Source of the DNA: Fibrobacteria bacterium AD312
GTDB taxonomy: Bacteria; Fibrobacterota; Fibrobacteria; Fibrobacterales; Fibrobacteraceae
Direction: 5' to 3'
Assembly (NCBI GenBank): GCA_001462345.1
Contig: LIUM01000013.1
Location: 1-64,000, forward strand
Length of the DNA stretch: 64,000 bases
Shown here: positions 1 through 64,000 of the stretch, one piece after another
How positions within the stretch are numbered: position 1 is the first letter of the stretch
How the letters are laid out: each line of letters begins with the position of its first letter
Notes under the pieces: model-generated
The model's input: the letters and a program-made list of their open reading frames with translations, nothing else
Told to the model about the DNA's origin: nothing
Database searches by the model: none
Made by a program: the position numbers and the translations under genes

Positions 1-1
1 C

Positions 2-61
2 GCTATTCGCGAAGGCGGCCGCACTGTTGGTGCTGGTTCCGTAACCGAAATTCTTAAATAA
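2..61 (+). CDS. tuf: Elongation factor Tu, C-terminal end only (partial)
   Basis: The first bases encode AIREGGRTVGAGSVTEILK followed by TAA, the conserved C-terminal strand of EF-Tu, the GTPase that brings aminoacyl-tRNA to the ribosome. The rest of the gene lies upstream of the window. Its stop codon overlaps the AAGGA ribosome-binding site of rpsJ, so tuf and the S10 operon are probably one transcript, an arrangement known from many bacteria. Confidence 0.93.
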   Translation, partial: AIREGGRTVGAGSVTEILK

Positions 62-70
62 GGATAATAA

Positions 71-379
71 ATGGCTGCTGAACGCATTCGTATTCGCTTG
101 AAGTCTTTCGATCATCGCATGATTGATCGTTCGGCTCAAGACATTGTGAATACAGCTAAAAATACTGGGGCTCGCATTGCTGGTCCCATTCCTCTTCCTA
201 CAAAGACTCAAAAATACACGGTTCTTCGCTCTCCTCATATCGATAAGACTTCCCGTGAACAGTTCGAATCTCGGACTCACAAGCGCTTAATAGATATTTT
301 GGACGCAACTCCGCAAACAGTTGATTCTCTCATGAAACTCGACTTGCCCGCTGGTGTCGAAGTAGAAATTAAGGTTTAA
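71..379 (+). CDS. rpsJ: 30S ribosomal protein S10 (NusE)
   Basis: A 102-residue protein of the usual S10 length, recognisable from [11 protein letters not shown] near the start and the [21 protein letters not shown] segment in the middle (this loop reaches into the 30S head). S10 binds 16S rRNA and, as NusE, pairs with NusB in transcription antitermination. The start is fixed by AAGGA at 60-64. First gene of the S10 block; rplC follows after 4 bp. Confidence 0.98.
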
Positions 380-383
380 TACA

Positions 384-1001
384 ATGAACGGAATTCTTGC
401 TAAAAAGCTGGGAATGACCCAATTGTTTACGGAACAGGGCGAGTGCGTACCTGTTACAGTCCTTGAGGCTGGTCCGTGCGTGGTCGTTTGCCACAGAACA
501 GAAAATAAGGAAGGCTATAAAGCCATCCAAATTGGATTTGGTTCTAAAAAAGAACAACGCGCTAATAAGGCTGAAATCGGACATTTCAAAAAAGCTGGTG
601 TTGACGTTTGTGAACATCTCGCTGAATTTGATGTTTCTGATCTCGAATCTTGGCCTGTAGGTAAAGAAATTGGAGCTGCTGATTTTGCTGACGTAAAGCA
701 AGTTAATGTTTCTGGTCTTTCCAAAGGTCGTGGTTTTGCTGGTGCAATTAAGCGCCATGGATTCCATAGCGGTCCTCGTTCTCATGGTACACACAATATG
801 CGTGAACCAGGTAGTACATCCGCTCATAGTTATCCTGGTCGCGTATTTCCTGGTAAAAAAATGCCTGGACAATATGGCAATAAAAAAGTAACCGTAAAAC
901 ATTTACAGGTTGTAAAAGTAGACGGTGAACGTAATTTAATTTTCGTTCGCGGTGCTGTACCTGGTCCTAAAAACGGTGTAATCGTGGTGAGGAAAGACTA
1001 A
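384..1001 (+). CDS. rplC: 50S ribosomal protein L3
   Basis: 205 residues, normal for L3. It starts NGILAKKLGMTQLF and carries the conserved PGRVFPGKKMPGQYG stretch near residues 155-170, the extension that reaches towards the peptidyl-transferase centre. The position of the glutamine that PrmB methylates in E. coli L3 appears to be alanine here (GSTSAHSYPGRVF). The stop overlaps the rplD start (TAATG), implying translational coupling. A 177-codon open frame on the opposite strand is a shadow of this gene. Confidence 0.98.
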   Translation: MNGILAKKLGMTQLFTEQGECVPVTVLEAGPCVVVCHRTENKEGYKAIQIGFGSKKEQRANKAEIGHFKKAGVDVCEHLAEFDVSDLESWPVGKEIGAADFADVKQVNVSGLSKGRGFAGAIKRHGFHSGPRSHGTHNMREPGSTSAHSYPGRVFPGKKMPGQYGNKKVTVKHLQVVKVDGERNLIFVRGAVPGPKNGVIVVRKD

Positions 1002-1624
1002 TGGCAACGGCAAAGCTCTACGCCGCTAACGGCGCATTTAAAAATGAAATTGAACTTCCTGCCATGTTTGACTCTGAAGTCAACAAGGTCTGCATGTATT
1101 TGCACATCAAGGCAATACTAAATAACCGTCGTCAAGGTACTGCTCAAACAAAGACTCGTTCTATGGTTAGTGGTGGTACCACAAAACCATGGAAACAAAA
1201 GGGTACTGGCCGTGCTCGTGCTGGTCAGAATACATCTGCTGTTTGGGTTCGTGGTAATAAGGCTCACGGTCCGAAGTCTCATGAATATTTCGAAAAAGTA
1301 AACAAGAAAGTTAAGCAAATTGCTTTCCGTTCTGCATTGACAACAAAGGCTCTCGAAGGCAAAGTTCTTGTTTTTGAAGCACTTGCTTTTGATGCTCCTA
1401 AAACGAAAGATTTTCTTGCAGTGATGTCAAAATCAGGTATTGAACAACGCAATGCATTGTTAATTGTAAGCGCCAAGGACTCAAACTTGACTCTTTCTTC
1501 AGCAAACGTACCTTGGGTTCGTTGTGCTCGCCTTAGCGATGTAAATACTTATGATTTGATTCGTGCAAACAATGTGGTTATCTCCCAGGCCGCTCTGGGT
1601 GAGCTCACCGGAGGTTCCAGGTGA
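1001..1624 (+). CDS. rplD: 50S ribosomal protein L4
   Basis: 207 residues with the family core RQGTAQTKTRSMVSGG and KPWKQKGTGRARAG (about residues 45-75), the loop that lines the peptide exit tunnel. In E. coli L4 also represses its own operon by binding the mRNA leader; whether that happens here cannot be seen because the leader lies upstream. Starts inside the rplC stop and ends inside the rplW start. Confidence 0.98.
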   Translation: MATAKLYAANGAFKNEIELPAMFDSEVNKVCMYLHIKAILNNRRQGTAQTKTRSMVSGGTTKPWKQKGTGRARAGQNTSAVWVRGNKAHGPKSHEYFEKVNKKVKQIAFRSALTTKALEGKVLVFEALAFDAPKTKDFLAVMSKSGIEQRNALLIVSAKDSNLTLSSANVPWVRCARLSDVNTYDLIRANNVVISQAALGELTGGSR

Positions 1625-1923
1625 AAGAAATACATCAAATCTTAGTGGCTCCACATATTACGGAAGAAACCAGCAAAAACATGGTTGATCCTCGTACTGG
1701 TGTGCGTCAATATGTATTCAAGGTTGCCAAGGATGCTAGCAAGCCTGAAATTAAGGCTGCCATCGAAAAGCGTTTCGAAGTGAAAGTGGATTCAGTCAAT
1801 ACCTTGATCAATCGAGGGAAGATGAAACGCGTTCGCATGATCGCAGGCAAAAAGTCAAATTGGAAAAAGGCTTACATTACATTGAAAGCCGGGCAAAAAA
1901 TTGCCGAATTTGAAGGAGTCTGA
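1621..1923 (+). CDS. rplW: 50S ribosomal protein L23
   Basis: 100 residues, GTG start overlapping the rplD stop as GTGA, so the start depends on coupling to rplD translation. Typical L23 features are the early PHITEETSK segment and [31 protein letters not shown]23 sits at the tunnel exit and is the docking site for trigger factor (encoded at 18772) and SRP. Confidence 0.97.
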
Positions 1924-1925
1924 TC

Positions 1926-2759
1926 ATGGGTCTGAAATCTTATAGACCACTTACCCCGACTTTGCGTTACAAGCAAATCAGTGATAAGAAAGAAATTACA
2001 GCTTCTGAGCCGTACAAACCTCTTACTACTGGTATCAAACGTAGCTCTGGTCGCAGCAATGTTGGCGAAATAACATCTCGTCGTCGTGGCGGTGGACACA
2101 AAAAACTTTATCGTATTATTGATTTTAAACGCAATATCAAGGGTATCCCTTGTGTTGTTGAAACCATTGAATATGATCCAAATCGTACCGCTCGTATTGC
2201 TTTAGTAAAATACGAAAATGGTAAACGTTGCTACATTATTGCTCCTAATGACATTAAAGTGGGTGACGTTCTCCAATCTGGTGACACAGCTGAGTTCCGT
2301 GTAGGTAATGCTTTGCCTATTCGCGATATTCCAGTAAACACCATGATTCATAATATTGAAATGAAGCCAGGTAAAGGAGCTCAAATTGCTCGCTCAGCTG
2401 GTGCTTCTGCAGAACTTGTAGCTAAAGATGGTAAGCATTGTCAAGTTCGCCTCCCAAGTGGTGAAGTTCGCTTAATTTTAGGTGAATGCCTCGCTGTTGT
2501 TGGTCAGGTTTCAAATATTGATCACATGAACGAATCTTCTGGTTCGGCTGGTCGTTCTCGCTGGCTTGGCAAGCGTCCATCGGTACGCGGTGTCGTTATG
2601 AATCCAGTGGACCATCCGCTTGGTGGTGGTGAAGGACGTACATCTGGTGGTCGTCATCCATGTTCTCCTTGGGGTAAAAACTCAAAGGGAGCCAAAACAC
2701 GTAACAATAAACGTACAGATAAGCTTATCGTACGTCGTCGTCAGAAAAAGAGGGCCTAG
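1926..2759 (+). CDS. rplB: 50S ribosomal protein L2
   Basis: 277 residues, usual length. Two clear L2 signatures are present: [22 protein letters not shown] in the N-terminal part and [21 protein letters not shown] near residues 225-245, which holds the conserved histidine close to the peptidyl-transferase centre. Required for subunit joining and peptide-bond formation. Two bases separate it from rplW. Confidence 0.98.
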
Positions 2760-2762
2760 TTC

Positions 2763-3044
2763 ATGTCGAGATCCCTTAAAAAAGGTGCGTTTGTTGATTC
2801 CCACGTACTTATTAAAGCTCAAGCGATGGCTAGTTCTGAGCGTAAACAGGCTATTAAAACCTGGTCCCGCCGTTCTACGATCATTCCTGATATGGTTGGA
2901 CTTACTTTCTCCGTATACAACGGAAAGCAGTTCTTACCAGTTTATGTCACCGAAAACATGGTTGGCCACAAACTAGGTGAATTTGCTCCTACCCGTTTGT
3001 TCCGCGGTCATCGTAAAGACGAAAAGGCCGGAGGAAAGAAATAA
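2763..3044 (+). CDS. rpsS: 30S ribosomal protein S19
   Basis: 93 residues opening [14 protein letters not shown], with [14 protein letters not shown] and [16 protein letters not shown], all diagnostic of S19 in the 30S head next to S13. It ends with TAATG shared with rplV. Confidence 0.98.
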
Positions 3045-3400
3045 TGCAAGCTACAGCAAAAGTAAAGAACGTACGCTACGGTGTACGCAAACTTCGTCAA
3101 GTTGTTGATTTAATGCGTGGCAAGTCTGTTGATGAAGCCTTTGCCATGCTTTCGATTCTTCATTCTCAAAAGAAAGGTGCAGTAATTGTTGAAAATGCAT
3201 TGAAATCTGCAGTTGCAAATTTCAAGCAAAAATCACCAGCACCTGTGAATGCCGAAGATTTGAAAATCAAAAGTATCTCAGCTGATGGCGCTACAATTAT
3301 GAAACGTATTCGTCCTCGTTCACAAGGCCGTGCGTTCCGTATTGAAAAACCAACATCCCACTTGACCGTTATCGTCGCTAACGATACAGATAAGGAGTAA
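3044..3400 (+). CDS. rplV: 50S ribosomal protein L22
   Basis: 118 residues. The conserved tail TIMKRIRPRSQGRAFRIEKPTSHLTV forms the beta-hairpin that lines the exit tunnel and is the site of macrolide-resistance changes in other species. The N-terminus (VRYGVRKLRQVVDLMRGKSVDEA) is also standard. Starts in the rpsS stop codon. Confidence 0.97.
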   Translation: MQATAKVKNVRYGVRKLRQVVDLMRGKSVDEAFAMLSILHSQKKGAVIVENALKSAVANFKQKSPAPVNAEDLKIKSISADGATIMKRIRPRSQGRAFRIEKPTSHLTVIVANDTDKE

Positions 3401-3403
3401 ACC

Positions 3404-4063
3404 ATGGGTCAAAAAACTCATCCATACGGTCTTCGCCTTGGTGTAATCAAGGGCTGGCAATCCAAGTGGTATGCTGAAGACAAATTCGCTGATCTTCTAT
3501 ATGAAGATATCGTTCTTCGTCGTTACTTAATGAAACGCTTTGAACACGCTTCAATTGCTAAGATTGGTATCGAACGTACAGTAAAAAAAGTCAATGTAAA
3601 TCTTTATACGGCTCGCCCTGGTATTGTTATCGGTAAAAAGGGTGAAGAATTGGATCGCCTCAAAGGGGAATTACAATTTTTGACCGGAAAAGAGATCTAT
3701 ATCAGTGTTCACGAAATTAAACGTCCAGAAACAGATGCTAAATTAGTGGCCGAAAACATTGCTCGTCAACTTGAAAAACGTATTTCCTTCCGTCGTGCTA
3801 TGAAACGTGCGATTCAGAGCGCTATGCGCATGGGTGTTGAAGGAATTAAAGTTCAAGTGGGTGGTCGTTTAGGTGGTGCTGAAATCGCTCGTGTTGAAAA
3901 GTATGCTGAAGGTCGTGTACCTTTACACACACTTCGTGCTGATATTGACTATGCCACTTCAACCGCAAAAACTGTGTATGGTGCCATTGGCGTAAAAGTC
4001 TGGATCATGCATGGTGAAAAGATCGGCAAAGATGTCATGTCTGAAGCCAAGAAAGAGAAGTAA
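3404..4063 (+). CDS. rpsC: 30S ribosomal protein S3
   Basis: 219 residues. [24 protein letters not shown] begins the protein; the type II KH domain has its GxxG loop in [11 protein letters not shown] (about residues 75-85); the C-terminal half carries the [18 protein letters not shown] segment. S3 forms part of the mRNA entry channel. Three bases after rplV and three before rplP. Confidence 0.98.
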
Positions 4064-4066
4064 TTT

Positions 4067-4480
4067 ATGCTAAGTCCGAAAAGAACAAAATTTCGCAAAA
4101 TGATGAAAGGCCGCATGAAGGGTCGCGCGACTCGCGGTGATTATATGGCTTTTGGCGATTTTGGCTTACAAGCTCTTGAAAAATGCTGGCTCACTGCCCG
4201 CCAAATTGAAGCTGCTCGTATTGCTATGACACGTAAAATCAAGCGTGGTGGACGCGTTTGGATTCGCGTTTTTCCGGATAAACCTATTACAAGGCATCCT
4301 GCTGAAGCTCGTATGGGTAAAGGTAAAGGAAGTGTTGAGTTTTGGGCTGCCGTTATTTTGCCAGGGCGCATAATTTTTGAAATGGGTGGAGTAGAAAAGG
4401 CTCTCGCTCTGGAAGCTCTCCAGGTGGCAGCACAAAAACTTCCGCTAAAAGTTAAAATCGTTGAGGCTTCGGAGATCTAA
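4067..4480 (+). CDS. rplP: 50S ribosomal protein L16
   Basis: 137 residues: [19 protein letters not shown], then the conserved [25 protein letters not shown] that contacts tRNA near the A site. The stop overlaps the rpmC start (TAATG). Confidence 0.98.
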
Positions 4481-4671
4481 TGAAAGCTCGTGAACTAAAA
4501 GAAATGGGAACTGACCAGCTTCAGGAAACGCTCGCCAAATTGAATCTCGATCTTTTCAATTATCGTCTTACAGCTAAGACTGGTAATTTGGAAAAACCAT
4601 CTATGATTCGCGCTGCCCGTAAGGATATTGCCCGAATTAAGACAATCCTCAGTGAAAGGGCCAAGGCGTAA
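4480..4671 (+). CDS. rpmC: 50S ribosomal protein L29
   Basis: 63 residues, a two-helix hairpin protein at the tunnel exit beside L23. Recognised by KARELKEMGTDQLQETLAKL and the ending KDIARIKTILSERAKA, and by its fixed position between rplP and rpsQ. Confidence 0.96.
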   Translation: MKARELKEMGTDQLQETLAKLNLDLFNYRLTAKTGNLEKPSMIRAARKDIARIKTILSERAKA

Positions 4672-4689
4672 GCCGGGCAGGAGCAGGAA

Positions 4690-4944
4690 ATGGATAGAAA
4701 TTCACGTAAGGTTAGACAAGGTATCGTCTCTTCCAACGCAATGGATAAGACGATTACGGTTGTGGTTGAAAACCGCAAACGTCATCCTATGTATAATAAA
4801 ATCATGACAACATCTAAGAAACTTAAGGCTCATGACGAAAATAATGAAGCTGGTGAAGGTGACTTAGTTGAAATCATGGAAACTCGCCCTCTATCTGCAA
4901 CTAAGCGCTGGCGTTTAGTGCGGATTTTGGAAAAGAAGAAATAA
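4690..4944 (+). CDS. rpsQ: 30S ribosomal protein S17
   Basis: 84 residues with the OB-fold pattern [27 protein letters not shown] and [23 protein letters not shown]17 is a primary 16S rRNA binder. An AGGAGCAGGA stretch at 4679-4688 serves as ribosome-binding site. An 18-bp gap separates it from rpmC. Confidence 0.97.
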
Positions 4945-4965
4945 TCCCTTTGGAGTAAGGCGAAT

Positions 4966-5334
4966 ATGATTCAAGAAGAAACAAGACTAGTCGTGGCCGA
5001 TAACAGTGGTGCCAAGGAAGTCGCCTGCATCCGAGTTTTGGGTGGGACAAATCGTCGTTACGCAAGTATCGGCGATGTAATCAAAGTGTCTGTAAAAGAC
5101 GCTATTCCCCAGAGCAAGGTGAAGAAAGGTTCCGTAGCAGACGCTGTCGTTGTTCGTACACGCAAAGAAATAGGTCGTAAAGACGGTTCATTAATCCGTT
5201 TTTCCGATAATGCCGTTGTTCTCGTCAATAAAGATGGTGAACCACGTGGAACTCGTATTTTTGGGCCCGTAGCTCGTGAGCTTCGTGACAGGAAATACAT
5301 GAAAATAATTTCTCTTGCCCCTGAGGTTCTTTAA
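4966..5334 (+). CDS. rplN: 50S ribosomal protein L14
   Basis: 122 residues, exactly the common length. [27 protein letters not shown] and the end [11 protein letters not shown] are diagnostic. L14 forms a bridge to 16S rRNA and is the binding site of the silencing factor RsfS. The stop overlaps the rplX start as TAATG. Confidence 0.98.
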
Positions 5335-5639
5335 TGTCAAATATTAAAAAGAACGATAACGTAAAAGTCATCGCAGGTACATCTAAGGGTAAGTCCGGAA
5401 CAGTTATCAGCGTCGATCCAAAAGCTGGTCGCGTTGTTGTTAGCGGTGTGAACGTTCGTAAACGTCATGAAAAGCCGAGCCAGACAAACCAAACCGGTGG
5501 CATTATTGATAAGGAAATGCCTATCGATATTTCTAACGTGATGCTTCTCGAAGGAAATGTTCCCGTACGTACTCGTCGAGTTCGTGAAAAGGGGAAACAG
5601 AGTGTTCGAGTCAGTGTTAAAACCGGCAAGGCTCTGTGA
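5334..5639 (+). CDS. rplX: 50S ribosomal protein L24
   Basis: 101 residues with an N-terminal KOW motif ([17 protein letters not shown], about residues 8-25) and the characteristic [19 protein letters not shown]. Assembly-initiating protein of the large subunit. Confidence 0.97.
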
Positions 5640-5650
5640 GGTTTAATAAC

Positions 5651-6190
5651 ATGACTAATATGCAATTATTTTATAACGAAAAAGTAGTTCCAGAATTAAT
5701 GGAACGCTTTGGCTACAAGAATGTAATGCAGATTCCACGCCTAGAAAAGATTGTTATCAATATGGGTGTTGGAGATGCGGCTCAAAACCGTAAAATTCTT
5801 GATGAAGCTGTTGAAACGCTTTCAGCTATTTCAGGTCAAAAAGCCGTTGTCACAACAGCAAAGAAAGCTATTTCTAACTTTAAGCTTCGTGAAGGTTTAG
5901 GTATTGGTTGTAAGGTAACTCTCCATGGTGATAACATGTGGGATTTCTTATATCGATTCATCAATATATCCTTACCTCGTGTTAGAGACTTTCGTGGTCT
6001 TGCACGTCGTGGTTTTGATGGTCGTGGCAACTATACTTTAGGTATTAAAGAACAAACTATTTTTGTTGAAATCGACATTGAAAAAGTGACCAGGACTCAA
6101 GGAATGGACATTACTTTTGTTACTTCTGCTAAAACAGATGACGAAGGTCGTGCTCTTCTCGAAGCTCTTGGACTCCCCTACAGGAAGTAA
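5651..6190 (+). CDS. rplE: 50S ribosomal protein L5
   Basis: L5 binds 5S rRNA and contacts P-site tRNA. The reading frame is open from an ATG at 5636, but the start at 5651 ([24 protein letters not shown]) is preferred: it has GAGG at 5638-5641 and gives 179 residues, the E. coli length. Family marks are [13 protein letters not shown]-like [14 protein letters not shown] and [19 protein letters not shown] near residues 120-140. Confidence 0.96.
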
Positions 6191-6199
6191 GGTAATACC

Positions 6200-6385
6200 A
6201 TGGCTAGCAGAAGAATGATTGAAAAATGCAAACGTACCCCGAAATATGTTGTTCGTGGTTATAATCGTTGCAAGCGTTGCGGTAGGCCGCACGCTTATAT
6301 GCGCCGCTTTGGCCTTTGCCGTATTTGCTTCCGCGAAATGGCACTTGCCGGCGAAATCCCCGGTATCACTAAATCGTCCTGGTAA
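6200..6385 (+). CDS. rpsN: 30S ribosomal protein S14, zinc-binding (type Z)
   Basis: 61 residues, the short zinc form: two CxxC pairs in [20 protein letters not shown] (residues 24-43). Zinc-type S14 is often paired with a zinc-free paralogue induced by zinc starvation; none is visible in this window. Ends GITKSSW like other family members. Confidence 0.97.
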
Positions 6386-6396
6386 GGAGAGTAGAA

Positions 6397-6792
6397 ATGG
6401 CAATGACAGATCCTATCGCCGATATGCTCACACGAGTTCGTAATGCTACTTCAGCAAAACTTCCCGTAGTGGACATTCCTGCCAGCAATTTAAAACGCGA
6501 AATCGCTCGCGTGTTGCAGGAAAAAGGTTTTATTAAAAAATTCGTCGTCGTAGAAGATGGCAAGCAAGGAATCTTAAAGATTTTGCTTCGCTATACAGAT
6601 GGCGCTCCCGCAATTCAAGGCTTACAACGTGTTAGCCGTCCTGGTCTTCGTCACTATGTTGACTCGGCTAAGCTTCCACGTGTTCGTAATGGTCTTGGTT
6701 TTGCTATCATCTCCACTTCTCAAGGTGTGATGACTGATCACGAAGCCCGCAAGCAAAATGTGGGTGGTGAAGTTCTCGCAAAGGTCTGGTGA
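6397..6792 (+). CDS. rpsH: 30S ribosomal protein S8
   Basis: 131 residues. MAMTDPIADMLTRVRNA and the C-terminal GLGFAIISTSQGVMTDHEARKQNVGGEVLAKVW are standard S8. In E. coli S8 represses the spc operon by binding near rplE mRNA; no comparable structure was examined here. GGAGAG at 6386-6391 is the ribosome-binding site. Confidence 0.98.
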   Translation: MAMTDPIADMLTRVRNATSAKLPVVDIPASNLKREIARVLQEKGFIKKFVVVEDGKQGILKILLRYTDGAPAIQGLQRVSRPGLRHYVDSAKLPRVRNGLGFAIISTSQGVMTDHEARKQNVGGEVLAKVW

Positions 6793-6799
6793 GGTAAAG

Positions 6800-7339
6800 A
6801 TGTCACGTATTGGAAAAGCTATTATTTCAATTCCAGCTGGTGTGAAAGTTGCGGTCAATGGTCAGAATGTTCAAGTGGAAGGCCCTTTAGGGAAACTTTC
6901 AACTGATATTCATGAACTAATTAAGATGAGCATCGAAGGAAACACAATTTCTTTTGCTCGTCCTGATGATCTTAAGTTTTCTCGAGCAATTCATGGTACT
7001 ACACGTGCACTCGTCGCCAATATGGTTGAAGGTGTGACAAAAGGTTTTCAAAAGACTTTGGAAATTGTTGGTGTTGGTTATCGTGTGGAACAAAAAGGTA
7101 AAGACCTTAATCTTGTTCTAGGATTTTCTCACCCAGTAATTTTTAAGGCTCCAGAAGGAGTTACTTTAACCGCTCTTGATCCTTTAAAAATTTCAATTAA
7201 AGGTATTGATAAGCAAAAAGTAGGTCAAGCTGCTGCTGAAATCCGTAAGTATCGCCGTCCTGAACCTTATAAAGGTAAGGGTATTAAGTATACTGGTGAA
7301 ATTGTTCGCCGTAAGCAAGGCAAGAAGACAGGTAAATAA
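6800..7339 (+). CDS. rplF: 50S ribosomal protein L6
   Basis: Start chosen at 6800 (MSRIGKAIISIPAGV) because it follows GAGG at 6791-6794 and yields the usual 179 residues; an in-frame ATG at 6758 lies inside rpsH. The two repeated L6 domains end with the signature EIRKYRRPEPYKGKGIKYTGE. Located at the factor-binding site of the 50S subunit. Confidence 0.97.
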   Translation: MSRIGKAIISIPAGVKVAVNGQNVQVEGPLGKLSTDIHELIKMSIEGNTISFARPDDLKFSRAIHGTTRALVANMVEGVTKGFQKTLEIVGVGYRVEQKGKDLNLVLGFSHPVIFKAPEGVTLTALDPLKISIKGIDKQKVGQAAAEIRKYRRPEPYKGKGIKYTGEIVRRKQGKKTGK

Positions 7340-7348
7340 GGTAACATT

Positions 7349-7720
7349 ATGACTGCTATTGCAAAAAAAAGAATTATATCTCGGAATGCGCGTCACACTC
7401 GTATTCGCAAAACCGTGATAGGGACTCCTGAATGCCCTCGTTTGGCTGTACGTCGTTCTCTTGCCAACATGGTGGCTCAGATTATTGACGATAAGAATAA
7501 TAAGTCTCTCGTTCAAGTTTCTACAACTTCGAAAGAATTTCAATCGAAGTATGGCGAAATGACAAAAACAGAACAGAGCAAACAGCTCGGCGCCCTCGTT
7601 GCAGAACTTGCAAAGTCCAAGGGTATTGAATCTGTGGTCTTTGACCGCGGTGGTTACATTTATCATGGCCGTGTTCAGGCGCTCGCAGAGGGTGCTCGTG
7701 AAAACGGACTTCAATTCTAA
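7349..7720 (+). CDS. rplR: 50S ribosomal protein L18
   Basis: 123 residues ending with [26 protein letters not shown], the diagnostic L18 C-terminus that holds 5S rRNA together with L5. The N-terminus is basic and rRNA-binding. Confidence 0.97.
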
Positions 7721-7730
7721 GAGGTACACT

Positions 7731-8213
7731 TTGGAACGAGATACTCAAGTTTCTGAATTTGAAGATCGGGTGGTTCACATCAACCGTTGCGCCAAGGTTG
7801 TGAAAGGCGGTCGCCGCTTTTCCTTCAGTGCCTTGGTTGTTGTTGGAAACAAAAATGGTAAGATCGGTGTTGGTCTTGGAAAAGCTAAAGAAGTTTCTGA
7901 AGCTATTCGTAAGGGCACAGAAGCCGCTCAACGCAATTTAATTGAAGTCCAACTTCTTGACGGAACCATTCCACACGATATCGAAGTAAAATTTGGTGCA
8001 ACTCGCATTTTATTAATGCCAGCTGCTCCAGGTACAGGTGTTATTGCTGGTGCAGCTGCACGTGCTGTTTTTGAACTTGCAGGTGTTCGCAATATCCTAA
8101 CAAAGATTCATGGTTCTTCTAATCCAAGTACCGTGGTTCACGCTTGTATCGAAGGTCTTACTTCACAAAAGAATAAACAGGACTGCGCTATATTGCGTGG
8201 TATTAACGCCTGA
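7731..8213 (+). CDS. rpsE: 30S ribosomal protein S5 (TTG start)
   Basis: The start is inferred to be TTG at 7731, giving 160 residues (S5 is about 166 in E. coli): GAGG at 7721-7724 is well placed, and the in-frame ATGs further upstream lie inside rplR and would add over 20 unrelated residues. [28 protein letters not shown] and the later [19 protein letters not shown] are conserved. S5 shapes decoding accuracy and the mRNA entry path. Confidence 0.95.
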
Positions 8214-8224
8214 GGCCTAATGCT

Positions 8225-8404
8225 ATGAAGAAAGTCCGAATTACGCAAATGAAAGGTACTGTCCGTGTATTGCCAGAGCATCGTGCTAATTTAGCCGCTC
8301 TTGGTTTACGTGGTATTCGTAAAACAAAAGAACACGTTTTGACTCCTGCTATTCAAGGGATGATTAATCGTGTGCGTCATCTGATTAAGGTCGAGGAGAT
8401 CTAA
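8225..8404 (+). CDS. rpmD: 50S ribosomal protein L30
   Basis: A 59-codon gene read directly from the sequence: MKKVRITQMKGTVRVLPEH, then LAALGLRGIRKTKEHVLTPA. This matches the bacterial L30 pattern and sits in the fixed slot between rpsE and rplO. L30 is the small peripheral 50S protein. Confidence 0.95.
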   Translation: MKKVRITQMKGTVRVLPEHRANLAALGLRGIRKTKEHVLTPAIQGMINRVRHLIKVEEI

Positions 8405-8405
8405 G

Positions 8406-8846
8406 ATGGAATTAAATACACTTAATCCAGGTAAAGCCAAAACGACCAAACGCAAACGCATTGGCCGTGGTCCAGGCTCCGGTTGGGGAACCACTGGTGG
8501 TCGTGGTCAGAAAGGTGCTGGTGCTCGTAAAAGTGCTAAGGCTGGACGCGTTGCTTTTGAAGGCGGCCAAATGCCGATTCATCGTCGCACTCCAAAGCGT
8601 GGTTTCAAATCTCATTTTGTTAAAGATGTTCAAGTAATCAATTTGAAAAAATTGGCTGCTTCGAATGTTGCAGAATTTGATGCCAAAGTATTAGCTGATT
8701 TAGGCATGATTAAACATGTTTCTAAACCAGTGAAAATTCTCGCTTATGGTGCAATTGATAAAGCTATTACATTAAAGGTTAATGCTATCAGCGAAAAAGC
8801 AAAAGCAGCTGTTGAAGCAGCTGGTGGCAAAGTCGAGATTATCTAA
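8406..8846 (+). CDS. rplO: 50S ribosomal protein L15
   Basis: 146 residues. The glycine/arginine-rich N-terminal extension (KRIGRGPGSGWGTTGGRGQKGAGARKS) reaches into the 23S rRNA core; GGQMPIHRRTPKRGF is diagnostic. GGAG at 8395-8398 precedes the start. The stop overlaps the secY start. Confidence 0.97.
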   Translation: MELNTLNPGKAKTTKRKRIGRGPGSGWGTTGGRGQKGAGARKSAKAGRVAFEGGQMPIHRRTPKRGFKSHFVKDVQVINLKKLAASNVAEFDAKVLADLGMIKHVSKPVKILAYGAIDKAITLKVNAISEKAKAAVEAAGGKVEII

Positions 8847-10207
8847 TGGAAGCTCTCAAGAAAGCTATTAGTGCGTTTGTTAACGCTTTTAAGATTGAAG
8901 ACCTAAGAAAAAAGCTTCTTTTTACTTTAGGTATTTTAATTATTTATCGCGTTGGCTCTCATATCACTATCCCTGGTGTGGACTCTACTGTTCTAGCAGA
9001 ATACTTCCGAAATAACAATAGTTTTTTCGGCTTGTATGATTCCTTTACTGGTGGTGCTTTTGCTAAAGCGACGGTGTTTGCTTTGGGTATAATGCCTTAC
9101 ATTACTGCAAGCATTATTATTCAATTAATGGGTTCGGTTATTCCTGCAATTCAAGTGCTACAAAAAGAAGGTCAGGAAGGACGTGCCAAATTAAATCAGT
9201 ATACCCGTTATTTTACAGTGGCCTTAGCGGCGCTTCAGGGATGGGGCGTATCTGTCTGGCTTTCTGCTCTTAAGGTAACGACTGCAACTGGGGCTGGCGT
9301 TTCTGTTTTGCTAGAAGATTTTTCTTCTGGTGCTGGAAACATAGGCTTTCGATTTTTAGCTACTCTAACCTTTACTACAGGTACCATTTTTGTAATGTAC
9401 CTTGGCGAACAAATTACTTCGCGTGGTATTGGTAATGGTATTTCTCTTATTATCTTCGCCGGTATCGTGGGTAGTCTTCCAAGAGCTATCCTTGGTGAAC
9501 TAGAAATGTTGAAAGAAGGTATACAACCTCTAGCTATTGAAATTTTCATTTTGGCGCTAGTGGTTGCTATTATCGCATTCATCGTTTTTGTTGAACAAGC
9601 GAACCGTCGCATTCCACTCCAGAGTCCCCGCCGTGTGGTTGGACGCAAAGTGATGGGTGGTCAGTCTAGCTATTTGCCTTTCAAGGTGAATACAGCTGGT
9701 GTGATCCCTGTGATTTTTGCTTCATCCATTATGTTTGTGCCAGCTATGATTGCATCATGGTTCCCAAACTTTAGTTGGGCTCAGTCCTTTGCATCTGCTT
9801 TTATGCCAGGACATATTACATATAGTGTAATATTTGGTTCTCTGATTATTTTCTTCACGTACTTTTATACAGCAATTCAATATAACCCAAATGATATTGC
9901 TGATAATCTTAAAAAGTCTGGAGGATTTATCCCAGGTATTCGTCCAGGAAAAAAGACCGCAGAGTATATAGATCACATTTTGACACGTATTTCATTGCCA
10001 GGTTCTATGTTCTTGGCCTTGATTAGCGTTGGTCCGCTTCATTTGAAAGACGCTTTGAATATGTCTTTCTATATTGGTGGCACCTCGGTCTTGATCGTGG
10101 TCGGTGTGGCGTTGGATACTCTTCGACAACTCGAAGCCCAACTGCATACCAAGAATTATGAAGGTTTCTTAAAACGTGGCCGCATTCGCGGCAGGATGGC
10201 GTCCTAG
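8846..10207 (+). CDS. secY: Protein translocase subunit SecY
   Basis: 453 residues, about ten membrane segments, forming the protein-conducting channel of the inner membrane with SecE and SecG. Conserved parts are [12 protein letters not shown] at the start of helix 1, [16 protein letters not shown] in helix 2, the cytosolic [13 protein letters not shown] loop and the [15 protein letters not shown] loop that contacts SecA and the ribosome. Begins in the rplO stop and ends TAGTG with infA. adk and map, often next to secY, are absent. Confidence 0.98.
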
Positions 10208-10425
10208 TGGCTAAAGAAGAAGGCATACAAGTAGAAGGCGTTGTGCTCGAAGCACTTCCAAACGCATTCTTTCGAGTTGGCCTCGAAAATGGTCATGAAA
10301 TATTAGCTCATGTTTCAGGAAAAATGCGCAGGCATTTTATTAGAATTTTGCCTGATGATAAAGTTCTAGTTGAAATATCCCCTTATGATTTATCTAGGGG
10401 ACGAATCACTTACCGTTACAAGTAA
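10207..10425 (+). CDS. infA: Translation initiation factor IF-1
   Basis: 72 residues (the common length) with the S1-like OB fold: [43 protein letters not shown] and the ending [11 protein letters not shown] start overlapping the secY TAG. IF-1 blocks the A site during initiation. Confidence 0.98.
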
Positions 10426-10448
10426 TAGGTAAAAAAAAAAGGTAACCT

Positions 10449-10565
10449 ATGAAAATCAAAGCCTCCATCAAACCAAGATGTGAAAACTGCAAAATTATCC
10501 GTCGTAAAGGTATTTTGCGTATTATCTGTTCGAAAAACCCCCGCCACAAGCAGAAACAGGGATAG
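10449..10565 (+). CDS. rpmJ: 50S ribosomal protein L36 (zinc form)
   Basis: 38 codons read from the sequence: [20 protein letters not shown] and then [18 protein letters not shown]. The zinc ligands Cys11, Cys14, Cys27 and His33 are all present. It follows infA after 23 bp, a normal order, with rpsM next. Confidence 0.96.
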
Positions 10566-10573
10566 GAGATCTC

Positions 10574-10942
10574 ATGGCACGTATCGCTGGTGTCGATTTA
10601 CCGAGAACTAAAACTGTCGAGTACGGTTTGACCGCCATTTTTGGTGTCGGTTTATTTACCGCTCGAAAAGTTTGTACTCAACTTGGTATAGACAAAGACA
10701 AAAAATGTGATGATTTGACTGAAGAAGAGCAAGGTAAAATCCGCCATCTTCTTGAAGAAGAATATTCTGTTGAAGGTCAACTCCGCGCAGAAACGACTCT
10801 TAACATTAAACGTTTACAAGATATTGGATGCTATCGTGGCCTACGTCATCGCAAGGGTTTACCTGTTCGCGGTCAACGTTCACGTACCAATGCTCGTACA
10901 CGTAAAGGTCCGAAGAAAACCGTGGCTAACAAGAAGAAGTAA
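10574..10942 (+). CDS. rpsM: 30S ribosomal protein S13
   Basis: 122 residues. [26 protein letters not shown] and the C-terminal [28 protein letters not shown] are standard S13. It contacts P-site tRNA and bridges to the 50S subunit. GGAGAT at 10565-10570 is the ribosome-binding site. Confidence 0.98.
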
Positions 10943-10953
10943 GGAGATAGTTC

Positions 10954-11388
10954 GTGGCTGACGAAGAAATCAAAGAAACTACAGCTGCAACTGAAACAGT
11001 TGCTTCTGAAGAAACAAAAATTAAGAAAGGAAAGAAGCGTGTTGATGTACAAGGTATCGCTTGTGTGAATGCTTCTTTTAACAATACGATTGTATCTATT
11101 ACAGATGCTCGTGGAAACGTTGTTGCTTGGGGTTCTCCAGGAAACGCCGGATTTAAGGGTTCTCGTAAAAGCACACCATTTGCAGCTCAGCTTGCTTCAG
11201 AAGCAGCTGGTCGCAAAGCATTTGATCTTGGCATGCGTAAAGTAGATGTCCGAGTAAAAGGTGCTGGTGGCGGTCGTGAATCTGCTGTTCGAGCCCTCAA
11301 AAATGCAGGCCTCGAAGTTCTGTCTATTCGTGACGTGACGGGTGTTCCGCATAACGGATGTCGTCCTAAAAAGAAGAGAAGAATTTAA
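10954..11388 (+). CDS. rpsK: 30S ribosomal protein S11
   Basis: 144 residues from a GTG start, somewhat longer than the usual 129 because of an acidic/threonine-rich N-terminal extension of about 25 residues before [31 protein letters not shown]. The end [16 protein letters not shown] is diagnostic. GGAGATAG at 10943-10950 supports this start. In many bacteria rpsD follows; here rpoA follows directly after 18 bp. Confidence 0.96.
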
Positions 11389-11406
11389 TTTAATGAGGTA
11401 TCGCTA

Positions 11407-12381
11407 ATGATGTGGAAGTCCCTTCAGATGCCGCGCAGTTTCCAGAAAGTGGAAACTGGCGAAGATGGGCGCTACGCCAAATTTGTCGTAGAAGCTCTTG
11501 AACGCGGTTGGGGTATTACTTTAGGTAATGCTCTTCGTCGTACGTTGTTGTCTTCATTGCAAGGCGCGGCAATTGTCTCTGTAAAAATCGACGGTGTCGA
11601 TAAAGAGTTTACTACGATTCCTGGAGTAAAGGAAGATGTTACTGACATCATCTTGAATCTCAAAGGCATTCGTGTAAAACTGCTTTCTGATCACGATGAA
11701 ACATTACGGCTGGATATGTCCGGTGACGGCAAAATTACAGCTGCTGATATTGAAGAAAATCCGAATGTAGTGATTTTAACGCCTGATGTACATATTGCGA
11801 CGTTGAATGGGAATGCTTCTTTAAGCATGGAATTGAAGATTTCATCTGGCCGCGGTTATGTGACTGCAGATGAATTGAAAGATCCAAATGCTCCCATTGG
11901 CGAAATTGCAATGGATGCTAATTTCAATCCTGTATTGAAAGTAGCGATGCATATCAGCGATACTCGTGTTGGACAGCGTACAGATTTTAATCGTCTTGAA
12001 CTAGAAGTCACTACTGATGGTTCTATTGATCCTGAAGATGCTCTTGCTTATGCAGCAAAGTTGCTAGTCGATCATTTAGAAACATTCATTAACTTCGAAG
12101 GTGATCTCGAATCTCCTGAAGAAATGGAACAAGATGAGGAACGTCAACGTATTTCAACTCTTCTTCGTATGCGCGTGGATGAACTCGAACTATCTGTTCG
12201 TTCAAGCAACTGCTTAAGAATGGCTAACATTCATACGATTGCTGAACTCGTACGAAACAAAGAAAATGATATGCTTAAATACAAGAACTTCGGTAGGAAG
12301 TCCTTGGTGGAACTTAACGAGGTGTTAACGTCGATGGGTCTCAGTTTTGGGATGAACGTCGATGATTATCTGAAGGATTAA
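11407..12381 (+). CDS. rpoA: DNA-directed RNA polymerase subunit alpha
   Basis: 324 residues. The N-terminal domain (about 1-235) has FVVEALERGWGITLGNALRRTLLSSLQGAA, the dimerisation and assembly helix; a flexible acidic linker (about 236-250) leads to the C-terminal domain with LSVRSSNCLRMANIHTIAELV, which contacts UP elements and activators such as the Crp-like protein at 38086. A second ATG directly follows the first, so the start could be 11410. Confidence 0.98.
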   Translation: MMWKSLQMPRSFQKVETGEDGRYAKFVVEALERGWGITLGNALRRTLLSSLQGAAIVSVKIDGVDKEFTTIPGVKEDVTDIILNLKGIRVKLLSDHDETLRLDMSGDGKITAADIEENPNVVILTPDVHIATLNGNASLSMELKISSGRGYVTADELKDPNAPIGEIAMDANFNPVLKVAMHISDTRVGQRTDFNRLELEVTTDGSIDPEDALAYAAKLLVDHLETFINFEGDLESPEEMEQDEERQRISTLLRMRVDELELSVRSSNCLRMANIHTIAELVRNKENDMLKYKNFGRKSLVELNEVLTSMGLSFGMNVDDYLKD

Positions 12382-12386
12382 TAGAA

Positions 12387-12860
12387 ATGAGACACGGTGT
12401 AAAGAACAAGAAATTGGGTGTGAACGCACAACATAAGCGTGCCATTCTTCGTAGCCTCGCCACTTCTATTTTAGAAAAAGGCTTGGAGACCGAACAAGGT
12501 AATCGTTATATTCGTACAACTTTGCTTAAGGCTAAGTTAGCGAAAAGCATTGTTGACCGTTTAATTACCTATGCAAAAAAAGGCGACCTCTCTGCTCGTC
12601 GTGAAGCGGCTCGCTTTGTACGCGATCCAAAAGTAGTTCAAGGTCTATTTGATGTACTTGGTCCACGTTATGCTTCAAGAAATGGTGGTTATACTCGAGT
12701 ATTAAAGCTCGGTCCTAACCGTCCTGGTGATGCAGCTGAAATGGCTTTAATCGGACTTGTAGAAGATGAAGTTGTTGAAAAAACAGTGAAACCTTCTCAG
12801 AAAAAAACAGAAGTAAAGCCAATTGATATGGTTGAAGGTGCAGCTAAGACTGCTGAATGA
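12387..12860 (+). CDS. rplQ: 50S ribosomal protein L17
   Basis: 157 residues: MRHGVKNKKLGVNAQHKRAILRSLATSIL and RNGGYTRVLKLGPNRPGDAAEMALIGLV are standard; a C-terminal tail of about 30 residues exceeds the minimal L17 (about 120-130), as in several other phyla. Last gene of the superoperon. Confidence 0.97.
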   Translation: MRHGVKNKKLGVNAQHKRAILRSLATSILEKGLETEQGNRYIRTTLLKAKLAKSIVDRLITYAKKGDLSARREAARFVRDPKVVQGLFDVLGPRYASRNGGYTRVLKLGPNRPGDAAEMALIGLVEDEVVEKTVKPSQKKTEVKPIDMVEGAAKTAE

Positions 12861-12880
12861 GTCTTTTTAGATTCTTAAAC

Positions 12881-12912
12881 AAAAAAGCCAACTTTTAAAG
12901 TTGGTTTTTTTG
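12881..12912 (+). terminator. Intrinsic terminator after rplQ
   Basis: An A-tract, then CCAACTTT and AAAGTTGG as inverted arms around a short loop, followed by a run of eight T. It ends the ribosomal protein transcript 20 bp after the rplQ stop. Confidence 0.85.
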
Positions 12913-12954
12913 TATCTTAATTTCCTATTTGCTTGCATCTTGTAAGGTTCTTAT

Positions 12955-14130
12955 ATGCGTTTTTATAGTATAGGTATATTTTTACTTTTCTTTTCTCTTT
13001 TTGCTTTTGCTGGAGTTGAAAAGAGTGTTTCTTCATTTGGAATTTCTTTACCTTCAACGAAATCCGCACGTAATTCAATGACAATGGAACCAATGGCTGT
13101 GGAAGGAATGATTGATTCTTCTTATAAATTGGGCCCTGGTGATTTTTTAGATATTATGCTTGAAGAAGAATCTTTTTCTCTTCAAGTTTTATCTGATGGA
13201 TCTATTGCGATTGAAGAGTGTGGAGTTGTTCAGGTCGCAGGAAAGACGCTTGCAGAAGTAAAAGAAGAAATTGTAAAAGTGGCTTCCAAAAAATATAATC
13301 CAGAATATGTTTATGTGCAGTTGTCGCAAATGAAAAAATTTGTGGTTAGCGTCATGGGAGCTGTTAAAACAGTAGGGCAAATGGTTGTTGCCCCTCAAAC
13401 TCGTTTAAGTATGGCATTGCAAAAGGCAGATAATATTTTAGGAACAGGACGAAAGGATGATGTATGGATAATTCGTAAAGGGGATACCATTCATATCAAT
13501 TGTGTTGAAATTTTTGACAAAGGAAATTTTGAGCAAGATATTTTTCTCGAACAAGGTGATCGAATTTACGTCCCTTTTATGAACAGCTTAGATATGATTG
13601 CTCTATTATTCCCTGGCGGTGGTCGTTTAGGTGTCCCTTATGATAGTTCCTCTACTATAGCACAGTATTTTGAAAAAGCAGGTGGAGATCGTATGCATAA
13701 CATGGGGTATCAGTCGGTTACCATTCGCTATCCAGATAATACCACAAAAATTATATCTGCAAAAGAATTAAATCAGTGGAAAGTGCCCCCCCAAACGGAA
13801 ATCGAGTTTTCAGTGAAAACACTTTTTGTTTATGTTGGTGGAGCAGTTATGGCTATGGGAAAAATTCCTTATGAATCTTCATGGCATGCAATCGATTATA
13901 TTGCTGCTTCTGGAATATTAACTCAAACAGGGACTTGGTCTCAAGTAAGTGTTGTTCGTGGAGATCAGGAAAAAATAAAGGTGAATGTTTCAACAGATCA
14001 GATATTGCCAGGGGATTATATAGAAATTCCAAAAAGTCGCTATGAAACATTTAAGGATGTAACGATGTTTCTTGCTTCTTTGTTATCAGTGATTTCTACG
14101 GCTGTTGTCATTTATGTCAATTTTAAATAA
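12955..14130 (+). CDS. Wza-like polysaccharide export protein
   Basis: 391 residues. A signal peptide (about 1-19, no lipobox cysteine) precedes a poly-export domain opening at YKLGPGD (57-63), then SLBB-like repeats around 130-205 and 290-370. A hydrophobic segment near 371-388 could be a C-terminal membrane helix. Proteins of this family form the periplasmic/outer-membrane channel for capsule or exopolysaccharide. The next two genes (chain-length regulator and polymerase) follow at 14 and 6 bp, so this is the first gene of a Wzx/Wzy-type assembly operon. The absence of a lipid-anchored cysteine differs from E. coli Wza. Confidence 0.85.
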   Translation: MRFYSIGIFLLFFSLFAFAGVEKSVSSFGISLPSTKSARNSMTMEPMAVEGMIDSSYKLGPGDFLDIMLEEESFSLQVLSDGSIAIEECGVVQVAGKTLAEVKEEIVKVASKKYNPEYVYVQLSQMKKFVVSVMGAVKTVGQMVVAPQTRLSMALQKADNILGTGRKDDVWIIRKGDTIHINCVEIFDKGNFEQDIFLEQGDRIYVPFMNSLDMIALLFPGGGRLGVPYDSSSTIAQYFEKAGGDRMHNMGYQSVTIRYPDNTTKIISAKELNQWKVPPQTEIEFSVKTLFVYVGGAVMAMGKIPYESSWHAIDYIAASGILTQTGTWSQVSVVRGDQEKIKVNVSTDQILPGDYIEIPKSRYETFKDVTMFLASLLSVISTAVVIYVNFK

Positions 14131-14144
14131 ATATTGTGGTTTTT

Positions 14145-15338
14145 ATGGATAATCCTTCTTTAACAGAATTGCTTCTAAGAATAATCAACAATACTTTAAA
14201 GCATTTTAAGTTAGCTGCCTTTATTGTAATTGTTCCTACCATTATTGTTTTTATTCTTGTGATGTGGGTTATTAAACCAACATATTCTTCTAGTGCGATA
14301 GTAACACCTCCATCTTCTCAATCATCCATGGGAAATATAAGTAGCCTTCTTGGTGCAGGAATGGGATCCATGGGGTCATTACTTGGGCTTTCATCTAATG
14401 ACGAAGATGCAAATGCTGTTTGGACTATTTTAAATTCTTGGGAAATTCACAATCAAGTAATTGATCAATTTGATCTTGTCAATCATTATGAGTTTGACGG
14501 AAAATTTCATGCTGATTTGCTAAAAACATTTAGAAAGAATTTTTCATTAAGTTCTAATAATGAAAACATGTTTGAAATTACGATTAAAGATAAAGATTAT
14601 AAAAAAGCAACTAGAATGGTTGAGTTTATTTTGCAAAAAGCAGATTCGGCTTTCAATTATTTTAAAACGACTCAAGCTCGATTGTCTAGAGAGTATTTTG
14701 AAACTCGTATTGCGCTATGTTTGCATGATATTGATTCTTTACAACAAGAGTTTATTGCTTTCCAAAAAGACAATAATTTTTATGAACCGACAGCACAAAT
14801 TGAAGGGACTTTAACCTACTTGGGACAAATTCAAATATTAAAAGAAGAAGTCAATATTGAACGCTCCTATGAAAAACTAAGACGTGGTGAAGACTCCAAA
14901 AAATATGATGAGTTGACTAAACGGTCTCGTACAATAGATCAATCTTTAAATAAAGTTCTTTCGGGAAAGCAAGAAAACGTGGGTTTACTTTCATTGAAAA
15001 AAACGCCAGATCTTGTGGCTAAATATCTAAGAATGGAAGAAGAAATTAAGGTACAAGTGGCATTATATAAAGTATTACGTCAACAAAGTGAACAGTTACG
15101 TATAGAAGAAGCCAAAACACTTAAAAACCTACATGTACTTCAATCGCCTTGGGAAAATGATAAAAAGATTTCTCCACGTCGTGGTTTAATATTAATGTTT
15201 ACCGTATTTGTATTTACTTTTATTGCATTAATAATATGCAACTTTATATCGTTTGTAGAAAATGAAAGGCAAAGAAAAACAATTCTTGCTGTAGAATGGG
15301 AAAAGTTTTGCAAGTATATTTGTTTTTGGCAAAAGTAA
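14145..15338 (+). CDS. Wzz-like chain-length determinant / polysaccharide co-polymerase
   Basis: 397 residues from ATG 14145 (an in-frame GTG at 14136 is the alternative). Two membrane segments frame a large periplasmic part: near residues 20-43 and near 345-368. The middle is rich in predicted helical coiled-coil sequence (about 150-300). The proline-containing SPWENDKKISPRRG before the second membrane helix matches the conserved motif of Wzz/PCP proteins. No cytoplasmic tyrosine-kinase domain is attached, so it resembles PCP-1/PCP-2a without kinase. Sets glycan chain length by acting on the polymerase encoded next. Confidence 0.85.
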   Translation: MDNPSLTELLLRIINNTLKHFKLAAFIVIVPTIIVFILVMWVIKPTYSSSAIVTPPSSQSSMGNISSLLGAGMGSMGSLLGLSSNDEDANAVWTILNSWEIHNQVIDQFDLVNHYEFDGKFHADLLKTFRKNFSLSSNNENMFEITIKDKDYKKATRMVEFILQKADSAFNYFKTTQARLSREYFETRIALCLHDIDSLQQEFIAFQKDNNFYEPTAQIEGTLTYLGQIQILKEEVNIERSYEKLRRGEDSKKYDELTKRSRTIDQSLNKVLSGKQENVGLLSLKKTPDLVAKYLRMEEEIKVQVALYKVLRQQSEQLRIEEAKTLKNLHVLQSPWENDKKISPRRGLILMFTVFVFTFIALIICNFISFVENERQRKTILAVEWEKFCKYICFWQK

Positions 15339-15344
15339 GGCTTT

Positions 15345-16727
15345 ATGAGCTTTGATTGTCTTGCATATCCAGAGTCTTGTTTGTTTTTTTTGATTGGCTT
15401 TGTGGCTCTGGTTTTTGCTTCTATATTTAAGAAAAACTTGTTTTCTCCACCTTTATTGTATGTATTAGTTCAGTCGATTATGTTTGGCATTGCCTATCTT
15501 AAGTTAATGCCTGCAATGACTGATTATCATTTGACAACTTGGCTTGTTTGGGGAGGAGGGGCCTTTAGTTTTTTAACAGGTTGTTTTCTTGTTCGTTTAG
15601 CTTTTTGTTCTTCTAATCCTTCACTTGTATTGCCTCAAAAGCTATCGATTGCTGTTGAATACAATTGGAAGTATCATTTTTTCTTAAGCTTTACTGCTTT
15701 AGCCTTTTTTTTGTATGGGGTTTTGGGCGTTGTTTCGATTGCGGGAAATTTAGTACTACTTACTGATAATCCTTCTTTATGGTTAGATGGTAAGACCAGT
15801 AGTGTTTTAAATTACGCTTTTTTCTTCACTTCGAGTCCTATGGTAGTTGCCTTATTTGGAGTGGCTTCATTTAAGTCTTATAATCCGATTCGATGGATTC
15901 GCAATGCTTCTAGAATCATTTGTTTGTCGACTATAATATTAAGTTTTCTAACGTTTCCAAGTCGAGGCGTAAATTTGATGTGTGTTGGTTTTTTATTTGT
16001 TTTAGCTAATTATTTATTTAAAAGAATTAATTGGAAAACGGCTGCTGTTATAGTCGCTTTTGTTTTGCTCTTTTTTGTTAGTGTAGCGTCTGTGAAGGGA
16101 CAATATGGTGAAATGGATGTCACTGACAATAGGGTATTTAAAGAAGTGGCTTTGTTGCCTTATAAATACATAGCAAATAATTATTGGAACTTAGATTATG
16201 CTTTTAATCGAACTAGTGATGTACCAGAACATTCTTGGACTTATGGTATAGATGCTTTTTATGGTATCACGCAATTGATGAGTATTGGAACAGGGTTGCA
16301 AGCTAGTTTCGGTTGGGATTCTCCGTTTAATGAAAGCATCGAAAAAGTGAGTGGTCTAAACACAGTTCCATATTTATGGGATGCTTATAAAGACTTTGGG
16401 TATCCAGGTATTTTTTTAGTACCATTCTTTTGGGGTTTTATTTTTACTTTTTTGTATAAAAAAATGCCGATGGCAAAAACACCTTTGGCATTATTGTTTC
16501 ATACAACGTTTACTTTTTGGATTATTTTATGGAATTTTACAACAGGCTATAAACAAGCAATGTATGTAATATGGTTTATCTTTTTCTTTTTTGTCTGTAT
16601 GGTGAGTTATAGAAAAAAAATGCTCTTACCAGCGAATCAGATTGTTTCTAAAGAAGTATGCCCAGAGAATAATAGTAATCACGAAATCGCCAGTGAGCGC
16701 GAAGATCGGAATTGTGGTGCTTGCTAA
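15345..16727 (+). CDS. O-antigen/oligosaccharide repeat-unit polymerase (Wzy-like)
   Basis: 460 residues with about a dozen hydrophobic segments and a large loop around residues 255-350, as in repeat-unit polymerases. The segment LWDAYKDFGYPGIFLVPFFWGFIF near residues 345-368 matches the C-terminal motif of the oligosaccharide repeat-unit polymerase family. It should join lipid-linked units in the periplasm and hand the chain to the Wza-like exporter. The last 34 codons, a hydrophilic tail, overlap the flippase gene on the opposite strand. Function inferred from topology and context; family sequences are very diverse. Confidence 0.75.
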   Translation: MSFDCLAYPESCLFFLIGFVALVFASIFKKNLFSPPLLYVLVQSIMFGIAYLKLMPAMTDYHLTTWLVWGGGAFSFLTGCFLVRLAFCSSNPSLVLPQKLSIAVEYNWKYHFFLSFTALAFFLYGVLGVVSIAGNLVLLTDNPSLWLDGKTSSVLNYAFFFTSSPMVVALFGVASFKSYNPIRWIRNASRIICLSTIILSFLTFPSRGVNLMCVGFLFVLANYLFKRINWKTAAVIVAFVLLFFVSVASVKGQYGEMDVTDNRVFKEVALLPYKYIANNYWNLDYAFNRTSDVPEHSWTYGIDAFYGITQLMSIGTGLQASFGWDSPFNESIEKVSGLNTVPYLWDAYKDFGYPGIFLVPFFWGFIFTFLYKKMPMAKTPLALLFHTTFTFWIILWNFTTGYKQAMYVIWFIFFFFVCMVSYRKKMLLPANQIVSKEVCPENNSNHEIASEREDRNCGAC

Positions 16728-17861
16728 GAAAGCTCCTGCGAAGGAGCAGAAAATAATATTTGAAACCCCACCAATACAAACAAAAAGACCATAAAGTTTT
16801 GTTTTTTTATCCTTTAGAAGAGAGGATATTAAGCTCATTCTTAAGGCTTGAAATGTAAGAGAAAAGGAGAGAATTCGTAAACAATCGGCACTGATAGCGA
16901 GAATAGAATCATTCCAGGGAGCGGCAAAAAAGAGAATTTGAAGAACTTCTTTTGGGAATAGCCAAAGTGGGGAAGACGCTGTAAAAATGAATAATGTAAA
17001 TAGCAACTGGTCTTTAATATGTAAAAAATGATCTTTGTTTTGATGGAGATTGATCAGGCTCGATGAAATAAAATGAACCATAAAACCAGACGCTAACACA
17101 ATGATTTTATTTGCAAAATTATAGGCACTTAAAAACTCTGGAGAAGCAAACACATCAGCTACGTAAAGCCCGACGGGGAGATATGCAAAACTAGCGAGGC
17201 TTGCAATCGCATAGGGAATACCCGCTTTAAGCATAAGATAAAAGAAGCAGAACGTTCTTTTTGTAATTCTAAAAAGGCGTGCATGAAAAGCTTGAGTGAC
17301 ACCAAAAAAGAAGGCAGGTAAAGCAGCAATTAGCATGGCAAGTGCAATATGCTCTATTTTATCGAGTTTAAGGTAAAGTAATGCAACTCCCATGACAACC
17401 GCATAAGAGATGGTGTGTAATAATTTTGAAATGAATAGACGTTTCCAAAATTTTCCACAAATAAAATACCAGTCAAAAAAGGCATGTTGAAAAAGGAGCC
17501 CTAAAGAAAGGATGAGTTCACCTTTGAAAGCGGGATGGTGTCTACGAATGGTAAATGCAAATGTTACCATGAGGAGTGCTGTCATTATGGAGGAGAATAA
17601 GCGTAATTGTAAAACATTACGGAAAAGAGAGCCTTTGGTGGCTCGATCTCCAAAAAAAGCGAGAATCAAAGTGGTCATACCGAAATCGGCGATAGCAGAG
17701 AATATGGAATAGTCTGTTTGAAGAATTCCAAAATATCCAAAGTTTGCTGTGCTCAGGTTTTGTGCTACAAAATTCTGAACGAAAAAAGAGATCCCCTGAA
17801 TTAAGAGGTTTACAAAGGAGATAAAAACACCGATTTTTATATTACGAAGAAATTGCGGCAC
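16626..17861 (-). CDS. Polysaccharide flippase (Wzx-like)
   Basis: 411 residues, about twelve membrane helices, with an N-terminal NIKIGVFISFVNLLIQGISFFVQNFVAQNLSTANFGYFG typical of the polysaccharide-export branch of MOP flippases. It would move lipid-linked repeat units across the inner membrane. The GTG start at 17861 has no Shine-Dalgarno sequence, but TACTTTTG lies 4 bp before it (17866-17873), so a leaderless transcript is plausible. Converges with the polymerase gene, overlapping its last 102 bp in antisense, which is unusual for functionally linked genes. Confidence 0.82.
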   Translation of the reverse strand: MPQFLRNIKIGVFISFVNLLIQGISFFVQNFVAQNLSTANFGYFGILQTDYSIFSAIADFGMTTLILAFFGDRATKGSLFRNVLQLRLFSSIMTALLMVTFAFTIRRHHPAFKGELILSLGLLFQHAFFDWYFICGKFWKRLFISKLLHTISYAVVMGVALLYLKLDKIEHIALAMLIAALPAFFFGVTQAFHARLFRITKRTFCFFYLMLKAGIPYAIASLASFAYLPVGLYVADVFASPEFLSAYNFANKIIVLASGFMVHFISSSLINLHQNKDHFLHIKDQLLFTLFIFTASSPLWLFPKEVLQILFFAAPWNDSILAISADCLRILSFSLTFQALRMSLISSLLKDKKTKLYGLFVCIGGVSNIIFCSFAGAFLASTTIPIFALTGDFVITIILWAYFFRNNLIRW

Positions 17862-17865
17862 AAAA

Positions 17866-17873
17866 ACAAAAGT
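17866..17873 (-). promoter_or_regulatory. TAnnTTTG promoter box for the flippase
   Basis: TACTTTTG on the minus strand, separated by 4 bases (TTTT) from the GTG start. Matches the Bacteroidota -7 consensus TAnnTTTG. No TTG -33 element is seen at the expected distance. Inferred only from pattern and position. Confidence 0.5.
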
Positions 17874-17913
17874 AATTTTTTTTGCTATGGAAAGTTATTT
17901 TTATATTGTACTC

Positions 17914-18606
17914 ATGGGAAAACTTCAAGGACAAAGTTCTTTTTTTAAGCTAGGCCCTCCCGCACAGATTGGAGAGGCGCATCAACCTATTGTTGATTTT
18001 CTATTGAAAGAAGCTATAGGCACTAGTATTTTGGATATTGGTGGAGGTTGTGGTTCTTATGCTATAGAAATGAAAGCAAATGGATTTGATCCTCTTGTGG
18101 TTGATGTAGATGAAGAGGCTTTAAAGACAGCTAAAGAGAATGGCGTGAGAGTAAAAAAAGTCTCTCCAAATGAAGATTTAGGGAGTGACCTTGCTGATAC
18201 AGTTATATTGATTGAGGTCTTAGAGCATGTGGAAGATCCAAAAGCATTTTTAGAAAAGGCTATTCGAGCTGCTCGAAAACGTGTACTATTTACTTTGCCT
18301 TGTACCAATGATTTCACCACGTTATTTAATTTAGGTTTAAGTTACTCACATATAGCTGTTACTGATCATTTATGGCATTTTTCGTATAGCGAGCTGGAAA
18401 ACATCTTGAAATCCATAGGAAAAAAATATCGATTAGAAGTATCTGATTATTTATTTCCCCATATGGTATTTGCTTTAATGCGAAATTGTACTAAATTTGC
18501 TTTGGTTGGAAGGCTTGCATTTTTACCCATTCGAGTTCTAAATCGATTGGGATTTATTAAAAAAAGCATACCTTCTCGATTTTATGGCATAATTGATATG
18601 ATTTAA
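17914..18606 (+). CDS. Class I SAM-dependent methyltransferase
   Basis: About 230 residues from the ATG at 17914 (an in-frame ATG at 17887 would add nine residues). SAM-binding motif I is ILDIGGGCGSYAIEM, the acidic end of strand 2 is VVDVDEEA, and ILIEVLEHVEDP is motif III/IV of the Methyltransf_11/23 group. The C-terminal third contains hydrophobic helices (FALVGRLAFLPIRVL). Neighbouring polysaccharide genes suggest a sugar or lipid-carrier substrate, but the target cannot be read from the sequence. Divergent from the flippase with only about 50 bp between them. Confidence 0.72.
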   Translation: MGKLQGQSSFFKLGPPAQIGEAHQPIVDFLLKEAIGTSILDIGGGCGSYAIEMKANGFDPLVVDVDEEALKTAKENGVRVKKVSPNEDLGSDLADTVILIEVLEHVEDPKAFLEKAIRAARKRVLFTLPCTNDFTTLFNLGLSYSHIAVTDHLWHFSYSELENILKSIGKKYRLEVSDYLFPHMVFALMRNCTKFALVGRLAFLPIRVLNRLGFIKKSIPSRFYGIIDMI

Positions 18607-18641
18607 TTGAATTTTTAATAACAAACAATTTGATTTTTTTG

Positions 18642-18649
18642 TATCTTTG
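18642..18649 (+). promoter_or_regulatory. TAnnTTTG promoter box upstream of tRNA-Leu
   Basis: TATCTTTG ends 11 bp before the mature tRNA 5' end, fitting a start site just before the tRNA. It probably drives the tRNA and possibly the downstream tig-clpP-clpX-lon genes, since no terminator lies between them. Confidence 0.6.
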
Positions 18650-18660
18650 GCTTCGAATAC

Positions 18661-18741
18661 GCGAGAGTGGCGGAATTGGCAGACGCACCAGACTTAGGAT
18701 CTGGCGCCTTCGGCGTGAGGGTTCGACTCCCTCCTCTCGCA
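18661..18741 (+). tRNA. tRNA-Leu (anticodon UAG)
   Basis: Acceptor arms GCGAGAG (18661-18667) and CTCTCGC (18734-18740) pair fully, with discriminator A at 18741. The anticodon stem CCAGA/TCTGG encloses the loop CTTAGGA, anticodon TAG. A long variable arm (GCGCCTTCGGCGT region) is typical of class II tRNA-Leu, and the T-arm GGGTTCGACTCCC is standard. CCA is not encoded. tig starts 30 bp after the end. Confidence 0.96.
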
Positions 18742-18771
18742 TTGTTTTTAGACACGTATATCGGAGTATAC

Positions 18772-20031
18772 ATGACTGTTGCCATTAAAGAAACTAGCGC
18801 TGTATTGCGCACTATTGAAGTATCCATTCCTCAAGCAGACCTTAAGCTTCCTTTTGAAAAGAAATTAAAGAAGTATCGTCAAGAAGTGACGATCAAAGGG
18901 TTTCGTCAGGGACAAGTTCCTAAAGCGATGATTCTTTCACGTTATGGTGAAATGATTCGTCAAGAAACTGTAGATGAAGTGATCAATCAAATTCTTACTG
19001 AGGAATTGAAAAAAGCAAATATCAATCCAGTAGGCCGTTTAAAAGTGGAAGACTTTAAGGATGATAAAGAAAATGATATCTCCTTTACCGTTGTTGCTGA
19101 AGTGGATCCTGTGATTGACGTTCAAGGCTATGCCGATTTAGGCATTAAGGTGCCTGACGTTGTTATTTCTGAAAATGATGTGATTGCTGAAATGGATCGT
19201 CTAAAACAGATGTGGTCTAAGGATCAATCCGTTGATCGTGCTGCAAACAATGGCGATGTTGTTGTTGGTAATTATCTTGAAGTGATTATTGATGGCGAAT
19301 CAAAGGAAATCCCTGAACAACGTGAGTTCCGTTCACTTCTTGGTGAGTCCGCTTCTCCTGGTTTTGACAAAGGCTTAATCGGTTCTAAAAAGGGCGAAAC
19401 AAAAGAAATCAATTTTGTGTATCCAGCAGATCATAAAGATGAAGCCTACCGTGGTAAGACAGCTCAATTTAAGGTGGAAATCACTGATGTTCGTGAAGTG
19501 GTTCCTCCTACTATGGATGAAGAATTCTTTAAGCAAATTGGTGTTGCAAACGAAGATGAAATGCGTCAGAACATAGAACAGAGTTTAGCAAACAATAAGA
19601 GAAATGCTGTTAAAACAACCGCAGTGAATGAAGCTGTGAACAAATTAATTGAAGCTAATCCTTTTGAAGTTCCACATGCACGCGTTGTAGAATTAATTAA
19701 ATACACGTTAAAACGTCATTCTCAATCAGAAGAAGAAGTGGAACCAACAGAAGAGCAAATGAATACACTTGCTCCAGAAGCGATACGTGAAATTAAGAAA
19801 CATCGTATTTTGGAATTCGTTGCTAATAAGGAAAATCTTAAGGCAACCCAAGCGATGGTCGATGCTCGCTTAAATGAATTAGCTCTTGCTTATCAAATAG
19901 ATTTTGAATCGTTAAAAGCTCATTTCCGTCAATCTGGTCGAATTGTCAGTTTGCGTGAAGAACTCCGTTTTGAAGCAGCAGCCGATTTCTTAGTAGGAAT
20001 TCGCCCAGCTGCAGAAGAATCATCTAAATAA
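18772..20031 (+). CDS. tig: Trigger factor (ribosome-associated chaperone, PPIase)
   Basis: 419 residues from ATG 18772, which has GGAG at 18762-18765; the frame is open further upstream only through the tRNA. The N-terminal ribosome-binding domain carries GFRQGQVPKAMI, a variant of the GFRxGxxP signature that docks on L23 (rplW, 1621). The FKBP-type PPIase domain lies about 155-245 and the chaperone arms follow. The trigger factor-ClpP-ClpX-Lon order is a familiar quality-control cluster. Confidence 0.96.
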   Translation: MTVAIKETSAVLRTIEVSIPQADLKLPFEKKLKKYRQEVTIKGFRQGQVPKAMILSRYGEMIRQETVDEVINQILTEELKKANINPVGRLKVEDFKDDKENDISFTVVAEVDPVIDVQGYADLGIKVPDVVISENDVIAEMDRLKQMWSKDQSVDRAANNGDVVVGNYLEVIIDGESKEIPEQREFRSLLGESASPGFDKGLIGSKKGETKEINFVYPADHKDEAYRGKTAQFKVEITDVREVVPPTMDEEFFKQIGVANEDEMRQNIEQSLANNKRNAVKTTAVNEAVNKLIEANPFEVPHARVVELIKYTLKRHSQSEEEVEPTEEQMNTLAPEAIREIKKHRILEFVANKENLKATQAMVDARLNELALAYQIDFESLKAHFRQSGRIVSLREELRFEAAADFLVGIRPAAEESSK

Positions 20032-20043
20032 AGAGGTCTGCCT

Positions 20044-20640
20044 GTGGTCATTCCAACCGTAATAGAAAATACTGGTCGTGGAGAACGTGCTTACGATATT
20101 TATTCCAGATTGTTAAAAGAACGGATTGTCTTTTTAGGTACTCCTATTAACGACGAAGTTGCCAATAACATTATGGCTCAATTGATTTTTTTGGAATATG
20201 AAAATCCAGAAAAAGATATTACCCTTTATATCAATAGCCCAGGTGGTTATGTTTCTGCTGGCCTTGCTATTTACGATACCATGCAGCATATTCGCCCTAA
20301 TATCGCTACGATTTGTATTGGAAACAGTATTTCGATGGCTGCAGTGCTTTTAGCCGCTGGAACAAAAGGGAAGCGTTATGCTTTGCCTCATTCCCGAATC
20401 ATGCTGCATCAGCCTTCTGGCGCTGCTACAGGTCAGTCTTCAGATATTCAAATTCATGCTAAAGAAATTGTACGTACGCGTGAAACGCTTTCAGAAATCA
20501 TTGCCGCACATACAGGGCGTGATATAAAAGAAGTGAAAGAAAAAACGGATCGTGATTTTTATATGAGTCCAGAAGAGGCTCTTTCCTTTGGCTTAATCGA
20601 TGAAATTTTTCACCCTCGGTCAGAAGGTCTTGTTAAGTAA
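20044..20640 (+). CDS. clpP: ATP-dependent Clp protease proteolytic subunit
   Basis: 198 residues from a GTG start with [32 protein letters not shown], where processing in other species removes a short propeptide. Catalytic triad: Ser97 in GNSISMAA, His122 in MLHQPSG and the Asp in TDRDFY (about 173). Forms the tetradecameric barrel that ClpX feeds. The stop overlaps the clpX start (TAATG). Confidence 0.97.
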
Positions 20641-21926
20641 TGTATAAAAATGGTAAAAATCATCCTCAAGTTGCTTGTAGTTTTTGCGGAAAACCTGCAG
20701 AACAAGTAACAAAGCTTATTACTGGAGCTGGTGTACATATTTGTAATGAATGTGTGACCATGTGCCATAATATTCTTGAGGAAGAGTTTGCTCGTGAGAA
20801 AAAAACTTCTACAGAACAAAATTTAAAACCATTACCAACGCCATCAGAGATTAAAGCTCATCTTGATGAATTTGTGATAGGGCAGGATCAAGCAAAAACG
20901 GCTTTGTCTGTTGCTGTTTATAATCACTACAAGCGTTTGCGTTATGATCGTGATAGCAAAAATGATGTTGAGGTAGAAAAGTCTAACTTGCTTTTAGTTG
21001 GCCCTACAGGTTCAGGAAAAACCTTATTAGCTCAAACACTAGCTCGTTTTCTAGATGTCCCGTTTACCATTGCAGATGCAACAGTTTTAACAGAAGCGGG
21101 TTATGTTGGCGAAGACGTAGAAAATATTTTAGTCCGTTTGTTACAAGCGGCTGATTATGATGTGGAACGTGCGGAGCGTGGAATTGTTTTTATTGATGAA
21201 ATAGATAAAATAGCTCGTAAAACCGCCAATCCTTCTATTACTAGAGATGTTTCTGGAGAAGGCGTTCAACAAGGTTTATTAAAGATTCTTGAAGGCACTG
21301 TAGCTGCTGTTCCTCCTAAAGGGGGGCGCAAGCATCCTGAGCAGAGTTTAGTCCATATTAAAACACGTAATATTTTGTTTATTTGCGGTGGGGCTTTTGA
21401 AACTCTTGATAAAATTATCGCTCAGAGAGTCAATCAAGGTGGTATGGGTTTCGGTGCTCATATCAAGACAGATAAAGAAAATACTCTTGGTGAATTATTT
21501 AAGCAGTTAGAACCTGATGATTTGATTCATTTTGGTTTAATTCCAGAGTTAGTAGGACGTTTACCAGTAGCAGTAGCTTTAGAAGAACTAGATGAGCAGG
21601 CTTTGTTAAATATTTTAACTCGACCTAAAAATGCTTTGGTAAAACAATTTAAGAAATTATTTGAATTAGATGGCATTGAACTTGAATTTACAGAAGACGC
21701 TTTACAAGAGATTGTAAAAGAGGCTATGGCTCGTAAAACAGGTGCTCGTGGATTGCGATCGGTTTTAGAAAAGGCTCTTCAACAAGCGATGTTTGAGCTT
21801 CCTGGCACTAAGACAAAAAGCCTAATGGTTTCTGCAGAAATGATCCGTCATGGAATTAACTCTGCCTCTGAAAAAAAGAGCGTAAAGAAAAGCAGTTCTT
21901 CTGTTAGTAAAAAGAAAGTAGCCTAA
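20640..21926 (+). CDS. clpX: ATP-dependent Clp protease ATP-binding subunit ClpX
   Basis: 428 residues. The N-terminal zinc domain has four cysteines (13, 16, 35, 38) in CSFCGK and CNECV; the AAA+ core has Walker [10 protein letters not shown] (about 120-128), Walker B FIDEIDKI and the arginine-rich sensor 2 near GARGLRS. The IGF-loop region that docks to ClpP is expected near residues 265-270. A lysine/serine-rich tail of about 20 residues is extra. Unfolds and delivers substrates to ClpP. Confidence 0.97.
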
Positions 21927-21953
21927 TCGTTTCTTGTAAATTCAAAAAACAGG

Positions 21954-24323
21954 ATGGAGAATAACTTGACGTCCAATAATACCCCTTTTGTAGTTGATTT
22001 TACAAAAAAAATACCTCTTTTACCTTTAAGAGATACTCTTCTGTTTCCCTCTACTGCAATGCGCATTCTTGTAGGGCGAGAAGTATCTATACAAGCAATT
22101 GATGCGGCTCATAAAAATGATGATGTTGTTGTTCTTGCTTTACAGCGCGATGTTGTTGAAGAAGAGGTCTCTAGTACAGGGCTTTATTCTGTAGGTGTTG
22201 TTGCTCGTATTCAAAATGTAATTCCAGTTCCAAATGGCTATTTTAAGGTGTTGTTAGAAGGCTTGTTTACTGTCGACATTACAGAAGTCACTAAAGAAAC
22301 TTTTTTTGAAGCGTTAGTGGCTCCTCGAAAAATGATCAATAGCAATTCTGCAAAAGATCTGAAATTAGCTCAAAGTGTCATTGATGAGTTTTCTCATTAT
22401 GCATTAGATCAAGAAATCCAAGAAGATTTTTTAGACACGTTAAGACAACTCGATCAGCCTATTCATATTTACTATGGAATACTTCCTTTTATTCGTTTGT
22501 CGCTGACTGAAAAGCAGGCTTTTTTAGAGGCCACATCCTTAAAAGAAGTAGCGGAGAAAATTCAATCTGTATTGTACACTCTTAAAGAATCGATGCAAGT
22601 GACGAAAAAGGTTCGTCGAGATGTTCAGCAGAAAATGCAGCAATCGCAAAAAGAGTGGATTATTAATGAACAGATTCGCTTATTACAAGAAGAATTAGGT
22701 GATAGTGAATTTGGTGGCGCTGAGCATGTTATTTTAGCCAAAAAAATTAAAGCAAAAAACTTTTCTGCGGCAATACAAGAAAAGCTCGATGAAGAGCTTG
22801 AACGCATGAAAATGATGCAACCTACAAGCCCAGAATATGCGGTGATTCGTAATTACATCGACTGGTTTTTAGCTTTACCTTATAATGAATATTGTCAGAC
22901 GGAATTGAATCTTAAGAAGGTCAAAAAAGAATTAGACAAGAAACATTATGGGTTAGAAAAAGTAAAAGAACGCATTCTTGAATATTTAGCGGTTCTCAAA
23001 CTCACTGGTTCAGAAAAAAGAGCTCCCATTCTTTGTTTAGTGGGCCCTCCAGGTGTTGGAAAAACAACTTTAGTCTCTTCTATTGCCCAAGCGATGGAAC
23101 GCAGTTTTGTGCGCATTACTCTTGGTGGCGTGCGTGATGAGGCTGAAATTAGAGGCCATCGTCGTACTTATATTGGCGCGATGCCAGGGCGATTCATTCA
23201 GGCTTTACGCCGTGCAAAATGCATGAACCCAGTGATTTTACTCGATGAAATAGATAAGATGGCTAGCGATTTCCGTGGAGATCCTGCAAGTGCCATGCTG
23301 GAAGTATTAGACCCAGAATTGAATCAAGATTTTACAGACCATTTTATGGAAACAGGTTTTGATTTGTCTCGCGTTTTATTTATCGCGACTGCAAATACAG
23401 AAAATGATATCCCAGAAGCGCTTCATGATCGATTAGAAATTGTTCGTTTACCGGGCTATTATGTGCATGAAAAAATGAAGATTGCTTCTGAGTATTTGAT
23501 TCCAGAAGTATGTGAGCGCAGTGGAGTAGCTTTAGGTAAAGACATTCAAATTTCTAACGAAATGATTCATAAAATCATTCGTGATTATACTCGAGAAGCG
23601 GGTGTGCGTGAATTAGAACGTTTGCTTTCAAGTGTCGTGCGTCACCGTGCTAAAGAATTGGTTTTGAATAAAAAGAACGTGCCTGCCTTAACTGAAAAGC
23701 AAGTTTCGCAATATTTAGGTGTTCCTCGTTTTCTTGATAGCCGTTTGCCTCTTCCAGGGCGTCCTGGCTTAATTACTGGGCTTGCTTGGACTTCTGTCGG
23801 CGGAGAAATTCTAACGATAGAATGCATGCTTTTAAGCGGAAAAGGTCATTTACAGATGACTGGTAAGCTTGGCGAAGTTATGAAAGAATCCGCTCAAATT
23901 GCGTTGAGTTTAGTGCGTGCTCGTTTACAAAAATTTGATGTAGATCCAAGTATCGTTCGAAAAACCGATATTCATATTCACGTGCCAGAAGGAGCTGTTC
24001 CAAAAGATGGTCCTTCTGCTGGAATCGCTTTAACTTTAGCCTTGCTTTCTGCTTTTACCAATCGAGTGGTGGATCCAAAAACTGCATTTACAGGCGAAGT
24101 GAGTTTGACAGGTTCTTTGCATGCGATTGGTGGCTTAAATGAGAAGGCTTTAGCGGCATTAGATGCTGGCGTTACAACGCTTTTCTTACCTAAAGACAAT
24201 GAAAAAGATGTGACTGAATTACCTCTTCCAGCAAGAAAAGGTTTGACCATTCACCTAAAAAAACACATTGATGAGATTATAGAAGTATTATTCCCGTTAG
24301 AGAAAAAGAAGAAAAAATCATAA
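21954..24323 (+). CDS. lon: Lon ATP-dependent protease
   Basis: 789 residues in LonA layout: N-terminal substrate domain (PLLPLRDTLLFPSTAMRI onward), coiled-coil linker, AAA+ domain with Walker A GPPGVGKT (about 364-371) and LLDEIDKM, and the Ser-Lys peptidase domain with catalytic Ser in PKDGPSAG (about 687) and the Lys in GGLNEKALAALDAG. A cytosolic protease for damaged and regulatory proteins. 27 bp after clpX, AGGATGGAG overlapping the start as ribosome-binding site. Confidence 0.97.
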   Translation: MENNLTSNNTPFVVDFTKKIPLLPLRDTLLFPSTAMRILVGREVSIQAIDAAHKNDDVVVLALQRDVVEEEVSSTGLYSVGVVARIQNVIPVPNGYFKVLLEGLFTVDITEVTKETFFEALVAPRKMINSNSAKDLKLAQSVIDEFSHYALDQEIQEDFLDTLRQLDQPIHIYYGILPFIRLSLTEKQAFLEATSLKEVAEKIQSVLYTLKESMQVTKKVRRDVQQKMQQSQKEWIINEQIRLLQEELGDSEFGGAEHVILAKKIKAKNFSAAIQEKLDEELERMKMMQPTSPEYAVIRNYIDWFLALPYNEYCQTELNLKKVKKELDKKHYGLEKVKERILEYLAVLKLTGSEKRAPILCLVGPPGVGKTTLVSSIAQAMERSFVRITLGGVRDEAEIRGHRRTYIGAMPGRFIQALRRAKCMNPVILLDEIDKMASDFRGDPASAMLEVLDPELNQDFTDHFMETGFDLSRVLFIATANTENDIPEALHDRLEIVRLPGYYVHEKMKIASEYLIPEVCERSGVALGKDIQISNEMIHKIIRDYTREAGVRELERLLSSVVRHRAKELVLNKKNVPALTEKQVSQYLGVPRFLDSRLPLPGRPGLITGLAWTSVGGEILTIECMLLSGKGHLQMTGKLGEVMKESAQIALSLVRARLQKFDVDPSIVRKTDIHIHVPEGAVPKDGPSAGIALTLALLSAFTNRVVDPKTAFTGEVSLTGSLHAIGGLNEKALAALDAGVTTLFLPKDNEKDVTELPLPARKGLTIHLKKHIDEIIEVLFPLEKKKKKS

Positions 24324-24337
24324 AGGAAAGCATTTTT

Positions 24338-25048
24338 GTGAATTCAGTACTTGATCTTCAAGAAATGAAAAACAACTTAAGACTTTTGAATGAAAGAATT
24401 TCTCTAGCGTGCTCTTCTTGTGGCCGTTCTGTAAATGACGTGACTTTAATTTGGGTCAGTAAATTTCACCCTCAAGAAGCCGTAGACACCGCATATGCGA
24501 TTGGCGCAAGAGAGTTTGGTGAAAATAGAGTGCAAGAAGCCATAGAAAAGTTTTCACAAAAAAAAGATGACGTCCGTTGCCATATTATTGGGCCCGTACA
24601 GAGCAATAAACTAAAAAAAGCAGCGCTTGTCGCTGACGTGATTCATTCCATGGATTCTTTAGAATCTCTTGAAAAATTAAACAGATATTCTGCAGAACTG
24701 AATAAAGTTTTAGACGTGCTCATTCAGGTGAATACCTCTGAAGAAGACACTAAAAGCGGCTTACAGATGGCCGATGCAAAGGCTTTCTTAGAAAGCTTAC
24801 CTGCACATTCTCATTTGCGTTATCGTGGTTTAATGTCGATTGGAAAAAATACAGATCTCGCAGAAGATTCTAGAGCTGGATTTTCTTTTTTACGTGCGCT
24901 TCGAGATGAGTTTGTGAATCGAGATTCTCGTTTTAGTCATTTCACAGAATTGTCGATGGGGATGACAGGCGACTTGGAAGTCGCTATTGAAGAAGGCGCT
25001 ACCATGATTCGCGTGGGCACCGCTCTTTTTGGCTCAAGACAGTATTAA
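24338..25048 (+). CDS. YggS/PLPBP-family pyridoxal-phosphate homeostasis protein
   Basis: 236 residues from GTG 24338 (ATG 24365 is an alternative). A TIM-barrel like the alanine racemase N-terminal domain: the PLP lysine is Lys42 in LIWVSKFHP, followed by GENRVQEA, CHIIGPVQSNK, QVNTSEEDTKSGL, and the C-terminal LSMGMTGDLEVAIEEGATMIRVGTALFG. Proteins of this family buffer intracellular PLP and lack racemase activity. Probably the last gene of the quality-control operon; a terminator lies about 300 bp downstream. Confidence 0.92.
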   Translation: MNSVLDLQEMKNNLRLLNERISLACSSCGRSVNDVTLIWVSKFHPQEAVDTAYAIGAREFGENRVQEAIEKFSQKKDDVRCHIIGPVQSNKLKKAALVADVIHSMDSLESLEKLNRYSAELNKVLDVLIQVNTSEEDTKSGLQMADAKAFLESLPAHSHLRYRGLMSIGKNTDLAEDSRAGFSFLRALRDEFVNRDSRFSHFTELSMGMTGDLEVAIEEGATMIRVGTALFGSRQY

Positions 25049-25342
25049 ATTAAAAACACGGTTGACTACGTTTCATGTGCGCGAGATGGGATGCGTAAAA
25101 AAATGACGGGACGCGTAAAAAATGACATGGTACGTTATAAAAAACTTGTTTAAAAAATATGCCAAGGGTGGTTCGAAATGGTTGTGGCGTTTTTAATAAA
25201 ATCGTAAAAAAACGAGATGCGCTCAAAAAAAATAATGATTGAAATAAACATGATACGTTAAAAAATATTCAAAATGAGCGTTTCGCCAAAGTTGCAAATT
25301 AAAATGACGGGACGCGTAAAAAATGACATAAGCTTTTAAAAT
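25049..25342. repeat. Intergenic region with degenerate GACGCGTAAAAA repeats
   Basis: A 350-bp gene-free stretch between convergent genes. It contains two identical 29-bp copies (25100-25128 and 25301-25329, 201 bp apart) with the core ACGGGACGCGTAAAAAATG, plus related degenerate copies at 25086-25102 (ATGGGATGCGTAAAA), 25127-25144 (ATGGTACGTTATAAAA) and 25250-25265 (ATGATACGTTAAAAAA). The element ATTAAAAACACG, the left arm of the terminator at 25343, also occurs near 25049-25060 right after yggS. Short ORFs across the repeats (about 20 codons) have no recognisable product. Confidence 0.7.
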
Positions 25343-25377
25343 TAAAAACACGATTCGTGAGAACCGTGTTTTTTTGG
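25343..25377. terminator. Bidirectional intrinsic terminator between convergent genes
   Basis: AAAAACACG and CGTGTTTTT arms, with inner pairing of TTC and GAA around GTGA, flanked by A-rich and T-rich tracts. It can end transcription both of yggS from the left and of the 25399 gene from the right. Confidence 0.8.
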
Positions 25378-25398
25378 GTTGTGTGGTTTGGAGACTTT

Positions 25399-27735
25399 TT
25401 AGCGGGGGGCTGTAATCGATACTTTCGTTTCGGAACTTCCTGGATAAGAAAACTTGATTAAGTAAGTCCCTTGAGGAATGTTCATCGCTTTTAAGTCGAT
25501 TCGTTTTGTATAAGACCCCACGTCCATCGTTTTATTTACAAGATGAGTGATTAGTGCTCCATAAGCTGTATAGAGGCTTACTTTCACTTTACCAGCCACA
25601 GGCACTTGGTAGTTTGCGACAATCACTCCGCGATCATAAGAAATATTCAATTTCTGCGCATTGAAATTAGTAGACGCAATGGATTTCTCTATAGCGGTTT
25701 TTGATTCAATGGAGACTTGGAAATGAATAACTACTTTTTTACTTCCATAGATAAGCGCTTGACTAATCGTATATTTGGCGCCTGCAGTCACTTTGTCTGG
25801 GTAATGCCCAATATTTACCTTCATACTTTGAGGATCAAATTCCGAGAACACAATTGCATTGTCTGAATAAGAGACCACGTTTCCACTCGCATCAAACCAA
25901 TGTCCTGGTGCATTTGCTGTAGAACCAGTGTAAAGAGAGCCGTCGGCATTCACTCCATAGAAAGTCACGCCATTATCTAATTGGGTAGCGATTTGAGAAG
26001 CCGTAATTCCAAGAGCCTGCTCAATTTTAGAAGTCTCTAAATTGACACTCACAGAAGCGTAATTTGAAGAAATTGGAAGTACCACATTTTGAGAAATCTC
26101 GGTCGTGGTGAGGCTTACGCTACTTGAGGAAGTAATGACGCTCGAAGAAGAGTTTCCTGTTCCAGAAGAGCTACTGCCCACATTAGAAGTGGCGTCCCAA
26201 TCATAAGTGAGAGAAAAATTATTGTACCATTTAGTGTATGGATCTGCGGCGCCAGAAACGCCCTCTGTTAATTTAAGGCGATAATCATGATGCTTTTTAC
26301 GAGTATCGTCACCTAGGTATTTATAATCTGTATTCGTGACCACAGCAAAAACAACATTACTTTGAGGCGTTTTCGTTATTTTTAAAGTCGCCACGGCACT
26401 TCCCATGACTGGTTCGCTATAAACAGGTGTACCGTCTGTCGCGCGGTAGCAAATTTGAAGACTCAAATTATCTCCAATCGGCTGAAGCTCTACTTTTACA
26501 GTGCTTCCAGAAACCGTCAATGGAATTACGTTTGCACCAGACCAACCTGGTGTCGTTCTATTTTCTGGAGTGAGCACCCCATTGCTTTCTGTAGTGACAG
26601 CATAAGGCGTCATTTTCCAAGAAGCTGGAGTCGCGTAACAAGGTTCCCATTCGCAAGCGATAGAAGTCCCAAAGTTTTGGTTTAATAAATTCTTCATTTC
26701 ATTAGACCATTTTTTCATATCAAGCATTGCAAGCCTTGCACGATATTCCATAATTAAGCGACGAATTTGAGCATCGCCTAAAGAATCGCCCATGGTTTGA
26801 AGAATGTATTTTGAAGGGTCTTTCGTATAAGTCCAAATCCAAGGAATTGCTCCAGGATTCACCCATTCCGCAAGAAAAGTAGGGAATAAGTTACCATATT
26901 GAATTCCACCCAACATATTTCTCCAATTACAAAGCTGTTGAGAACCATTCCGTTGATCCACTCCTTGAGCACCAGGGCCGCCAAAAGAACCATCTAAAAG
27001 CCAACCAGAATAAGACTCAATAGGAACAAAAGGAGCAATTAACGGGCCTGCATTCAGAAAGCCCATTCCTGTGTAAGTTCCACCACGGCGCGCTTCCATT
27101 TCTTGCTGCAACCAAGTGTTTCCACCTTCTTGGAACCAATGAACATGGCTAGCCCCACCCATCGTAGCGAGAAGAGAGTGAATCCCTTCGTGAATCATGG
27201 CCCCTTGCTGAGAAACCTTATCGTTATAAGGGCAACTAGGGTCAAAACTATAAACTGGATAATAAGACGCGACAACGGCTGGATATCCTCCTATCCAACT
27301 TTGCCATCCCCCTTTATCTTCAGGATTGGTAGAACCAGAACAAGCGATAGAACCATATAAATAAATGGCGCTTCTGTAGCCATCACGCACACGACTATCT
27401 GGCGGCCAACCCATCGTATCGCGAATATAAGTGAAGTCTTCATTAAAACGTTCAAGCATAGGACGAATCGAAGCATCCGTCACAAGAGAGTTCTTTGTAG
27501 ATCCCCATTGAAAAGTCCACCAACGATCATCAATCTTACCAACCACTTCAGAACCGCAATCATCATGGTTCTTCGTAGGCATCGCATAAGTTTTGCCTTG
27601 ATCCTTAAAATTGTAATTTAATGTTGGTGAATAAGCTGGCCAAAGCCAAGCATCTCCTTCCGCAGCAACAGCACCCAATACCGCTCCGACAGAAAGCAAC
27701 AACATAGCACTTTTTTTCAAAAGAGAGATAGTCAT
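25399..27735 (-). CDS. Secreted DUF6055-like putative zinc metalloprotease with DUF4859-like and sorting domains
   Basis: 778 residues. A signal peptide (about 1-25, ending AVAA) precedes a large domain (about 27-460) resembling DUF6055, which contains HEGIH (182-186) and a downstream Glu203 in WFQEGGNTW, a HExxH...E pattern of gluzincins. A serine-rich linker (about 500-525) follows, typical of Fibrobacter secreted proteins. Next is a region (about 530-670) with NADGSLY and PGHWFDASGNV that resembles DUF4859, and the C-terminal 80 residues form a beta-rich domain ending in GTYLIKFSYPGSSETKVSITAPR like type IX sorting tails. AAGGAAG precedes the ATG. Protease activity is an inference from the motif. 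Confidence 0.7.
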   Translation of the reverse strand: MTISLLKKSAMLLLSVGAVLGAVAAEGDAWLWPAYSPTLNYNFKDQGKTYAMPTKNHDDCGSEVVGKIDDRWWTFQWGSTKNSLVTDASIRPMLERFNEDFTYIRDTMGWPPDSRVRDGYRSAIYLYGSIACSGSTNPEDKGGWQSWIGGYPAVVASYYPVYSFDPSCPYNDKVSQQGAMIHEGIHSLLATMGGASHVHWFQEGGNTWLQQEMEARRGGTYTGMGFLNAGPLIAPFVPIESYSGWLLDGSFGGPGAQGVDQRNGSQQLCNWRNMLGGIQYGNLFPTFLAEWVNPGAIPWIWTYTKDPSKYILQTMGDSLGDAQIRRLIMEYRARLAMLDMKKWSNEMKNLLNQNFGTSIACEWEPCYATPASWKMTPYAVTTESNGVLTPENRTTPGWSGANVIPLTVSGSTVKVELQPIGDNLSLQICYRATDGTPVYSEPVMGSAVATLKITKTPQSNVVFAVVTNTDYKYLGDDTRKKHHDYRLKLTEGVSGAADPYTKWYNNFSLTYDWDATSNVGSSSSGTGNSSSSVITSSSSVSLTTTEISQNVVLPISSNYASVSVNLETSKIEQALGITASQIATQLDNGVTFYGVNADGSLYTGSTANAPGHWFDASGNVVSYSDNAIVFSEFDPQSMKVNIGHYPDKVTAGAKYTISQALIYGSKKVVIHFQVSIESKTAIEKSIASTNFNAQKLNISYDRGVIVANYQVPVAGKVKVSLYTAYGALITHLVNKTMDVGSYTKRIDLKAMNIPQGTYLIKFSYPGSSETKVSITAPR

Positions 27736-28235
27736 AGAACTTCCTTTTTAAATGTTTCTCAAGAAATAGATTTCTAATAGAAGAGCGGGTGAATCTCGCC
27801 AAAAATACCGTGTTAGATTCGTGTAAGCCTTGTTTTTTTACGAACCCCAAGAAAAATTGATGTGATGGTGAGCTTGCATTGGCCATGTTTTTCTAATTCG
27901 AAGGGAAAGAGTAACGCTTGTGAATAGATATAATTTCATGAGTGCTTTTTTAATGGAATCTAAAAAACTTTGAAAAGAAACAAGCCCTAGCATCGTCTAT
28001 ACTTTTTCATAATTTCTGTTGCAAGGGGTTTATAGAAATGACTAATCATTGGATGATAAAATTATTAATGCATTTTTTTTCTTGACGTTGAATCTGATGG
28101 ATGTTTTAAGTAGGGAATATTGGTATACAAAAAAAGTAGAGGTCCTTTTTTCTAAAGACAAAATATTGAGTTAGCTCGTTCGCGATGTGTTTAGAAAGTG
28201 CGCGAAAAAAGAATTTTTAATACACCCTAAAAAAT
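27736..28235. other. 500-bp intergenic region, mostly featureless
   Basis: Holds the promoter box at 27800-27807 and the leader of the secreted protein gene. Further right is an inverted repeat TTCGCG/CGCGAA (28179-28184 and 28201-28206) around a 16-base loop, without a T-run suitable for a terminator of the leftward lipoprotein gene. No credible coding region or RNA gene was seen. Confidence 0.5.
27800..27807 (-). promoter_or_regulatory. TAnnTTTG promoter box for the DUF6055-like gene
   Basis: TATTTTTG on the minus strand about 65 bp before the ATG at 27735, implying an ordinary leader with a Shine-Dalgarno sequence, unlike the leaderless candidates. No TTG at -33. Confidence 0.45.
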
Positions 28236-29165
28236 CTATTCCACGACGGTTTTTAGGTCAATGATGCCAGTGCGACTATATTGGTCTGTGTACCTGATCT
28301 TCCATTTGAACGTTTTTCCGACAGGCAAATCATCTAATGCTACCAATCGATACCTTTTTTGGTAGAGCGTGGTCAAGGAGATGTTTATAATGGGAGCCGG
28401 TAAACAACTTATCATTGTGCATGAAAGTCCGCAATCAATTCTGCGAAATTCATCACTGTGGCAAGACCCGCTTCGTTGCAGTTTAATTTCTTTTGGGCCT
28501 TCTAAAACATCTAGATCGTAATTTAAGACTAAGGTGTCGCTCAGTACGGTTCCGCAATTTTTGGATTCACTCTTCTTCAACTCGTCAAATAAAAGTTTAA
28601 TTGCATACTGTTGTTGCATTGAAGCATACCTAGCGCTTGTTGTATCAAATACGTGTGCCTTTGCATATTGTTGGGCACGATCTTTTATTGAACCTTTTGG
28701 GCGAGGGATGGAATCTGCTTTATCAGGTGCGGGAGCAGGAACCTTCGCAAAAAATTGAATGAGATCTTTCTTTGGAAATTTTGGAACCTCTGCGCGAGGG
28801 ATGAAATCTGTTATGGCATTTTTGCCATGATTTACATATATAGTATCCAGAACATTTTCGCATGTTTGGTATTTAAATGCTCCTTGTGGTAGCACATCTT
28901 GAGGTCTTCCAAACAGTTGTCTCGCACTTGTTTTGTATTCTAGTTTGAATGTCTTTTTGCTGATATGGAGGTCTGTAATTTCGGTGCAGGGGATGAGAAT
29001 TGTATCTAGTTCTCTTGAAATACCGGGAACGACAACACTCAATAAAGACCTACAATTTTGAATGCTTTCCATGTTCAATACACGATTGTCATCGGAATCT
29101 GAGGAACATGCAGAGAAGACAAGAGCAAGCCCAAGCGAAAAGATCGTCTGCAAAGTTTTTTTCAA
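28236..29165 (-). CDS. Hypothetical outer-membrane lipoprotein
   Basis: 309 residues from a TTG start supported by GGAGGAG seven bases upstream. Type II signal peptide MKKTLQTIFSLGLALVFSAC with the lipid cysteine at 20. The mature part has paired cysteines (CRSLL, CTEIT, QTCENVL, NCGTVL, CHSDEF, DCGLSC, SCLPAP) suggesting disulfides, and a middle helical region (about 160-210). No known family recognised. Lies 52 bp downstream of a barrel-like gene on the same strand, so the two may be co-transcribed and function together in the envelope. Confidence 0.7.
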   Translation of the reverse strand: MKKTLQTIFSLGLALVFSACSSDSDDNRVLNMESIQNCRSLLSVVVPGISRELDTILIPCTEITDLHISKKTFKLEYKTSARQLFGRPQDVLPQGAFKYQTCENVLDTIYVNHGKNAITDFIPRAEVPKFPKKDLIQFFAKVPAPAPDKADSIPRPKGSIKDRAQQYAKAHVFDTTSARYASMQQQYAIKLLFDELKKSESKNCGTVLSDTLVLNYDLDVLEGPKEIKLQRSGSCHSDEFRRIDCGLSCTMISCLPAPIINISLTTLYQKRYRLVALDDLPVGKTFKWKIRYTDQYSRTGIIDLKTVVE

Positions 29166-29217
29166 ATGAGTCTCCTCCTATATTCTCATTCCGGATTTTT
29201 TCCAAGAAATCATAACT

Positions 29218-29736
29218 CTAAAAAAAATAGCACATTGGGCAGGATACGGGAAAATAGAAATAAAAACCTAAACGTTGATCTTTTTCCTTTGTCCAACTGA
29301 ATTCCGCACCAAATAACAAAAACCAAGCACGAATGCTGAAGCCATAATCAAAATGATCAGAATTAAATCCCAAGTCTGGACTAACAGACAAACCAAGGCC
29401 TACATAGCTAACCGATAACATTGGCGACATATAAATACCATGATTGTCGTCATAATCATAATAGAGTCTTGCTCCGTACCCCAAATAAAATGTTCTGTTG
29501 ATAGGAGTATTTCCGCTATTTTCTTCACTCCACCCCGGATCAACACCCATATACCAGCGATTGAATTCCACACCTAAAGCAAGATGATCCCCATAAATGA
29601 CAAAAGGCGATATTCCAAAATCAGGGCTATACGTTTTATCTTCTGCAAAAGCAAAAACACGTGCAGATATTAATACAGCTAAAATTATTTTTGCGTTTAG
29701 TATTTTAATAGAAGCCTCGCAATCAATTGTATTCAT
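29218..29736 (-). CDS. Putative outer-membrane beta-barrel protein
   Basis: 172 residues: a hydrophobic N-terminal segment ending ARVFAFA (about residue 31) as likely signal peptide, then alternating aromatic/hydrophobic strands (FYLGYGARLYYDYDD, GIYMSPMLSVSYVGLGLSVSPDLGF, GFYFYFPV) and a C-terminal phenylalanine, as in small outer-membrane barrels. No family recognised. The start is uncertain because no Shine-Dalgarno sequence is evident; TATATTTA (one base off the TAnnTTTG box) lies 13 bp upstream of the ATG. Confidence 0.6.
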   Translation of the reverse strand: MNTIDCEASIKILNAKIILAVLISARVFAFAEDKTYSPDFGISPFVIYGDHLALGVEFNRWYMGVDPGWSEENSGNTPINRTFYLGYGARLYYDYDDNHGIYMSPMLSVSYVGLGLSVSPDLGFNSDHFDYGFSIRAWFLLFGAEFSWTKEKDQRLGFYFYFPVSCPMCYFF

Positions 29737-29983
29737 TATTTGTTTATACTAAATATACCTTTTTTGTTTTTAGACTGTTTCCGCCAATGGGCTATTGATT
29801 TCAGGAGTCTTTCCGACCTGAAAGCACTAAATGTTTCTGAACTGTCTCGACGTCTGGGGATTCATGCAATCGATCGAGAACTCGCAAACTTCAATATCTC
29901 TTCTCCCCATATCAACATCCCGAGCTCTACATAAAAAAGCTTTAATTTTCAAAACCAGCATTTTAAAGGCTTTTCATCGTGTG
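29737..29983. other. Intergenic region upstream of the repeat array
   Basis: Contains two potential hairpins: TCAG/CTGA with inner GTC/GAC at about 29800-29822, and AAAAGCTTTAA against TTTAAAGGCTTTT at about 29935-29975. A 64-codon open frame (29740-29934) has no ribosome-binding site or recognisable product. No gene is called. Confidence 0.4.
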
Positions 29984-30409
29984 TGCACTTCTTTTGAAAC
30001 ACTGTTGCAATTGTCTGTGGTGAGTTCTGCAATTGTTTGTTATGAACTATGCAATTGTTGCTTCTCAAAAAACGTTGATTTTAATGAATTTTAAGTGTAT
30101 TTTGCACTTCTTTTGAATCGCTTTTGCAATTGTTTATGGTGAGTTTTGCAATTGTTGCTTTTCTTAGCTGCAATTCCTGGCTTTAAAAAGGGGCTCCATG
30201 CTTTGCAATGCTTAAAATACTCCTATGACCCACTTTTTTATGTGATTTTGTCTTTGAAAAAGCAATAATAATTTGGATGTTTTGCAATTGTTAGTTTGAC
30301 ACCTTGCAATTGTTGTTTTGTAAAAATGTTGATTTTGGTAAAAATTACGCGTATTTTGCAATTCTTTTTAAAGACTTTGCAATTGTTGTTTTGTTTCGCT
30401 GCAATTCTT
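29984..30409 (+). repeat. 22-bp-periodic array of TGCAATTGTT decamers upstream of fic
   Basis: Fourteen copies of TGCAATTGTT or close variants start at 29984, 30006, 30028, 30050, 30103, 30125, 30147, 30169, 30204, 30283, 30305, 30357, 30378 and 30400. Steps of 22 bp occur nine times and 21 once; the three larger jumps are about 52-53, 35 and 79 bp. G-type units (TGCAATTGTT) are internal; C-type units (TGCACTTCTT, TGCAATTCTT, TGCAATTCCT) mark several block ends. The last unit stops 8 bp before the ATG of the Fic gene. Two helical turns between copies would put all units of a block on one DNA face, which suggests a cooperative protein-binding site. Confidence 0.85.
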
Positions 30410-30417
30410 TATATATT

Positions 30418-31557
30418 ATGAGTATGGACGATTTGCCTGAAAAAATAGACCTACCTTATATCCGATTTGAAAGTCAAACGACGGATTATATCTTGGCTCT
30501 TGAGGAACTCCGTGGAAAAACTTTGCGGGGCGATACTCCTCCAGTTTGGTTCTTTCAACTGAAGAACGCTTTTATGGTTATGGAAAGTTTCCTTTCGTCC
30601 AGAATAGAAGGAAATCATACCACTATCGCGGAATATGCTGTTAAAGTGACTATGCGAGAATCAGACAATAAGTCGGAAGAGGAAGATATTTTGGAAATCG
30701 AGAATATCGAAGCTGGAATTTCTTTCATCGAAGAAGCATATAAAGATAACCATGACTTTCCTATAGACGAAGCGTTCGTCTTAAAATTGCATAGTTTGGT
30801 TGTCCAGGATTTGACTCACGAAGGTGATAAAACTGACGGTTATAGAAATGTTCATGTCCAAATTCAAAATTCAAAACATGAACCGCCGGGCCCTGAATCG
30901 GTGCAAGGGAATATGAATTTCCTTTTTGAGTTTATAAATCGGGAAACTAGTAGCAAATACGATCTTGTGAAAATTGCGGTAGCTCATCACCGTTTTGTGT
31001 GGATACATCCTTTTGTAAATGGCAATGGTAGAACTGCAAGGTTGCTTACTTACGCGATGCTTCTTAAGACCTTTGCGTTTAACAGTTCACGTATCATTAA
31101 TCCAACGGCTATTTTCTGCTCTGACCGTCAAAAATATTATGAAATGCTTTCTGTGGCGGATTCACTTGAGAACGATTCCGTGTGCAAGTGGTGTGATTAT
31201 ATGCTTGACGGATTATTGCAGGAATTAAAAAAAGTAGACAACCTGACTAATGCCGAATACGTAAGGAACAAAGTGTTGCTTCCCATGATAGATCTAGGCC
31301 TATACAATAAGCAGATAACGGAAGAAGCTTATAATGTTCTTAAGGTGGCAATCCAGAAACCGGAAATACAAGCTTCTGATGTAGCACCTCTTTTCAATAA
31401 CAAATATGAAACATCAAGGAAAATCAGGTCTTTCATCGAAGCCAAGTATTTGATGCCTGTGACGGAAGGTTCGAGAAAGTATTGTATTAATTTGAGAAGT
31501 CCTCTCTTTGGAACTCTTTTCCAGATTTTAGGAAAAGAAGGGTTCTTTAAGGAATAA
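30418..31557 (+). CDS. Fic-family protein adenylyltransferase with inhibitory helix
   Basis: 379 residues from ATG 30418 (ATG 30424 also possible); no Shine-Dalgarno sequence. The Fic core motif HPFVNGNGRTAR spans 197-208, with catalytic His197. The N-terminal Fic_N part has the inhibitory pattern SSRIEG (S60...E64-G65) of class II Fic proteins, so it should be autoinhibited and need no separate antitoxin. The C-terminal part (about 300-379) looks like a winged helix (SRKIRSFIEAKYLMPVTEGSRKYCI). Fic enzymes transfer AMP from ATP to target hydroxyls; the target here is unknown. The array at 29984-30409 directly abuts its start. Confidence 0.9.
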   Translation: MSMDDLPEKIDLPYIRFESQTTDYILALEELRGKTLRGDTPPVWFFQLKNAFMVMESFLSSRIEGNHTTIAEYAVKVTMRESDNKSEEEDILEIENIEAGISFIEEAYKDNHDFPIDEAFVLKLHSLVVQDLTHEGDKTDGYRNVHVQIQNSKHEPPGPESVQGNMNFLFEFINRETSSKYDLVKIAVAHHRFVWIHPFVNGNGRTARLLTYAMLLKTFAFNSSRIINPTAIFCSDRQKYYEMLSVADSLENDSVCKWCDYMLDGLLQELKKVDNLTNAEYVRNKVLLPMIDLGLYNKQITEEAYNVLKVAIQKPEIQASDVAPLFNNKYETSRKIRSFIEAKYLMPVTEGSRKYCINLRSPLFGTLFQILGKEGFFKE

Positions 31558-31897
31558 CAATTGTAACGATTATTACGAATTAGTTGAAAAAAGACCATCA
31601 CCTGTTTTATGTTTTGAACAAATGATCTTCCTTGTAAAGAGATTTAAATGCAAAAATCCTTTTTTTAACGTTATTAAATGTTTTTATGTTGTAACAAAAA
31701 AAACAGTTTAAAGGTAGCAATCAAAACCAAAGACTCAGAAGTATTCAATACGGCCCAAAATCATAAGTTTTTTGCATCGCTTTGTGCTTGTTTTCATTTG
31801 TAACCGCTTGAGTTTACATTCTTATTGTTTTTTTGTCTTATTAACTTAGTTTTCACTATATCTGCCTGATTTGAGGGAGTGAAGAAGCGAGGATTTA
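31558..31897. other. 340-bp intergenic region before the GH9 gene
   Basis: AT-rich with no credible gene. It holds a possible promoter for the cellulase gene (31825-31854) and the ribosome-binding site GAGG at 31890-31893. One isolated ACAATTGT occurs just after the Fic stop. Confidence 0.5.
31825..31854 (+). promoter_or_regulatory. Possible TTG / TAnnTTT promoter of the GH9 gene
   Basis: TTG at 31825-31827, 19 bp, then TAGTTTTC at 31847-31854, which differs from TAnnTTTG in the last base. Spacing fits the Bacteroidota -33/-7 layout; leader of about 40 bases with a Shine-Dalgarno sequence. Confidence 0.35.
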
Positions 31898-33727
31898 ATG
31901 TTTGGTTTGAGAAAAAAATGGGTTTTAATGACGACTTTGGCCGTCTTAACTTTTTCTGGTATGGCGCTTGCTCAGGCAACGGCTTATATTAATCAAGTAG
32001 GCTATCAAACAAATGATGTCAAGAGCTTGACATTGACTGGTGCCACGGGCGATCCAGTGGAATTTGTGAATTCCTCTGGAACAACCGTTCTTTCGGTGAC
32101 GCCGAGTAATGAATCGAATTATTCTGCTGCTGATGTAAATGCTCGTTTGGTGGATTTTTCGAACCTCAAGATTCCAGGTATTTACCAAGTGAAGCAAAAC
32201 GGTAATATGTTGCGTCAGGATTTAAAGATTGCAGATAAGGCCCATGAAAATGTTTTGAAGGCAGCCCTCAAGTGGTATTACTATCAACGAGCATCAATGG
32301 AACTGACGGAGCTATATGCTGGCCAGTATAAACGTGCTGCAGGCCACATGGACAACAATGTGAGCTTTCATAGTTCTGCTACAGGAGGCAGTGGCACCCT
32401 GAATAGTCCTAAGGGTTGGTATGATGCTGGTGACTATGGTAAATACATTGTGAATTCAGGCATTACCACTTATACACTTTTAGCTCTTTACGAGCATTAT
32501 CCACAATATTTCAATTCACTCAAATGGAACATTCCTGCAGAGGGCTCTCTTCCAGATCTTTTAGCAGAAATCAAGTATAATTTGGATTGGATGCTTACCA
32601 TGCAGGCATCTGATGGAGGTGTTTATCATAAATTGACAACTCTTTTATTTCCTGGCGATATTATGCCTAATGAAGATACGGAAACGCGTTATGTCATAGG
32701 AAAGGGAACTGCGGCTACTTTTGATTTTGCGGCAGTGATGGCTGTTGCGGCTCGTGTGTACAAAACAGCTAATCCCTCTTTTGCTGCTCAATGTCTTGAG
32801 GCAGCTAAGAAGGCTTATTCTTGGGGCATACAAAATCCAAATGTGCGTTTTACAAATCCTTTGGATGTCAAAACAGGTGAATATGGGGATAGCCATTTTG
32901 ATGACGAAAAGAGTTTCGCTGCGGCGGAGTTATATGTGACTACAGGTGATGCTTCTTACAAAATATCAGGTGCTAGTGCCAATATTCCTAATTGGGCTGA
33001 TGTGGGTGGCTTAGCAACATACGAGAAGGCTATTAATCAAACGCATTTTGGTACAGAGGGTGTGGACTCTTTGTTGAAGGTGGCGTATATTTTGGAAAGC
33101 CGTTCCAATAGCGGTTTTGGCGTTGTGATGGGAGGTCATGATTTTGTTTGGGGATCCAATGCGGTTGCTGCAAACCAAGGTATTTGGCTCCTTCATGCTT
33201 ATTATATCACGGGTGATGAAAAATACTATACCGCTGCTGTGAAGGTTTTAGATTATCTGTTGGGTAAGAATCCGCTGAATATGTCTTTTGTGACGGGTTA
33301 TGGAACCAAAACGGCAAAAAATCCTCACCATCGTCCTTCTACTGATGATGGCATTTATGAACCTGTTCCAGGCATGGTTGTGGGTGGCCCACACACTGGT
33401 GGTGAAGATGTTGGTTCTGAAACTTGGCAATGTAGCGATTATCGTACGGGAAAACCTGCCACGAGCTACACAGACAGTCATTGCAGTTATGCTACAAACG
33501 AAGTGGCTATTAACTGGAATGCTCCATTTGTTTATTTGGCTGGCGCTATTGAAGCCATCAATGCCGGTTTCAAACCAGATTTTGCTGTATTTAATTCAAA
33601 AAATTCGTTGCCTCAAGTTCGTGGTTTTGCCGCTCAACCAAGTAGTGGTCCAAAATTAATTTTTGATGGTCATCGTCTCTTGATGAAGCACAACGGCAAG
33701 CAATACAATCTGAAGGGAATGCAGTAA
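31898..33727 (+). CDS. Glycoside hydrolase family 9 endoglucanase
   Basis: 609 residues. Signal peptide about 1-26 (ends ALAQA); an N-terminal Ig-like CelD_N domain (about 28-112) starting AYINQVGYQTND; then the (alpha/alpha)6 catalytic domain. Catalytic residues: Asp in GWYDAGDYGKY (176-179) as base, the substrate-binding HHR (477-479), and the acid Glu535 in NEVAINWNAP. Cleaves beta-1,4-glucan such as cellulose outside the cell. A short tail (about 575-609) after the catalytic domain with LIFDGHRLLMKHNG may serve for secretion or attachment. A terminator follows. Consistent with a plant-fibre-degrading host. Confidence 0.94.
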   Translation: MFGLRKKWVLMTTLAVLTFSGMALAQATAYINQVGYQTNDVKSLTLTGATGDPVEFVNSSGTTVLSVTPSNESNYSAADVNARLVDFSNLKIPGIYQVKQNGNMLRQDLKIADKAHENVLKAALKWYYYQRASMELTELYAGQYKRAAGHMDNNVSFHSSATGGSGTLNSPKGWYDAGDYGKYIVNSGITTYTLLALYEHYPQYFNSLKWNIPAEGSLPDLLAEIKYNLDWMLTMQASDGGVYHKLTTLLFPGDIMPNEDTETRYVIGKGTAATFDFAAVMAVAARVYKTANPSFAAQCLEAAKKAYSWGIQNPNVRFTNPLDVKTGEYGDSHFDDEKSFAAAELYVTTGDASYKISGASANIPNWADVGGLATYEKAINQTHFGTEGVDSLLKVAYILESRSNSGFGVVMGGHDFVWGSNAVAANQGIWLLHAYYITGDEKYYTAAVKVLDYLLGKNPLNMSFVTGYGTKTAKNPHHRPSTDDGIYEPVPGMVVGGPHTGGEDVGSETWQCSDYRTGKPATSYTDSHCSYATNEVAINWNAPFVYLAGAIEAINAGFKPDFAVFNSKNSLPQVRGFAAQPSSGPKLIFDGHRLLMKHNGKQYNLKGMQ

Positions 33728-33802
33728 AAGTTCCTTCAAAAAATATGACTAGTAATGACGTCGTCAATTATTTTTTATAGTCAAAAACGCTTTGTACATT
33801 AT

Positions 33803-33828
33803 AAACTCCGACTAGTTCGGAGTTTTTT
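33803..33828 (+). terminator. Intrinsic terminator after the GH9 gene
   Basis: AAACTCCGA and TCGGAGTTT form a perfect 9-bp stem around the loop CTAGT, followed by a T-run. 75 bp after the stop. Confidence 0.9.
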
Positions 33829-33927
33829 ATGGAAACTATAGTCTGTTGTGTTTTCGTAATTCTAGTTGTAAAAAAAATGAAACAACAAAGAATAAGTAAA
33901 TTATACTCGCAATTTTAGCAAAGAGTT

Positions 33928-33935
33928 TATATTTG
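33928..33935 (+). promoter_or_regulatory. TAnnTTTG promoter box
   Basis: TATATTTG five bases before the ATG of the 31-codon frame at 33941 and about 100 bp before the barrel gene at 34033. No TTG at -33. The tight spacing would give a leaderless message for the small frame. Confidence 0.5.
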
Positions 33936-33940
33936 CCTTT

Positions 33941-34036
33941 ATGTTTTCTGGTAGATTTTCTTTTTATTTGTTTGCTGGGGTATTGTTGATCCTTTTGCTT
34001 ATATTAAGGTTCAGTCTTGTTTTAGGAAGAAAGTGA
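33941..34036 (+). CDS. Possible small membrane peptide (31 aa)
   Basis: MFSGRFSFYLFAGVLLILLL continues to ILRFSLVLGRK: one hydrophobic helix with basic ends. The stop TGA overlaps the next gene's GTG start as GTGA, the arrangement of translationally coupled genes seen elsewhere here, and a TATATTTG box lies 5 bp before the ATG. No family is known to me; it may be a leader peptide controlling the 34033 gene. Too short to be sure it is translated. Confidence 0.35.
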   Translation: MFSGRFSFYLFAGVLLILLLILRFSLVLGRK

Positions 34037-35070
34037 AAAAAATAATTATTTGTCTATTTCTGCTTAGTACCGTTCTTTATGCAAGAGAAATACAGATTCT
34101 TTCATCGAAAGTGGTAGATGTAGAAGATGAAACGATTGCATTGGTCGAAAAGCGAATTTTCTATGTATTGGATAGTTTGGGCTTGAAAATAGCTAAAAAG
34201 GCTGATTTATCTCTGCGCACGGAGATGATACAATTAGATAACGGCGAATATCTATTGAATTTTGAAATGACTCAGGGTGGAAAGGTATTAAGATCAAAAC
34301 GAGAACAATTGAAATCACTTCAATACATGGATGTCTTTGTTTCGGATTTATTGGAAGAGATGTTGAATACCCAAATAGAAGATTACGAAGAGGACAATCG
34401 TGTAGAAGTTTATAAAAAAAATCAAAGCAATCCATACACAAAAGACATTGTTCTTAAAGGTATTTTTGAAGAAGATAAAGACGAGAGAAGATTCTATGAC
34501 GATGAAGAAGAATCCTTCGCTGAATATCTTGTGGCAGGAGTTTTTATAATTGCATATAAATTGACATTGCATATTCTTGTTTCATTAAGTGATTATATTG
34601 GATTAGAAGCTTCTTTAGGAGGAATCAGTGCATTTTCTCTGTCTGATGAAGGGGCAAATAGTTCCACGGATTATAAAGTGGGAGCACAAGTAAGAAGTAG
34701 CTTATTTTTTGGATTCAATGAACGTCATTCTTGGGGATTTGGGTTAAATTTTGCAAAAAATCCTTCTGAAATACTGAACCAGTATTTATCATTTCTTTCA
34801 ACACATCGTTTTTATGTAAATAAATATTTCTTCTTTGACTTTGTCTGGGGTTATGGATTTTTTTGGTACGATGCCCCATTACAGATTGATGAATCTTTAC
34901 AACTAGGATGGTCTTTTGGAGGTGATGTTGGGTATAACATAATTCAAGGAAAAAAACATTGGCTATCTTTGGTAATAGGATTTCAGCATATACCAAGAGA
35001 TGATATGGCTGAAAAAGATGAACTCTCTTTGAATCTCGTATATACATTCCGTGGTTATTTTGAGGAGTAG
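34033..35070 (+). CDS. Hypothetical secreted protein with C-terminal outer-membrane barrel
   Basis: 345 residues from GTG with AGGA at 34024-34027. Signal peptide about 1-18 (ends VLYA). The N-terminal half (about 19-120) looks like a small periplasmic domain (IQILSSKVVDVEDETIALVEKRI); an acidic linker (EEDKDERRFYDDEEE) follows; the C-terminal half has alternating amphipathic strands (AQVRSSLFFGFNERHSWGFGLNF, YFFFDFVWGYGFFWYDA) like an outer-membrane beta-barrel. No named family recognised. Confidence 0.65.
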   Translation: MKKIIICLFLLSTVLYAREIQILSSKVVDVEDETIALVEKRIFYVLDSLGLKIAKKADLSLRTEMIQLDNGEYLLNFEMTQGGKVLRSKREQLKSLQYMDVFVSDLLEEMLNTQIEDYEEDNRVEVYKKNQSNPYTKDIVLKGIFEEDKDERRFYDDEEESFAEYLVAGVFIIAYKLTLHILVSLSDYIGLEASLGGISAFSLSDEGANSSTDYKVGAQVRSSLFFGFNERHSWGFGLNFAKNPSEILNQYLSFLSTHRFYVNKYFFFDFVWGYGFFWYDAPLQIDESLQLGWSFGGDVGYNIIQGKKHWLSLVIGFQHIPRDDMAEKDELSLNLVYTFRGYFEE

Positions 35071-35188
35071 GGTTGTTGTATTATATAATTCAGCTAAGTT
35101 GTAAAGAAAAAATTACAAGCTAGTCACCTACATAATTAAAAAATAATTCTATAAGCAATTTTTGCGTTTTGAAGCAGGAGCAAATGTA

Positions 35189-35485
35189 ATGCTTAAGTTT
35201 GAAAACATTGTTTGTAGAATTGTTTTTCTGGGGCTGTTTTTTTGTGCAAGTCTATTTGCTGCTCCAATGGAAAATGCACGTGGAACTTTATTCATTTTAT
35301 TAGATGGGATGGCTCCAAAAAGTGAGGGATTGTTTAATAATTACTGTTTGGACTATGAAAGAAGTGAGACATGGGGAAAAACAGGAGTTGCTAAATATTT
35401 TCAGGAATATGTAGCGAATTCAAAGGCTAATATTTATTCGCGTTCATATTGGAATCCAATCGCTAGTCCTTCTGAAATGGTGTAG
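35189..35485 (+). CDS. Short secreted protein, possibly a truncated hydrolase-like gene
   Basis: 98 residues from ATG 35189, preferred because CAGGAGC lies just upstream. Signal peptide MLKFENIVCRIVFLGLFFCA ending SLFAA. The remainder (RGTLFILLDGMAPKSEG through IYSRSYWNPIASPSEMV) reads like the opening of a larger enzyme fold (a strand followed by LDG) that stops early, with no continuation in any frame after the TAG. It could be a 3'-truncated pseudogene or a genuine small exported protein. Confidence 0.45.
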   Translation: MLKFENIVCRIVFLGLFFCASLFAAPMENARGTLFILLDGMAPKSEGLFNNYCLDYERSETWGKTGVAKYFQEYVANSKANIYSRSYWNPIASPSEMV

Positions 35486-35584
35486 TGTCCATCAAAAATA
35501 TGACATTGTCAGCAAATAACTATTTGGTGCTGAAACAGAATGGAATTCTTTTGCAAAAATTAAAATTGGAGTAAGGTAGCTAAT

Positions 35585-36055
35585 ATGAAAAAATTATTAA
35601 CACGTTTATTTTTTTTCATATCTTGTGTAGTTCTTTGTGCGTGCCCTTATGTAGATCATGGTACTTCAAAAGCGGCACGATTTACGAGTTATGAAGAAAT
35701 ACAGGGATGCTATGAAGGGGCGAGAATTATAAATTGGGGCTCTCAGACCGAAAAGATTAAATGTTATAAAATTTGTTTTGAAGAAAAGATAGCAGTAATC
35801 TCACAAAAAAGTTTGCTTATTCCCAAGATGGCGATAGACTCTTCTGTGGAGGTTTCTATAGATTTCGATACGACTTACTCCAAAACATATGAATTGATAG
35901 ATGAGTATGACAGTGACGGCACTTTGTTTTATTCTGTCCATATAAAAGATTTTGGTCATCTAGCTTACCGTGGGAATAACATATTTAATGCGAAAGAATC
36001 AGCTTATACTGCTGGTGAGTATACCAAGGAGAGGATCGATTTATGCGACTTTTAA
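35585..36055 (+). CDS. Hypothetical lipoprotein
   Basis: 156 residues; type II signal peptide MKKLLTRLFFFISCVVLCAC with lipid Cys20 and a GGAGTAAGG ribosome-binding site. The mature part is beta-rich with several cysteines (GCYEG, KCYKICFEEK, DLCDF). It ends 13 bp inside the next gene, so the two are translationally linked. Confidence 0.65.
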   Translation: MKKLLTRLFFFISCVVLCACPYVDHGTSKAARFTSYEEIQGCYEGARIINWGSQTEKIKCYKICFEEKIAVISQKSLLIPKMAIDSSVEVSIDFDTTYSKTYELIDEYDSDGTLFYSVHIKDFGHLAYRGNNIFNAKESAYTAGEYTKERIDLCDF

Positions 36056-36621
36056 TACTAATCGTGTTTCTTTTTTTTGCAAATGCTAATGCTCTCTACG
36101 TAGCCTTGAATGTAAATGACAGTAGACTACAATCAAAAAATTGGATTTATAAACCGTCTGGAATTATTGGATTTTCGATTGAATCAGGTTTTTTTGATGA
36201 ACCTGAAAATTTAGTGGATTACAAGTTGTCTATAGGAATAAAAAGATTTGGCTATTCTTTTGATAACGGTGATGGTGTTCTATCATTTTGGGGAGTAGAC
36301 TTAAAACCATGTACATGGTCGATTACTTATAAGAAAGTGATGTTAGAAGCTTATCCCAGTATATCTTGGCATTTTGCACAACAAAATTTAAGAAAACGAA
36401 TGTATGAACATGGATTCAAAAAAAAGATTGACCAAAAACGCTTTGCACCTGGTTATGGATATCGTTTGGGTTATCATATAAATGAACACATACTTGTGGC
36501 TCTTTATGCAGACTACAAAATCATCAGTTGGGATTATCAAGACTTTAGTGGCGTCGATTCTGGATTGCATCCAGACTATTATATGGGAGGCCTAGGCCTT
36601 TCTTTACAGTGGACTTTTTAA
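36043..36621 (+). CDS. Putative outer-membrane beta-barrel protein
   Basis: 192 residues, signal peptide about 1-17 (FFANANA), then strands such as YKLSIGIKRFGYSF, KVMLEAYPSISWHF, GYGYRLGYHINEHILVALYADYKIISW and a terminal GGLGLSLQWTF ending in phenylalanine, the C-terminal signature recognised by the Bam machinery. AAGGAGAGG lies upstream of the start. Overlaps the lipoprotein gene by 13 bp. No named family recognised. Confidence 0.65.
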   Translation: MRLLILIVFLFFANANALYVALNVNDSRLQSKNWIYKPSGIIGFSIESGFFDEPENLVDYKLSIGIKRFGYSFDNGDGVLSFWGVDLKPCTWSITYKKVMLEAYPSISWHFAQQNLRKRMYEHGFKKKIDQKRFAPGYGYRLGYHINEHILVALYADYKIISWDYQDFSGVDSGLHPDYYMGGLGLSLQWTF

Positions 36622-36791
36622 AAAACTGTTTCAACACCCTTCAAAAAACGTTATTTTCTTACTTTTAGCCGTAAAACAAGCTCATCTATTTTTTTAATAC
36701 CGCATTTCATCTCTTTTTTTCTACTTTTTAGACGAAAAAGGGCTACAAGGAAGGACCTTGCTGGTTTTTGTTTTTTTTGGATGAAGGTTTT

Positions 36792-38075
36792 ATGTCGAAT
36801 CGAGTTGTTATTGGCTCCCAATGGGGCGACGAAGGTAAAGCGAAAGTAGTTGATTTTTTAACCTTAGATGCGGATGTGATTGTCCGTTTTCAAGGTGGTG
36901 CTAACGCTGGGCATACTGTTGAAGTAGAAGACCAAAAGTTTGTTTTCCATTTAATTCCATCTGGAATTATGCACCAAGATAAGATGTGTGTCATTGGTAA
37001 TGGCGTGGTTCTTGATCCGATTCAGACATTGCTTGAAATTGAAGATTTGCGCCAAAAAGGTTTGGATACAAAAGGCCGTTTGATAATTGCAAACAACGCC
37101 CATGTGGTTTTACCTTGGCATTCAGCAGTGGATAAGCTTAAAGAATTAAAGGCTGGTAAAGCGGCGATTGGAACAACAGGTCGCGGTATTGGGCCTTGTT
37201 ATAGCGATAAGGTGAATCGTATTGGTGTTCGTGTCGGTGATTTGCTAGATGAAAAAGAGCTTCGTCCTCGTATTGAGAACATGGCTCGAATTCATAATGA
37301 AGAATTTAAATTGATGTTTGGAGCCGATCCAATTGACCCAGAAACAGTGATTAAAGATTATTTGGCTTTGGGCCAGCAGATAGCTCCTTATGTGAAGGAT
37401 GTGAGTGAGTTTTTATATAAAAGCCTTAAGGACAATAAACGCTTGATTTTTGAAGGTGCTCAAGGCACGATTCTGGATGTGGATCAAGGGACTTATCCGT
37501 TTGTGACTTCGAGCAACACCATTGCTGGTTATGCAAGCTGTGGTTCGGGTGTTGGTCCAAAAGCGATTGATCAAGTTTTTGGCGTGGTCAAAGCTTATAC
37601 TACCCGTGTAGGTAATGGACCGTTCCCTACTGAGCTTTTAGATGAAGTCGGAGACAATTTACGCAAAATTGGTAATGAGTATGGTGCTACGACTGGCCGT
37701 AATCGTCGCTGCGGTTGGTTTGATGCTACGGTTGTACGTAAAGCCGCTGTCGTAAATGGCTTAACTCATTTAGCAATTACCAAATTAGATGTTCTAGATT
37801 CTTTTAAGGAAATTCAAATTTGCACTCACTATGAATGTGATGGAGAAATTTTGAATTTGATTCCTAATCAACTTTCAAAGGTTGGACGTTGTCTTCCTGT
37901 ATACGAATCTATGCCAGGATGGCTATCTGATACGACTAAATGTCGTTCATGGGATGAATTACCTCAAGCAGCTAAAAATTATTTAATGCGTCTATCTGAA
38001 TTAGTGGACGTAAAAATCGGAATGGTTTCTGTTGGAGCTCGTCGTGATCAAACGATTGTAATAGACATGAACTAA
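36792..38075 (+). CDS. purA: Adenylosuccinate synthetase
   Basis: 427 residues from ATG 36792 (MSNRVVIGSQWGDEGKAK); an in-frame ATG at 36768 lacks a ribosome-binding site, whereas AAGG precedes 36792. The GTP-binding glycine loop is GDEGKAK (usually GDEGKGK; here Ala replaces the last Gly). The catalytic Asp is in QWGDE and the His in GGANAGHTV; GTTGRGIGPCYSDK and the closing RRCGWFD segments are conserved. Makes adenylosuccinate from IMP and aspartate in AMP synthesis. Crp-like gene follows after 10 bp. Confidence 0.96.
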   Translation: MSNRVVIGSQWGDEGKAKVVDFLTLDADVIVRFQGGANAGHTVEVEDQKFVFHLIPSGIMHQDKMCVIGNGVVLDPIQTLLEIEDLRQKGLDTKGRLIIANNAHVVLPWHSAVDKLKELKAGKAAIGTTGRGIGPCYSDKVNRIGVRVGDLLDEKELRPRIENMARIHNEEFKLMFGADPIDPETVIKDYLALGQQIAPYVKDVSEFLYKSLKDNKRLIFEGAQGTILDVDQGTYPFVTSSNTIAGYASCGSGVGPKAIDQVFGVVKAYTTRVGNGPFPTELLDEVGDNLRKIGNEYGATTGRNRRCGWFDATVVRKAAVVNGLTHLAITKLDVLDSFKEIQICTHYECDGEILNLIPNQLSKVGRCLPVYESMPGWLSDTTKCRSWDELPQAAKNYLMRLSELVDVKIGMVSVGARRDQTIVIDMN

Positions 38076-38085
38076 GGAGAGGCTA

Positions 38086-38802
38086 ATGAATAATGCTGAT
38101 ATAGCTGAATTGCTCAAAGGAATAGAGCTGTTTTCAAATTTGACAGAAAGTCAGTTAGAGCAGTTGATTTCACTAGTGGAGCCTAAAAGCTTTTGTCGAG
38201 AAGAAACGATTATTCTTGAAAAAGATGAATCGGTTCAGGCTTTATATTTAATCGCTTCTGGAGAAGTGAAAGTATATATGACTGATTCAGACGGTAAAGA
38301 GACCATTTTGTCTTTATTAGGACGAGGTGATTTTTTTGGCGAAATGTCTTTGATCGATGGCGAACCTCGTTCTGCTTCGGTGAAGGCTGTAACAGCAGCT
38401 TCCTTATTAGTCATTCGTCGAGAACATTTCTTAGAGTTGTTACGTTCTACTCCAGAATTATCCATTTCTCTGTTGATTGAAATGTGTGTTCGTCTTCGTA
38501 AGGCGAACCGTCATATTGGTTCACTTTCTACGATGTCTGTATATGGCCGTGTGGCTGGCACCATTATGAATTTGATTCAAGAAAAGGGTGTCCGAGTTCA
38601 CGATGGGCAGGTTGGGAATATGGTGACTGTCATTCGCAATCGTCCAACGCAACAACAACTTGCTGAAATGGCTGGAACCACAAGAGAAACAGTGAGCCGA
38701 ATTTTTTCAAACCTCGTTAAGAAAGGGTTTATTTCGGTGGCTGGTAAAGATTTAATTATCTATGATGAAAATTTTCTAGAAGAAAAGGAATTGAAGGAGT
38801 AA
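38086..38802 (+). CDS. Crp/Fnr-family transcriptional regulator
   Basis: 238 residues. The cyclic-nucleotide-binding domain (about 10-130) has the phosphate-binding cassette FFGEMSLIDGEPRSASV, close to the cAMP-binding form; the C-terminal HTH (about 170-225) is TQQQLAEMAGTTRETVSRIFSNL, like Crp helix F. There are no N-terminal cysteines for an Fnr iron-sulfur cluster. Likely controls transcription in response to a nucleotide ligand. It is bracketed by purA and an envelope gene with almost no spacing, so it is probably co-transcribed with purine synthesis. Confidence 0.9.
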   Translation: MNNADIAELLKGIELFSNLTESQLEQLISLVEPKSFCREETIILEKDESVQALYLIASGEVKVYMTDSDGKETILSLLGRGDFFGEMSLIDGEPRSASVKAVTAASLLVIRREHFLELLRSTPELSISLLIEMCVRLRKANRHIGSLSTMSVYGRVAGTIMNLIQEKGVRVHDGQVGNMVTVIRNRPTQQQLAEMAGTTRETVSRIFSNLVKKGFISVAGKDLIIYDENFLEEKELKE

Positions 38803-38803
38803 A

Positions 38804-39559
38804 ATGCCATTTCAAGATCGTTTTTTAGCTTTTATCAAAAAACCTTTTGTGCAGGCGTTTGCTCTTTTTTTAGCTGTCGTTTTTATTTTGGTTTTGTTGG
38901 CGGATCTATTAATTATGCCAATCATTGCTGGTTCATTTACTTCAGAATCCCCAGTTCCTGATGTTCTTGGTTTAGAAAAAGCAAAAGCAGAAGAACTTAT
39001 TACTAAGGCCGACTTTAACTTTGAATGGTTAGAAGAAGCTCGTTATAGTAGTGATGTTCCTATGGGGCATGTTCTGGTGCAAGTGCCAGTCCCTGGTCGC
39101 AAGGCAAAAGAGGGAAGAACAATCCTTTTAACAAAAAGTAAAGGCATTCGCGAAGTAGAAATTCCTGAATTACGTGGTAAAAGCCAACGCCAAGCAGAAA
39201 TTTCTTTAACACGAGCTGGTTTAGTTCAAGGGCGAATCATCAAGGGAGCACATTTAAGTATTCCTCGTGGAGTCGTGATTCGAACGAATCCTTCTGCAGG
39301 GAAAATGGCTCGCGTCGGAGATACAGTGAATGTGATTATTTCGGCTGGCGAAACTACTGGAAAAAAGCCTCTTCCTCAATTTGAAGGCTTGCCTTTAGAA
39401 GAAGTTTTTCAGAAATTAGAAGCATTGGGTTTTGTCGTCGGTGATGTGAAGAGGCAGAAAAACTCTGATGGTGTTTCTGGGACTGTTTTAGAACACTCTC
39501 CAAAGTCAGGTGATTTTCTACCAGCAGGAACAAAAATTGATTTCGTAATCGTTGATTAA
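38804..39559 (+). CDS. Membrane-anchored protein with three PASTA domains
   Basis: 251 residues: one transmembrane helix (about 17-41, FALFLAVVFILVLLADLLIM), then three PASTA repeats at about 48-112, 115-183 and 187-251, each with a VPDVLGLEKAKAEELI-type opening and a closing G...D.V..I strand. PASTA domains bind peptidoglycan stem peptides or lipid II; in kinases and class A/B PBPs they sense cell-wall state, but no kinase or penicillin-binding domain is attached here. One base separates it from the Crp-like gene. Confidence 0.88.
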   Translation: MPFQDRFLAFIKKPFVQAFALFLAVVFILVLLADLLIMPIIAGSFTSESPVPDVLGLEKAKAEELITKADFNFEWLEEARYSSDVPMGHVLVQVPVPGRKAKEGRTILLTKSKGIREVEIPELRGKSQRQAEISLTRAGLVQGRIIKGAHLSIPRGVVIRTNPSAGKMARVGDTVNVIISAGETTGKKPLPQFEGLPLEEVFQKLEALGFVVGDVKRQKNSDGVSGTVLEHSPKSGDFLPAGTKIDFVIVD

Positions 39560-39567
39560 GGGCGCTT

Positions 39568-41445
39568 ATGCGCAATAAAACTTGGAAAATCATTGGTCTC
39601 TTTTTATTGCTATCAGGCATAATCGCTTGTAGTAGTAGTAAGCCTGTTCAAAAACAGACTGTGCAAGAAATTATTAACCAGAAAATAAATTCTGCTGAAG
39701 AAAAAAAACAAGCGAATCTAGATATTTCCCATGAAGCCTTTTTAAGGGCGTTGATGTTAGAGCAAAAAGGCGAGCATTCGATGGCTCTAGAATTTTTGGC
39801 TCATGCGAGTAAAGCCGATCCAAAAAATCGATATCTAGCTTTTCAAGTAGCGATGAAAGTGGCTGAAACAGGGGATTACAAAATGGCTTTAGCGATTGCT
39901 GAAAACGCTAAAAAGTTACCAGGGCCAGAAAAAAAATCTCAATTGAGTCTTTTAGCTTCGATGTACATGCAAAATAGAATGGTCGATTCCGCAAAGGTTT
40001 ATTTTAAGAAAACTATTGAACAAGATGAACGTGATTATCTTGTCTTATATGAGTATAGTATTCTTTTGGAAACTATCAAAAAATATGATGAACTGATTCG
40101 AATTTATGATATTTTGTTGCCTCAAATCAACTATGGTAAATCCATATTAAATAAACAGATTGATTTGCTCACAGCAGCTGGAAAAGATTCTGCTTTAATT
40201 GATTTAATGGAAGAAGCTTATAATGCTCATGGTGAAACAGATTACCTTAGAACAAAAGCAGATCTTCTAATAAAAAACAAGCGTTATGATGAGGCTCTTG
40301 AACTCGCAGATCGTTTTTTAACGGTTTCTAAAAAAGATACCACAGGCATTTTAATTCGCTCTCGAGCTCTTGTTTTGCAGGGCCAATTAAATGAAGCACT
40401 AGACTATTTGAAAATTGCTTATTTTAAAGAAAAAATTCCGTCTGCGATGATGCTTAATTTTATTGCTTTGATTGAACTAGATTTAAAAATGGTTGATAGT
40501 GCAAAAGTGCATTTGAAAATGCTCACAGAAAATAAAACTTTTGCTGCTCCTGCGCATGCTGATTTGAGTTCCTTAGCAAGAGCCGATGGAGATACGCTTA
40601 CGGCAATTGCAGAAATTGAAAAAGCAGCCGCACTTGATCCTGAAAATTATATTGCGAATAAAGCGTATTTGTATTATCTATATGGTCGCTTTGATGATGC
40701 TTATGTTATCTATGATTCTTTACTAGGTTATTGGAGCTCTTGGCAGCCTACCCCAGAATTGCTAAAAAAAGCGAAGACATCAACGGCTGTGGCTAAGATG
40801 AAGATTAATGCTAATAAAAAGCACCAATTAGTACAGACGATGTATGCCAATGCATTGCTTTATGAGGCTTATTTATTGGAGAAGGGGAAAAAGGATTCTC
40901 TTACAATTCAAAAGGCAAGAAATTCTCGCACGCAAGCGGGGCTTTTTTTGGAAAGCCTCATCATTGCCGATTCAAATAACGTTACGGCTCTTTTTGATTT
41001 AGCGGCAAATTATGAACGAGTGGGAATGTATGAAAAATCGATAGAAGCATTTAACTCACTCCTAAAAAAAGACCCTAAAAATCATCAAGCATTAAACTAT
41101 CTCGGTTATACGTTAGTGGATTTAAACCGAAGTGTAAAAGAGGTGGAGTTAGGAGCGTCTTTAATTGATTCTGCCTTAAAGTATTTGCCAAAAGACCCTG
41201 CCTATTTAGATTCGAAGGCTTGGGCTCTTTATCGCCAAGGCAATTTCAAAGAGGCTTTTCGCATTATGGAATTGATTCTCTCGATTGAATCGAAAGATTT
41301 TGACGATTTGGTTTTTTGGGAACACTTTGCTGCCATTGCCAAAAAACTAGGATTAGAGCAAAAGGCTTTGGATGCTTATAATAAAATTCTACAAATAGAT
41401 CCTAATCATGTAGAAACCCAAAAAAATACAAAGCCGAATCAGTAG
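39568..41445 (+). CDS. TPR-repeat lipoprotein
   Basis: 625 residues. Lipobox LSGIIAC with lipid Cys21, then serial tetratricopeptide repeats throughout, clearest at ALEFLAHASKADPKNRYLAFQVA, ALEIAEKAAALDPENYIANKAYLY-like IAEIEKAAALDPENYIANKA, SIEAFNSLLKKDPKNHQALNYLG and the last AYNKILQIDPNH. Such repeats assemble protein complexes in the periplasm. The context of PASTA and LolB-like genes suggests an envelope role. Its precise partner is unknown. Confidence 0.88.
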   Translation: MRNKTWKIIGLFLLLSGIIACSSSKPVQKQTVQEIINQKINSAEEKKQANLDISHEAFLRALMLEQKGEHSMALEFLAHASKADPKNRYLAFQVAMKVAETGDYKMALAIAENAKKLPGPEKKSQLSLLASMYMQNRMVDSAKVYFKKTIEQDERDYLVLYEYSILLETIKKYDELIRIYDILLPQINYGKSILNKQIDLLTAAGKDSALIDLMEEAYNAHGETDYLRTKADLLIKNKRYDEALELADRFLTVSKKDTTGILIRSRALVLQGQLNEALDYLKIAYFKEKIPSAMMLNFIALIELDLKMVDSAKVHLKMLTENKTFAAPAHADLSSLARADGDTLTAIAEIEKAAALDPENYIANKAYLYYLYGRFDDAYVIYDSLLGYWSSWQPTPELLKKAKTSTAVAKMKINANKKHQLVQTMYANALLYEAYLLEKGKKDSLTIQKARNSRTQAGLFLESLIIADSNNVTALFDLAANYERVGMYEKSIEAFNSLLKKDPKNHQALNYLGYTLVDLNRSVKEVELGASLIDSALKYLPKDPAYLDSKAWALYRQGNFKEAFRIMELILSIESKDFDDLVFWEHFAAIAKKLGLEQKALDAYNKILQIDPNHVETQKNTKPNQ

Positions 41446-41454
41446 GTCTAATGA

Positions 41455-42201
41455 ATGAACAAAAGACTCTCGTTTCTGCTTTCTATATTCGTAGTCCTAT
41501 TTCTTTCGGCTTGTGCGTCATCAAAAGTAGATCTTTCAATTGACGAAAAAGCAAAAGAACCACAAGCGGATAGTTTAAAAGCAAAATTCACGTTATCTCT
41601 AAAAAATGAAAAAGGCGAAATGCAAGAGTTGTCTGGCGTGTTGTTTGCCGTAAAAGAAATTCGATATCGTTTAGAATTAAGTGGCCTTTTTGGTGTGGGA
41701 GTTGCTTCTTTGTTATGGGACAAAGAAAATTGGCGCATGACCTTACCTACAGAAAAAATCTATTTAGATGGCCAAGGGTATATGATTGGGGATCCTTCGA
41801 TTCGGACGTTACCTCTTGTGAATATTCATCAATTAGGAAATATTTTTTTCGGTGATTTATTGCCCGTTCCTTATAAAGAATTGAATGTAAAAGACTCTTT
41901 AGATTTAGAAAAAGTTCTTGCTGAAGATGCTTCTGGGCGCCCGTTTCAATTTGTGCGAAAAAAGGAATCAAAAGAAGTTTTGTCCTTGATGCAAATAGGG
42001 TTTGGTGGAGTGAAAGAAACAATCAATTTTGAGGAAAAAAAAGATTTTGAAGGGGTAAACCTCCCTTCAAAAGTGATTTTTTATCGGGATGATGAAAAAT
42101 ATTTAGAGCTATCCTTAAAAAAAGTACAGCGTGAAACCACTTGGAGTACTGGGGTTTGGCGGCTGATTATACCCCAAAATTACAAGAAATGGAATAATTA
42201 A
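41455..42201 (+). CDS. LolA/LolB-fold lipoprotein (DUF4292-like)
   Basis: 248 residues with lipobox FLSAC (Cys20). The mature protein is a run of antiparallel strands with LKAKFTLSLKNEKGEMQELSGVLFAVKEIRYRLELSGLFGVGVASLLWDKENWRMTLPTEKIYLDG, which resembles the LolB and DUF4292 open-barrel fold that shields lipid. It may carry lipoproteins or other lipids to the outer membrane. A LolB assignment is inferred from fold-like pattern, not from a specific residue. Confidence 0.65.
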   Translation: MNKRLSFLLSIFVVLFLSACASSKVDLSIDEKAKEPQADSLKAKFTLSLKNEKGEMQELSGVLFAVKEIRYRLELSGLFGVGVASLLWDKENWRMTLPTEKIYLDGQGYMIGDPSIRTLPLVNIHQLGNIFFGDLLPVPYKELNVKDSLDLEKVLAEDASGRPFQFVRKKESKEVLSLMQIGFGGVKETINFEEKKDFEGVNLPSKVIFYRDDEKYLELSLKKVQRETTWSTGVWRLIIPQNYKKWNN

Positions 42202-42253
42202 CTGAGAGCCTCTTTAGTACATTAAGAGAATGTGTATCAAACTAGAACAGATT

Positions 42254-45200
42254 ATGAAAAAAAAGATATTGTCATTATTAGTATTCTTGAATGCGTTTGC
42301 GTTTTCTGCAGACACACTTGAAATTTTTGCTTTGCGTATAGAATTTAAGGAAGAAAAAACAGATAACTCTTTGACAACAGGCACTGGCCTTTTCGATTCT
42401 GATCCAGAAGCAGCAAAAGCCAATTTTAGCTTAGATCCACAAGGTCGTCGCGCGAGTTCCACTTATTGGAAAAAACATTTTCAGTTTGCAGATCAATATT
42501 TTCGAAAAGTGAGTGGAGATCAGTTGATTTTAAAATATCGCCTTTTTCCTGAAAGTGGCTCTGCTTACAAATTAGACAAGTATATTATTGATTATAACCG
42601 TACCAATAAAAGAAAAGACGAAAAAACGGCTGAATATGATGAGGCTCGTAGCCGTGATTATATGAGTTTTATTTGGGATGCCGTTCAAAAAGCACACGAG
42701 TCTTCTTCTTCGCCTTTTAATATTCCGCTTTCTGAAAATCAAAATACGAAACGGGCGTATATGATTATTCACGCCGGTTCAAGTCGTTTAGTCGACGGTG
42801 GTTCTATGGGAACAAATGGAGCGGATACACCAGGTGATTTTATGGATGTATTTGTTTCTCCTGATTTTTGGGAGTACCTACCCGATTCGCTTGCTGAAGA
42901 AAAACACAAAAAGGGAATCGTATTATCTAATGCGAAAATAGACACCTTAAAAGAAGTGATGGTGGTGAGTGAAACAGCTTCTCAAGATGGATTAAATTGG
43001 GGCGTGAATGGAATCATCATTAATCAGATAGGTCGTTTTTTAGGAATGCCGAATACTTATGATGTTGTGAAAGGTATTTCTAGGTTAGGCTATTATGATG
43101 TGATGGACTTTGCTGGCTATAATGCGGGCAATGGCTTTTTTCCAGTGCTTCCAAGTGCTTGGGTAAGAGTCTATATGGGTTGGGCAAAAGTGCAAGAGGT
43201 GTTCCCAAAAGAAGGAAGTTCTCTTACCTTTGATTTAGCCGCTGCGGGCACTGGTCTTGGAACAGAAATTTTAAAAATTCCTTTAAGTGCTTCGGAATAT
43301 CTTTTGATTGAAAATCGGCAGCGCTCTTGGGATGAAGAAGGTTTTGTTGAAGTATTGTTGTCTGATGCCGATACAGAAGACTCTCCTTTAATTAAGAAAA
43401 AAATTCCAATAGATAGTCTTAATTTGGTTTTTGAAGATAGCGTTTGTGTTAAGGGTGTTTGCTCTGTCAATAAGAAAAAAGCAGAGGGCGTTGTGGTTGG
43501 TGTGAATTCTTTTGACGCCGCTCTCCCCGCAAGTGGAATTGTGGTATGGAAAGTCAATGAATGGTACCTTAAAGAGGCCTTGCCTTATGGTGTAGTTAAC
43601 TTCTGGGGCGGAGATACGCTTCGTGACCATCAATTTGGTCTTTCTGTAATTGAAGCGGACGGCGTGTTGAGTATCGGTAAAACATTTAAGAATGCATTAG
43701 GACAAGATACTTATGATTATGGCGCAGGTACAGATGTCTTGCCTCATGTGCGTTTTAATAAAGACACCATTCGAGATACCGTGACGACGATTGCTTCTAC
43801 TGGTTACGCTAATACCGCTTCAACGACTGGTGGCATTTCTGGATTTAAAATCAAAGTAAAACCAAGTTCTAGTTATAGAAAAGAAAAATCAGAAAATCCA
43901 TTTATGGGAGACAGTGTAATGAATTTTGCCTCCCTTGTCATGAAAGTAGAACTTGTTTTTGAAGACGAAAAAATTCCAAATTCGACATTCCCTAAAAATA
44001 TTGGGTTGCCTTCGATTCCACGTGGCGCTGTGTTTGTAGAATATCCTTCTGCTGTTCTTAAAACAGGGGAGCGTGCTTTAGCTTTTGGGAGTGCCGATGG
44101 AACGCTACAAATTCTTTCCGCTTATGGCGATGAAATTATGCCTTCGGATACCACTATATCTTCGAAAACTCTTTTGGATTATAAGAAAACGGCGCAGCAA
44201 GTGCCTTTGTATCGATTAGGAACTCCAAAAGACTCATTGATTGGCGTTGCTTCTAAAGATCATTTTGTTTTTTCGGCACACCATTCTGGCCTTTTACAAA
44301 CAGAGCTTGTGGGTCTTTTAGATGAGGTGCAATACACGCAAAAGTATTTGTCCAAAAAACTGAAAGCAGGTCCTTTGTTAGTGGAAGACGGAATATGGGT
44401 TGCCTCGAGTCAAAAACTTTATAAGGCCAGGGCTAATAATGATTTTGCTTGGACTGATTCCATTGCTTTACCAGTTTCATTTAGAGTTCATGATATGGCT
44501 CTTTGTCGTCAAGATGGAGGCGATAAAATTGTTCTAGTGGGCGCCGATGCTTCTGTTGCTCTATGGTCGGTCAATGAAAAAGAACTTTGGCTTGGTTCTT
44601 TAAGTCAAAAGAAAACGGCCGAATTATTAAGTACTCAAGATCAATTTTTTAGAATCTCTTGCTCTGATTTTAATAGAGACGGCAATTCTGATATATGGAT
44701 TCTTGGCAGTTTAGGCTTTGGTGCTATGGTTGTGGCGGATTCCTCTTTTGCTCCCATTGGTTTACCTCGTCAATATAAAAGGGGCTTTGATGATCATGGA
44801 AATCAGTATCATGAACAGTCTTCTTCTGCTATTACCGATTTGAATAATGATGGGTATCCAGACGTTGTATTTACTGGGTTTAATAAAGTATATGCCGTAG
44901 ATTATAAAGGCGTTCCTCTCAAGGGATTTCCAACAACAATTTCTAACGGGATTCCTGAATACGGATTTTCTTCAGATCCATTAGTTTTAGATGTTTCAGG
45001 AGACGCTTCTCCAGATATTCTCATTGGAACGACTAGTGGATTATTGATGGCATTTAATAATCAAGGAAAGCGAATCACAAGTGGATTTCCTTTGTCGGCA
45101 GGTTCTTTTGAATATGGTGATACCTTATACCCGATGTCTATTTTTGCAGGCGACTTAATCGATTCTTTAAGTGGCCCAGAACTTTATGCTTTTCATCGAG

Positions 45201-45634
45201 AATCCGTTTCTGGCTTTAGATTGTTCCGTGCAAAGGCAGGAGCAGAAGAGAAAGCGACGGCGTGGAGTGTTCCAGGGAACGGAAATGAACGAACAAATTG
45301 GTTTGATGCCAGTTTGTTAAAAAAACCAGAAGAAACACTTAAGAAAGAAACGATCAGTGATTTTTATCTATACCCTAATCCAATAAAAGGTGGCGTAGCC
45401 AAGTCTAGATTTACTTTAGGGATGAATGCCTCGTCTGCATGGCTTGAATTTTATGATATTTCGGGGCTTTGTGTTTATAAGAAGAAAATAGAAACGCCTC
45501 AAGAAGGGAAAAATCAAGTAGATTATATAGATGTATCTAGTTTAGGTTCGGATATTTATTCCGTAAGATTAAAGGTGAAATTTGTTTCTGGAAAAGAAAC
45601 ACACAAGATTTATCGTGTTGGTGTCATTCGCTAG
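42254..45634 (+). CDS. Large secreted M6-peptidase-like protein with degenerate active site, FG-GAP repeats and type IX sorting tail
   Basis: 1126 residues from ATG 42254 (signal peptide KKKILSLLVFLNAFAFSA, about 2-19); ATG 42230 is the longer alternative. Residues about 20-310 follow the M6 (immune inhibitor A-like) layout, with YWKKHFQFADQYFRKVSGDQ and the later LGMPNTYDV and GYYDVMDF, but the zinc site HExxH is replaced by NQIGR (257-261). The C-terminal half has FG-GAP/VCBS-like motifs (DFNRDGNSDIW, DLNNDGYPDVV, DVSGDASPDIL). The tail begins YLYPNPIKGG and ends in a beta domain like the type IX sorting signal. Probably a surface protein with a non-catalytic domain. Confidence 0.75.
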   Translation: MKKKILSLLVFLNAFAFSADTLEIFALRIEFKEEKTDNSLTTGTGLFDSDPEAAKANFSLDPQGRRASSTYWKKHFQFADQYFRKVSGDQLILKYRLFPESGSAYKLDKYIIDYNRTNKRKDEKTAEYDEARSRDYMSFIWDAVQKAHESSSSPFNIPLSENQNTKRAYMIIHAGSSRLVDGGSMGTNGADTPGDFMDVFVSPDFWEYLPDSLAEEKHKKGIVLSNAKIDTLKEVMVVSETASQDGLNWGVNGIIINQIGRFLGMPNTYDVVKGISRLGYYDVMDFAGYNAGNGFFPVLPSAWVRVYMGWAKVQEVFPKEGSSLTFDLAAAGTGLGTEILKIPLSASEYLLIENRQRSWDEEGFVEVLLSDADTEDSPLIKKKIPIDSLNLVFEDSVCVKGVCSVNKKKAEGVVVGVNSFDAALPASGIVVWKVNEWYLKEALPYGVVNFWGGDTLRDHQFGLSVIEADGVLSIGKTFKNALGQDTYDYGAGTDVLPHVRFNKDTIRDTVTTIASTGYANTASTTGGISGFKIKVKPSSSYRKEKSENPFMGDSVMNFASLVMKVELVFEDEKIPNSTFPKNIGLPSIPRGAVFVEYPSAVLKTGERALAFGSADGTLQILSAYGDEIMPSDTTISSKTLLDYKKTAQQVPLYRLGTPKDSLIGVASKDHFVFSAHHSGLLQTELVGLLDEVQYTQKYLSKKLKAGPLLVEDGIWVASSQKLYKARANNDFAWTDSIALPVSFRVHDMALCRQDGGDKIVLVGADASVALWSVNEKELWLGSLSQKKTAELLSTQDQFFRISCSDFNRDGNSDIWILGSLGFGAMVVADSSFAPIGLPRQYKRGFDDHGNQYHEQSSSAITDLNNDGYPDVVFTGFNKVYAVDYKGVPLKGFPTTISNGIPEYGFSSDPLVLDVSGDASPDILIGTTSGLLMAFNNQGKRITSGFPLSAGSFEYGDTLYPMSIFAGDLIDSLSGPELYAFHRESVSGFRLFRAKAGAEEKATAWSVPGNGNERTNWFDASLLKKPEETLKKETISDFYLYPNPIKGGVAKSRFTLGMNASSAWLEFYDISGLCVYKKKIETPQEGKNQVDYIDVSSLGSDIYSVRLKVKFVSGKETHKIYRVGVIR

Positions 45635-45644
45635 AGAATAGATT

Positions 45645-46499
45645 ATGAAAACCTGGTTCTTGCTTCTCTCTTGTATTTTCTTTTGGGCTTGTTCAAATAC
45701 AACAAGCCCATCGGAAGGATCGTATTCCTCACCAGGCTCTATTTATATATCTTCCATAGTTATAAAATCATCATCATCTTCTTCTGTAATTATATCTGAA
45801 GGTGTTATGGATAAGTCCTATTGGGATTCCAAATGGGTCGCTATTCCAGAACAAGAATTATTGGTAGAATCTAAATGGATTCCTGTGAATTCCTTTTCGA
45901 TTTTAGAAACAGAAATTACACAATTGATGTATGCTGAAATCATGGATACATTACCGCCTCAAAAAGAGTTAAAAGAAAATTTGCCTGTAGCTTCTGTTTC
46001 TTGGTATGATGCTGTTTTGTTTTGCAATGCTCTTTCCAAAAAATTAGAACTAGATACCGCTTATGACTACACTGGAATTGGTCCCAAAAATACGCTATTG
46101 AATTTAAGCTTTAATGAGAATAATCAAAGCGTGCGCTTGCCTACAAATGTAGAATGGGAAATCGCTTTACGAGGAACAACTTCGACAGAATATTTTTGGG
46201 GGACAGGGACCGCTTCTGATTACGCTCATTATGGAAGTACAAGCGGTGCTATAGAGGTTGGCCTTAAAAGAGCAAACCCTTATGGCTTATTTGATATGGC
46301 AGGAAATGTTCATGAATGGGTCTATGATTGGGATGGCCCTTACGGTATAACGACTGGTTCTAAACGAATTTTTAGAGGGGGTTCTTGGAGTAGTCCTTTG
46401 TCTCAATTAGCCTCAGATTATACAAATAGTGCGCTACCAGATGAATCTGCCGACACTCGTGGATTTCGAGTGGTATTATCGAATGGAGAGATGGAGTGA
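45645..46499 (+). CDS. SUMF1 (formylglycine-generating enzyme-like) lipoprotein
   Basis: 284 residues. Lipobox CIFFWAC with lipid Cys16, a serine-rich linker (about 22-52, SSSSSSVI, typical of Fibrobacter), then a FGE-sulfatase domain with PVASVSWYDAVLFCNALSKK, VRLPTNVEWEIALRG, NPYGLFDMAGNVHEWVYDWDG and the closing DTRGFRVVLSNG. Paired catalytic cysteines of true FGE are not evident, so it is more likely a structural protein (gliding and type IX systems use SUMF1-domain lipoproteins such as GldJ/GldK, though this one is too short to assign). The stop overlaps the next gene as GTGA. Confidence 0.82.
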   Translation: MKTWFLLLSCIFFWACSNTTSPSEGSYSSPGSIYISSIVIKSSSSSSVIISEGVMDKSYWDSKWVAIPEQELLVESKWIPVNSFSILETEITQLMYAEIMDTLPPQKELKENLPVASVSWYDAVLFCNALSKKLELDTAYDYTGIGPKNTLLNLSFNENNQSVRLPTNVEWEIALRGTTSTEYFWGTGTASDYAHYGSTSGAIEVGLKRANPYGLFDMAGNVHEWVYDWDGPYGITTGSKRIFRGGSWSSPLSQLASDYTNSALPDESADTRGFRVVLSNGEME

Positions 46500-47425
46500 A
46501 GCCTAGATCGTCGCGGAATAAAACGATTCAATTAAGCGTTGAAGAAAAATCTTATTTTGGAAAAAAAATATTAAAAGAATCCTCTTCTTATACAGAAAGA
46601 AAAATAGAGAATCAAGTATTATGCGGTGACTCCATCAAGGTATTGCCTCAATTACCAAAAGAGTTTATAGATCTTGTTGTCACAGACCCTCCCTATAACA
46701 TGACGAAAATTTATGCAGGCGAAAAGTTTTCTAAGACAAATGCCGAAGAATATGAATTGTGGCTCAGGTCTTGGATAGAACCTTTGATTCCGCTGCTCAA
46801 ACCGAACGCCTCTCTTTATGTATGCACTGAGTGGCAATGCTCTAGTATCGTAGAAAAGGTTCTTCGAGATTATTTTTATGTGCGAAATCGAATTACTTGG
46901 GAACGAGAAAAAGGACGAGGGGCACAACATAATTGGAAAAATGCAGCAGAAGATATTTGGTTTTGTACTGTATCTAACGATTATTATTTTAATGCAGACG
47001 CTGTTCGATTAAAAAGAAAAGTGATTGCTCCTTATCGCCATGTGAATGGAGATCCTAAAGACTGGGCAGATGAGGGAGATGAAAAATTCCGTTTGACTGC
47101 ACCCTCGAATTTGTGGACTGATATTTCTGTTCCGTTTTGGTCTATGCCAGAGAATACAGAACACCCGACGCAAAAACCAGAGAAGCTCATTGCGAAACTA
47201 ATCTTAGCTAGTTCAAAAGAAGGAGACTTTGTTTTTGATCCTTTCTTAGGCTCTGGAACGACTGCTGTTACAGCAAAAAAGTTATCCCGACGTTTTGCTG
47301 GAATAGAGAGAGAAAAGGATTACGCTCTTTTAGCATTAAAGCGATTGCAAACGGCAGAAAAATATCCCGAAATTCAAGGTTTTAAGGACGGCTGTTTTTG
47401 GGAACGCAATACGCGTCCTTTATAA
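46496..47425 (+). CDS. DNA adenine-N6 methyltransferase (beta class), orphan
   Basis: 309 residues. Motif IV VTDPPYNM (64-67) precedes motif I FVFDPFLGSGTT (about 243-254), the beta-class order; the DPPY form indicates adenine-N6 methylation. WEREKGRGAQHNWKNAAEDIWF is a strongly conserved middle segment. HPTQKP is the classic motif X of type II enzymes. No restriction endonuclease lies beside it, so it is probably a regulatory (orphan) methylase; the recognition site cannot be read. GTG start overlaps the SUMF1 stop. Confidence 0.88.
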   Translation: MKPRSSRNKTIQLSVEEKSYFGKKILKESSSYTERKIENQVLCGDSIKVLPQLPKEFIDLVVTDPPYNMTKIYAGEKFSKTNAEEYELWLRSWIEPLIPLLKPNASLYVCTEWQCSSIVEKVLRDYFYVRNRITWEREKGRGAQHNWKNAAEDIWFCTVSNDYYFNADAVRLKRKVIAPYRHVNGDPKDWADEGDEKFRLTAPSNLWTDISVPFWSMPENTEHPTQKPEKLIAKLILASSKEGDFVFDPFLGSGTTAVTAKKLSRRFAGIEREKDYALLALKRLQTAEKYPEIQGFKDGCFWERNTRPL

Positions 47426-47580
47426 TCAAAGTTTCAATGTCTGATTTTTTCTAGATTAATGGGATGTTAAAACGAGTCATGGGAATACTGGAGAGACCAT
47501 TTATTATGAAATTAACAAAAGTGCTTTTGACAAGTGTACCATTTTCTGCGTTGAATAACAACCGTTTTTCTTTTTGTGGT

Positions 47581-48018
47581 ATGAATTCAAAAGGAATTCT
47601 TTTTCTTTTATTATGTTGCATTCCTTTACTTTCGAGTTGTGGAAAAGAAAAAGAAGAAGTGCCTCCACCACTTAAAACAATTGAAATCCCAGAAACAATC
47701 ACAGGGCTTTATGTTGGAGAATTACCTTGTGACGATTGTAAGAAAAAACAGGTAAAGGTGGAACTTGATTCTTTGGGGCAAGCTTCCATTGAAGAAACAT
47801 TTATTCAAGATTCTGTTTTAAAAGTTTCTTCCAAAGCATCTTATGTGGATTCGGGTGAAGTGATCGTTTTGACTTTTAATGATTCTCCTAAAAAATGGAC
47901 ATTTAAAAAACAGAATAAGCTTTCGTTGGTGTATTTAGATCTTTCTGGGAAACCTTATTATATGGATTCGGGCATTCCATATCAGATTCTTAAAATATTA
48001 AACAAGCCAAAACAGTGA
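47581..48018 (+). CDS. NlpE-like lipoprotein
   Basis: 146 residues from ATG 47581, chosen because it begins a type II signal peptide (MNSKGILFLLLCCIPLLSSC, lipid Cys20); in-frame ATGs from 47464 upstream add a non-signal stretch. The mature part opens with ITGLYVGELPCDDCKKKQVKVELD, matching the NlpE N-terminal domain with its CxxC (50, 53) pair, known in E. coli as a Cpx-pathway surface sensor and copper-resistance protein. No Shine-Dalgarno sequence; the upstream TCTTTTTG lies 4 bp before the start and differs from TAnnTTTG at one base. Confidence 0.7.
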   Translation: MNSKGILFLLLCCIPLLSSCGKEKEEVPPPLKTIEIPETITGLYVGELPCDDCKKKQVKVELDSLGQASIEETFIQDSVLKVSSKASYVDSGEVIVLTFNDSPKKWTFKKQNKLSLVYLDLSGKPYYMDSGIPYQILKILNKPKQ

Positions 48019-48032
48019 AGAAGTAAATAAAC

Positions 48033-48806
48033 ATGATTTGGAAAACATTAGTGGTAGACGATGAGCCTCTAGCTCGTGTTCGAATGAGAAACCTGCTTCA
48101 GGAGTACCCTCAAGATATAGAAATCATTGGCGAGGCGAGCTCTGGACAAGAGGCTGTTCAAAAGATTAAATCTCTTTCGCCAGATTTAGTTTTTTTAGAT
48201 ATACAAATGCCAGACATCAATGCTTTCGATGTACTAAGTGCTTTAAGCGAAGAAGAAATCCCTTTAATAGTTTTTACTACCGCTTATGATAATTATGCTC
48301 TTAGAGCGTATGAAGAAAACACTGTTGATTATCTTTTAAAACCGATTGAAGACGAGCGCTTGAATCTAACGATTGAAAAATTACGTAAACAAGCGAAGCT
48401 TTTAATTTCAAATGAAAATTCGTTATTAGAATCTTTCCCGTGGGAAAAATTAAAACAATTGGTGGGCTCAGAACAGAATTATCTTTCTCGTATTCAAGTC
48501 CGTATAGGGGATAGAACCATTCTTGTAAATGTCGATGAAATCATTCGTTTCCAGAGTGAAGAAAAGTATACGATGGCTTATACAATGTCGAATCATTATT
48601 TAATAGATACGCCATTAGTTGATTTGGAAGCTAAATTAAACCCTCAACAATTCGTACGAGTGCATAGAGCTCATTTAGTCGCTATTGATTATATCGCTGA
48701 AATCCAACGACTCGACGCAGGCCGTTTAAGTATTATTCTAAAAGATAAAGCGAAGACGTCTATTTCTGTGAGTCGAAACTTTGTGAAGCGCGTTCGTCAT
48801 CTTTAG
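48033..48806 (+). CDS. LytTR-family response regulator
   Basis: 257 residues. Receiver domain 1-120 with DD (9-10), phosphoacceptor Asp56 in LVFLDIQMPD, Thr in FTTAYD and Lys in DYLLKPIED; then a LytTR DNA-binding domain (about 150-257) with VNVDEIIRFQSEEKYT and FVRVHRAHLV. Such regulators often control envelope and surface-polymer genes. No histidine kinase is nearby, so its partner is unknown. 14 bp after the NlpE-like gene. Confidence 0.93.
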   Translation: MIWKTLVVDDEPLARVRMRNLLQEYPQDIEIIGEASSGQEAVQKIKSLSPDLVFLDIQMPDINAFDVLSALSEEEIPLIVFTTAYDNYALRAYEENTVDYLLKPIEDERLNLTIEKLRKQAKLLISNENSLLESFPWEKLKQLVGSEQNYLSRIQVRIGDRTILVNVDEIIRFQSEEKYTMAYTMSNHYLIDTPLVDLEAKLNPQQFVRVHRAHLVAIDYIAEIQRLDAGRLSIILKDKAKTSISVSRNFVKRVRHL

Positions 48807-48824
48807 TCTCAGGTTAAATTTTTC

Positions 48825-48832
48825 TATTTTTG
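48825..48832 (+). promoter_or_regulatory. TAnnTTTG promoter box of lepB
   Basis: TATTTTTG six bases before the ATG of lepB at 48839, again without a Shine-Dalgarno sequence and without a TTG at -33. Would give a near-leaderless message. Confidence 0.55.
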
Positions 48833-48838
48833 GATCTT

Positions 48839-50200
48839 ATGGACAATACAAAGAAATCTCTTCTCTTAAAAGCAAAAAAAATATTACGAGGTTTTGCTCG
48901 CGAAATATTAATTCCAATTATACTTGCTTTAGTCGTTATCCAATATGTGATACAAGCGTTTCAAATTCCAAGTGGTTCCATGGAAGATTCTCTTTTAACA
49001 GGAGATTTCTTACTAGGCCTTAAGTTTACTTACGGTTCTCCAGTGCCGTTTTCAGAAAAAAAGTTTCCTGGGCTTACCACTCCAAAATCTGGGGATGTTG
49101 TGATTTTCCGTTACCCTGGAGAACCTCTGTATCCAGACTACGATCGTAAGCGATATTCTCATATTACCAATGCATTGATGTTTGGTAATTTTTACTGGGA
49201 TCATTCTCCGCTTGCTGGAAACCCACATCTCGTACATTACCCTTTGGGTCCAAAAGATTTTATCAAACGTTGTGTTGCTGTGAGCGGGGATTCCATAGAA
49301 GTTCGTGCAGGAAAATTAATTCATAATGGAGAACTGCAAACGAAGTTACCTGGTAAAGGGAAATACACTTCTCCTTATCGTTCTTTTTCTCCAAGAGATG
49401 AAGTTCCTTTAACAAAAATACCAAGCCCTGGTGATACCATTGATTTAGATTCTCTCTCAATTGAAGAGTTATGGCGAGTGCGTTCTTTAATGGTACAAGA
49501 AAATACAGAAGATCGATTTGAATTGCATTTAAGTTTACTTGAAGATGGAAAACCTGTTCCTGATTATGTATTTGAAGATTTTATGGTGCCTGTGGAAAAC
49601 GATCGTAATTTGCTACTAAATACTCTTTTTGCAAATCGTCGTGTGGTTTCTCAGCGAATAGAATATGGAGATACCGTCAAAGGTCCAATTCCTTTTGCGT
49701 TCTTTGCAGAATATGCGCGTACGGGTTTTTTACCAAGAGTAAATGAAAGTATTCCTGTAAAGGGATTCATGCGTGTGGTGGATTATGAATATTTCGAAGG
49801 GAATCAGTTGAAGGACTTAGCCCATAATGTACAAGCGTTAAATAAAAAGGCAGAGTTGGATTCCATGAGTCCAGTGGATTCTTTAGACACTTTGTCTAAG
49901 GTCCAAAAACAATATGAATTACGTCGAGTGGTTACAAAAAATGATACTGTCGTCCATAAATACGTTGTGAAAAAACCTGTTTATTTTATGATGGGAGATA
50001 ATCGGGATAATTCGGCCGATAGTCGCTATTGGGGTTTTGTTAGCACAGAAAATGTGAAAGCAAAAGCGTTTGTCATTTATTTCTCATTTGAAAATAGCGA
50101 TCAGAAGTTCTCATTCGGTAACCCATTTTCTTGGTGGCGAATTCCGTTTAAGATCCGTTGGACTCGTCTTGGTAAAATTATTCATATGATTGGCGCGTGA
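48839..50200 (+). CDS. lepB: Signal peptidase I
   Basis: 453 residues from ATG 48839 (a TTG at 48830 is in frame but lies within the promoter box). One N-terminal membrane helix (about 22-40) leads to the catalytic Ser47 in IPSGSMEDS; the general-base Lys143 is in FIKRCVAVSGD. The conserved GDNRDNSADSRYWG lies near residue 385. About 230 residues are inserted between the Lys box and this box, far more than in E. coli (324 total). Removes signal peptides in the inner membrane. The Ig-like lipoprotein gene overlaps its stop (TGATG). Confidence 0.95.
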   Translation: MDNTKKSLLLKAKKILRGFAREILIPIILALVVIQYVIQAFQIPSGSMEDSLLTGDFLLGLKFTYGSPVPFSEKKFPGLTTPKSGDVVIFRYPGEPLYPDYDRKRYSHITNALMFGNFYWDHSPLAGNPHLVHYPLGPKDFIKRCVAVSGDSIEVRAGKLIHNGELQTKLPGKGKYTSPYRSFSPRDEVPLTKIPSPGDTIDLDSLSIEELWRVRSLMVQENTEDRFELHLSLLEDGKPVPDYVFEDFMVPVENDRNLLLNTLFANRRVVSQRIEYGDTVKGPIPFAFFAEYARTGFLPRVNESIPVKGFMRVVDYEYFEGNQLKDLAHNVQALNKKAELDSMSPVDSLDTLSKVQKQYELRRVVTKNDTVVHKYVVKKPVYFMMGDNRDNSADSRYWGFVSTENVKAKAFVIYFSFENSDQKFSFGNPFSWWRIPFKIRWTRLGKIIHMIGA

Positions 50201-51975
50201 TGTTTTGGCAGAAACTTCTATTTCTTGGGTGTTTAATAGTACTCTTCTCTTGCGCGACGCAAGTGGCCCCAACAGGTGGCCCTGAAGATAAATTGCCCCC
50301 AAGAATTGCAGCCATTGCTCCAGCTCCTAAATCAGTAAATCAAGACCCAAAATTAAATGTAAGAATTCTTTTTGATGAATGGATTAGTGCCACAATTCCA
50401 AAAAGTGCGGTCATGATTTCTCCACCCATTGAAAAGAAAATGATTTATGAAGTGGATGGGCAAGAACTTTTAATCACGTCTCGTTCCGTTTTAGATTCAA
50501 ATACAACATATACGCTCACAATAGCAAGTGGAATAAAAGACCTTCGTGGAAACTCCGTCGCTAAGCCTTTTGAGCTCACTTTTTCCACGGGATCTCACAT
50601 CGATTCTCTTTCTGTTTTAGGACGAGTCATGGTATCTCCTGAAATGCTCAAGAGTAAACAATATCCAAGCATTGGTCTCTTTTTAATAGGCGAAGAGCGG
50701 GAATCTAAAAAGTATCTTAAAAAATACAGAGATTCGTCTTTAACGGGTTTAGATACAATCCCAAGATTATCAAAAGAGCCTCCATTATTTATAACACAAG
50801 CAGATAGCAATGGATGGTTTTCTATTGGCGGCTTACATGCGGGGCGTTATCGAGTGGTGGCTTTTGTGGATGTTAATGGAAATCGTCGTATAGAACCTTC
50901 TGTAGAATGGGCTGGTTTATATGAAAAAGATATTACACTCACAGAAGCATTTAAAGATTCGATTTGGATTGCATTAGCTGATCAAGACACGACTCTTTTA
51001 GAACTTTCGCAAGTGAGTCAAGTAGGCAAAAATCTCTTGCAAGCCAATTTCTCTAGATCATTAGATTTAGAACACTTTCTCTCCAAAAAACGGAATTGCT
51101 TTTTAACTAAAAATAAAATGGACACTTTGTTTGCCGCGGGTGCATTTAAAGCACCAAATCAAAATCATGTTCATCTTTATTTTGAAAAAGAGCCATCGGC
51201 TGATTCTTTATATGAATTCAAGTGTCTCAATGCTCAAGATTCTTTAGCTCGTTCGTTAGATTCCATGCGAAATGATCTTGAAATTAAATGGGAAGCAAGA
51301 TTGATGGATACCTTAGCGCCAACCATTGCAGAAACGGTACCTAAGAATGGAGCGAAGCTTGTTTTCCCAGATGAAAAAATTGAAGTGGCTTTTAATAAAC
51401 CTGTTTCTGGCGATTCTCTAGCTGGTCTTTTAAAACTTGTGATTAATAGCGATACAGGGGATGTCATTATAAAAAGAAAAGACACTGCTCGGTTTGAAAT
51501 TAGTGCACAAAATCCATGGCCAACCGATGGAAAAATAGAACTATTAAAAATAAGCTTAGATACATTAGTTAAACCAGCCGATAGTACTGGCTTTAGAGAC
51601 ACCGTTGTGACTCCAAAATACAATATGGTAGTCAAATTTGAAACGGTTCCAAAATTGAAAATGGCTTCTTTAGAAGGCTATATTCCAAGTAAAAAAACAG
51701 TTTCTCCTATAGTGCGATTACGCTCTTTAGAAACGGGAAAAGTAATGAACGTAGGATGTGTTTCGAGAGGTTTCTTTTCAATAAATAACCTTCTTGAAGG
51801 AAAATATATTTTGGATTACTACTTTAATGAATACCCTTCTTTAAAACCTGATGCAGGCAAATTGGAACCAGTAAAATTTGGTGCAGGTTGGCGTTCCCCT
51901 GTAGATACCTTGATTCTTATGAACGGCAAAAATAAACTAGACTCTTTAATTCAATATTTGCCGGCATTACCATAA
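50200..51975 (+). CDS. Ig-like-domain lipoprotein (SbsA-type)
   Basis: 591 residues from ATG 50200 (GTG 50197 also in frame). Lipobox LIVLFSC with lipid Cys18, then the TQVAPTGGPEDKLPP opening seen in Bacteroidota/Fibrobacterota family members. Residues about 30-130 form an SbsA Ig-like domain (NVRILFDEWI...ELLITSRSVLDSNTTYTLTI); about 215-245 carry a carboxypeptidase-regulatory-like strand pattern (IGGLHAGRYRVVAFVDVNGN); another Ig-like region is at about 365-480, and the end has INNLLEGKYILDYYFNE. Likely envelope-associated; exact role unknown. Confidence 0.8.
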   Translation: MFWQKLLFLGCLIVLFSCATQVAPTGGPEDKLPPRIAAIAPAPKSVNQDPKLNVRILFDEWISATIPKSAVMISPPIEKKMIYEVDGQELLITSRSVLDSNTTYTLTIASGIKDLRGNSVAKPFELTFSTGSHIDSLSVLGRVMVSPEMLKSKQYPSIGLFLIGEERESKKYLKKYRDSSLTGLDTIPRLSKEPPLFITQADSNGWFSIGGLHAGRYRVVAFVDVNGNRRIEPSVEWAGLYEKDITLTEAFKDSIWIALADQDTTLLELSQVSQVGKNLLQANFSRSLDLEHFLSKKRNCFLTKNKMDTLFAAGAFKAPNQNHVHLYFEKEPSADSLYEFKCLNAQDSLARSLDSMRNDLEIKWEARLMDTLAPTIAETVPKNGAKLVFPDEKIEVAFNKPVSGDSLAGLLKLVINSDTGDVIIKRKDTARFEISAQNPWPTDGKIELLKISLDTLVKPADSTGFRDTVVTPKYNMVVKFETVPKLKMASLEGYIPSKKTVSPIVRLRSLETGKVMNVGCVSRGFFSINNLLEGKYILDYYFNEYPSLKPDAGKLEPVKFGAGWRSPVDTLILMNGKNKLDSLIQYLPALP

Positions 51976-51986
51976 ATAGGATTATT

Positions 51987-54719
51987 ATGACATTAAAAAT
52001 ACCTTCATTTGTAGCCATTGATTTAGAAACCACAGGCTTAGAATTTGATAAAGATGAAATCATCGAAATTGCTTTAGTCCTTTTTGAAAATGGTGTTCCA
52101 GTAAAAACAAGTGATTATCTTGTCAAGCCAAAGCAAGATTTACGCTCCTTTATTGAAGCGTTAACAGGAATCACTAAAGAAGATCTTCTTTCTGCCTCTG
52201 ATTTTGCAGATATTGCAGGACAAGTACGTGCGTTTATTGGGGATTATCCTATTGTGGCTCATAATGCTCAATTTGATTATAAGTTTTTAAAAAGTGCTTT
52301 TGCAAAAGTGGGTATATCCATTGATGAACAGTCTGTTTATGATTCCTTGACTTTATCAAGAATCGCTTTTCAGAACGTTCCGAATCATCGTTTAGAAACT
52401 CTCGTAAATCATTTGAAAATTGAGCGTACGGCAGCACATCGCGCACTTCCTGATGCAGAAGCTTGCGGGCATTTGTTTATTAAGGCTTTGCAAGAATTAG
52501 AAACGTTTCCTGATTTTGAAAAGCAAGCGCTTTCTCTAGTATCGAAAGGATCCATTTGGGAGTCAGTCTTTAACGAAAGCGTCTCTGGTTCATTAGATTT
52601 TGTGCCAGGATTACTCTTAGAAGAAAAAGAAACTCCTCCAACAACTTCTGATAAAAAGTATCCTCGCGTAGCAGAGTATCTACAACCCGATGGTTTATTA
52701 TCTAAGACCTTACCAAATTTTGTCTCTAGAGAAAATCAAATTGATTATGCTAGTGTAGTTGAACGCAATATGTTTAAGAGTGGCTTGAGTGTCTTAGAAG
52801 CGGCTACAGGTACAGGGAAAACGATTGCGTACTTACTAGCGGCTTCTCTGAAAGCCGTTTCTGGAGAACGAGTCGTTATTAGTACAGCGACTAGAGCGCT
52901 TCAAGAACAATTATGGCAACATGAGCTTCCTAAGATTGAACCATTATTTGATGGTAAATTAAAAGCGATGGTTTTAAAAGGCAGAAAGAATTACATCTGC
53001 TATCGCAAATTCAGAGACCATCTAAACAGCTTTGATACTTTGGTGGCGCCAGAAGAAAAAGATTCCTTTATGGCTTTAATCCCTTGGGTACAGCGTTCAA
53101 AAACAGGGGACATCAATGAAAATAGCGGCTTTAATCATTTAAGAAATAGATCTCTTTGGAGTAAACTCGCGAGTGACGCGGGCTCTTGTGCAAACGAAGC
53201 TTGTCCTTTTTATAATCGTTGCCCTGCTTTAGAAGCTAAGCGAAAGGCAATGCGTTCCAATTTATTATTTATCAATCATTCGCTTTTCTTAGCTGATTTG
53301 GCTTTAGATTTTGCCATTTTACCTACTTATGAGCACATCGTTTTTGATGAAGCCCATCGCTTACCATCTCTTAGTCATCAATCCTTTGCAAGAACGGTTC
53401 GCTTTTTTGATTTGAGAAATATTTTCAAATCTTTAGTCCACTTAAAAGCAGAAGATAAAGGCTTAATTGCAGACATTGAAAAAGCTCTTTTAAAAACAAA
53501 AGACGAAAACGGAGACCTCTTAAAATTGTGCTTAAGACTCCGCACCGATATTAGCGAATCAGAACGATTGTTGCATCGCTTCTTTATGAAAATAGGGAAG
53601 AAGGTCGGTAAACAAAAAGGATCAGAAAACACCTTTAAGTATAAGCAAAGTCTTTTTGCTGAGTTAGATGCAGACCCTAAAGCCGTTTTAGAATCATTGA
53701 CTGCAATCAAACAAACGATTGCTGAATTAGCAATGCCTCTACGTCAAGGAAATTATGCCGCAGGCCTAATACGCGATTTAGAAGGGTGGGGTTCTGACAT
53801 TGAAAAAGTGCAAAACGATTTAGACTTTATTGCAAGTGGAAATCGTGAAAATTGGGTCTTTTATTTAGAAGATCCATTTAATCCACATACCCTTGTCATG
53901 AAAGCAGTTCCATTAAATATCGGTGGATTCTGGGCAGATCATTTTTATAAATGGATCAAGTCGGCGACCTTTACATCGGCCACTTTATCTGTTCAAGGGT
54001 CTTTGGAATACTATGCTGAGCGTATGGGAATGACAGATTCCTTACCACAGAAAAAAAGGCCTTTCTTTAGGGTATATGATGCAGGTGCCGCGTTCCATTC
54101 TAAAAGAAGAATTGGGATTGCGAGTTTCTTACCAAAACCAAATGCTCCAGAATATCAGGCTGAACTAGAAAAGCTTCTGTGTGCGATTTTACCAGACATT
54201 GAAAAAAATGTATTGGTTCTTTTTACAAGTATTGCAAGCATGCTGAGTGTACAGAAAGTGTTAGTTCCTCTTTTTGCAAAAAAGAATAAATTGCTTTTGT
54301 GTCAGCACGCTGATGGAAGCATGGATAGCTTAGTTGACATGTTTAGAAAAGAACGAAAAGCTTGTCTTTTAGGCTGCCAGACCATGTGGGAAGGCGTAGA
54401 TCTTCCTGGAGAGGCTCTTGAAGTTTTGATTATTCCAAAATTACCGTTCCCTAATCCTTCCGATCCATTGATTTCGGGTAAGGCTGAAATATTAAAAGAA
54501 AAAGGTGAAAACGCCTTTAAGGCTTTGTTTATTCCAGAAACTTACATCAATCTAAGTCAAGGAATTGGTCGCTTAATACGTTCCGAAGAAGATACGGGCT
54601 CCATTTTATTGCTAGATAATCGCTTGGTGTCAGAACCTTATGGCAAGACATTTTTGCGTATTTGGGGTAATCAGCATAAAATTCTTCAGAATCCAGAAGA
54701 ATTCAAAAACGCCTTGTAA
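51987..54719 (+). CDS. DinG-type exonuclease-helicase
   Basis: 910 residues. N-terminal DnaQ-like exonuclease (about 1-170): DLETTG (12-17), HNAQFDYKF (92-100) and HRALPDAE (151-158) supply the DEDDh residues. The helicase core has Walker A ATGTGKT (273-279), DEAH (454-457), cysteines 338, 401, 406 and 412 spaced as in the XPD/DinG iron-sulfur cluster, and the C-terminal GVDLPGEALEVLIIPKLPFPNP and QGIGRLIRSEEDTG. It unwinds 5'-to-3' structures such as R-loops and may degrade the strand with the exonuclease domain, the Bacillus/Firmicute-type fusion. 11 bp after the Ig-like gene. Confidence 0.93.
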   Translation: MTLKIPSFVAIDLETTGLEFDKDEIIEIALVLFENGVPVKTSDYLVKPKQDLRSFIEALTGITKEDLLSASDFADIAGQVRAFIGDYPIVAHNAQFDYKFLKSAFAKVGISIDEQSVYDSLTLSRIAFQNVPNHRLETLVNHLKIERTAAHRALPDAEACGHLFIKALQELETFPDFEKQALSLVSKGSIWESVFNESVSGSLDFVPGLLLEEKETPPTTSDKKYPRVAEYLQPDGLLSKTLPNFVSRENQIDYASVVERNMFKSGLSVLEAATGTGKTIAYLLAASLKAVSGERVVISTATRALQEQLWQHELPKIEPLFDGKLKAMVLKGRKNYICYRKFRDHLNSFDTLVAPEEKDSFMALIPWVQRSKTGDINENSGFNHLRNRSLWSKLASDAGSCANEACPFYNRCPALEAKRKAMRSNLLFINHSLFLADLALDFAILPTYEHIVFDEAHRLPSLSHQSFARTVRFFDLRNIFKSLVHLKAEDKGLIADIEKALLKTKDENGDLLKLCLRLRTDISESERLLHRFFMKIGKKVGKQKGSENTFKYKQSLFAELDADPKAVLESLTAIKQTIAELAMPLRQGNYAAGLIRDLEGWGSDIEKVQNDLDFIASGNRENWVFYLEDPFNPHTLVMKAVPLNIGGFWADHFYKWIKSATFTSATLSVQGSLEYYAERMGMTDSLPQKKRPFFRVYDAGAAFHSKRRIGIASFLPKPNAPEYQAELEKLLCAILPDIEKNVLVLFTSIASMLSVQKVLVPLFAKKNKLLLCQHADGSMDSLVDMFRKERKACLLGCQTMWEGVDLPGEALEVLIIPKLPFPNPSDPLISGKAEILKEKGENAFKALFIPETYINLSQGIGRLIRSEEDTGSILLLDNRLVSEPYGKTFLRIWGNQHKILQNPEEFKNAL

Positions 54720-54750
54720 TTCAAGGCTTACCAAAACCTTTAAGTTATTT

Positions 54751-54758
54751 TAAATTTG
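54751..54758 (+). promoter_or_regulatory. TAnnTTTG promoter box of the 54781 gene
   Basis: TAAATTTG 22 bp before the ATG at 54781, leaving a short leader. No TTG at -33; weak AAAGG at 54769-54773 may serve as ribosome-binding site. Confidence 0.45.
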
Positions 54759-54780
54759 CCCTCTATTAAAGGCCATTTTT

Positions 54781-56676
54781 ATGTTTTCTATTTCGACATT
54801 TTTTGATAATATGCCAAAGTCTCTATTGAGAGAGGTTCATGCGAAAGCCTTTGGTAAAAAGGGTCTCTTAAATAATACCCTTATAGTAAAAGAATCTATT
54901 CAATATTTTAGTGAAAAAAAACGATTTGATCATTTCCTTTCTGTTTTAGAATCTTGGCAAGTCAATTGCCTTTATTTGATTTATCGCAGTGAGTCTCGAG
55001 GTCTAACTTATAATGAACTTCGCTTAACTGTTCCAGTAAATAAGGCTAGAGAATTACAAAACTTTTTATTAAATGCTTGCCGTGAATATGTCATCTGGCA
55101 AGGAAAATCTACAAGTCACGTCCTTTTATATAAAGGGTTTTCGGACTTTGTCGATTCATTTAATAGCAGTGGAATAGAAGTGTTTTCTTCTACTGAAACC
55201 ATTGGTTCCTTAGAATACGATTATTTATTTGATTGGCATATCTGTAAAATTTTAGGGATGGCTGCAAAGGGTCTCTTAAAAGTCAATTTAACAGAAGGGC
55301 TTCATCGCAGGTCACTAGCACTTTGTGAAAACGCCATTACCTATTCCAAAGCCCTTTCCAGTAAAGCCACTCATGATGAAACTCTTTTTATTCTCCATTT
55401 CTTATCTCAAAATGATTGGCTTGGTCGTGAAGACTCTTTATTAAAGCCGACTCCAAAAGCGCACCAGTTTTTGAAGAAGAATGGATTCCGTTTACGTCAA
55501 GAAATTATTGCTTGGTGGATCAAAAATCGTTTTCGCGGAAACGAAGATCATTTCAAACGTTTACTAGAAAACTTGATTAATCCAATAAACATAGTAGATG
55601 CCGCCTATTTATTTTGGGTTATAGACCCATCTTATCGTATTTTAGAACGCACAAAAACATTGACTTGGGATTATTTACCAAAGCCACTTAGAGAACTCTG
55701 GTTTCTTGGGTTTGTTGATTTCAAATGCGTTAAAGATAAAATACATGCGGTGTCTCTTTCAAAAATAGGTAGAGGGTATTTAGGAAATGAAGTCACGCCA
55801 CTCGTTTCAGGAGAAGTCTCTTCTTTAGCCAACTTTGAATTAATCGTAGGAGCTAAAAACTCTCCTAGATTATTGTTTCTTGTAGCTGTTCTCGCCACAT
55901 CTCAAAATGATGAGGCTCATTTAAAATCAGTTTTTGAAAAAGAAGCCTATTTAGAAGGGCTAAAATCGGGTCTTACAGAAGAAGATGTGGAAGAATTTAT
56001 TCACTGGATTAAACCACCTAAAAACGTACACGACTCTCTGCTGGATTGGGGTTCTTGTTTCTTTGGCGCAAAAATATCCACGGCTCGTTTATTAAAAATT
56101 GAAAACAAAAAAATCCTTGAAGAACTAATGCACTTCTCTCATTTTATGGAGCTTATAAAAGAGGCTATTCCTGGTTATGGTTTTATATTAGACCCAAGTA
56201 AAGAATCGGATGCTCTCAAACTACTTTCTCATTATGGCTTGCTTCCAAATACGAATCAAGTGCAAACGACCATAGAACCATTCAAAAATGCAAATTGGGA
56301 AAAAGAATTTGTATTGCCTTGGCCTGCCAATTTAGACCCCGATTATGAATTAAAAGAATCGTTAGATAAAGAGTCTTTTATCTCTTCAATAGAAGCCACA
56401 AAATACGGCACACTATATCGTAAGTTAGAATTGATGGATCTAATTAAAGTCATGCGCTATGCAAAGTCAACAAATACAATGCTTGCAGCACAAGTGAAAA
56501 ATCCAGAAGAAAAACATGCCACTATTAAAGAAATGTTCTTTTATGCCCAAACACTACATTTTTCTAAATCACCATATGCAGCGAAGGTGCAATTAAAAGA
56601 CACCGAAGACACGATCGTTTTAGACCTCAATCACATTCAAGAAATCAAACTAGTCTATCAAGGAATGGATGTATAA
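54781..56676 (+). CDS. XPB/Ssl2 N-terminal-like (Helicase_C_3-type) protein
   Basis: 631 residues, no membrane segment or Walker motifs. The region about 345-500 (SLANFELIVG, then LEGLKSGLTEEDVEEFIHWI and LLSHYGLLPNT) resembles the domain preceding bacterial XPB helicases and found in stand-alone 'helicase-associated' proteins. The rest is helical, unrecognised. It sits next to dinG, a nucleic-acid helicase, but no XPB helicase gene is in the window. Family call rests on pattern recall and is provisional. Converges with the DoxX gene with three bases between stops. Confidence 0.5.
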   Translation: MFSISTFFDNMPKSLLREVHAKAFGKKGLLNNTLIVKESIQYFSEKKRFDHFLSVLESWQVNCLYLIYRSESRGLTYNELRLTVPVNKARELQNFLLNACREYVIWQGKSTSHVLLYKGFSDFVDSFNSSGIEVFSSTETIGSLEYDYLFDWHICKILGMAAKGLLKVNLTEGLHRRSLALCENAITYSKALSSKATHDETLFILHFLSQNDWLGREDSLLKPTPKAHQFLKKNGFRLRQEIIAWWIKNRFRGNEDHFKRLLENLINPINIVDAAYLFWVIDPSYRILERTKTLTWDYLPKPLRELWFLGFVDFKCVKDKIHAVSLSKIGRGYLGNEVTPLVSGEVSSLANFELIVGAKNSPRLLFLVAVLATSQNDEAHLKSVFEKEAYLEGLKSGLTEEDVEEFIHWIKPPKNVHDSLLDWGSCFFGAKISTARLLKIENKKILEELMHFSHFMELIKEAIPGYGFILDPSKESDALKLLSHYGLLPNTNQVQTTIEPFKNANWEKEFVLPWPANLDPDYELKESLDKESFISSIEATKYGTLYRKLELMDLIKVMRYAKSTNTMLAAQVKNPEEKHATIKEMFFYAQTLHFSKSPYAAKVQLKDTEDTIVLDLNHIQEIKLVYQGMDV

Positions 56677-56679
56677 TAA

Positions 56680-57111
56680 TTATTTCCATTTTTGATGGAT
56701 CCATTGATCTATAGAATATTTTCCAGCGCGAGCAAATGCAATAACCATTAAAATGGCGGCATAAAGCAATGGCAATTCTTGCTTACCAAAGCCATCTTGA
56801 CCATGTACAATAAATGCGGCCACAAGCATGGTAATTAGAAGAGGTAATGCTGCTAGGCGAACGGCTACTCCAAAGATTAAAAATAGTGAGCAAAAAACTT
56901 CTGCAAAGACGGTTAGTGCGAGCGAAGCAGTAACTCCAATGCCGATAGGATCCGCAAATCGAATGGGACCATCGCCAATTAGCATCATCCACTTTCCGAT
57001 GCCATGCGTGAGCATGAAACCCCCAACAATCAAGCGAAGAAAAAGTAATGAAAGCGAAATATTGTTGGAGTATTCACCAGGATTAAAACATAGGTCTAGG
57101 ATTTTTTTCAT
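56680..57111 (-). CDS. DoxX-family membrane protein
   Basis: 143 residues with four membrane helices. LLFLRLIVGGFMLTHGIGKWMM in the first helix and VFAEVFCSLFLIFGVAVRLAALPLL in the second are typical of DoxX, as is the later GFGKQELPLLYAAILMVIAFARAGKYSID. Family members are linked to quinone or thiosulfate redox and to oxidative stress in mycobacteria, but the role is not fixed. AAGGGAG precedes the ATG. 37 bp downstream of the helicase-nuclease gene and on the same strand, so possibly co-transcribed. Confidence 0.85.
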   Translation of the reverse strand: MKKILDLCFNPGEYSNNISLSLLFLRLIVGGFMLTHGIGKWMMLIGDGPIRFADPIGIGVTASLALTVFAEVFCSLFLIFGVAVRLAALPLLITMLVAAFIVHGQDGFGKQELPLLYAAILMVIAFARAGKYSIDQWIHQKWK

Positions 57112-57148
57112 AAGACTCCCTTTTTTGGTTTAGTAAAATAAAAGTAAT

Positions 57149-60100
57149 TTATTTTTTGAAATAATTCACTAGTATTTCTTTTATATGGTTATAACGCCTA
57201 GCGTAAGAGTTTGGCACGCGAATCAGCGTAAATTCATGCGTTTTGCAAATGAGCTCTTTGGCTTGATCGCATTTAATTCTGTTTTCATTAGTTCTATGTT
57301 CTTCACCATCTAATTCAATCGCGAGAATTGGAATTTCTGTATGGCCCTCTTTTTCATATAATACAAAATCAAATCGTCCAGAATAAAAAAGCGGATTTCG
57401 ACTCGCATTTTCTTCAAAAACCTGAGCAATAGGAACTTCAGTTTTGATTGTATACTTCTTTTGTTCATCCACCACGGAAAGCACATGATTGATATTTATA
57501 AAAAAATCGGATTCTGTTTTTGTGCTATAAGGTTTAAGCCCTAAAGCTCTTGAATGAGAATGCTTGGGCGTTACCTTATAATCGCCATTGGTTTTGACGT
57601 ATTGTACTAATTCATAAAGATCATCTGCTTGAGTATGGAGCCTATTGAGAGTTTCTGTATTAGAAAAGAGAACTAGTTCCTCTTTCGCTCTCGAAACAGC
57701 CACATTGATCAATTCTTTATTTTTAGAAAACCATTCATAAGTACGAGAACTAGTTTTTTGTGTGATGGCAAAAGAGAACAAGATGATATCCTTTTCATCT
57801 CCTTGAAACTCGTGTACGGTTCCACAGAGTGGCTCTAATCCTCTCTCAATCAATGCCATATTAATTCTTGCTTTTTGTGCTACAAAAGGGGTAATTACAC
57901 CAATCGATTTATCTGGATATTTTTTTACATAATCTACAATTGACAATGCTTCATTATAAGAAGTGTTTCTATCCACAGGATTTTCATTGGGTGTTTCTTG
58001 AAAAATTAAGGGAGGTAAGTCTCTTTTTTCTGTTTTGACGAGCAATTTATTGTTGTAGTATTTTTTGTTATTAAAACTGATAATCTCTTTGGCGGAACGA
58101 TAATGATGGCTTAGTAAGACTTCATCACTAATAGAATCAGCAGCTAGGAATGTTTTATAAATAGAGTTGTTTTTATAATCATATTCTGGAGCGATATTAT
58201 ATTTCCGAATTAACACATTATTGTCGAGATCATCTAAAGTGATTACCGGATTTAATTGTTGAGGATCGCCTACGAGCATCAGATTTTGTCCACGCAGAAT
58301 GGGTAATAGTGCCATGGCTACATCACATTGGCTTGCTTCATCAACAATAGTCAAATCAAAATGAATGCTTGGAGAGGCTAGCTTTTTAGCGGACTGATTG
58401 GTGGTGGCGATGATGGGGAATACTCTCAATAAATGATGTAAATTGCCATCCTCTCTTAAATAATGATTCAGTTTTTTAACGGCATCGTCTTGGTCTTCTA
58501 ATTCTAGAATTTTCAAAAGCTCTTTGTATTTGGGCTCTTTTAAGCGCTGAATATATTGTGCTGACAAATAACGTAAATAAAATAGAAATTTTTGGAAATC
58601 ATTAGGCAATAAAAATTTGACCTTTTCATCAGAGATTTCTTCAAATGCAGAAATTTGCTTTTCGATTTCCCGTAATTGTTTACTCTGCACATTCATATTG
58701 ACATTGAAATTTTGATTCTGATTTAAAAAATCTTCAATAGTTTCTTTCCGTTCTAGTAAATCAAGCTTGTCTTCGTAATTCTCAAGGTACTCCGCGAGCT
58801 TAGCTGTATTTTCAATTTTAATTTCGGTGAAATCGTCTAAGGCCTTATTTTTGATTGTCCAGCTTTTTGTGTATTCAAAAATATTCTTAATATATTGAAT
58901 AGACTTTTTCACTTCATCATTATTTCCAAGCCGTAAAATGGGAAAAGGAATTATCTTATCATCAATGGTGATACTTGATAAAATCTTAAAAGCCCCATTA
59001 ATCGGATGATTATTTTGAGAGGAAAGCAAGACAGTCTTTTTATTAAAAAGAGCGCTAATCATCGTATTGGCAATAGTCTTTGTTTTTCCAGTTCCTGGAG
59101 GCCCTTGAATATAAGTAATAGGATATTTCAGTGATTTATGAATGGCAAGTAGTTGATCTAGATTAACTTGATCATCCATCAAGACGATGGGGTAGTTTTT
59201 TGTGTTTCGAGAAGGGCGTAGTAAATCGCCAAAAAAGGCTCGTAAAGGAGTACTCACAGAACCATCAGAGACAGATTTCGTAATAGCATCATATTCAATG
59301 GTCAAATCAGGAGACTTGGACTCAAGCGCAATAATATGCGGCATGTCATCAAGGAGTTCATGGCTTTTTAAATTCCCATGTTTTAAAATAAGCTCTTTGA
59401 TGGTCTTTTCATTCTCATCAAAATCTTTTAATAAATATAGGTCTTCTTCGTACAAGTAATTTGAAACTTTGACAACATTATCTAGCGTTTGATTCTTAAG
59501 AATAAAACGAGTCAAAACTCGCGAGTTTTTCGATAAAATTAATTGCTTATTTTGAATATCAAAAAGCAGTTCTTTGAATGCTAAAACATAAAGCCCTTTG
59601 AGGGTTTTGATGCTTAACGTATTCAGCCCAAAAAGTTCTATAGGGGTAAAGTCGCTATTTGATTTTTTTGAAGCCTTCTTTTTGAAATAATCAATTAAAA
59701 AATCACATTCTTCTTGTGTTAGCTGATAACAACCATTCAAAAACTTCGATTCATCTAGATGCTCTAAAAGGCCAAAACTCTTCTCATAATTATCACTAGA
59801 CAATTTTTGACATTCTTGCAAATACGTTAAAATCTTGATATTGTGAATGTTGGAAAAAAGACAAGAATACTTTGTTGGATTCTCATTAAGTTCATGAAGC
59901 AAGGAATTATTTCTTGCCGCATAAGAACCCTCAATAATTTGAGCCTGCTTAATCCCATCGAAAAATATCTCTAGCCGAGTGCACACATGAGTTTTTAAAT
60001 GAAGGCCCATGACCTCTAATTTGGCTTTATCTTCTCCATTCTTATTGATAATAATGATATTGAGAATACTTATCCAATAATAAGTCGTTTTCTTTTCGGC

Positions 60101-60169
60101 GTTCACATATTCAATAGAGAGCCATCGGCCCTCATGTATTGCTCTGAATATGGTCCTAGAAGTACTCAT
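57149..60169 (-). CDS. WYL-like / SF1 helicase / DUF2726-type nuclease fusion protein
   Basis: 1006 residues. Residues about 1-85 (IFRAIHEGRWLSIEYVNAEKK...YYWISI) resemble a WYL ligand-sensing domain. The central part is a Upf1-like SF1B helicase: Walker A GPPGTGKT (356-363), DEASQCDVAMALLP, GDPQQLNPV, SHHYRSAKEI, VHEFQGDEKDI and NVAVSRAKEELVLFSN. The C-terminal 110 residues (SGRFDFVLYEKEG then ILAIELDGEEH) match DUF2726/restriction-endonuclease-like PD-(D/E)xK (Asp in FDFV, Glu/Asp in ELDG). No Shine-Dalgarno sequence; TATATTTG lies 4 bp before the ATG. Candidate nucleic-acid defence or repair enzyme. Confidence 0.82.
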   Translation of the reverse strand: MSTSRTIFRAIHEGRWLSIEYVNAEKKTTYYWISILNIIIINKNGEDKAKLEVMGLHLKTHVCTRLEIFFDGIKQAQIIEGSYAARNNSLLHELNENPTKYSCLFSNIHNIKILTYLQECQKLSSDNYEKSFGLLEHLDESKFLNGCYQLTQEECDFLIDYFKKKASKKSNSDFTPIELFGLNTLSIKTLKGLYVLAFKELLFDIQNKQLILSKNSRVLTRFILKNQTLDNVVKVSNYLYEEDLYLLKDFDENEKTIKELILKHGNLKSHELLDDMPHIIALESKSPDLTIEYDAITKSVSDGSVSTPLRAFFGDLLRPSRNTKNYPIVLMDDQVNLDQLLAIHKSLKYPITYIQGPPGTGKTKTIANTMISALFNKKTVLLSSQNNHPINGAFKILSSITIDDKIIPFPILRLGNNDEVKKSIQYIKNIFEYTKSWTIKNKALDDFTEIKIENTAKLAEYLENYEDKLDLLERKETIEDFLNQNQNFNVNMNVQSKQLREIEKQISAFEEISDEKVKFLLPNDFQKFLFYLRYLSAQYIQRLKEPKYKELLKILELEDQDDAVKKLNHYLREDGNLHHLLRVFPIIATTNQSAKKLASPSIHFDLTIVDEASQCDVAMALLPILRGQNLMLVGDPQQLNPVITLDDLDNNVLIRKYNIAPEYDYKNNSIYKTFLAADSISDEVLLSHHYRSAKEIISFNNKKYYNNKLLVKTEKRDLPPLIFQETPNENPVDRNTSYNEALSIVDYVKKYPDKSIGVITPFVAQKARINMALIERGLEPLCGTVHEFQGDEKDIILFSFAITQKTSSRTYEWFSKNKELINVAVSRAKEELVLFSNTETLNRLHTQADDLYELVQYVKTNGDYKVTPKHSHSRALGLKPYSTKTESDFFININHVLSVVDEQKKYTIKTEVPIAQVFEENASRNPLFYSGRFDFVLYEKEGHTEIPILAIELDGEEHRTNENRIKCDQAKELICKTHEFTLIRVPNSYARRYNHIKEILVNYFKK

Positions 60170-60173
60170 AAAT

Positions 60174-60181
60174 CAAATATA
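60174..60181 (-). promoter_or_regulatory. TAnnTTTG promoter box of the helicase-nuclease
   Basis: TATATTTG on the minus strand, 4 bases (ATTT) before the ATG. Suggests a leaderless transcript. No -33 TTG at the expected spacing. Confidence 0.55.
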
Positions 60182-60259
60182 TTCTTAAAATAGAGATAAA
60201 GATAACATCAAGTAATATTAAACTAATAGATTGGGTTAATCTAATTATTAAAAATAAAT

Positions 60260-60582
60260 ATTTTTTGAAATAATTCACTAGTATTTCTTTTATATGGCTA
60301 TAACGCCTAGCGTAAGAGTTTGGCACGCGAATCAGCGTAAATTCATGCGTTTTGCAAATGCGCTCTTTGGCTTGATCGCATTTAATTCTGTTTTCATTAG
60401 TTCTATGTTCATCACCATCTAATTCAATCGCGAGAATCGCTACTTCGGTATGAGCGTCTTTTTCGTACAGTACAAAATCAAATCGCCCGGAATAAAAAAG
60501 AGTATTTCCACTAGTATTGTTTTCAAAAACTTGAGCAAAAGGTACTTCTGTTTTTACGGTATATCTTTTTTGATCGAAATTC
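60260..60582 (-). pseudogene. Remnant of a second DUF2726-type helicase-nuclease (3' end)
   Basis: On the minus strand this encodes about 105 residues homologous to the C-terminal nuclease domain of the 57149 gene: YSGRFDFVLYEKDAHTEVAI, LAIELDGDEHRTNENRIKCD and IRVPNSYARRYSHIKEILVN. The frame is closed upstream by TAG at 60582-60584, there is no start codon, and the helicase part is missing. Positions 60260-60437 differ from 57151-57328 at only three bases (all amino-acid changing), whereas the remainder is clearly more diverged, a mosaic pattern. Its own stop codon is lost, as the frame runs on past FKK. Confidence 0.85.
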
Positions 60583-60618
60583 TAATAAGTGCATTTTTCG
60601 GGAAAAACGGCAAAAATT

Positions 60619-61074
60619 TTATTTTGCGTTTAAAGGCCTACTAGAAAATCCCTTAAGAATTTTTGGGCTTTCGCAATTATACATATCAATGTAAACTTTC
60701 TTCTCGTAAGGCTTATTTTCAATAAATACAGTATAAATATCAATCATCAGAATACGGCCATCTGTATATGTTGTACTCGTGCTGCCTTGTCTATCAACCC
60801 CTGTGATGCTTTTTCCGTTGGGACCTAATAATTGGGATAAATAAATGTATTCGTTTTCTGGGCCTCCACCGACTCGAACAGCATTGTCCACTGTAAATCC
60901 ATAAGTTGGATCTTTTGAAATCTCCGTGGATGCGTCAAGAATAACTACACAACTTTCATCAATGGGTCTAGGCATATAATGACTTCTAGGGCTGCTGCTA
61001 CAGCCAATAATCATAGAACAAAGGATCATGAAAAAAATGCCGTTGATTAAAAGACGCTTTGATGATAAAAACAT
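60619..61074 (-). CDS. Hypothetical lipoprotein
   Basis: 151 residues. Signal peptide with lipobox SMIIGC (Cys25), preceded by GAGGAG. The mature protein (about 26-151) is mainly beta-strand-like with VRVGGGPENEYIYLSQLL and YTDGRILMIDIYTVFIEN; a single late cysteine occurs in DMYNCESPK. No family recognised. A near-match TATATTTA lies upstream. Its neighbours are nuclease-domain genes, but nothing ties it to them beyond strand and proximity. Confidence 0.6.
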   Translation of the reverse strand: MFLSSKRLLINGIFFMILCSMIIGCSSSPRSHYMPRPIDESCVVILDASTEISKDPTYGFTVDNAVRVGGGPENEYIYLSQLLGPNGKSITGVDRQGSTSTTYTDGRILMIDIYTVFIENKPYEKKVYIDMYNCESPKILKGFSSRPLNAK

Positions 61075-61156
61075 GAATAGTTCTCCTCAATTTCTATGGA
61101 TTCATGGTTCGTTAAATATAGACTATAAAAATTAAATAAACTCGAAAACGATCGGC

Positions 61157-62212
61157 TTATTTTATCATAAAACGGCATTTGGGGAAATTGGAACACCCCC
61201 AGAATTGATTCCCTGAATGAGCTCCTCTTTTTGCTGTTCTAAAAACCATGGGGCTACCACAGCGCGGGCATATCTTTTCATTTTCATCGGCTTGGGCTTT
61301 ATTTTCATTGACTTTGATTTCGTTCTTCTCTACTATAGTTTTTTTTTCGGTATTGTCTTTTTTATATGATTCACGAATCTCTGGCGGTATATACTTTTCA
61401 TCACCCATAGGCTCATCCATTTTGGATGTAGAATGCGAGAGACTACATTCTTCTAACATAGCTTCATATTTTTTAGCATAATCAGATTGATTTGGAATAC
61501 TGCAATTCACATAGAAAAACATTACTTCTTCCATTTCTTTATCGGAAGACTCATAATTATCATCAGAAGAGTCAACTTTTTTTATGTAAGAGATAAGTTG
61601 ATCTGCACGAATAATCTGTTCACGAATTTGTTTAGGTGCATTTTTATCGTTCAAGACAGTTTTTTCGTTGGCAAGAACAACTATCGAACGGTAACATTTT
61701 GGAAAAGCGGTGTCATAAAAAAGTTTTCCTAATAAATTGTTTTTCACCAGTCGACGCACTTCTTTTAAAACATTAAGATGACGCTCATTTTGAGTGATGG
61801 GGGAATAAAGGCCTTCTTTTTTATAAGTTTTACCATACCGAATATGACGAATAAAATTACCTTTGTCGTCAATTTCTATATCTCCATAAAGATTCTTGCA
61901 TTCAATTACAAAAAGATGCTTTCGAGTCATCACTAAAAAATCAATTTGCGCAGATAATTCTCCCTTTTTCAAATATAAATCATGCGCGATCATCATATCT
62001 AGACCACTATTTTTTAATTCGTAAATAATCTGCTTTTCGCCATAGAGGCCAGCTTCTGCGTTACGGATTTGCTCCTCAATTTTATCCTTAAGAGATCCAG
62101 AAGCTTTTGAAGATAGAAACTTCAGTTTTCCGATATAATCACTAGTATCACTCGCGTCCTTCACAAAAACAGGCCCTAAACGCTTTCCAAATAATGAATC
62201 TAATAACGACAT
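61157..62212 (-). CDS. NERD-domain protein with C-terminal topoisomerase-type zinc ribbon
   Basis: 351 residues from ATG 62212, preferred over ATG 62224 because GAGG sits five bases before it. NERD nuclease-like domain about 55-200: GEKQIIYEL (Glu59), DFLVMTRKHLFVIECKN with Asp91 and ExK (104-106), the PD-(D/E)xK-like site. A charged linker (about 255-315) leads to a zinc ribbon CPRCGSPMVFRTAKRG...FWGCSNFPKC, like the C-terminal fingers of topoisomerase I. Suggests a DNA-binding nuclease. Divergent from the second NERD gene with about 40 bp between starts. Confidence 0.82.
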   Translation of the reverse strand: MSLLDSLFGKRLGPVFVKDASDTSDYIGKLKFLSSKASGSLKDKIEEQIRNAEAGLYGEKQIIYELKNSGLDMMIAHDLYLKKGELSAQIDFLVMTRKHLFVIECKNLYGDIEIDDKGNFIRHIRYGKTYKKEGLYSPITQNERHLNVLKEVRRLVKNNLLGKLFYDTAFPKCYRSIVVLANEKTVLNDKNAPKQIREQIIRADQLISYIKKVDSSDDNYESSDKEMEEVMFFYVNCSIPNQSDYAKKYEAMLEECSLSHSTSKMDEPMGDEKYIPPEIRESYKKDNTEKKTIVEKNEIKVNENKAQADENEKICPRCGSPMVFRTAKRGAHSGNQFWGCSNFPKCRFMIK

Positions 62213-62251
62213 TGCATACCTCATCGAAAATATAAGTTATATTAAAAAAAT

Positions 62252-63157
62252 ATGACTCGCTTTAATGATTATAATGAATCTTCTACGGCAAAAAAAAATA
62301 TTTCAATTATTCTATTAGTGCTAAGTGTAGTCTATACTCTTTTTCCAAACATTCCTTTCCCTTTTGACGACATAGCCTTGATTATTGCTGCTATTTCTAA
62401 CGCTGGATATCATTTGTTAAACCCGCAACAAATAATTATAAAAAGGGTGATGAATGTTTTACGGAAAATTTTATTTGCGATTTATATAGTGATTGTTGTT
62501 TTTGGCGGGCTTATTCTTCTTATTACACTCCATTTAGCTGGAGTTGATTTTAAAAATGCTTTGTGGATTTATGTTTTTATATTAGCAACGCTATTATTTA
62601 TGGGGCGTTTTTTTCAAAATAAGTTAGTCGGCTGGATTGGAGAGGTGTATTCAGCAAGTGTTATTCGAATGATTACTAGAGGCGTTGTCCTTAAAGACGT
62701 CTATATTGAAGGCTCAAGTAATGTGGTACAAATTGATATTATAGCGATTACGGAGAAAGGTGTTCTGGTGATTGAGAAAAAAACAATGATTGGATTAATT
62801 CTAGGCGATGAGTATCAAAAACAATGGACTATTTCATTGAAAAGAGGAAAATTAAAATATCCAATGAAAAATCCTTTACATCAGAATTATGGTCATATAA
62901 AAGTATTAGAAGAAAAATTTCCAGAATATAAAGATTACTTCATTAATTTGGTTGTTTTTGGTAATAACGCTAAGTTAGGAAAAAAAATTCCAGATAATGT
63001 TATTACAGATCGGCAGTTTTTAAAGTATTATCGCTCGCTAGCAAATAGAATGAGTCCATCTCTACAGGAAGATTTTACTTCACTTTTAATGGAATTAAGT
63101 AAAAATCGCGAAGAAGTAAAAAGAAAGCATAAAAACAAAATTAGACAATATAAATAG
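62252..63157 (+). CDS. Membrane-anchored NERD-domain protein
   Basis: 301 residues. Three hydrophobic helices at about 17-50 and 72-118; the first region (LVLSVVYTLFPNIPFPFDDIALIIAAIS) resembles DUF1232. The NERD core lies about 128-230: GEVYSASVI (Glu131), IDIIAITEKGVLVIEKKT with Asp162 and ExK-like EKK (175-177). A basic tail ends the protein. Likely faces the cytoplasm and acts on nucleic acid near the membrane. No Shine-Dalgarno sequence; AT-rich upstream (TATATT at about 62236) may be its promoter. Confidence 0.75.
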   Translation: MTRFNDYNESSTAKKNISIILLVLSVVYTLFPNIPFPFDDIALIIAAISNAGYHLLNPQQIIIKRVMNVLRKILFAIYIVIVVFGGLILLITLHLAGVDFKNALWIYVFILATLLFMGRFFQNKLVGWIGEVYSASVIRMITRGVVLKDVYIEGSSNVVQIDIIAITEKGVLVIEKKTMIGLILGDEYQKQWTISLKRGKLKYPMKNPLHQNYGHIKVLEEKFPEYKDYFINLVVFGNNAKLGKKIPDNVITDRQFLKYYRSLANRMSPSLQEDFTSLLMELSKNREEVKRKHKNKIRQYK

Positions 63158-63203
63158 TCTCCCTTATCCCCCCTTTTTTATCCTGAAAAACTTTATTTTC
63201 CAT

Positions 63204-63234
63204 TTGCCAAATAGCTGTAGTCATTCTATATTTG
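63204..63234 (+). promoter_or_regulatory. Full TTG-N20-TAnnTTTG promoter of the rubrerythrin gene
   Basis: TTG at 63204-63206, 20 bp, then TATATTTG at 63227-63234, the exact spacing of Bacteroidota sigma promoters. Leader of about 50 bases, then AGGAG at 63279-63283 before ATG 63290. Confidence 0.65.
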
Positions 63235-63289
63235 TAATCATTACAAAATTAAACTAAAAACAAAATGCGTCTAGCGCATAGGAGTTAAT

Positions 63290-63964
63290 ATGAAAGTATG
63301 GGTTTGTTCCGTTTGTGGTTATGTTCATATGGGTGAAGAACCTCCTGAAGTTTGTCCTGTTTGTAAGGCACCGGCTTCAAAGTTTAATCTTAAAGAACAG
63401 TCTAAAAAAGAAAAGACATGGATTTGTGTCGTTTGCGGTTACAAGCATGTTGGTGAAGATGCCTTGGATGAATGCCCTCAATGTAAAGCTCCAAAATCTA
63501 AGTTTAAGCTTCAAGAAATGAGCCTCACTGAAAAAATAATTTGGGCTGATGAGCATAAAATTGGTGTGGCGCAAGGATTAGATGAATGGGTTGTTCAATC
63601 TCTTCGTGAAAATTTTACTGCGGAATGTACAGAAGTCGGTATGTATTTGGCGATGAGCCGTCAAGCTGATCGAGATGGTCTCCCAGAAGTTGCAGAAGCT
63701 TATAAGCGCATTGCTTTTGAAGAAGCAGAACATGCGGCTAAGTTTGCAGAACTTTTAGGTGAAGTGGTTCATGCTGATACAAAGAAAAACTTGGAACTTC
63801 GCGTGGCTGCCGAAGCTGGCGCTACAGAAGGAAAGCTTGAATTGGCGAAAAAAGCAAAAGAGCTTGGCTACGATGCGATTCATGATACCGTTCACGAAAT
63901 GTGTAAAGACGAAGCTCGTCATGGTTCTGCATTTCAAGGTTTATTAGGTCGTTATTTTAAGTAA
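63290..63964 (+). CDS. Rubrerythrin with two N-terminal rubredoxin domains
   Basis: 224 residues. Two rubredoxin-like FeS4 sites are in series: Cys 6, 9, 22, 25 (CSVCGY...CPVCKAP) and Cys 46, 49, 62, 65 (CVVCGY...CPQCKAP). The ferritin-like diiron domain follows (about 90-224) with [22 protein letters not shown] and [11 protein letters not shown] supplying Glu/His ligands. Reversed-domain rubrerythrins reduce hydrogen peroxide with NAD(P)H-derived electrons, protecting anaerobes; two tandem rubredoxins are less common than one. Consistent with an anaerobic host. Confidence 0.92.
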
Positions 63965-63969
63965 TGGAA

Positions 63970-63991
63970 GAGGGAGAGTAATCCCTTTTTT
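63970..63991 (+). terminator. Probable intrinsic terminator after rubrerythrin
   Basis: AGGGA and TCCCT flank the six-base loop GAGTAA, followed by a T-run. Short stem of five pairs, 10 bp after the stop. Confidence 0.6.
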
Positions 63992-64000
63992 ATGCAGATA

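What the first reader, a model, noticed from the sequence alone, without database searches (positions are those of the whole stretch)
29984..30409. 22-bp-periodic TGCAATTGTT array ending at the Fic start codon
Seen directly: fourteen copies of TGCAATTGTT or variants, ten of the thirteen steps being 21-22 bp, in blocks, all in one orientation, the last ending 8 bp before the Fic ATG. The 22-bp step is about two helical turns, so all copies of a block face one side of the DNA. Inference: a cooperative binding platform for a regulator, possibly the Fic protein's own winged-helix domain, or a phase-variable operator whose length tunes expression. It is not a CRISPR (short units, similar 12-bp spacers), and no known operator family is recognised.
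Basis: partly seen in the sequence, partly recalled or inferred. Interest (0 to 1): 0.82.

Follow-up and report, generated by a model that had tools for sequence, protein, structure and literature searches.

The report
Self-repressing Fic gene's repeated operator
In front of a bacterial enzyme-toxin gene (Fic) stands a row of short DNA words spaced every two turns of the helix; related genes in very different bacteria carry the same kind of row, so it is most likely the docking strip by which the Fic protein's own DNA-binding tail turns its gene down.

Summary
In detail: 14 copies of TGCAATTGTT (two or fewer mismatches), all in one orientation, 29984-30409, 9 of 13 steps 21-22 bp, ending 8 bp before the Fic ATG (30418). 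The array occurs once in this genome. The Fic protein is a homologue of CccR (PDB 7xux), a Fic enzyme whose C-terminal helix-turn-helix domain binds and represses its own promoter. Direct repeats at 21-23 bp stand upstream of 12 of 17 CccR-clade fic genes from Fibrobacterota, Proteobacteria and metagenomic contigs, against 1 of 30 fic genes of other clades from the same bacterial family (p about 1e-6). No neighbour gene is conserved. Three related proteins that lost the Fic active site keep the DNA-binding domain and the TTGCAAT array in register, so the array travels with DNA binding, not catalysis. Units overlap promoter-like -35/-10 sequences. Best explanation: an iterated, polar direct-repeat operator for autorepression by the Fic protein's own domain. 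CccR's published operator is instead one inverted repeat, so this is a new operator layout for a known kind of regulator. Binding and repression are untested here. Phase variation is not supported.

The parts
29984..30059 (+). Array block A: units at 29984 (TGCACTTCTT), 30006, 30028 and 30050, steps 22, 22, 22
   Evidence: block A/B is a 76% repeat over 87 bp
30075..30103 (+). Promoter-like TTGATT-N17-TATTTT inside the 53-bp gap; its last T is the first base of unit 30103
   Evidence: read; duplicated with 30329-30357 as a 57-nt repeat at 77%. Weak consensus, not listed by the promoter scan; inferred
30103..30178 (+). Array block B: units at 30103 (TGCACTTCTT), 30125, 30147 and 30169 (TGCAATTCCT), steps 22, 22, 22
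30204..30213 (+). Isolated diverged unit TGCAATGCTT
30283..30314 (+). Array block C: units 30283 and 30305, step 22
   Evidence: in register with units upstream of L021 and L044
30329..30357 (+). Promoter-like TTGATT-N17-TATTTT, proposed fic promoter; the -10 box abuts unit 30357
   Evidence: same arrangement TTGATT-N17-TATATT followed by GCAATTATT upstream of L020. Inferred, weak consensus
30357..30409 (+). Array block D: units 30357, 30378 and 30400, steps 21 and 22; ends 8 bp before the ATG
   Evidence: the columns conserved with dead Fic relatives L020, L021 and L044
30418..31557 (+). fic gene, 379 aa, CccR-type class II Fic protein
   Evidence: Pfam Fic; 7xux E 1.4e-76; fold match 7xux TM 0.86
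30595..30612 (+). Codons 60-65, inhibitory motif SSRIEG
   Evidence: alignment with homologues; CccR has SARIEG
31006..31041 (+). Codons 197-208, Fic motif HPFVNGNGRTAR (N where the canonical motif has D/E, as in CccR HPFGNGNGRTVR)
31321..31488 (+). Codons 302-357, winged helix-turn-helix; third helix = codons 329-341 (31402-31440)
   Evidence: predicted structure, pLDDT above 90 here

Best explanation
The array is the autoregulatory operator of the fic gene that follows it. Each TGCAATTGTT unit is a half-site for one winged-helix domain of the Fic protein (homologue of CccR). Units repeat head to tail every 21-23 bp, about two helical turns, so bound molecules line up on one face of the DNA. 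The 52-53 bp gaps (about five turns) keep that phase and hold the promoter. Units overlap the -10 region and the stretch up to the start codon, so occupancy blocks transcription and the Fic enzyme keeps its own level low. Shown: the array, the predicted wHTH, the conserved layout across homologues, its rarity in other Fic clades, and its retention next to dead Fic relatives. Inferred: that Fic binds these units, that binding is cooperative, and that it represses.
For: CccR, the closest solved relative, binds its own promoter through its HTH domain and represses it (PMC9755527). Direct repeats at lag 21-23 bp upstream of 12 of 17 clade members: 110 word pairs against shuffle mean 1.8 and maximum 11. 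Only 1 of 30 other-clade Fic genes of the same bacterial family shows the lag (Fisher p 1.3e-6). Array in register upstream of three catalytically dead relatives that keep the wHTH. No conserved neighbour gene that could encode another regulator. Units abut or overlap promoter-like boxes in the window, L020, L021 and L044. TGYAR-type units face the gene 41 times and away 7 times in homologues. Array unique in the genome.
Against: No binding or expression data. Five of 17 homologues show no such repeats under the strict test. CccR's footprinted operator was described as an inverted repeat with a 26-bp spacer, and a two-fold dimer does not obviously suit head-to-tail sites. The promoter boxes are weak matches and promoter-like sites are no commoner here than in shuffles. 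Homologues are related, so the counts are not fully independent.
Confidence: 0.8

Rival explanations
1. The array is an operator for a different, host-encoded transcription factor that controls fic.
For: Binding by Fic is not shown; AT-rich direct repeats suit many regulators.
Against: The layout is conserved across phyla with fic as the only shared gene while the unit drifts by lineage; the array occurs once in the genome, unlike sites of a global regulator; other Fic genes of the same family lack it.
Confidence: 0.09
2. A phase-variable array whose length tunes fic expression.
For: Blocks were duplicated (87-bp repeat at 76%, 57-bp repeat at 77%).
Against: Copies are diverged, linkers differ and no long perfect tandem run exists for slippage. 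Register is conserved with relatives in another genus. No strains to compare.
Confidence: 0.04
3. An RNA-level element: repeats in the fic mRNA leader bind the protein or control translation.
For: The last units lie between the proposed promoter and the ATG, so two of them would be transcribed.
Against: Most units lie upstream of the proposed promoter; the 21-23 bp helical step and a winged-helix domain fit double-stranded DNA; no inverted repeats were found in the stretch.
Confidence: 0.04
4. Iteron-like origin or mobile-element control site unrelated to fic transcription.
For: Iterons are also about 22-bp direct repeats bound by winged-helix Rep proteins (own knowledge). Some homologues lie on plasmids or viral contigs, and one plasmid has a 21-bp tandem array of another unit downstream of fic.
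Against: The window lies on an 82-kb contig among ordinary-looking genes; the array sits directly before fic in every case and is kept in two syntenic loci L020 and L021.
Confidence: 0.03

Closest known systems
CccR of Yersinia pseudotuberculosis (PDB 7xux; PMC9755527)
   Same: Homologous over the whole chain, same inhibitory and Fic motifs, same wHTH; binds and represses its own promoter; box AGATAATCAT resembles the TGTAGATAAT units of proteobacterial homologues.
   Different: Published operator is two boxes read as an inverted repeat with a 26-bp spacer; here up to 14 boxes in direct orientation at 21-23 bp. Secretion and FtsZ modification were not examined here.
CbFic2 of Coxiella burnetii (PDB 8cil; PMC10628234)
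   Same: Class II Fic enzyme with C-terminal wHTH that binds DNA; 20-bp DNA promotes dimerisation and changes its activity.
   Different: Distant (E 2e-4 by sequence); no specific operator was reported; DNA of random sequence was used.
Direct-repeat regulators such as BldC (PMC5859096) and PhoP (PMC4832192)
   Same: Head-to-tail cooperative binding of helix-turn-helix or winged-helix domains to direct repeats.
   Different: Unrelated proteins; PhoP sites are 7-bp motifs with a 4-bp spacer, so about one helical turn apart.
Iterons of plasmid Rep proteins
   Same: Direct repeats about two helical turns apart, bound by winged-helix proteins that often repress their own gene (own knowledge).
   Different: No replication initiator or origin context was recognised here.

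Membership tests
CccR-type autorepressing Fic protein | Full-length homology and fold | tested here: met
   7xux E 1.4e-76 over residues 16-377; TM 0.86
CccR-type autorepressing Fic protein | Class II inhibitory motif (S/T)xxxE(G/N) | tested here: met
   SSRIEG at residues 60-65
[quoted passage not shown]
   HPFVNGNGRTAR: N at the D/E position, the same departure as in CccR
CccR-type autorepressing Fic protein | C-terminal winged helix-turn-helix | tested here: met
   predicted helices 302-313, 319-325, 329-341 and strands 345-347, 355-357
CccR-type autorepressing Fic protein | Operator of two inverted 10-bp boxes with a 26-bp spacer | tested here: not met
   no inverted repeats in 29730-30420; direct repeats at 21-22 bp instead
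CccR-type autorepressing Fic protein | Binds and represses its own promoter | not testable with these tools
   needs gel shift, footprint and reporter
CccR-type autorepressing Fic protein | Type VI secretion and FtsZ AMPylation | not tested
   not examined
Iteron replication origin | Adjacent replication initiator gene | tested here: inconclusive
   none recognised among ORFs at 24-37 kb, but only four proteins were scanned against families
CRISPR array | Identical repeats of about 25-40 bp with unique spacers of similar length | tested here: not met
   10-bp diverged units at 21-22 bp steps with irregular gaps

The most novel reading that the evidence does not exclude
The operator array is not only a repression site but a DNA scaffold on which the Fic enzyme assembles head to tail, and assembly sets its enzymatic state (AMP-adding versus AMP-removing or silent). 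A short DNA array would then hold a toxic enzyme inactive and release it when the array is cleared. The DNA-induced switch of CbFic2 makes this conceivable; nothing here tests it.
Probability: 0.15. Interest if true: 0.8.

Novelty: new variant of a known kind. Interest (0 to 1): 0.62.

Why it matters
In the literature searched, repression of its own gene by a Fic enzyme was found only for CccR, with one site read as an inverted repeat. This comparison indicates that self-regulation through iterated direct repeats two helical turns apart is a common, long-conserved property of that Fic clade in several phyla. It also finds a set of catalytically dead Fic-derived proteins that appear to keep only the DNA-binding role. 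It gives half-sites, spacing and a recognition helix for direct tests, and it raises the question whether CccR's two footprinted boxes, which also share GATAATC in direct orientation, were read in the right sense.

Tried and rejected
Chance in AT-rich DNA was rejected by shuffles and by control tiles. Inverted-repeat geometry as in CccR was rejected for the window and not favoured in homologues. A genome-wide regulon was sought with pair patterns in the own genome and 60 relatives and gave only this locus; the one match in a relative (L004) looks like coding sequence. Two exact decamers at this spacing in 2.9 million viral contigs gave 16 loci, none with fic and, by eye, apparently inside coding sequence, so a bare pair is not specific. 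A generality test on other Fic clades was negative (1 of 30), so the layout is not a property of Fic genes at large. A conserved neighbouring regulator was not found. Phages gave only distant Fic hits. The promoter scan did not single out the proposed promoter. Recognition-helix class (SRxIR with TGCAA units, TYQI or THxI with TGTAG units) agrees with unit class, but this follows phylogeny and is not independent evidence. Literature searches found no report of direct-repeat operators for Fic genes. Wider searches returned few extra homologues.

Full report
OBSERVATION. The stretch 29984-30409 holds fourteen + strand copies of TGCAATTGTT with at most two mismatches, and none of that quality on the other strand. 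Nine of the thirteen steps are 21-22 bp; the others are 53, 35, 79 and 52. The last copy ends 8 bp before the ATG at 30418. Shuffles give essentially none of this. The exact pair pattern occurs only here in the 2.83 Mb genome. Blocks A and B are 76% repeats over 87 bp, and the two stretches holding TTGATT-N17-TATTTT are 77% repeats over 57 bp, so the array seems to have grown by block duplication and has since diverged.

PROTEIN. The gene encodes a 379-aa Fic protein (Pfam Fic). Its best solved relative is 7xux (E 1.4e-76, residues 16-377), which is CccR of Yersinia pseudotuberculosis (PMC9755527). The predicted structure (mean pLDDT 85.7, C-terminal part above 90) matches 7xux at TM 0.86 and shows a winged helix-turn-helix at residues 302-357 with its third helix at 329-341. 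The inhibitory motif SSRIEG and Fic motif HPFVNGNGRTAR are of the CccR form. According to the CccR paper, its HTH part binds its own promoter at AGATAATCAT-N26-ATGATAATCT, deletion of cccR raises promoter activity 3.3-fold, and the DNA-binding helices of the dimer are about 70 A apart. By my own arithmetic, 70 A is close to 21 bp of B-DNA.

HOMOLOGUES. CccR-clade relatives were collected from genomes of the window's own bacterial family, which I take from memory to be Fibrobacteraceae, an Allopusillimonas genome, three further genomes of its class, plasmids of Pasteurella and Photobacterium and metagenomic viral contigs. In the 250 bp upstream of 17 of them, ten-base words repeated at 9/10 or better pile up at lags 21, 22 and 23 (9, 27 and 74 word pairs), with a smaller pile at 44-46. 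Every other lag between 12 and 43 gives at most four. Shuffles give a total of 1.8 on average and at most 11, against 110 observed. Control tiles elsewhere in the same loci reach 3 or more in 10 of 563, and five of those ten lie on one plasmid locus with unrelated repeats, against 10 of 18 upstream regions. Inverted repeats show no preferred spacing. Thirty Fic genes of other clades from the same bacterial family show the lag in one case; Fisher p is 1.3e-6.

UNITS. The unit drifts between lineages but stays related: TTGCAATTGTT (window), AAGTCAATTGTT and GCAATTGTT (L016, L018), TTTGCAATT (L020, L021), ATGCAAATA (L031, L037), TGTAGATAATTGTT (L027), TGTAGATAAT (L034), ATGTAGATAT (L029) and TGTAGTTTT (L028). 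CccR's footprinted box AGATAATCAT fits the TGTAGATAAT group. TGYAR-type units face the gene 41 times and away 7 times in the homologues. Longer gaps of 64, 65 and 66 bp in L029, L031 and L037 are close to three steps of 22.

DEAD RELATIVES. L020, L021 and L044, from another genus of the family, encode proteins of 283-292 aa that lost the inhibitory helix and the Fic motif (SPFVTENDAVAV in L020 in place of HPFVNGNGRTAR) but keep the wHTH. An alignment of their upstream DNA with window 30270-30430 shows TTGCAAT units as the conserved columns in the same register, with steps of 22, about 52, 21-22 and 22 (the second unit is weak in L020). This is the strongest argument that the array serves the DNA-binding domain: catalysis is gone, the operator is not.

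PROMOTERS. In the window the box TATTTT, 17 bp after TTGATT, shares its last T with unit TGCAATTCTT. L020 has TTGATT-N17-TATATT followed directly by GCAATTATT. In L021 and L044 a unit lies inside the 17-bp spacer of TTGACT-N17-TATATT. These boxes are weak matches by themselves, but the repeated coincidence with units fits a repressor. No neighbour gene is conserved across the loci apart from close pairs, so the Fic protein is the only common candidate regulator.

MECHANISM. The best reading is autorepression: Fic molecules occupy units head to tail on one face of the DNA and close the promoter and start region. Shown are the sequence layout, its conservation, its clade specificity and the predicted wHTH. 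Binding, cooperativity and repression are inferred. How a CccR-like two-fold dimer would use head-to-tail sites is open. The palindromic core CAATTG of the window's unit could let a dimer read neighbouring units in either sense, but units such as TGCAAAT are not palindromic, so head-to-tail monomers or rearranged dimers seem likelier. CbFic2, another wHTH Fic, changes its dimer state and activity on 20-bp DNA (PMC10628234), which makes a link between operator occupancy and enzyme state conceivable; that is the novel reading, untested.

LIMITS. Hosts of the viral contigs are unknown. Five of 17 homologues fail the strict test and may use other operators. Homologues are related to each other, so the counts are not fully independent (L016 with L018, and L020 with L021). 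Start codons of homologues were assigned by alignment and first ATG. No second strain of this species was available to test variation in copy number.

Noticed in passing
L020:1234-2082, L021:1222-2073, L044:1495-2370: Fic-derived proteins without the Fic motif or inhibitory helix but with the wHTH and an upstream TTGCAAT array; L020 and L021 are syntenic. They look like Fic enzymes turned into plain transcription factors.
   Followed up: partly
L036:2640-2898: A distant Fic relative (32% identity) on a 187-kb viral contig also has 22-bp-step repeats, but with another unit (AACTTGCGC/GCGCAAGTT), one pair in each orientation.
   Followed up: partly
L023:3357-3453: 21-bp tandem array TGGTCCTATTTTTAGTGATTT (4.6 copies) downstream of fic on a Pasteurella multocida plasmid; unrelated unit, perhaps iterons.
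   Followed up: no
window 29773-29935 (+): Open stretch reading LDCFRQWAIDFRSLSDLKALNVSELSRRLGIHAIDRELANFNIS without a start codon, upstream of the array; may be a gene remnant.
   Followed up: no
L019:1522-2301 (genome G022): CccR-clade fic copy that lacks about the first 120 residues, with promoter-like and GCAATTGT sequence just before the shortened frame.
   Followed up: no
CccR promoter as printed in PMC9755527: The two footprinted boxes AGATAATCAT and ATGATAATCT share GATAATC in direct orientation, so the published inverted-repeat reading is not the only one.
   Followed up: no
whole genome G000: Six Fic-domain matches in the genome and up to ten in relatives; by the protein search only the window's gene is of the CccR clade.
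   Followed up: partly

Follow-up and report, generated by a model that had tools for sequence, protein, structure and literature searches.

The window, a 64,000-nucleotide stretch of DNA from a rumen-type Fibrobacter, encodes on its minus strand, from an ATG at 60169 to a stop codon at 57149-57151, one large chain that joins an N-terminal WYL-fold domain, a UPF1-like SF1 helicase and a C-terminal DUF2726 nuclease domain (Table 1). The gut-bacterial family to which it belongs probably serves in antiviral defence, and we put at roughly one in two the probability that the protein is a stand-alone, single-chain defence enzyme, combining a clamp or sensor, a motor and a nuclease, that acts against invading nucleic acid. 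WYL domains are familiar mainly from transcription factors controlling defence and damage genes, in which they bind the ligand. In the window protein the fold is attached straight to a motor-nuclease, and sensing and cutting could therefore be tested in one purified protein.

Table 1. Position of the gene, its domains and its key motifs in the window.
Feature	Position	Strand	Basis
Complete gene, 1006 aa, WYL - UPF1-like helicase - DUF2726 nuclease	57149..60169	minus	Open reading frame
WYL-fold domain, residues 1-86	59912..60169	minus	AlphaFold model, structure comparison
Stalk helices and 1B beta-barrel, residues about 107-312	59234..59851	minus	IGHMBP2/UPF1 alignments start at model residue 107-108
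SF1 helicase core, residues 335-864 (AAA_11, AAA_12)	57578..59167	minus	Pfam and fold match
Walker A (motif I) GPPGTGKT, residues 356-363	59081..59104	minus	K362 in 85/85 rows
Helical insertion after Walker A, residues about 417-583	58421..58921	minus	Secondary structure of full-length model
Walker B (motif II) DEASQ, residues 610-614	58328..58342	minus	85/85 rows
DUF2726 (PF10881) domain, probable restriction-endonuclease fold, residues 883-1005	57155..57523	minus	Pfam 35.9 bits, cut-off 24.7
Predicted metal-site partner D934 (FDFV)	57368-57370	minus	85/85 rows
Predicted metal-binding E952-L-D954	57308..57316	minus	E952 85/85, D954 83/85
C-terminal headless remnant of a second copy	60259..60575	minus	Matches residues 902-1006, 86% aa identity

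The genome scan yielded 147 relatives, and the best 80 of the 147 were retained. Residue counts were taken from a family alignment of 85 rows, from which 49 representatives (<72% identity) were chosen; sets A2 and A3 and the structure prediction used 48 representatives (L070 omitted, L021 in place of L011), and set A4 used 27. The full co-linear chain was open in 84/84 other homologous loci, a few of which carry an identical or almost identical gene. Chance is not expected to yield an open three-part chain with conserved motifs. The three-part architecture proposed in the initial annotation, which gave no strand, was borne out, with the three folds supported by model and profile and the catalytic residues kept in at least 83/85 rows.

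The WYL identity of the N-terminal domain was settled only by the structural model; the sequence searches fell short of significance. The modelled domain (pLDDT 86.7) contains the helix plus Sm-like SH3 barrel that is the hallmark of WYL (PF13280). Comparison of residues 1-86 with the PDB by VIA-align returned PafBC (Z 11.3, 1.6 A, 76 residues), DriD (Z 11.1), BrxR (Z 11.0) and CapW (Z 10.8), and the first 14 structure matches were all to these four proteins (Z about 8.3-11.3, rmsd 1.6-2.8, 76-78 residues). The next structural group was Sm/Hfq, at a Z of 8.2 or less, and the best Foldseek E was 8.7e-4. On the strength of the model, residues 1-86 are assigned to WYL at the level of fold. The Pfam, PDB profile and hhalign searches for WYL were all below significance: the N-terminus of the window protein scored 12.6 bits (E 0.15) against a Pfam cut-off of 21.8 bits, 11/48 members matched the WYL profile with an E of 10 or below (the lowest being 0.0057), and the hhalign probability was 3.3. 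The WYL-like N-terminus claimed earlier is thus upheld by fold (Z about 10-11 to the four proteins) but not by the Pfam cut-off, and the absence of WYL similarity in profile searches, which the initial annotation had named as evidence against itself, is close to what was found.

Columns 69 and 72, the presumed equivalents of the WYL arginine pair that adjoins the '.R.DRI' strand, an equivalence based on motif and strand order and not on coordinates, hold R in 6/85 rows each; S occupies column 72 in 56 rows and G in 11. From the alignment, the arginine pair that grips ssDNA in PafB appears to have been lost in the window protein. As the canonical ligand arginines seem to be absent, the label of sensor is less sure than that of WYL fold. 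Their apparent loss in most rows, together with a WYL sequence profile under its cut-off, would suit an N-terminal barrel that is a structural or protein-docking module without a ligand, leaving a plain, sensorless helicase-nuclease that fits either substrate and either role. We find this doubtful, though worth keeping in view, given that the domain has near-invariant residues of its own (of 85 rows, H12 in 81, K/R15 in 84, W16 in 84, Y21, N23 and W32 in 85 each, and H57 in 83), a set that suggests a working surface.

The motor has the structural features expected of a UPF1-like SF1 helicase, namely the SF1 motifs and a stalk and 1B barrel before Walker A, and the helix-barrel-helix order is visible in the models. 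The fold was matched to IGHMBP2 (Z 22.9, 3.6 A, 438 residues) and to UPF1 (Z 22.4), with a UPF1-like model range of residues 107-864. Besides the Walker motifs, Q339, motif III (GDPQQL, 634-639), HYR (689-691), D791 of motif V (GTVH.FQGD, 783-791) and R827 of motif VI (NVA.SRA, 822-828) were each kept in 85/85 rows, in agreement with the helicase motifs I-VI reported earlier. The window protein scored 124 bits against the NCBIfam cut-off of 348.9 bits for the IGHMBP2 family (TIGR00376). In the full-length model, the helical insertion includes a 44-residue helix (441-484).

The nearest solved motors were mainly the RNA helicases SETX, IGHMBP2 and UPF1, which would be consistent with an RNA-directed enzyme that uses its motor and nuclease to break down RNA of viral or cellular origin, an action proposed for CnuH, with defence achieved through RNA cleavage or dormancy. 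The helical insertion after Walker A is shared with CnuH, the UPF1-like helicase of CoCoNuT type III-B, to which a Vsr-like nuclease is directly fused (PMC11090510), and the WYL barrel is akin to that of Sm/Hfq proteins, with Hfq itself found further down the structure matches at Z 6-7. An RNA substrate is nonetheless rather unlikely: the WYL domains of PafBC and DriD (PMC11804915) and of TePif1 (PMC9964779) bind ssDNA, DNA2 (Z about 17) is UPF1-like too and works on DNA, and the Fibrobacterota neighbours described below are DNA restriction enzymes.

DUF2726 was detected in 48/48 members at E up to 0.001, and the MTES_1575 REase profile matched 17/48; the nuclease profile found zero matches among PDB sequences. 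The domain runs helix-strand-strand-strand-helix-strand in the full-length model. This strand order, the Pfam match and the published assignment of DUF2726 to the REase fold (PMC3710099) fit a restriction-endonuclease fold. Further conserved residues in the domain (of 85 rows) were E886, E957 and K971 in 85 each, and H958 and D968 in 84 each. The nuclease-like end with FDFV...ELDG that had been noted earlier is supported by the conservation of D934, E952 and D954 and by a DUF2726 score above the Pfam cut-off (Table 1).

Restriction or abortive-infection genes flank the family gene in 6/8 Fibrobacterota loci: McrC in L011 and L012 (in L012 upstream of the family gene, together with a McrB-like gene), HsdR and GmrSD in L013, HsdR and HsdS in L014, AbiEii in L018, and HsdM and GmrSD in L020. 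Housekeeping neighbours in all relatives, which according to the initial annotation would have spoken against it, were clearly not the pattern. Outside Fibrobacterota the direct neighbours were mixed and mostly not defence genes, and a general defence-island claim was dropped for that reason. The 85 nearest ORFs (Fibrobacterota counted in) span 104 Pfam families, none of them in more than two members. Searches for HsdR and C5 methylase took in 44 of 46 loci, and distances were counted in the 20 non-Fibrobacterota genomes with a mapped gene position; there, a C5 methylase lay <=10 kb from the gene at 2/20 loci versus 0.18 expected, and 0/15 HsdR matches lay near the gene. Directly beside the window gene lie a DoxX-like gene and a short lipoprotein-like one, with genes for two NERD proteins further upstream.

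By eye, a RecQ-type helicase was judged to lie near the gene in five loci (L032, L053, L060, L062 and L069), an alkyltransferase-like gene in five and a glycosylase-like gene in four. Such neighbours would suit accessory genome maintenance, with a DNA2-like helicase-nuclease processing stalled forks or damaged ends, as would the action of the WYL regulators PafBC and DriD in the DNA-damage response (PMC11804915). Several of the loci with repair-like neighbours are closely related to each other, however, the Fibrobacterota contexts are restriction operons, and the distribution is patchy; we consider a maintenance role unlikely.

The family is accessory, being present in 8/167 Fibrobacterota genomes and in 10/150 genomes of one Bacillota family (query genome counted in), and it also occurs in Spirochaetota, Actinomycetota and a few other phyla, with many gut or rumen samples. 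In a tree built from 84/85 rows (L013, the same gene as L019, was omitted), the labels required 7 changes against a minimum possible of 5, indicating limited transfer, and the family is less mobile than many defence genes. Among plasmids, 163 records matched and none covered 80% of the query; the 4 matching phage records covered the helicase part only, at most 37% of the query; and the 37 pattern matches in viral contigs contained zero relatives. A full-length copy was absent from all viral, phage and plasmid records searched. The GC content of the local segment is 33.7% versus 38.1%, and the homology shared with each of the two same-genus genomes compared breaks off at 56.67-56.68 kb.

The PADLOC helicases MkoA, MkoC, PDC-S37 and Hhe were matched by all 48 representatives. 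The protein has points in common with Mokosh type II, Hhe, Nhi and CnuH, but fails a defining feature of Mokosh type II, of Hhe and of CoCoNuT. The top PADLOC match (162.9 bits, residues 439-876) was MkoC of Mokosh type II, which also carries a UPF1-like helicase on one chain. MkoC finishes with a nuclease of PLD type, whereas the window protein has an N-terminal WYL domain and a C-terminal DUF2726, and the phospholipase-D family was absent among the 13 Pfam families matched up to E 10; membership was rejected on the missing PLD-type nuclease. Hhe is also an SF1 helicase chain annotated as anti-phage, and carries a C-terminal Vsr-type nuclease. The window protein is about half its length, has no DUF4011 among its Pfam matches and scored 69.8 bits against the NCBIfam equivalog cut-off of 2000, and Hhe membership was likewise rejected. 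Nhi and Hachiman share with it a helicase plus a nuclease, in one gene in the case of Nhi, but their domain families are not known to be the same. No Nhi entry appeared in the PADLOC match lists of the window protein and the 48 representatives. Hachiman (HamAB) is described as a sensor helicase plus a nuclease, and Nhi as a single-gene nuclease-helicase (PMC12904381).

CoCoNuT was considered because McrBC is present in L011/L012. Their common helical insertion aside, the window protein has WYL where CnuH has a wHTH N-terminus, and most family loci are without McrB. Membership was rejected on the McrB motif of L012, NDID, which is NxxD and not the NxD of the McrB homologue encoded with CnuH in CoCoNuT types II/III. 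A 28% match in L097 was the one relative of the L012 McrB found beside the gene in other loci.

WYL is also joined to an SF1 helicase in the thermophile Pif1 proteins TePif1 and DdPif1, and in TePif1 the ssDNA-binding WYL supports the motor; the account given there is of a C-terminal WYL with conserved arginines and a Pif1-type motor, with no nuclease mentioned (PMC9964779). WYL-Superfamily I helicase fusions are mentioned in one sentence by Makarova et al. 2014 (PMC4012209); the passages concerned describe no C-terminal DUF2726, and the supplement may include the family. Among the papers listed by our full-text literature searches, none was seen to describe WYL-UPF1-DUF2726 as a unit. The WYL-SF1 helicase fusion has been in print since 2014, and the architecture described here is a variant of it.

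In the proposed defence enzyme, the WYL-fold domain would engage single-stranded nucleic acid, or a signal derived from nucleic acid, and gate or clamp the motor; the helicase would move along the strand, 5' to 3' by family precedent; and the PD-(D/E)XK-type nuclease would cut what the motor exposes. The protein would be directed at the nucleic acid of invading phages or plasmids and would act together with whichever restriction system is present at the locus. The strand polarity, the coupling of WYL, motor and nuclease, ssDNA over RNA as the ligand, and the antiviral role are what we infer. The observed folds, conserved catalytic motifs, accessory spread and restriction/Abi neighbours in Fibrobacterota argue for defence, as do the C5 methylase and PADLOC matches, the low local GC, the end of same-genus homology and the precedents of WYL-ssDNA binding and Nhi. 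Against it stand the mostly unrelated neighbours outside Fibrobacterota and those of the window gene, the HsdR count, the apparent replacement of the WYL arginines, the limited transfer and the lack of a full-length viral, phage or plasmid copy. More tentatively, and with some doubt, these genes might form a new family of single-gene defence in gut anaerobes. A re-tooled WYL, with a conserved H12/K15/W16/N23/W32/H57 surface in place of the arginines, would then read a ligand directly (an ssDNA end, a nucleotide or a modified base) and license the motor and nuclease to which it is fused, with no transcription step in between, and the protein would serve as an exchangeable second line behind unrelated restriction systems (McrBC, GmrSD and type I).

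The headless remnant of a second copy (Table 1) sits directly upstream of the 1006-aa gene.

Sequence and model support the reading of a single chain that joins a WYL-fold module, a UPF1-class motor and a putative REase-fold nuclease with its acidic residues. WYL was absent from the 13 Pfam families listed up to E 10 when the whole 1006-residue chain was scanned. When the N-terminal 320 residues were scanned by themselves, WYL was matched at E 0.15, and it was the commonest recurring family in the N-termini of 48 representative members (11 matches, best E 0.0057). A profile-profile comparison with eight WYL proteins of related genomes gave a probability of 3.3 over 23 columns. At the profile level, the match behind the WYL-like N-terminus proposed in the initial annotation is below threshold.

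Features of the gene under study and its protein, and neighbours of homologous genes at other Fibrobacterota loci (L handles)
Feature	Position	Strand	Details
Three-part gene	ATG at 60169, stop 57149-57151	minus	1006 aa
AAA_11	residues 335-643		Pfam
AAA_12	residues 672-838		Pfam
DUF2726	residues 883-998		Pfam, 35.9 bits (cut-off 24.7)
Headless remnant of a second gene copy	60259-60575	minus	last 105 codons; directly upstream of gene
L012			HsdR, AAA_5 McrB-like, McrC, then helicase-nuclease gene after 62 bp
L011			McrC, 62 bp to gene; YhcG nuclease on opposite side
L013 (same gene as L019)			HsdR, GmrSD, 79 bp to gene
L014			HsdR, HsdS, 250 bp to ORF
L020			HsdM, GmrSD, 79 bp to ORF
L018			AbiEii, divergent

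An AlphaFold model of residues 1-320, built from 48 sequences (mean pLDDT 86.7), showed a helix (2-13) and strands at 17-22, 28-43, 46-56, 63-69 and 73-78. The top 13 rows of a Foldseek search of this model against the PDB were all WYL regulators, namely PafBC (E 8.7e-4), BrxR and CapW. VIA-align 2 likewise ranked PafBC (Z 11.3; 1.6 A, 76 residues), DriD (11.1), BrxR (11.0) and CapW (10.8) ahead of the best non-WYL rows, Sm proteins (Z 8.2), and of Hfq (about 6.5-7). Because of these matches, the WYL call is right for the fold, and the N-terminus of the modelled chain is a WYL fold.

Alignment columns 69 and 72 were matched to the PafB arginines R211 and R214 through strand order and the family's 'IDSI', set against 'LDRI', which we take to be the WYL motif. 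Placed in this way and not by coordinates, the presumed equivalents were Y47/F17/R6 and S56/G11/K6/R6, respectively, of 85 rows. The family instead keeps H12 (81 rows), K/R15 (84), W16 (84), Y21 (85), N23 (85), W32 (85) and H57 (83). In PafB, R211 and R214 are required for ssDNA (PMC11804915).

The full-length model had a mean pLDDT of 84.1. Its residues 107-864 aligned with IGHMBP2 at Z 22.9 (3.6 A, 438 residues) and with UPF1 at Z 22.4, while Sen1 and DNA2 scored about 17. As the IGHMBP2 and UPF1 alignments begin at residue 107-108, residues about 107-312 are the stalk and 1B barrel of UPF1-like helicases. The model has a helical insertion at 417-583, including one 44-residue helix, and the SF1 motifs were invariant or almost so across the 85 rows. 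Along residues 883-1005, a helix is followed by three strands, another helix, one more strand and a last helix. DUF2726 was matched by 48/48 members and the REase family MTES_1575 by 17/48; the predicted nuclease residues D934, E952, E957 and K971 were present in 85/85 rows and D954 in 83/85. DUF2726 is assigned an REase fold by Anantharaman et al. 2013 (PMC3710099). Sequence and model support a putative REase-fold nuclease with acidic residues as the C-terminal part.

One scan of a species-level genome collection gave 147 relatives, the best 80 of which were taken as loci. With four from the related-genome search, the chain was single, open and full-length in 84/84 loci, some of them the same or almost the same gene. 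Representatives shared 43-68% identity with the window's protein. By record title, the hosts of the family were Fibrobacterota, Bacillota, Spirochaetota, Actinomycetota, two Bacteroidota bins and one Melainabacteria bin. The eight Fibrobacterota sequences formed one tree group (support 100). Since the six host labels required 7 changes against a minimum of 5, transfer between host groups, whether real or an artefact of mis-binned contigs, is limited as judged from the tree. The gene is accessory, being present in 8/167 genomes of the window's phylum and 10/150 of the Roseburia faecis carrier's family. No full-length copy was found in the viral contigs, phages or plasmids searched.

The gene has 33.7% GC (window, 38.1%) and lies in an AT-rich segment, 56680-63200 (about 33% versus 38%). 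Same-genus homology in the left flanks of two related genomes (G001, G002) passes through a 631-aa gene and ends at 56,669-56,682, right before a DoxX-like gene. On the right, the G001 flank with its NERD protein and rubrerythrin stays conserved as far as a contig end. This pattern fits a variable segment. No complete empty site was seen in the same-genus genomes compared. The remnant shared 80.5% DNA identity with the intact gene across its first 53 codons and 98.1% across its last 52, with 21/34 differences at third positions. This suggests that the remnant stems from an older second copy, which recombination or gene conversion with the intact gene has made partly uniform.

Restriction or Abi genes flanked the gene at 6/8 Fibrobacterota loci (table); none were recognised by eye at L021, and the window's own locus is without a classical defence system beside the gene. 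Because the partners vary, the gene may be an interchangeable passenger or second line, not a fixed subunit. In 20 genomes from outside Fibrobacterota for which the position of the gene was known, C5 methylases lay within 10 kb at 2 loci (3/26 matches; 0.18 loci expected), but HsdR at none (0/15 matches; 0.10 expected). The 85 nearest ORFs at 48 loci (including Fibrobacterota L011-L014) were mixed, with 104 Pfam families of at most 2 members each. Other recurring partners were a RecQ-type helicase (5 loci, judged by eye), a ResIII/DEAD helicase (4) and an AAA_15 ATPase (3, closely related to one another). Same-strand neighbours within 100 bp occurred upstream at 35 of the 78 loci having one and downstream at 30 of 74.

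The motor would load onto single-stranded nucleic acid, the WYL module would bind the strand or a signal and thereby govern loading, and the nuclease would do the cutting. We put a DNA-directed defence enzyme at roughly even odds. The precedent of other WYL domains and the neighbouring restriction genes speak for DNA rather than RNA as the substrate, but RNA helicases are among the nearest motors and an RNA target is predicted for CnuH (PMC11090510). The WYL-helicase join is not new, since a Superfamily-I helicase is listed among WYL fusions by Makarova et al. 2014 (PMC4012209), and the three-part chain is no surprise in principle. No description of the WYL-UPF1-DUF2726 chain was found in full-text searches, whose coverage leaves out most subscription papers. 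As tested, the protein lacks a defining feature of each of Mokosh II, Hhe and CoCoNuT.

The 631-aa protein (54781-56676), conserved in 21/25 related genomes, matched nothing in Pfam, PADLOC or NCBIfam within the limits applied. Two divergent genes with a NERD (nuclease-related) domain, 61157-62224 (-) and 62252-63157 (+), lie 27 bp apart, one also carrying a topoisomerase-type zinc ribbon, and have weak similarity to MAD6/PglW N-termini. In other homologous loci, a protein of ~190 aa, possibly a helicase-associated partner, adjoins or lies near the helicase gene (L022 and L024 11004-11561, L067 4047-4634, L072 3875-4435); its domain also matches (E 1.9e-9) a RecQ-type protein directly downstream in L060. 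Related ~280-aa genes lie 2-4 kb downstream in L011 (10354-11193), L012 (13919-14740) and L014 (14215-15201), and in L016 a similar-looking one adjoins the distant homologue of the helicase. Two further genomes from the family to which the window belongs (G011:C40, L015; G019:C33, L016) encode a second type of helicase, of ~914 aa, with 31-33% identity limited to part of the helicase core (query 579-857).
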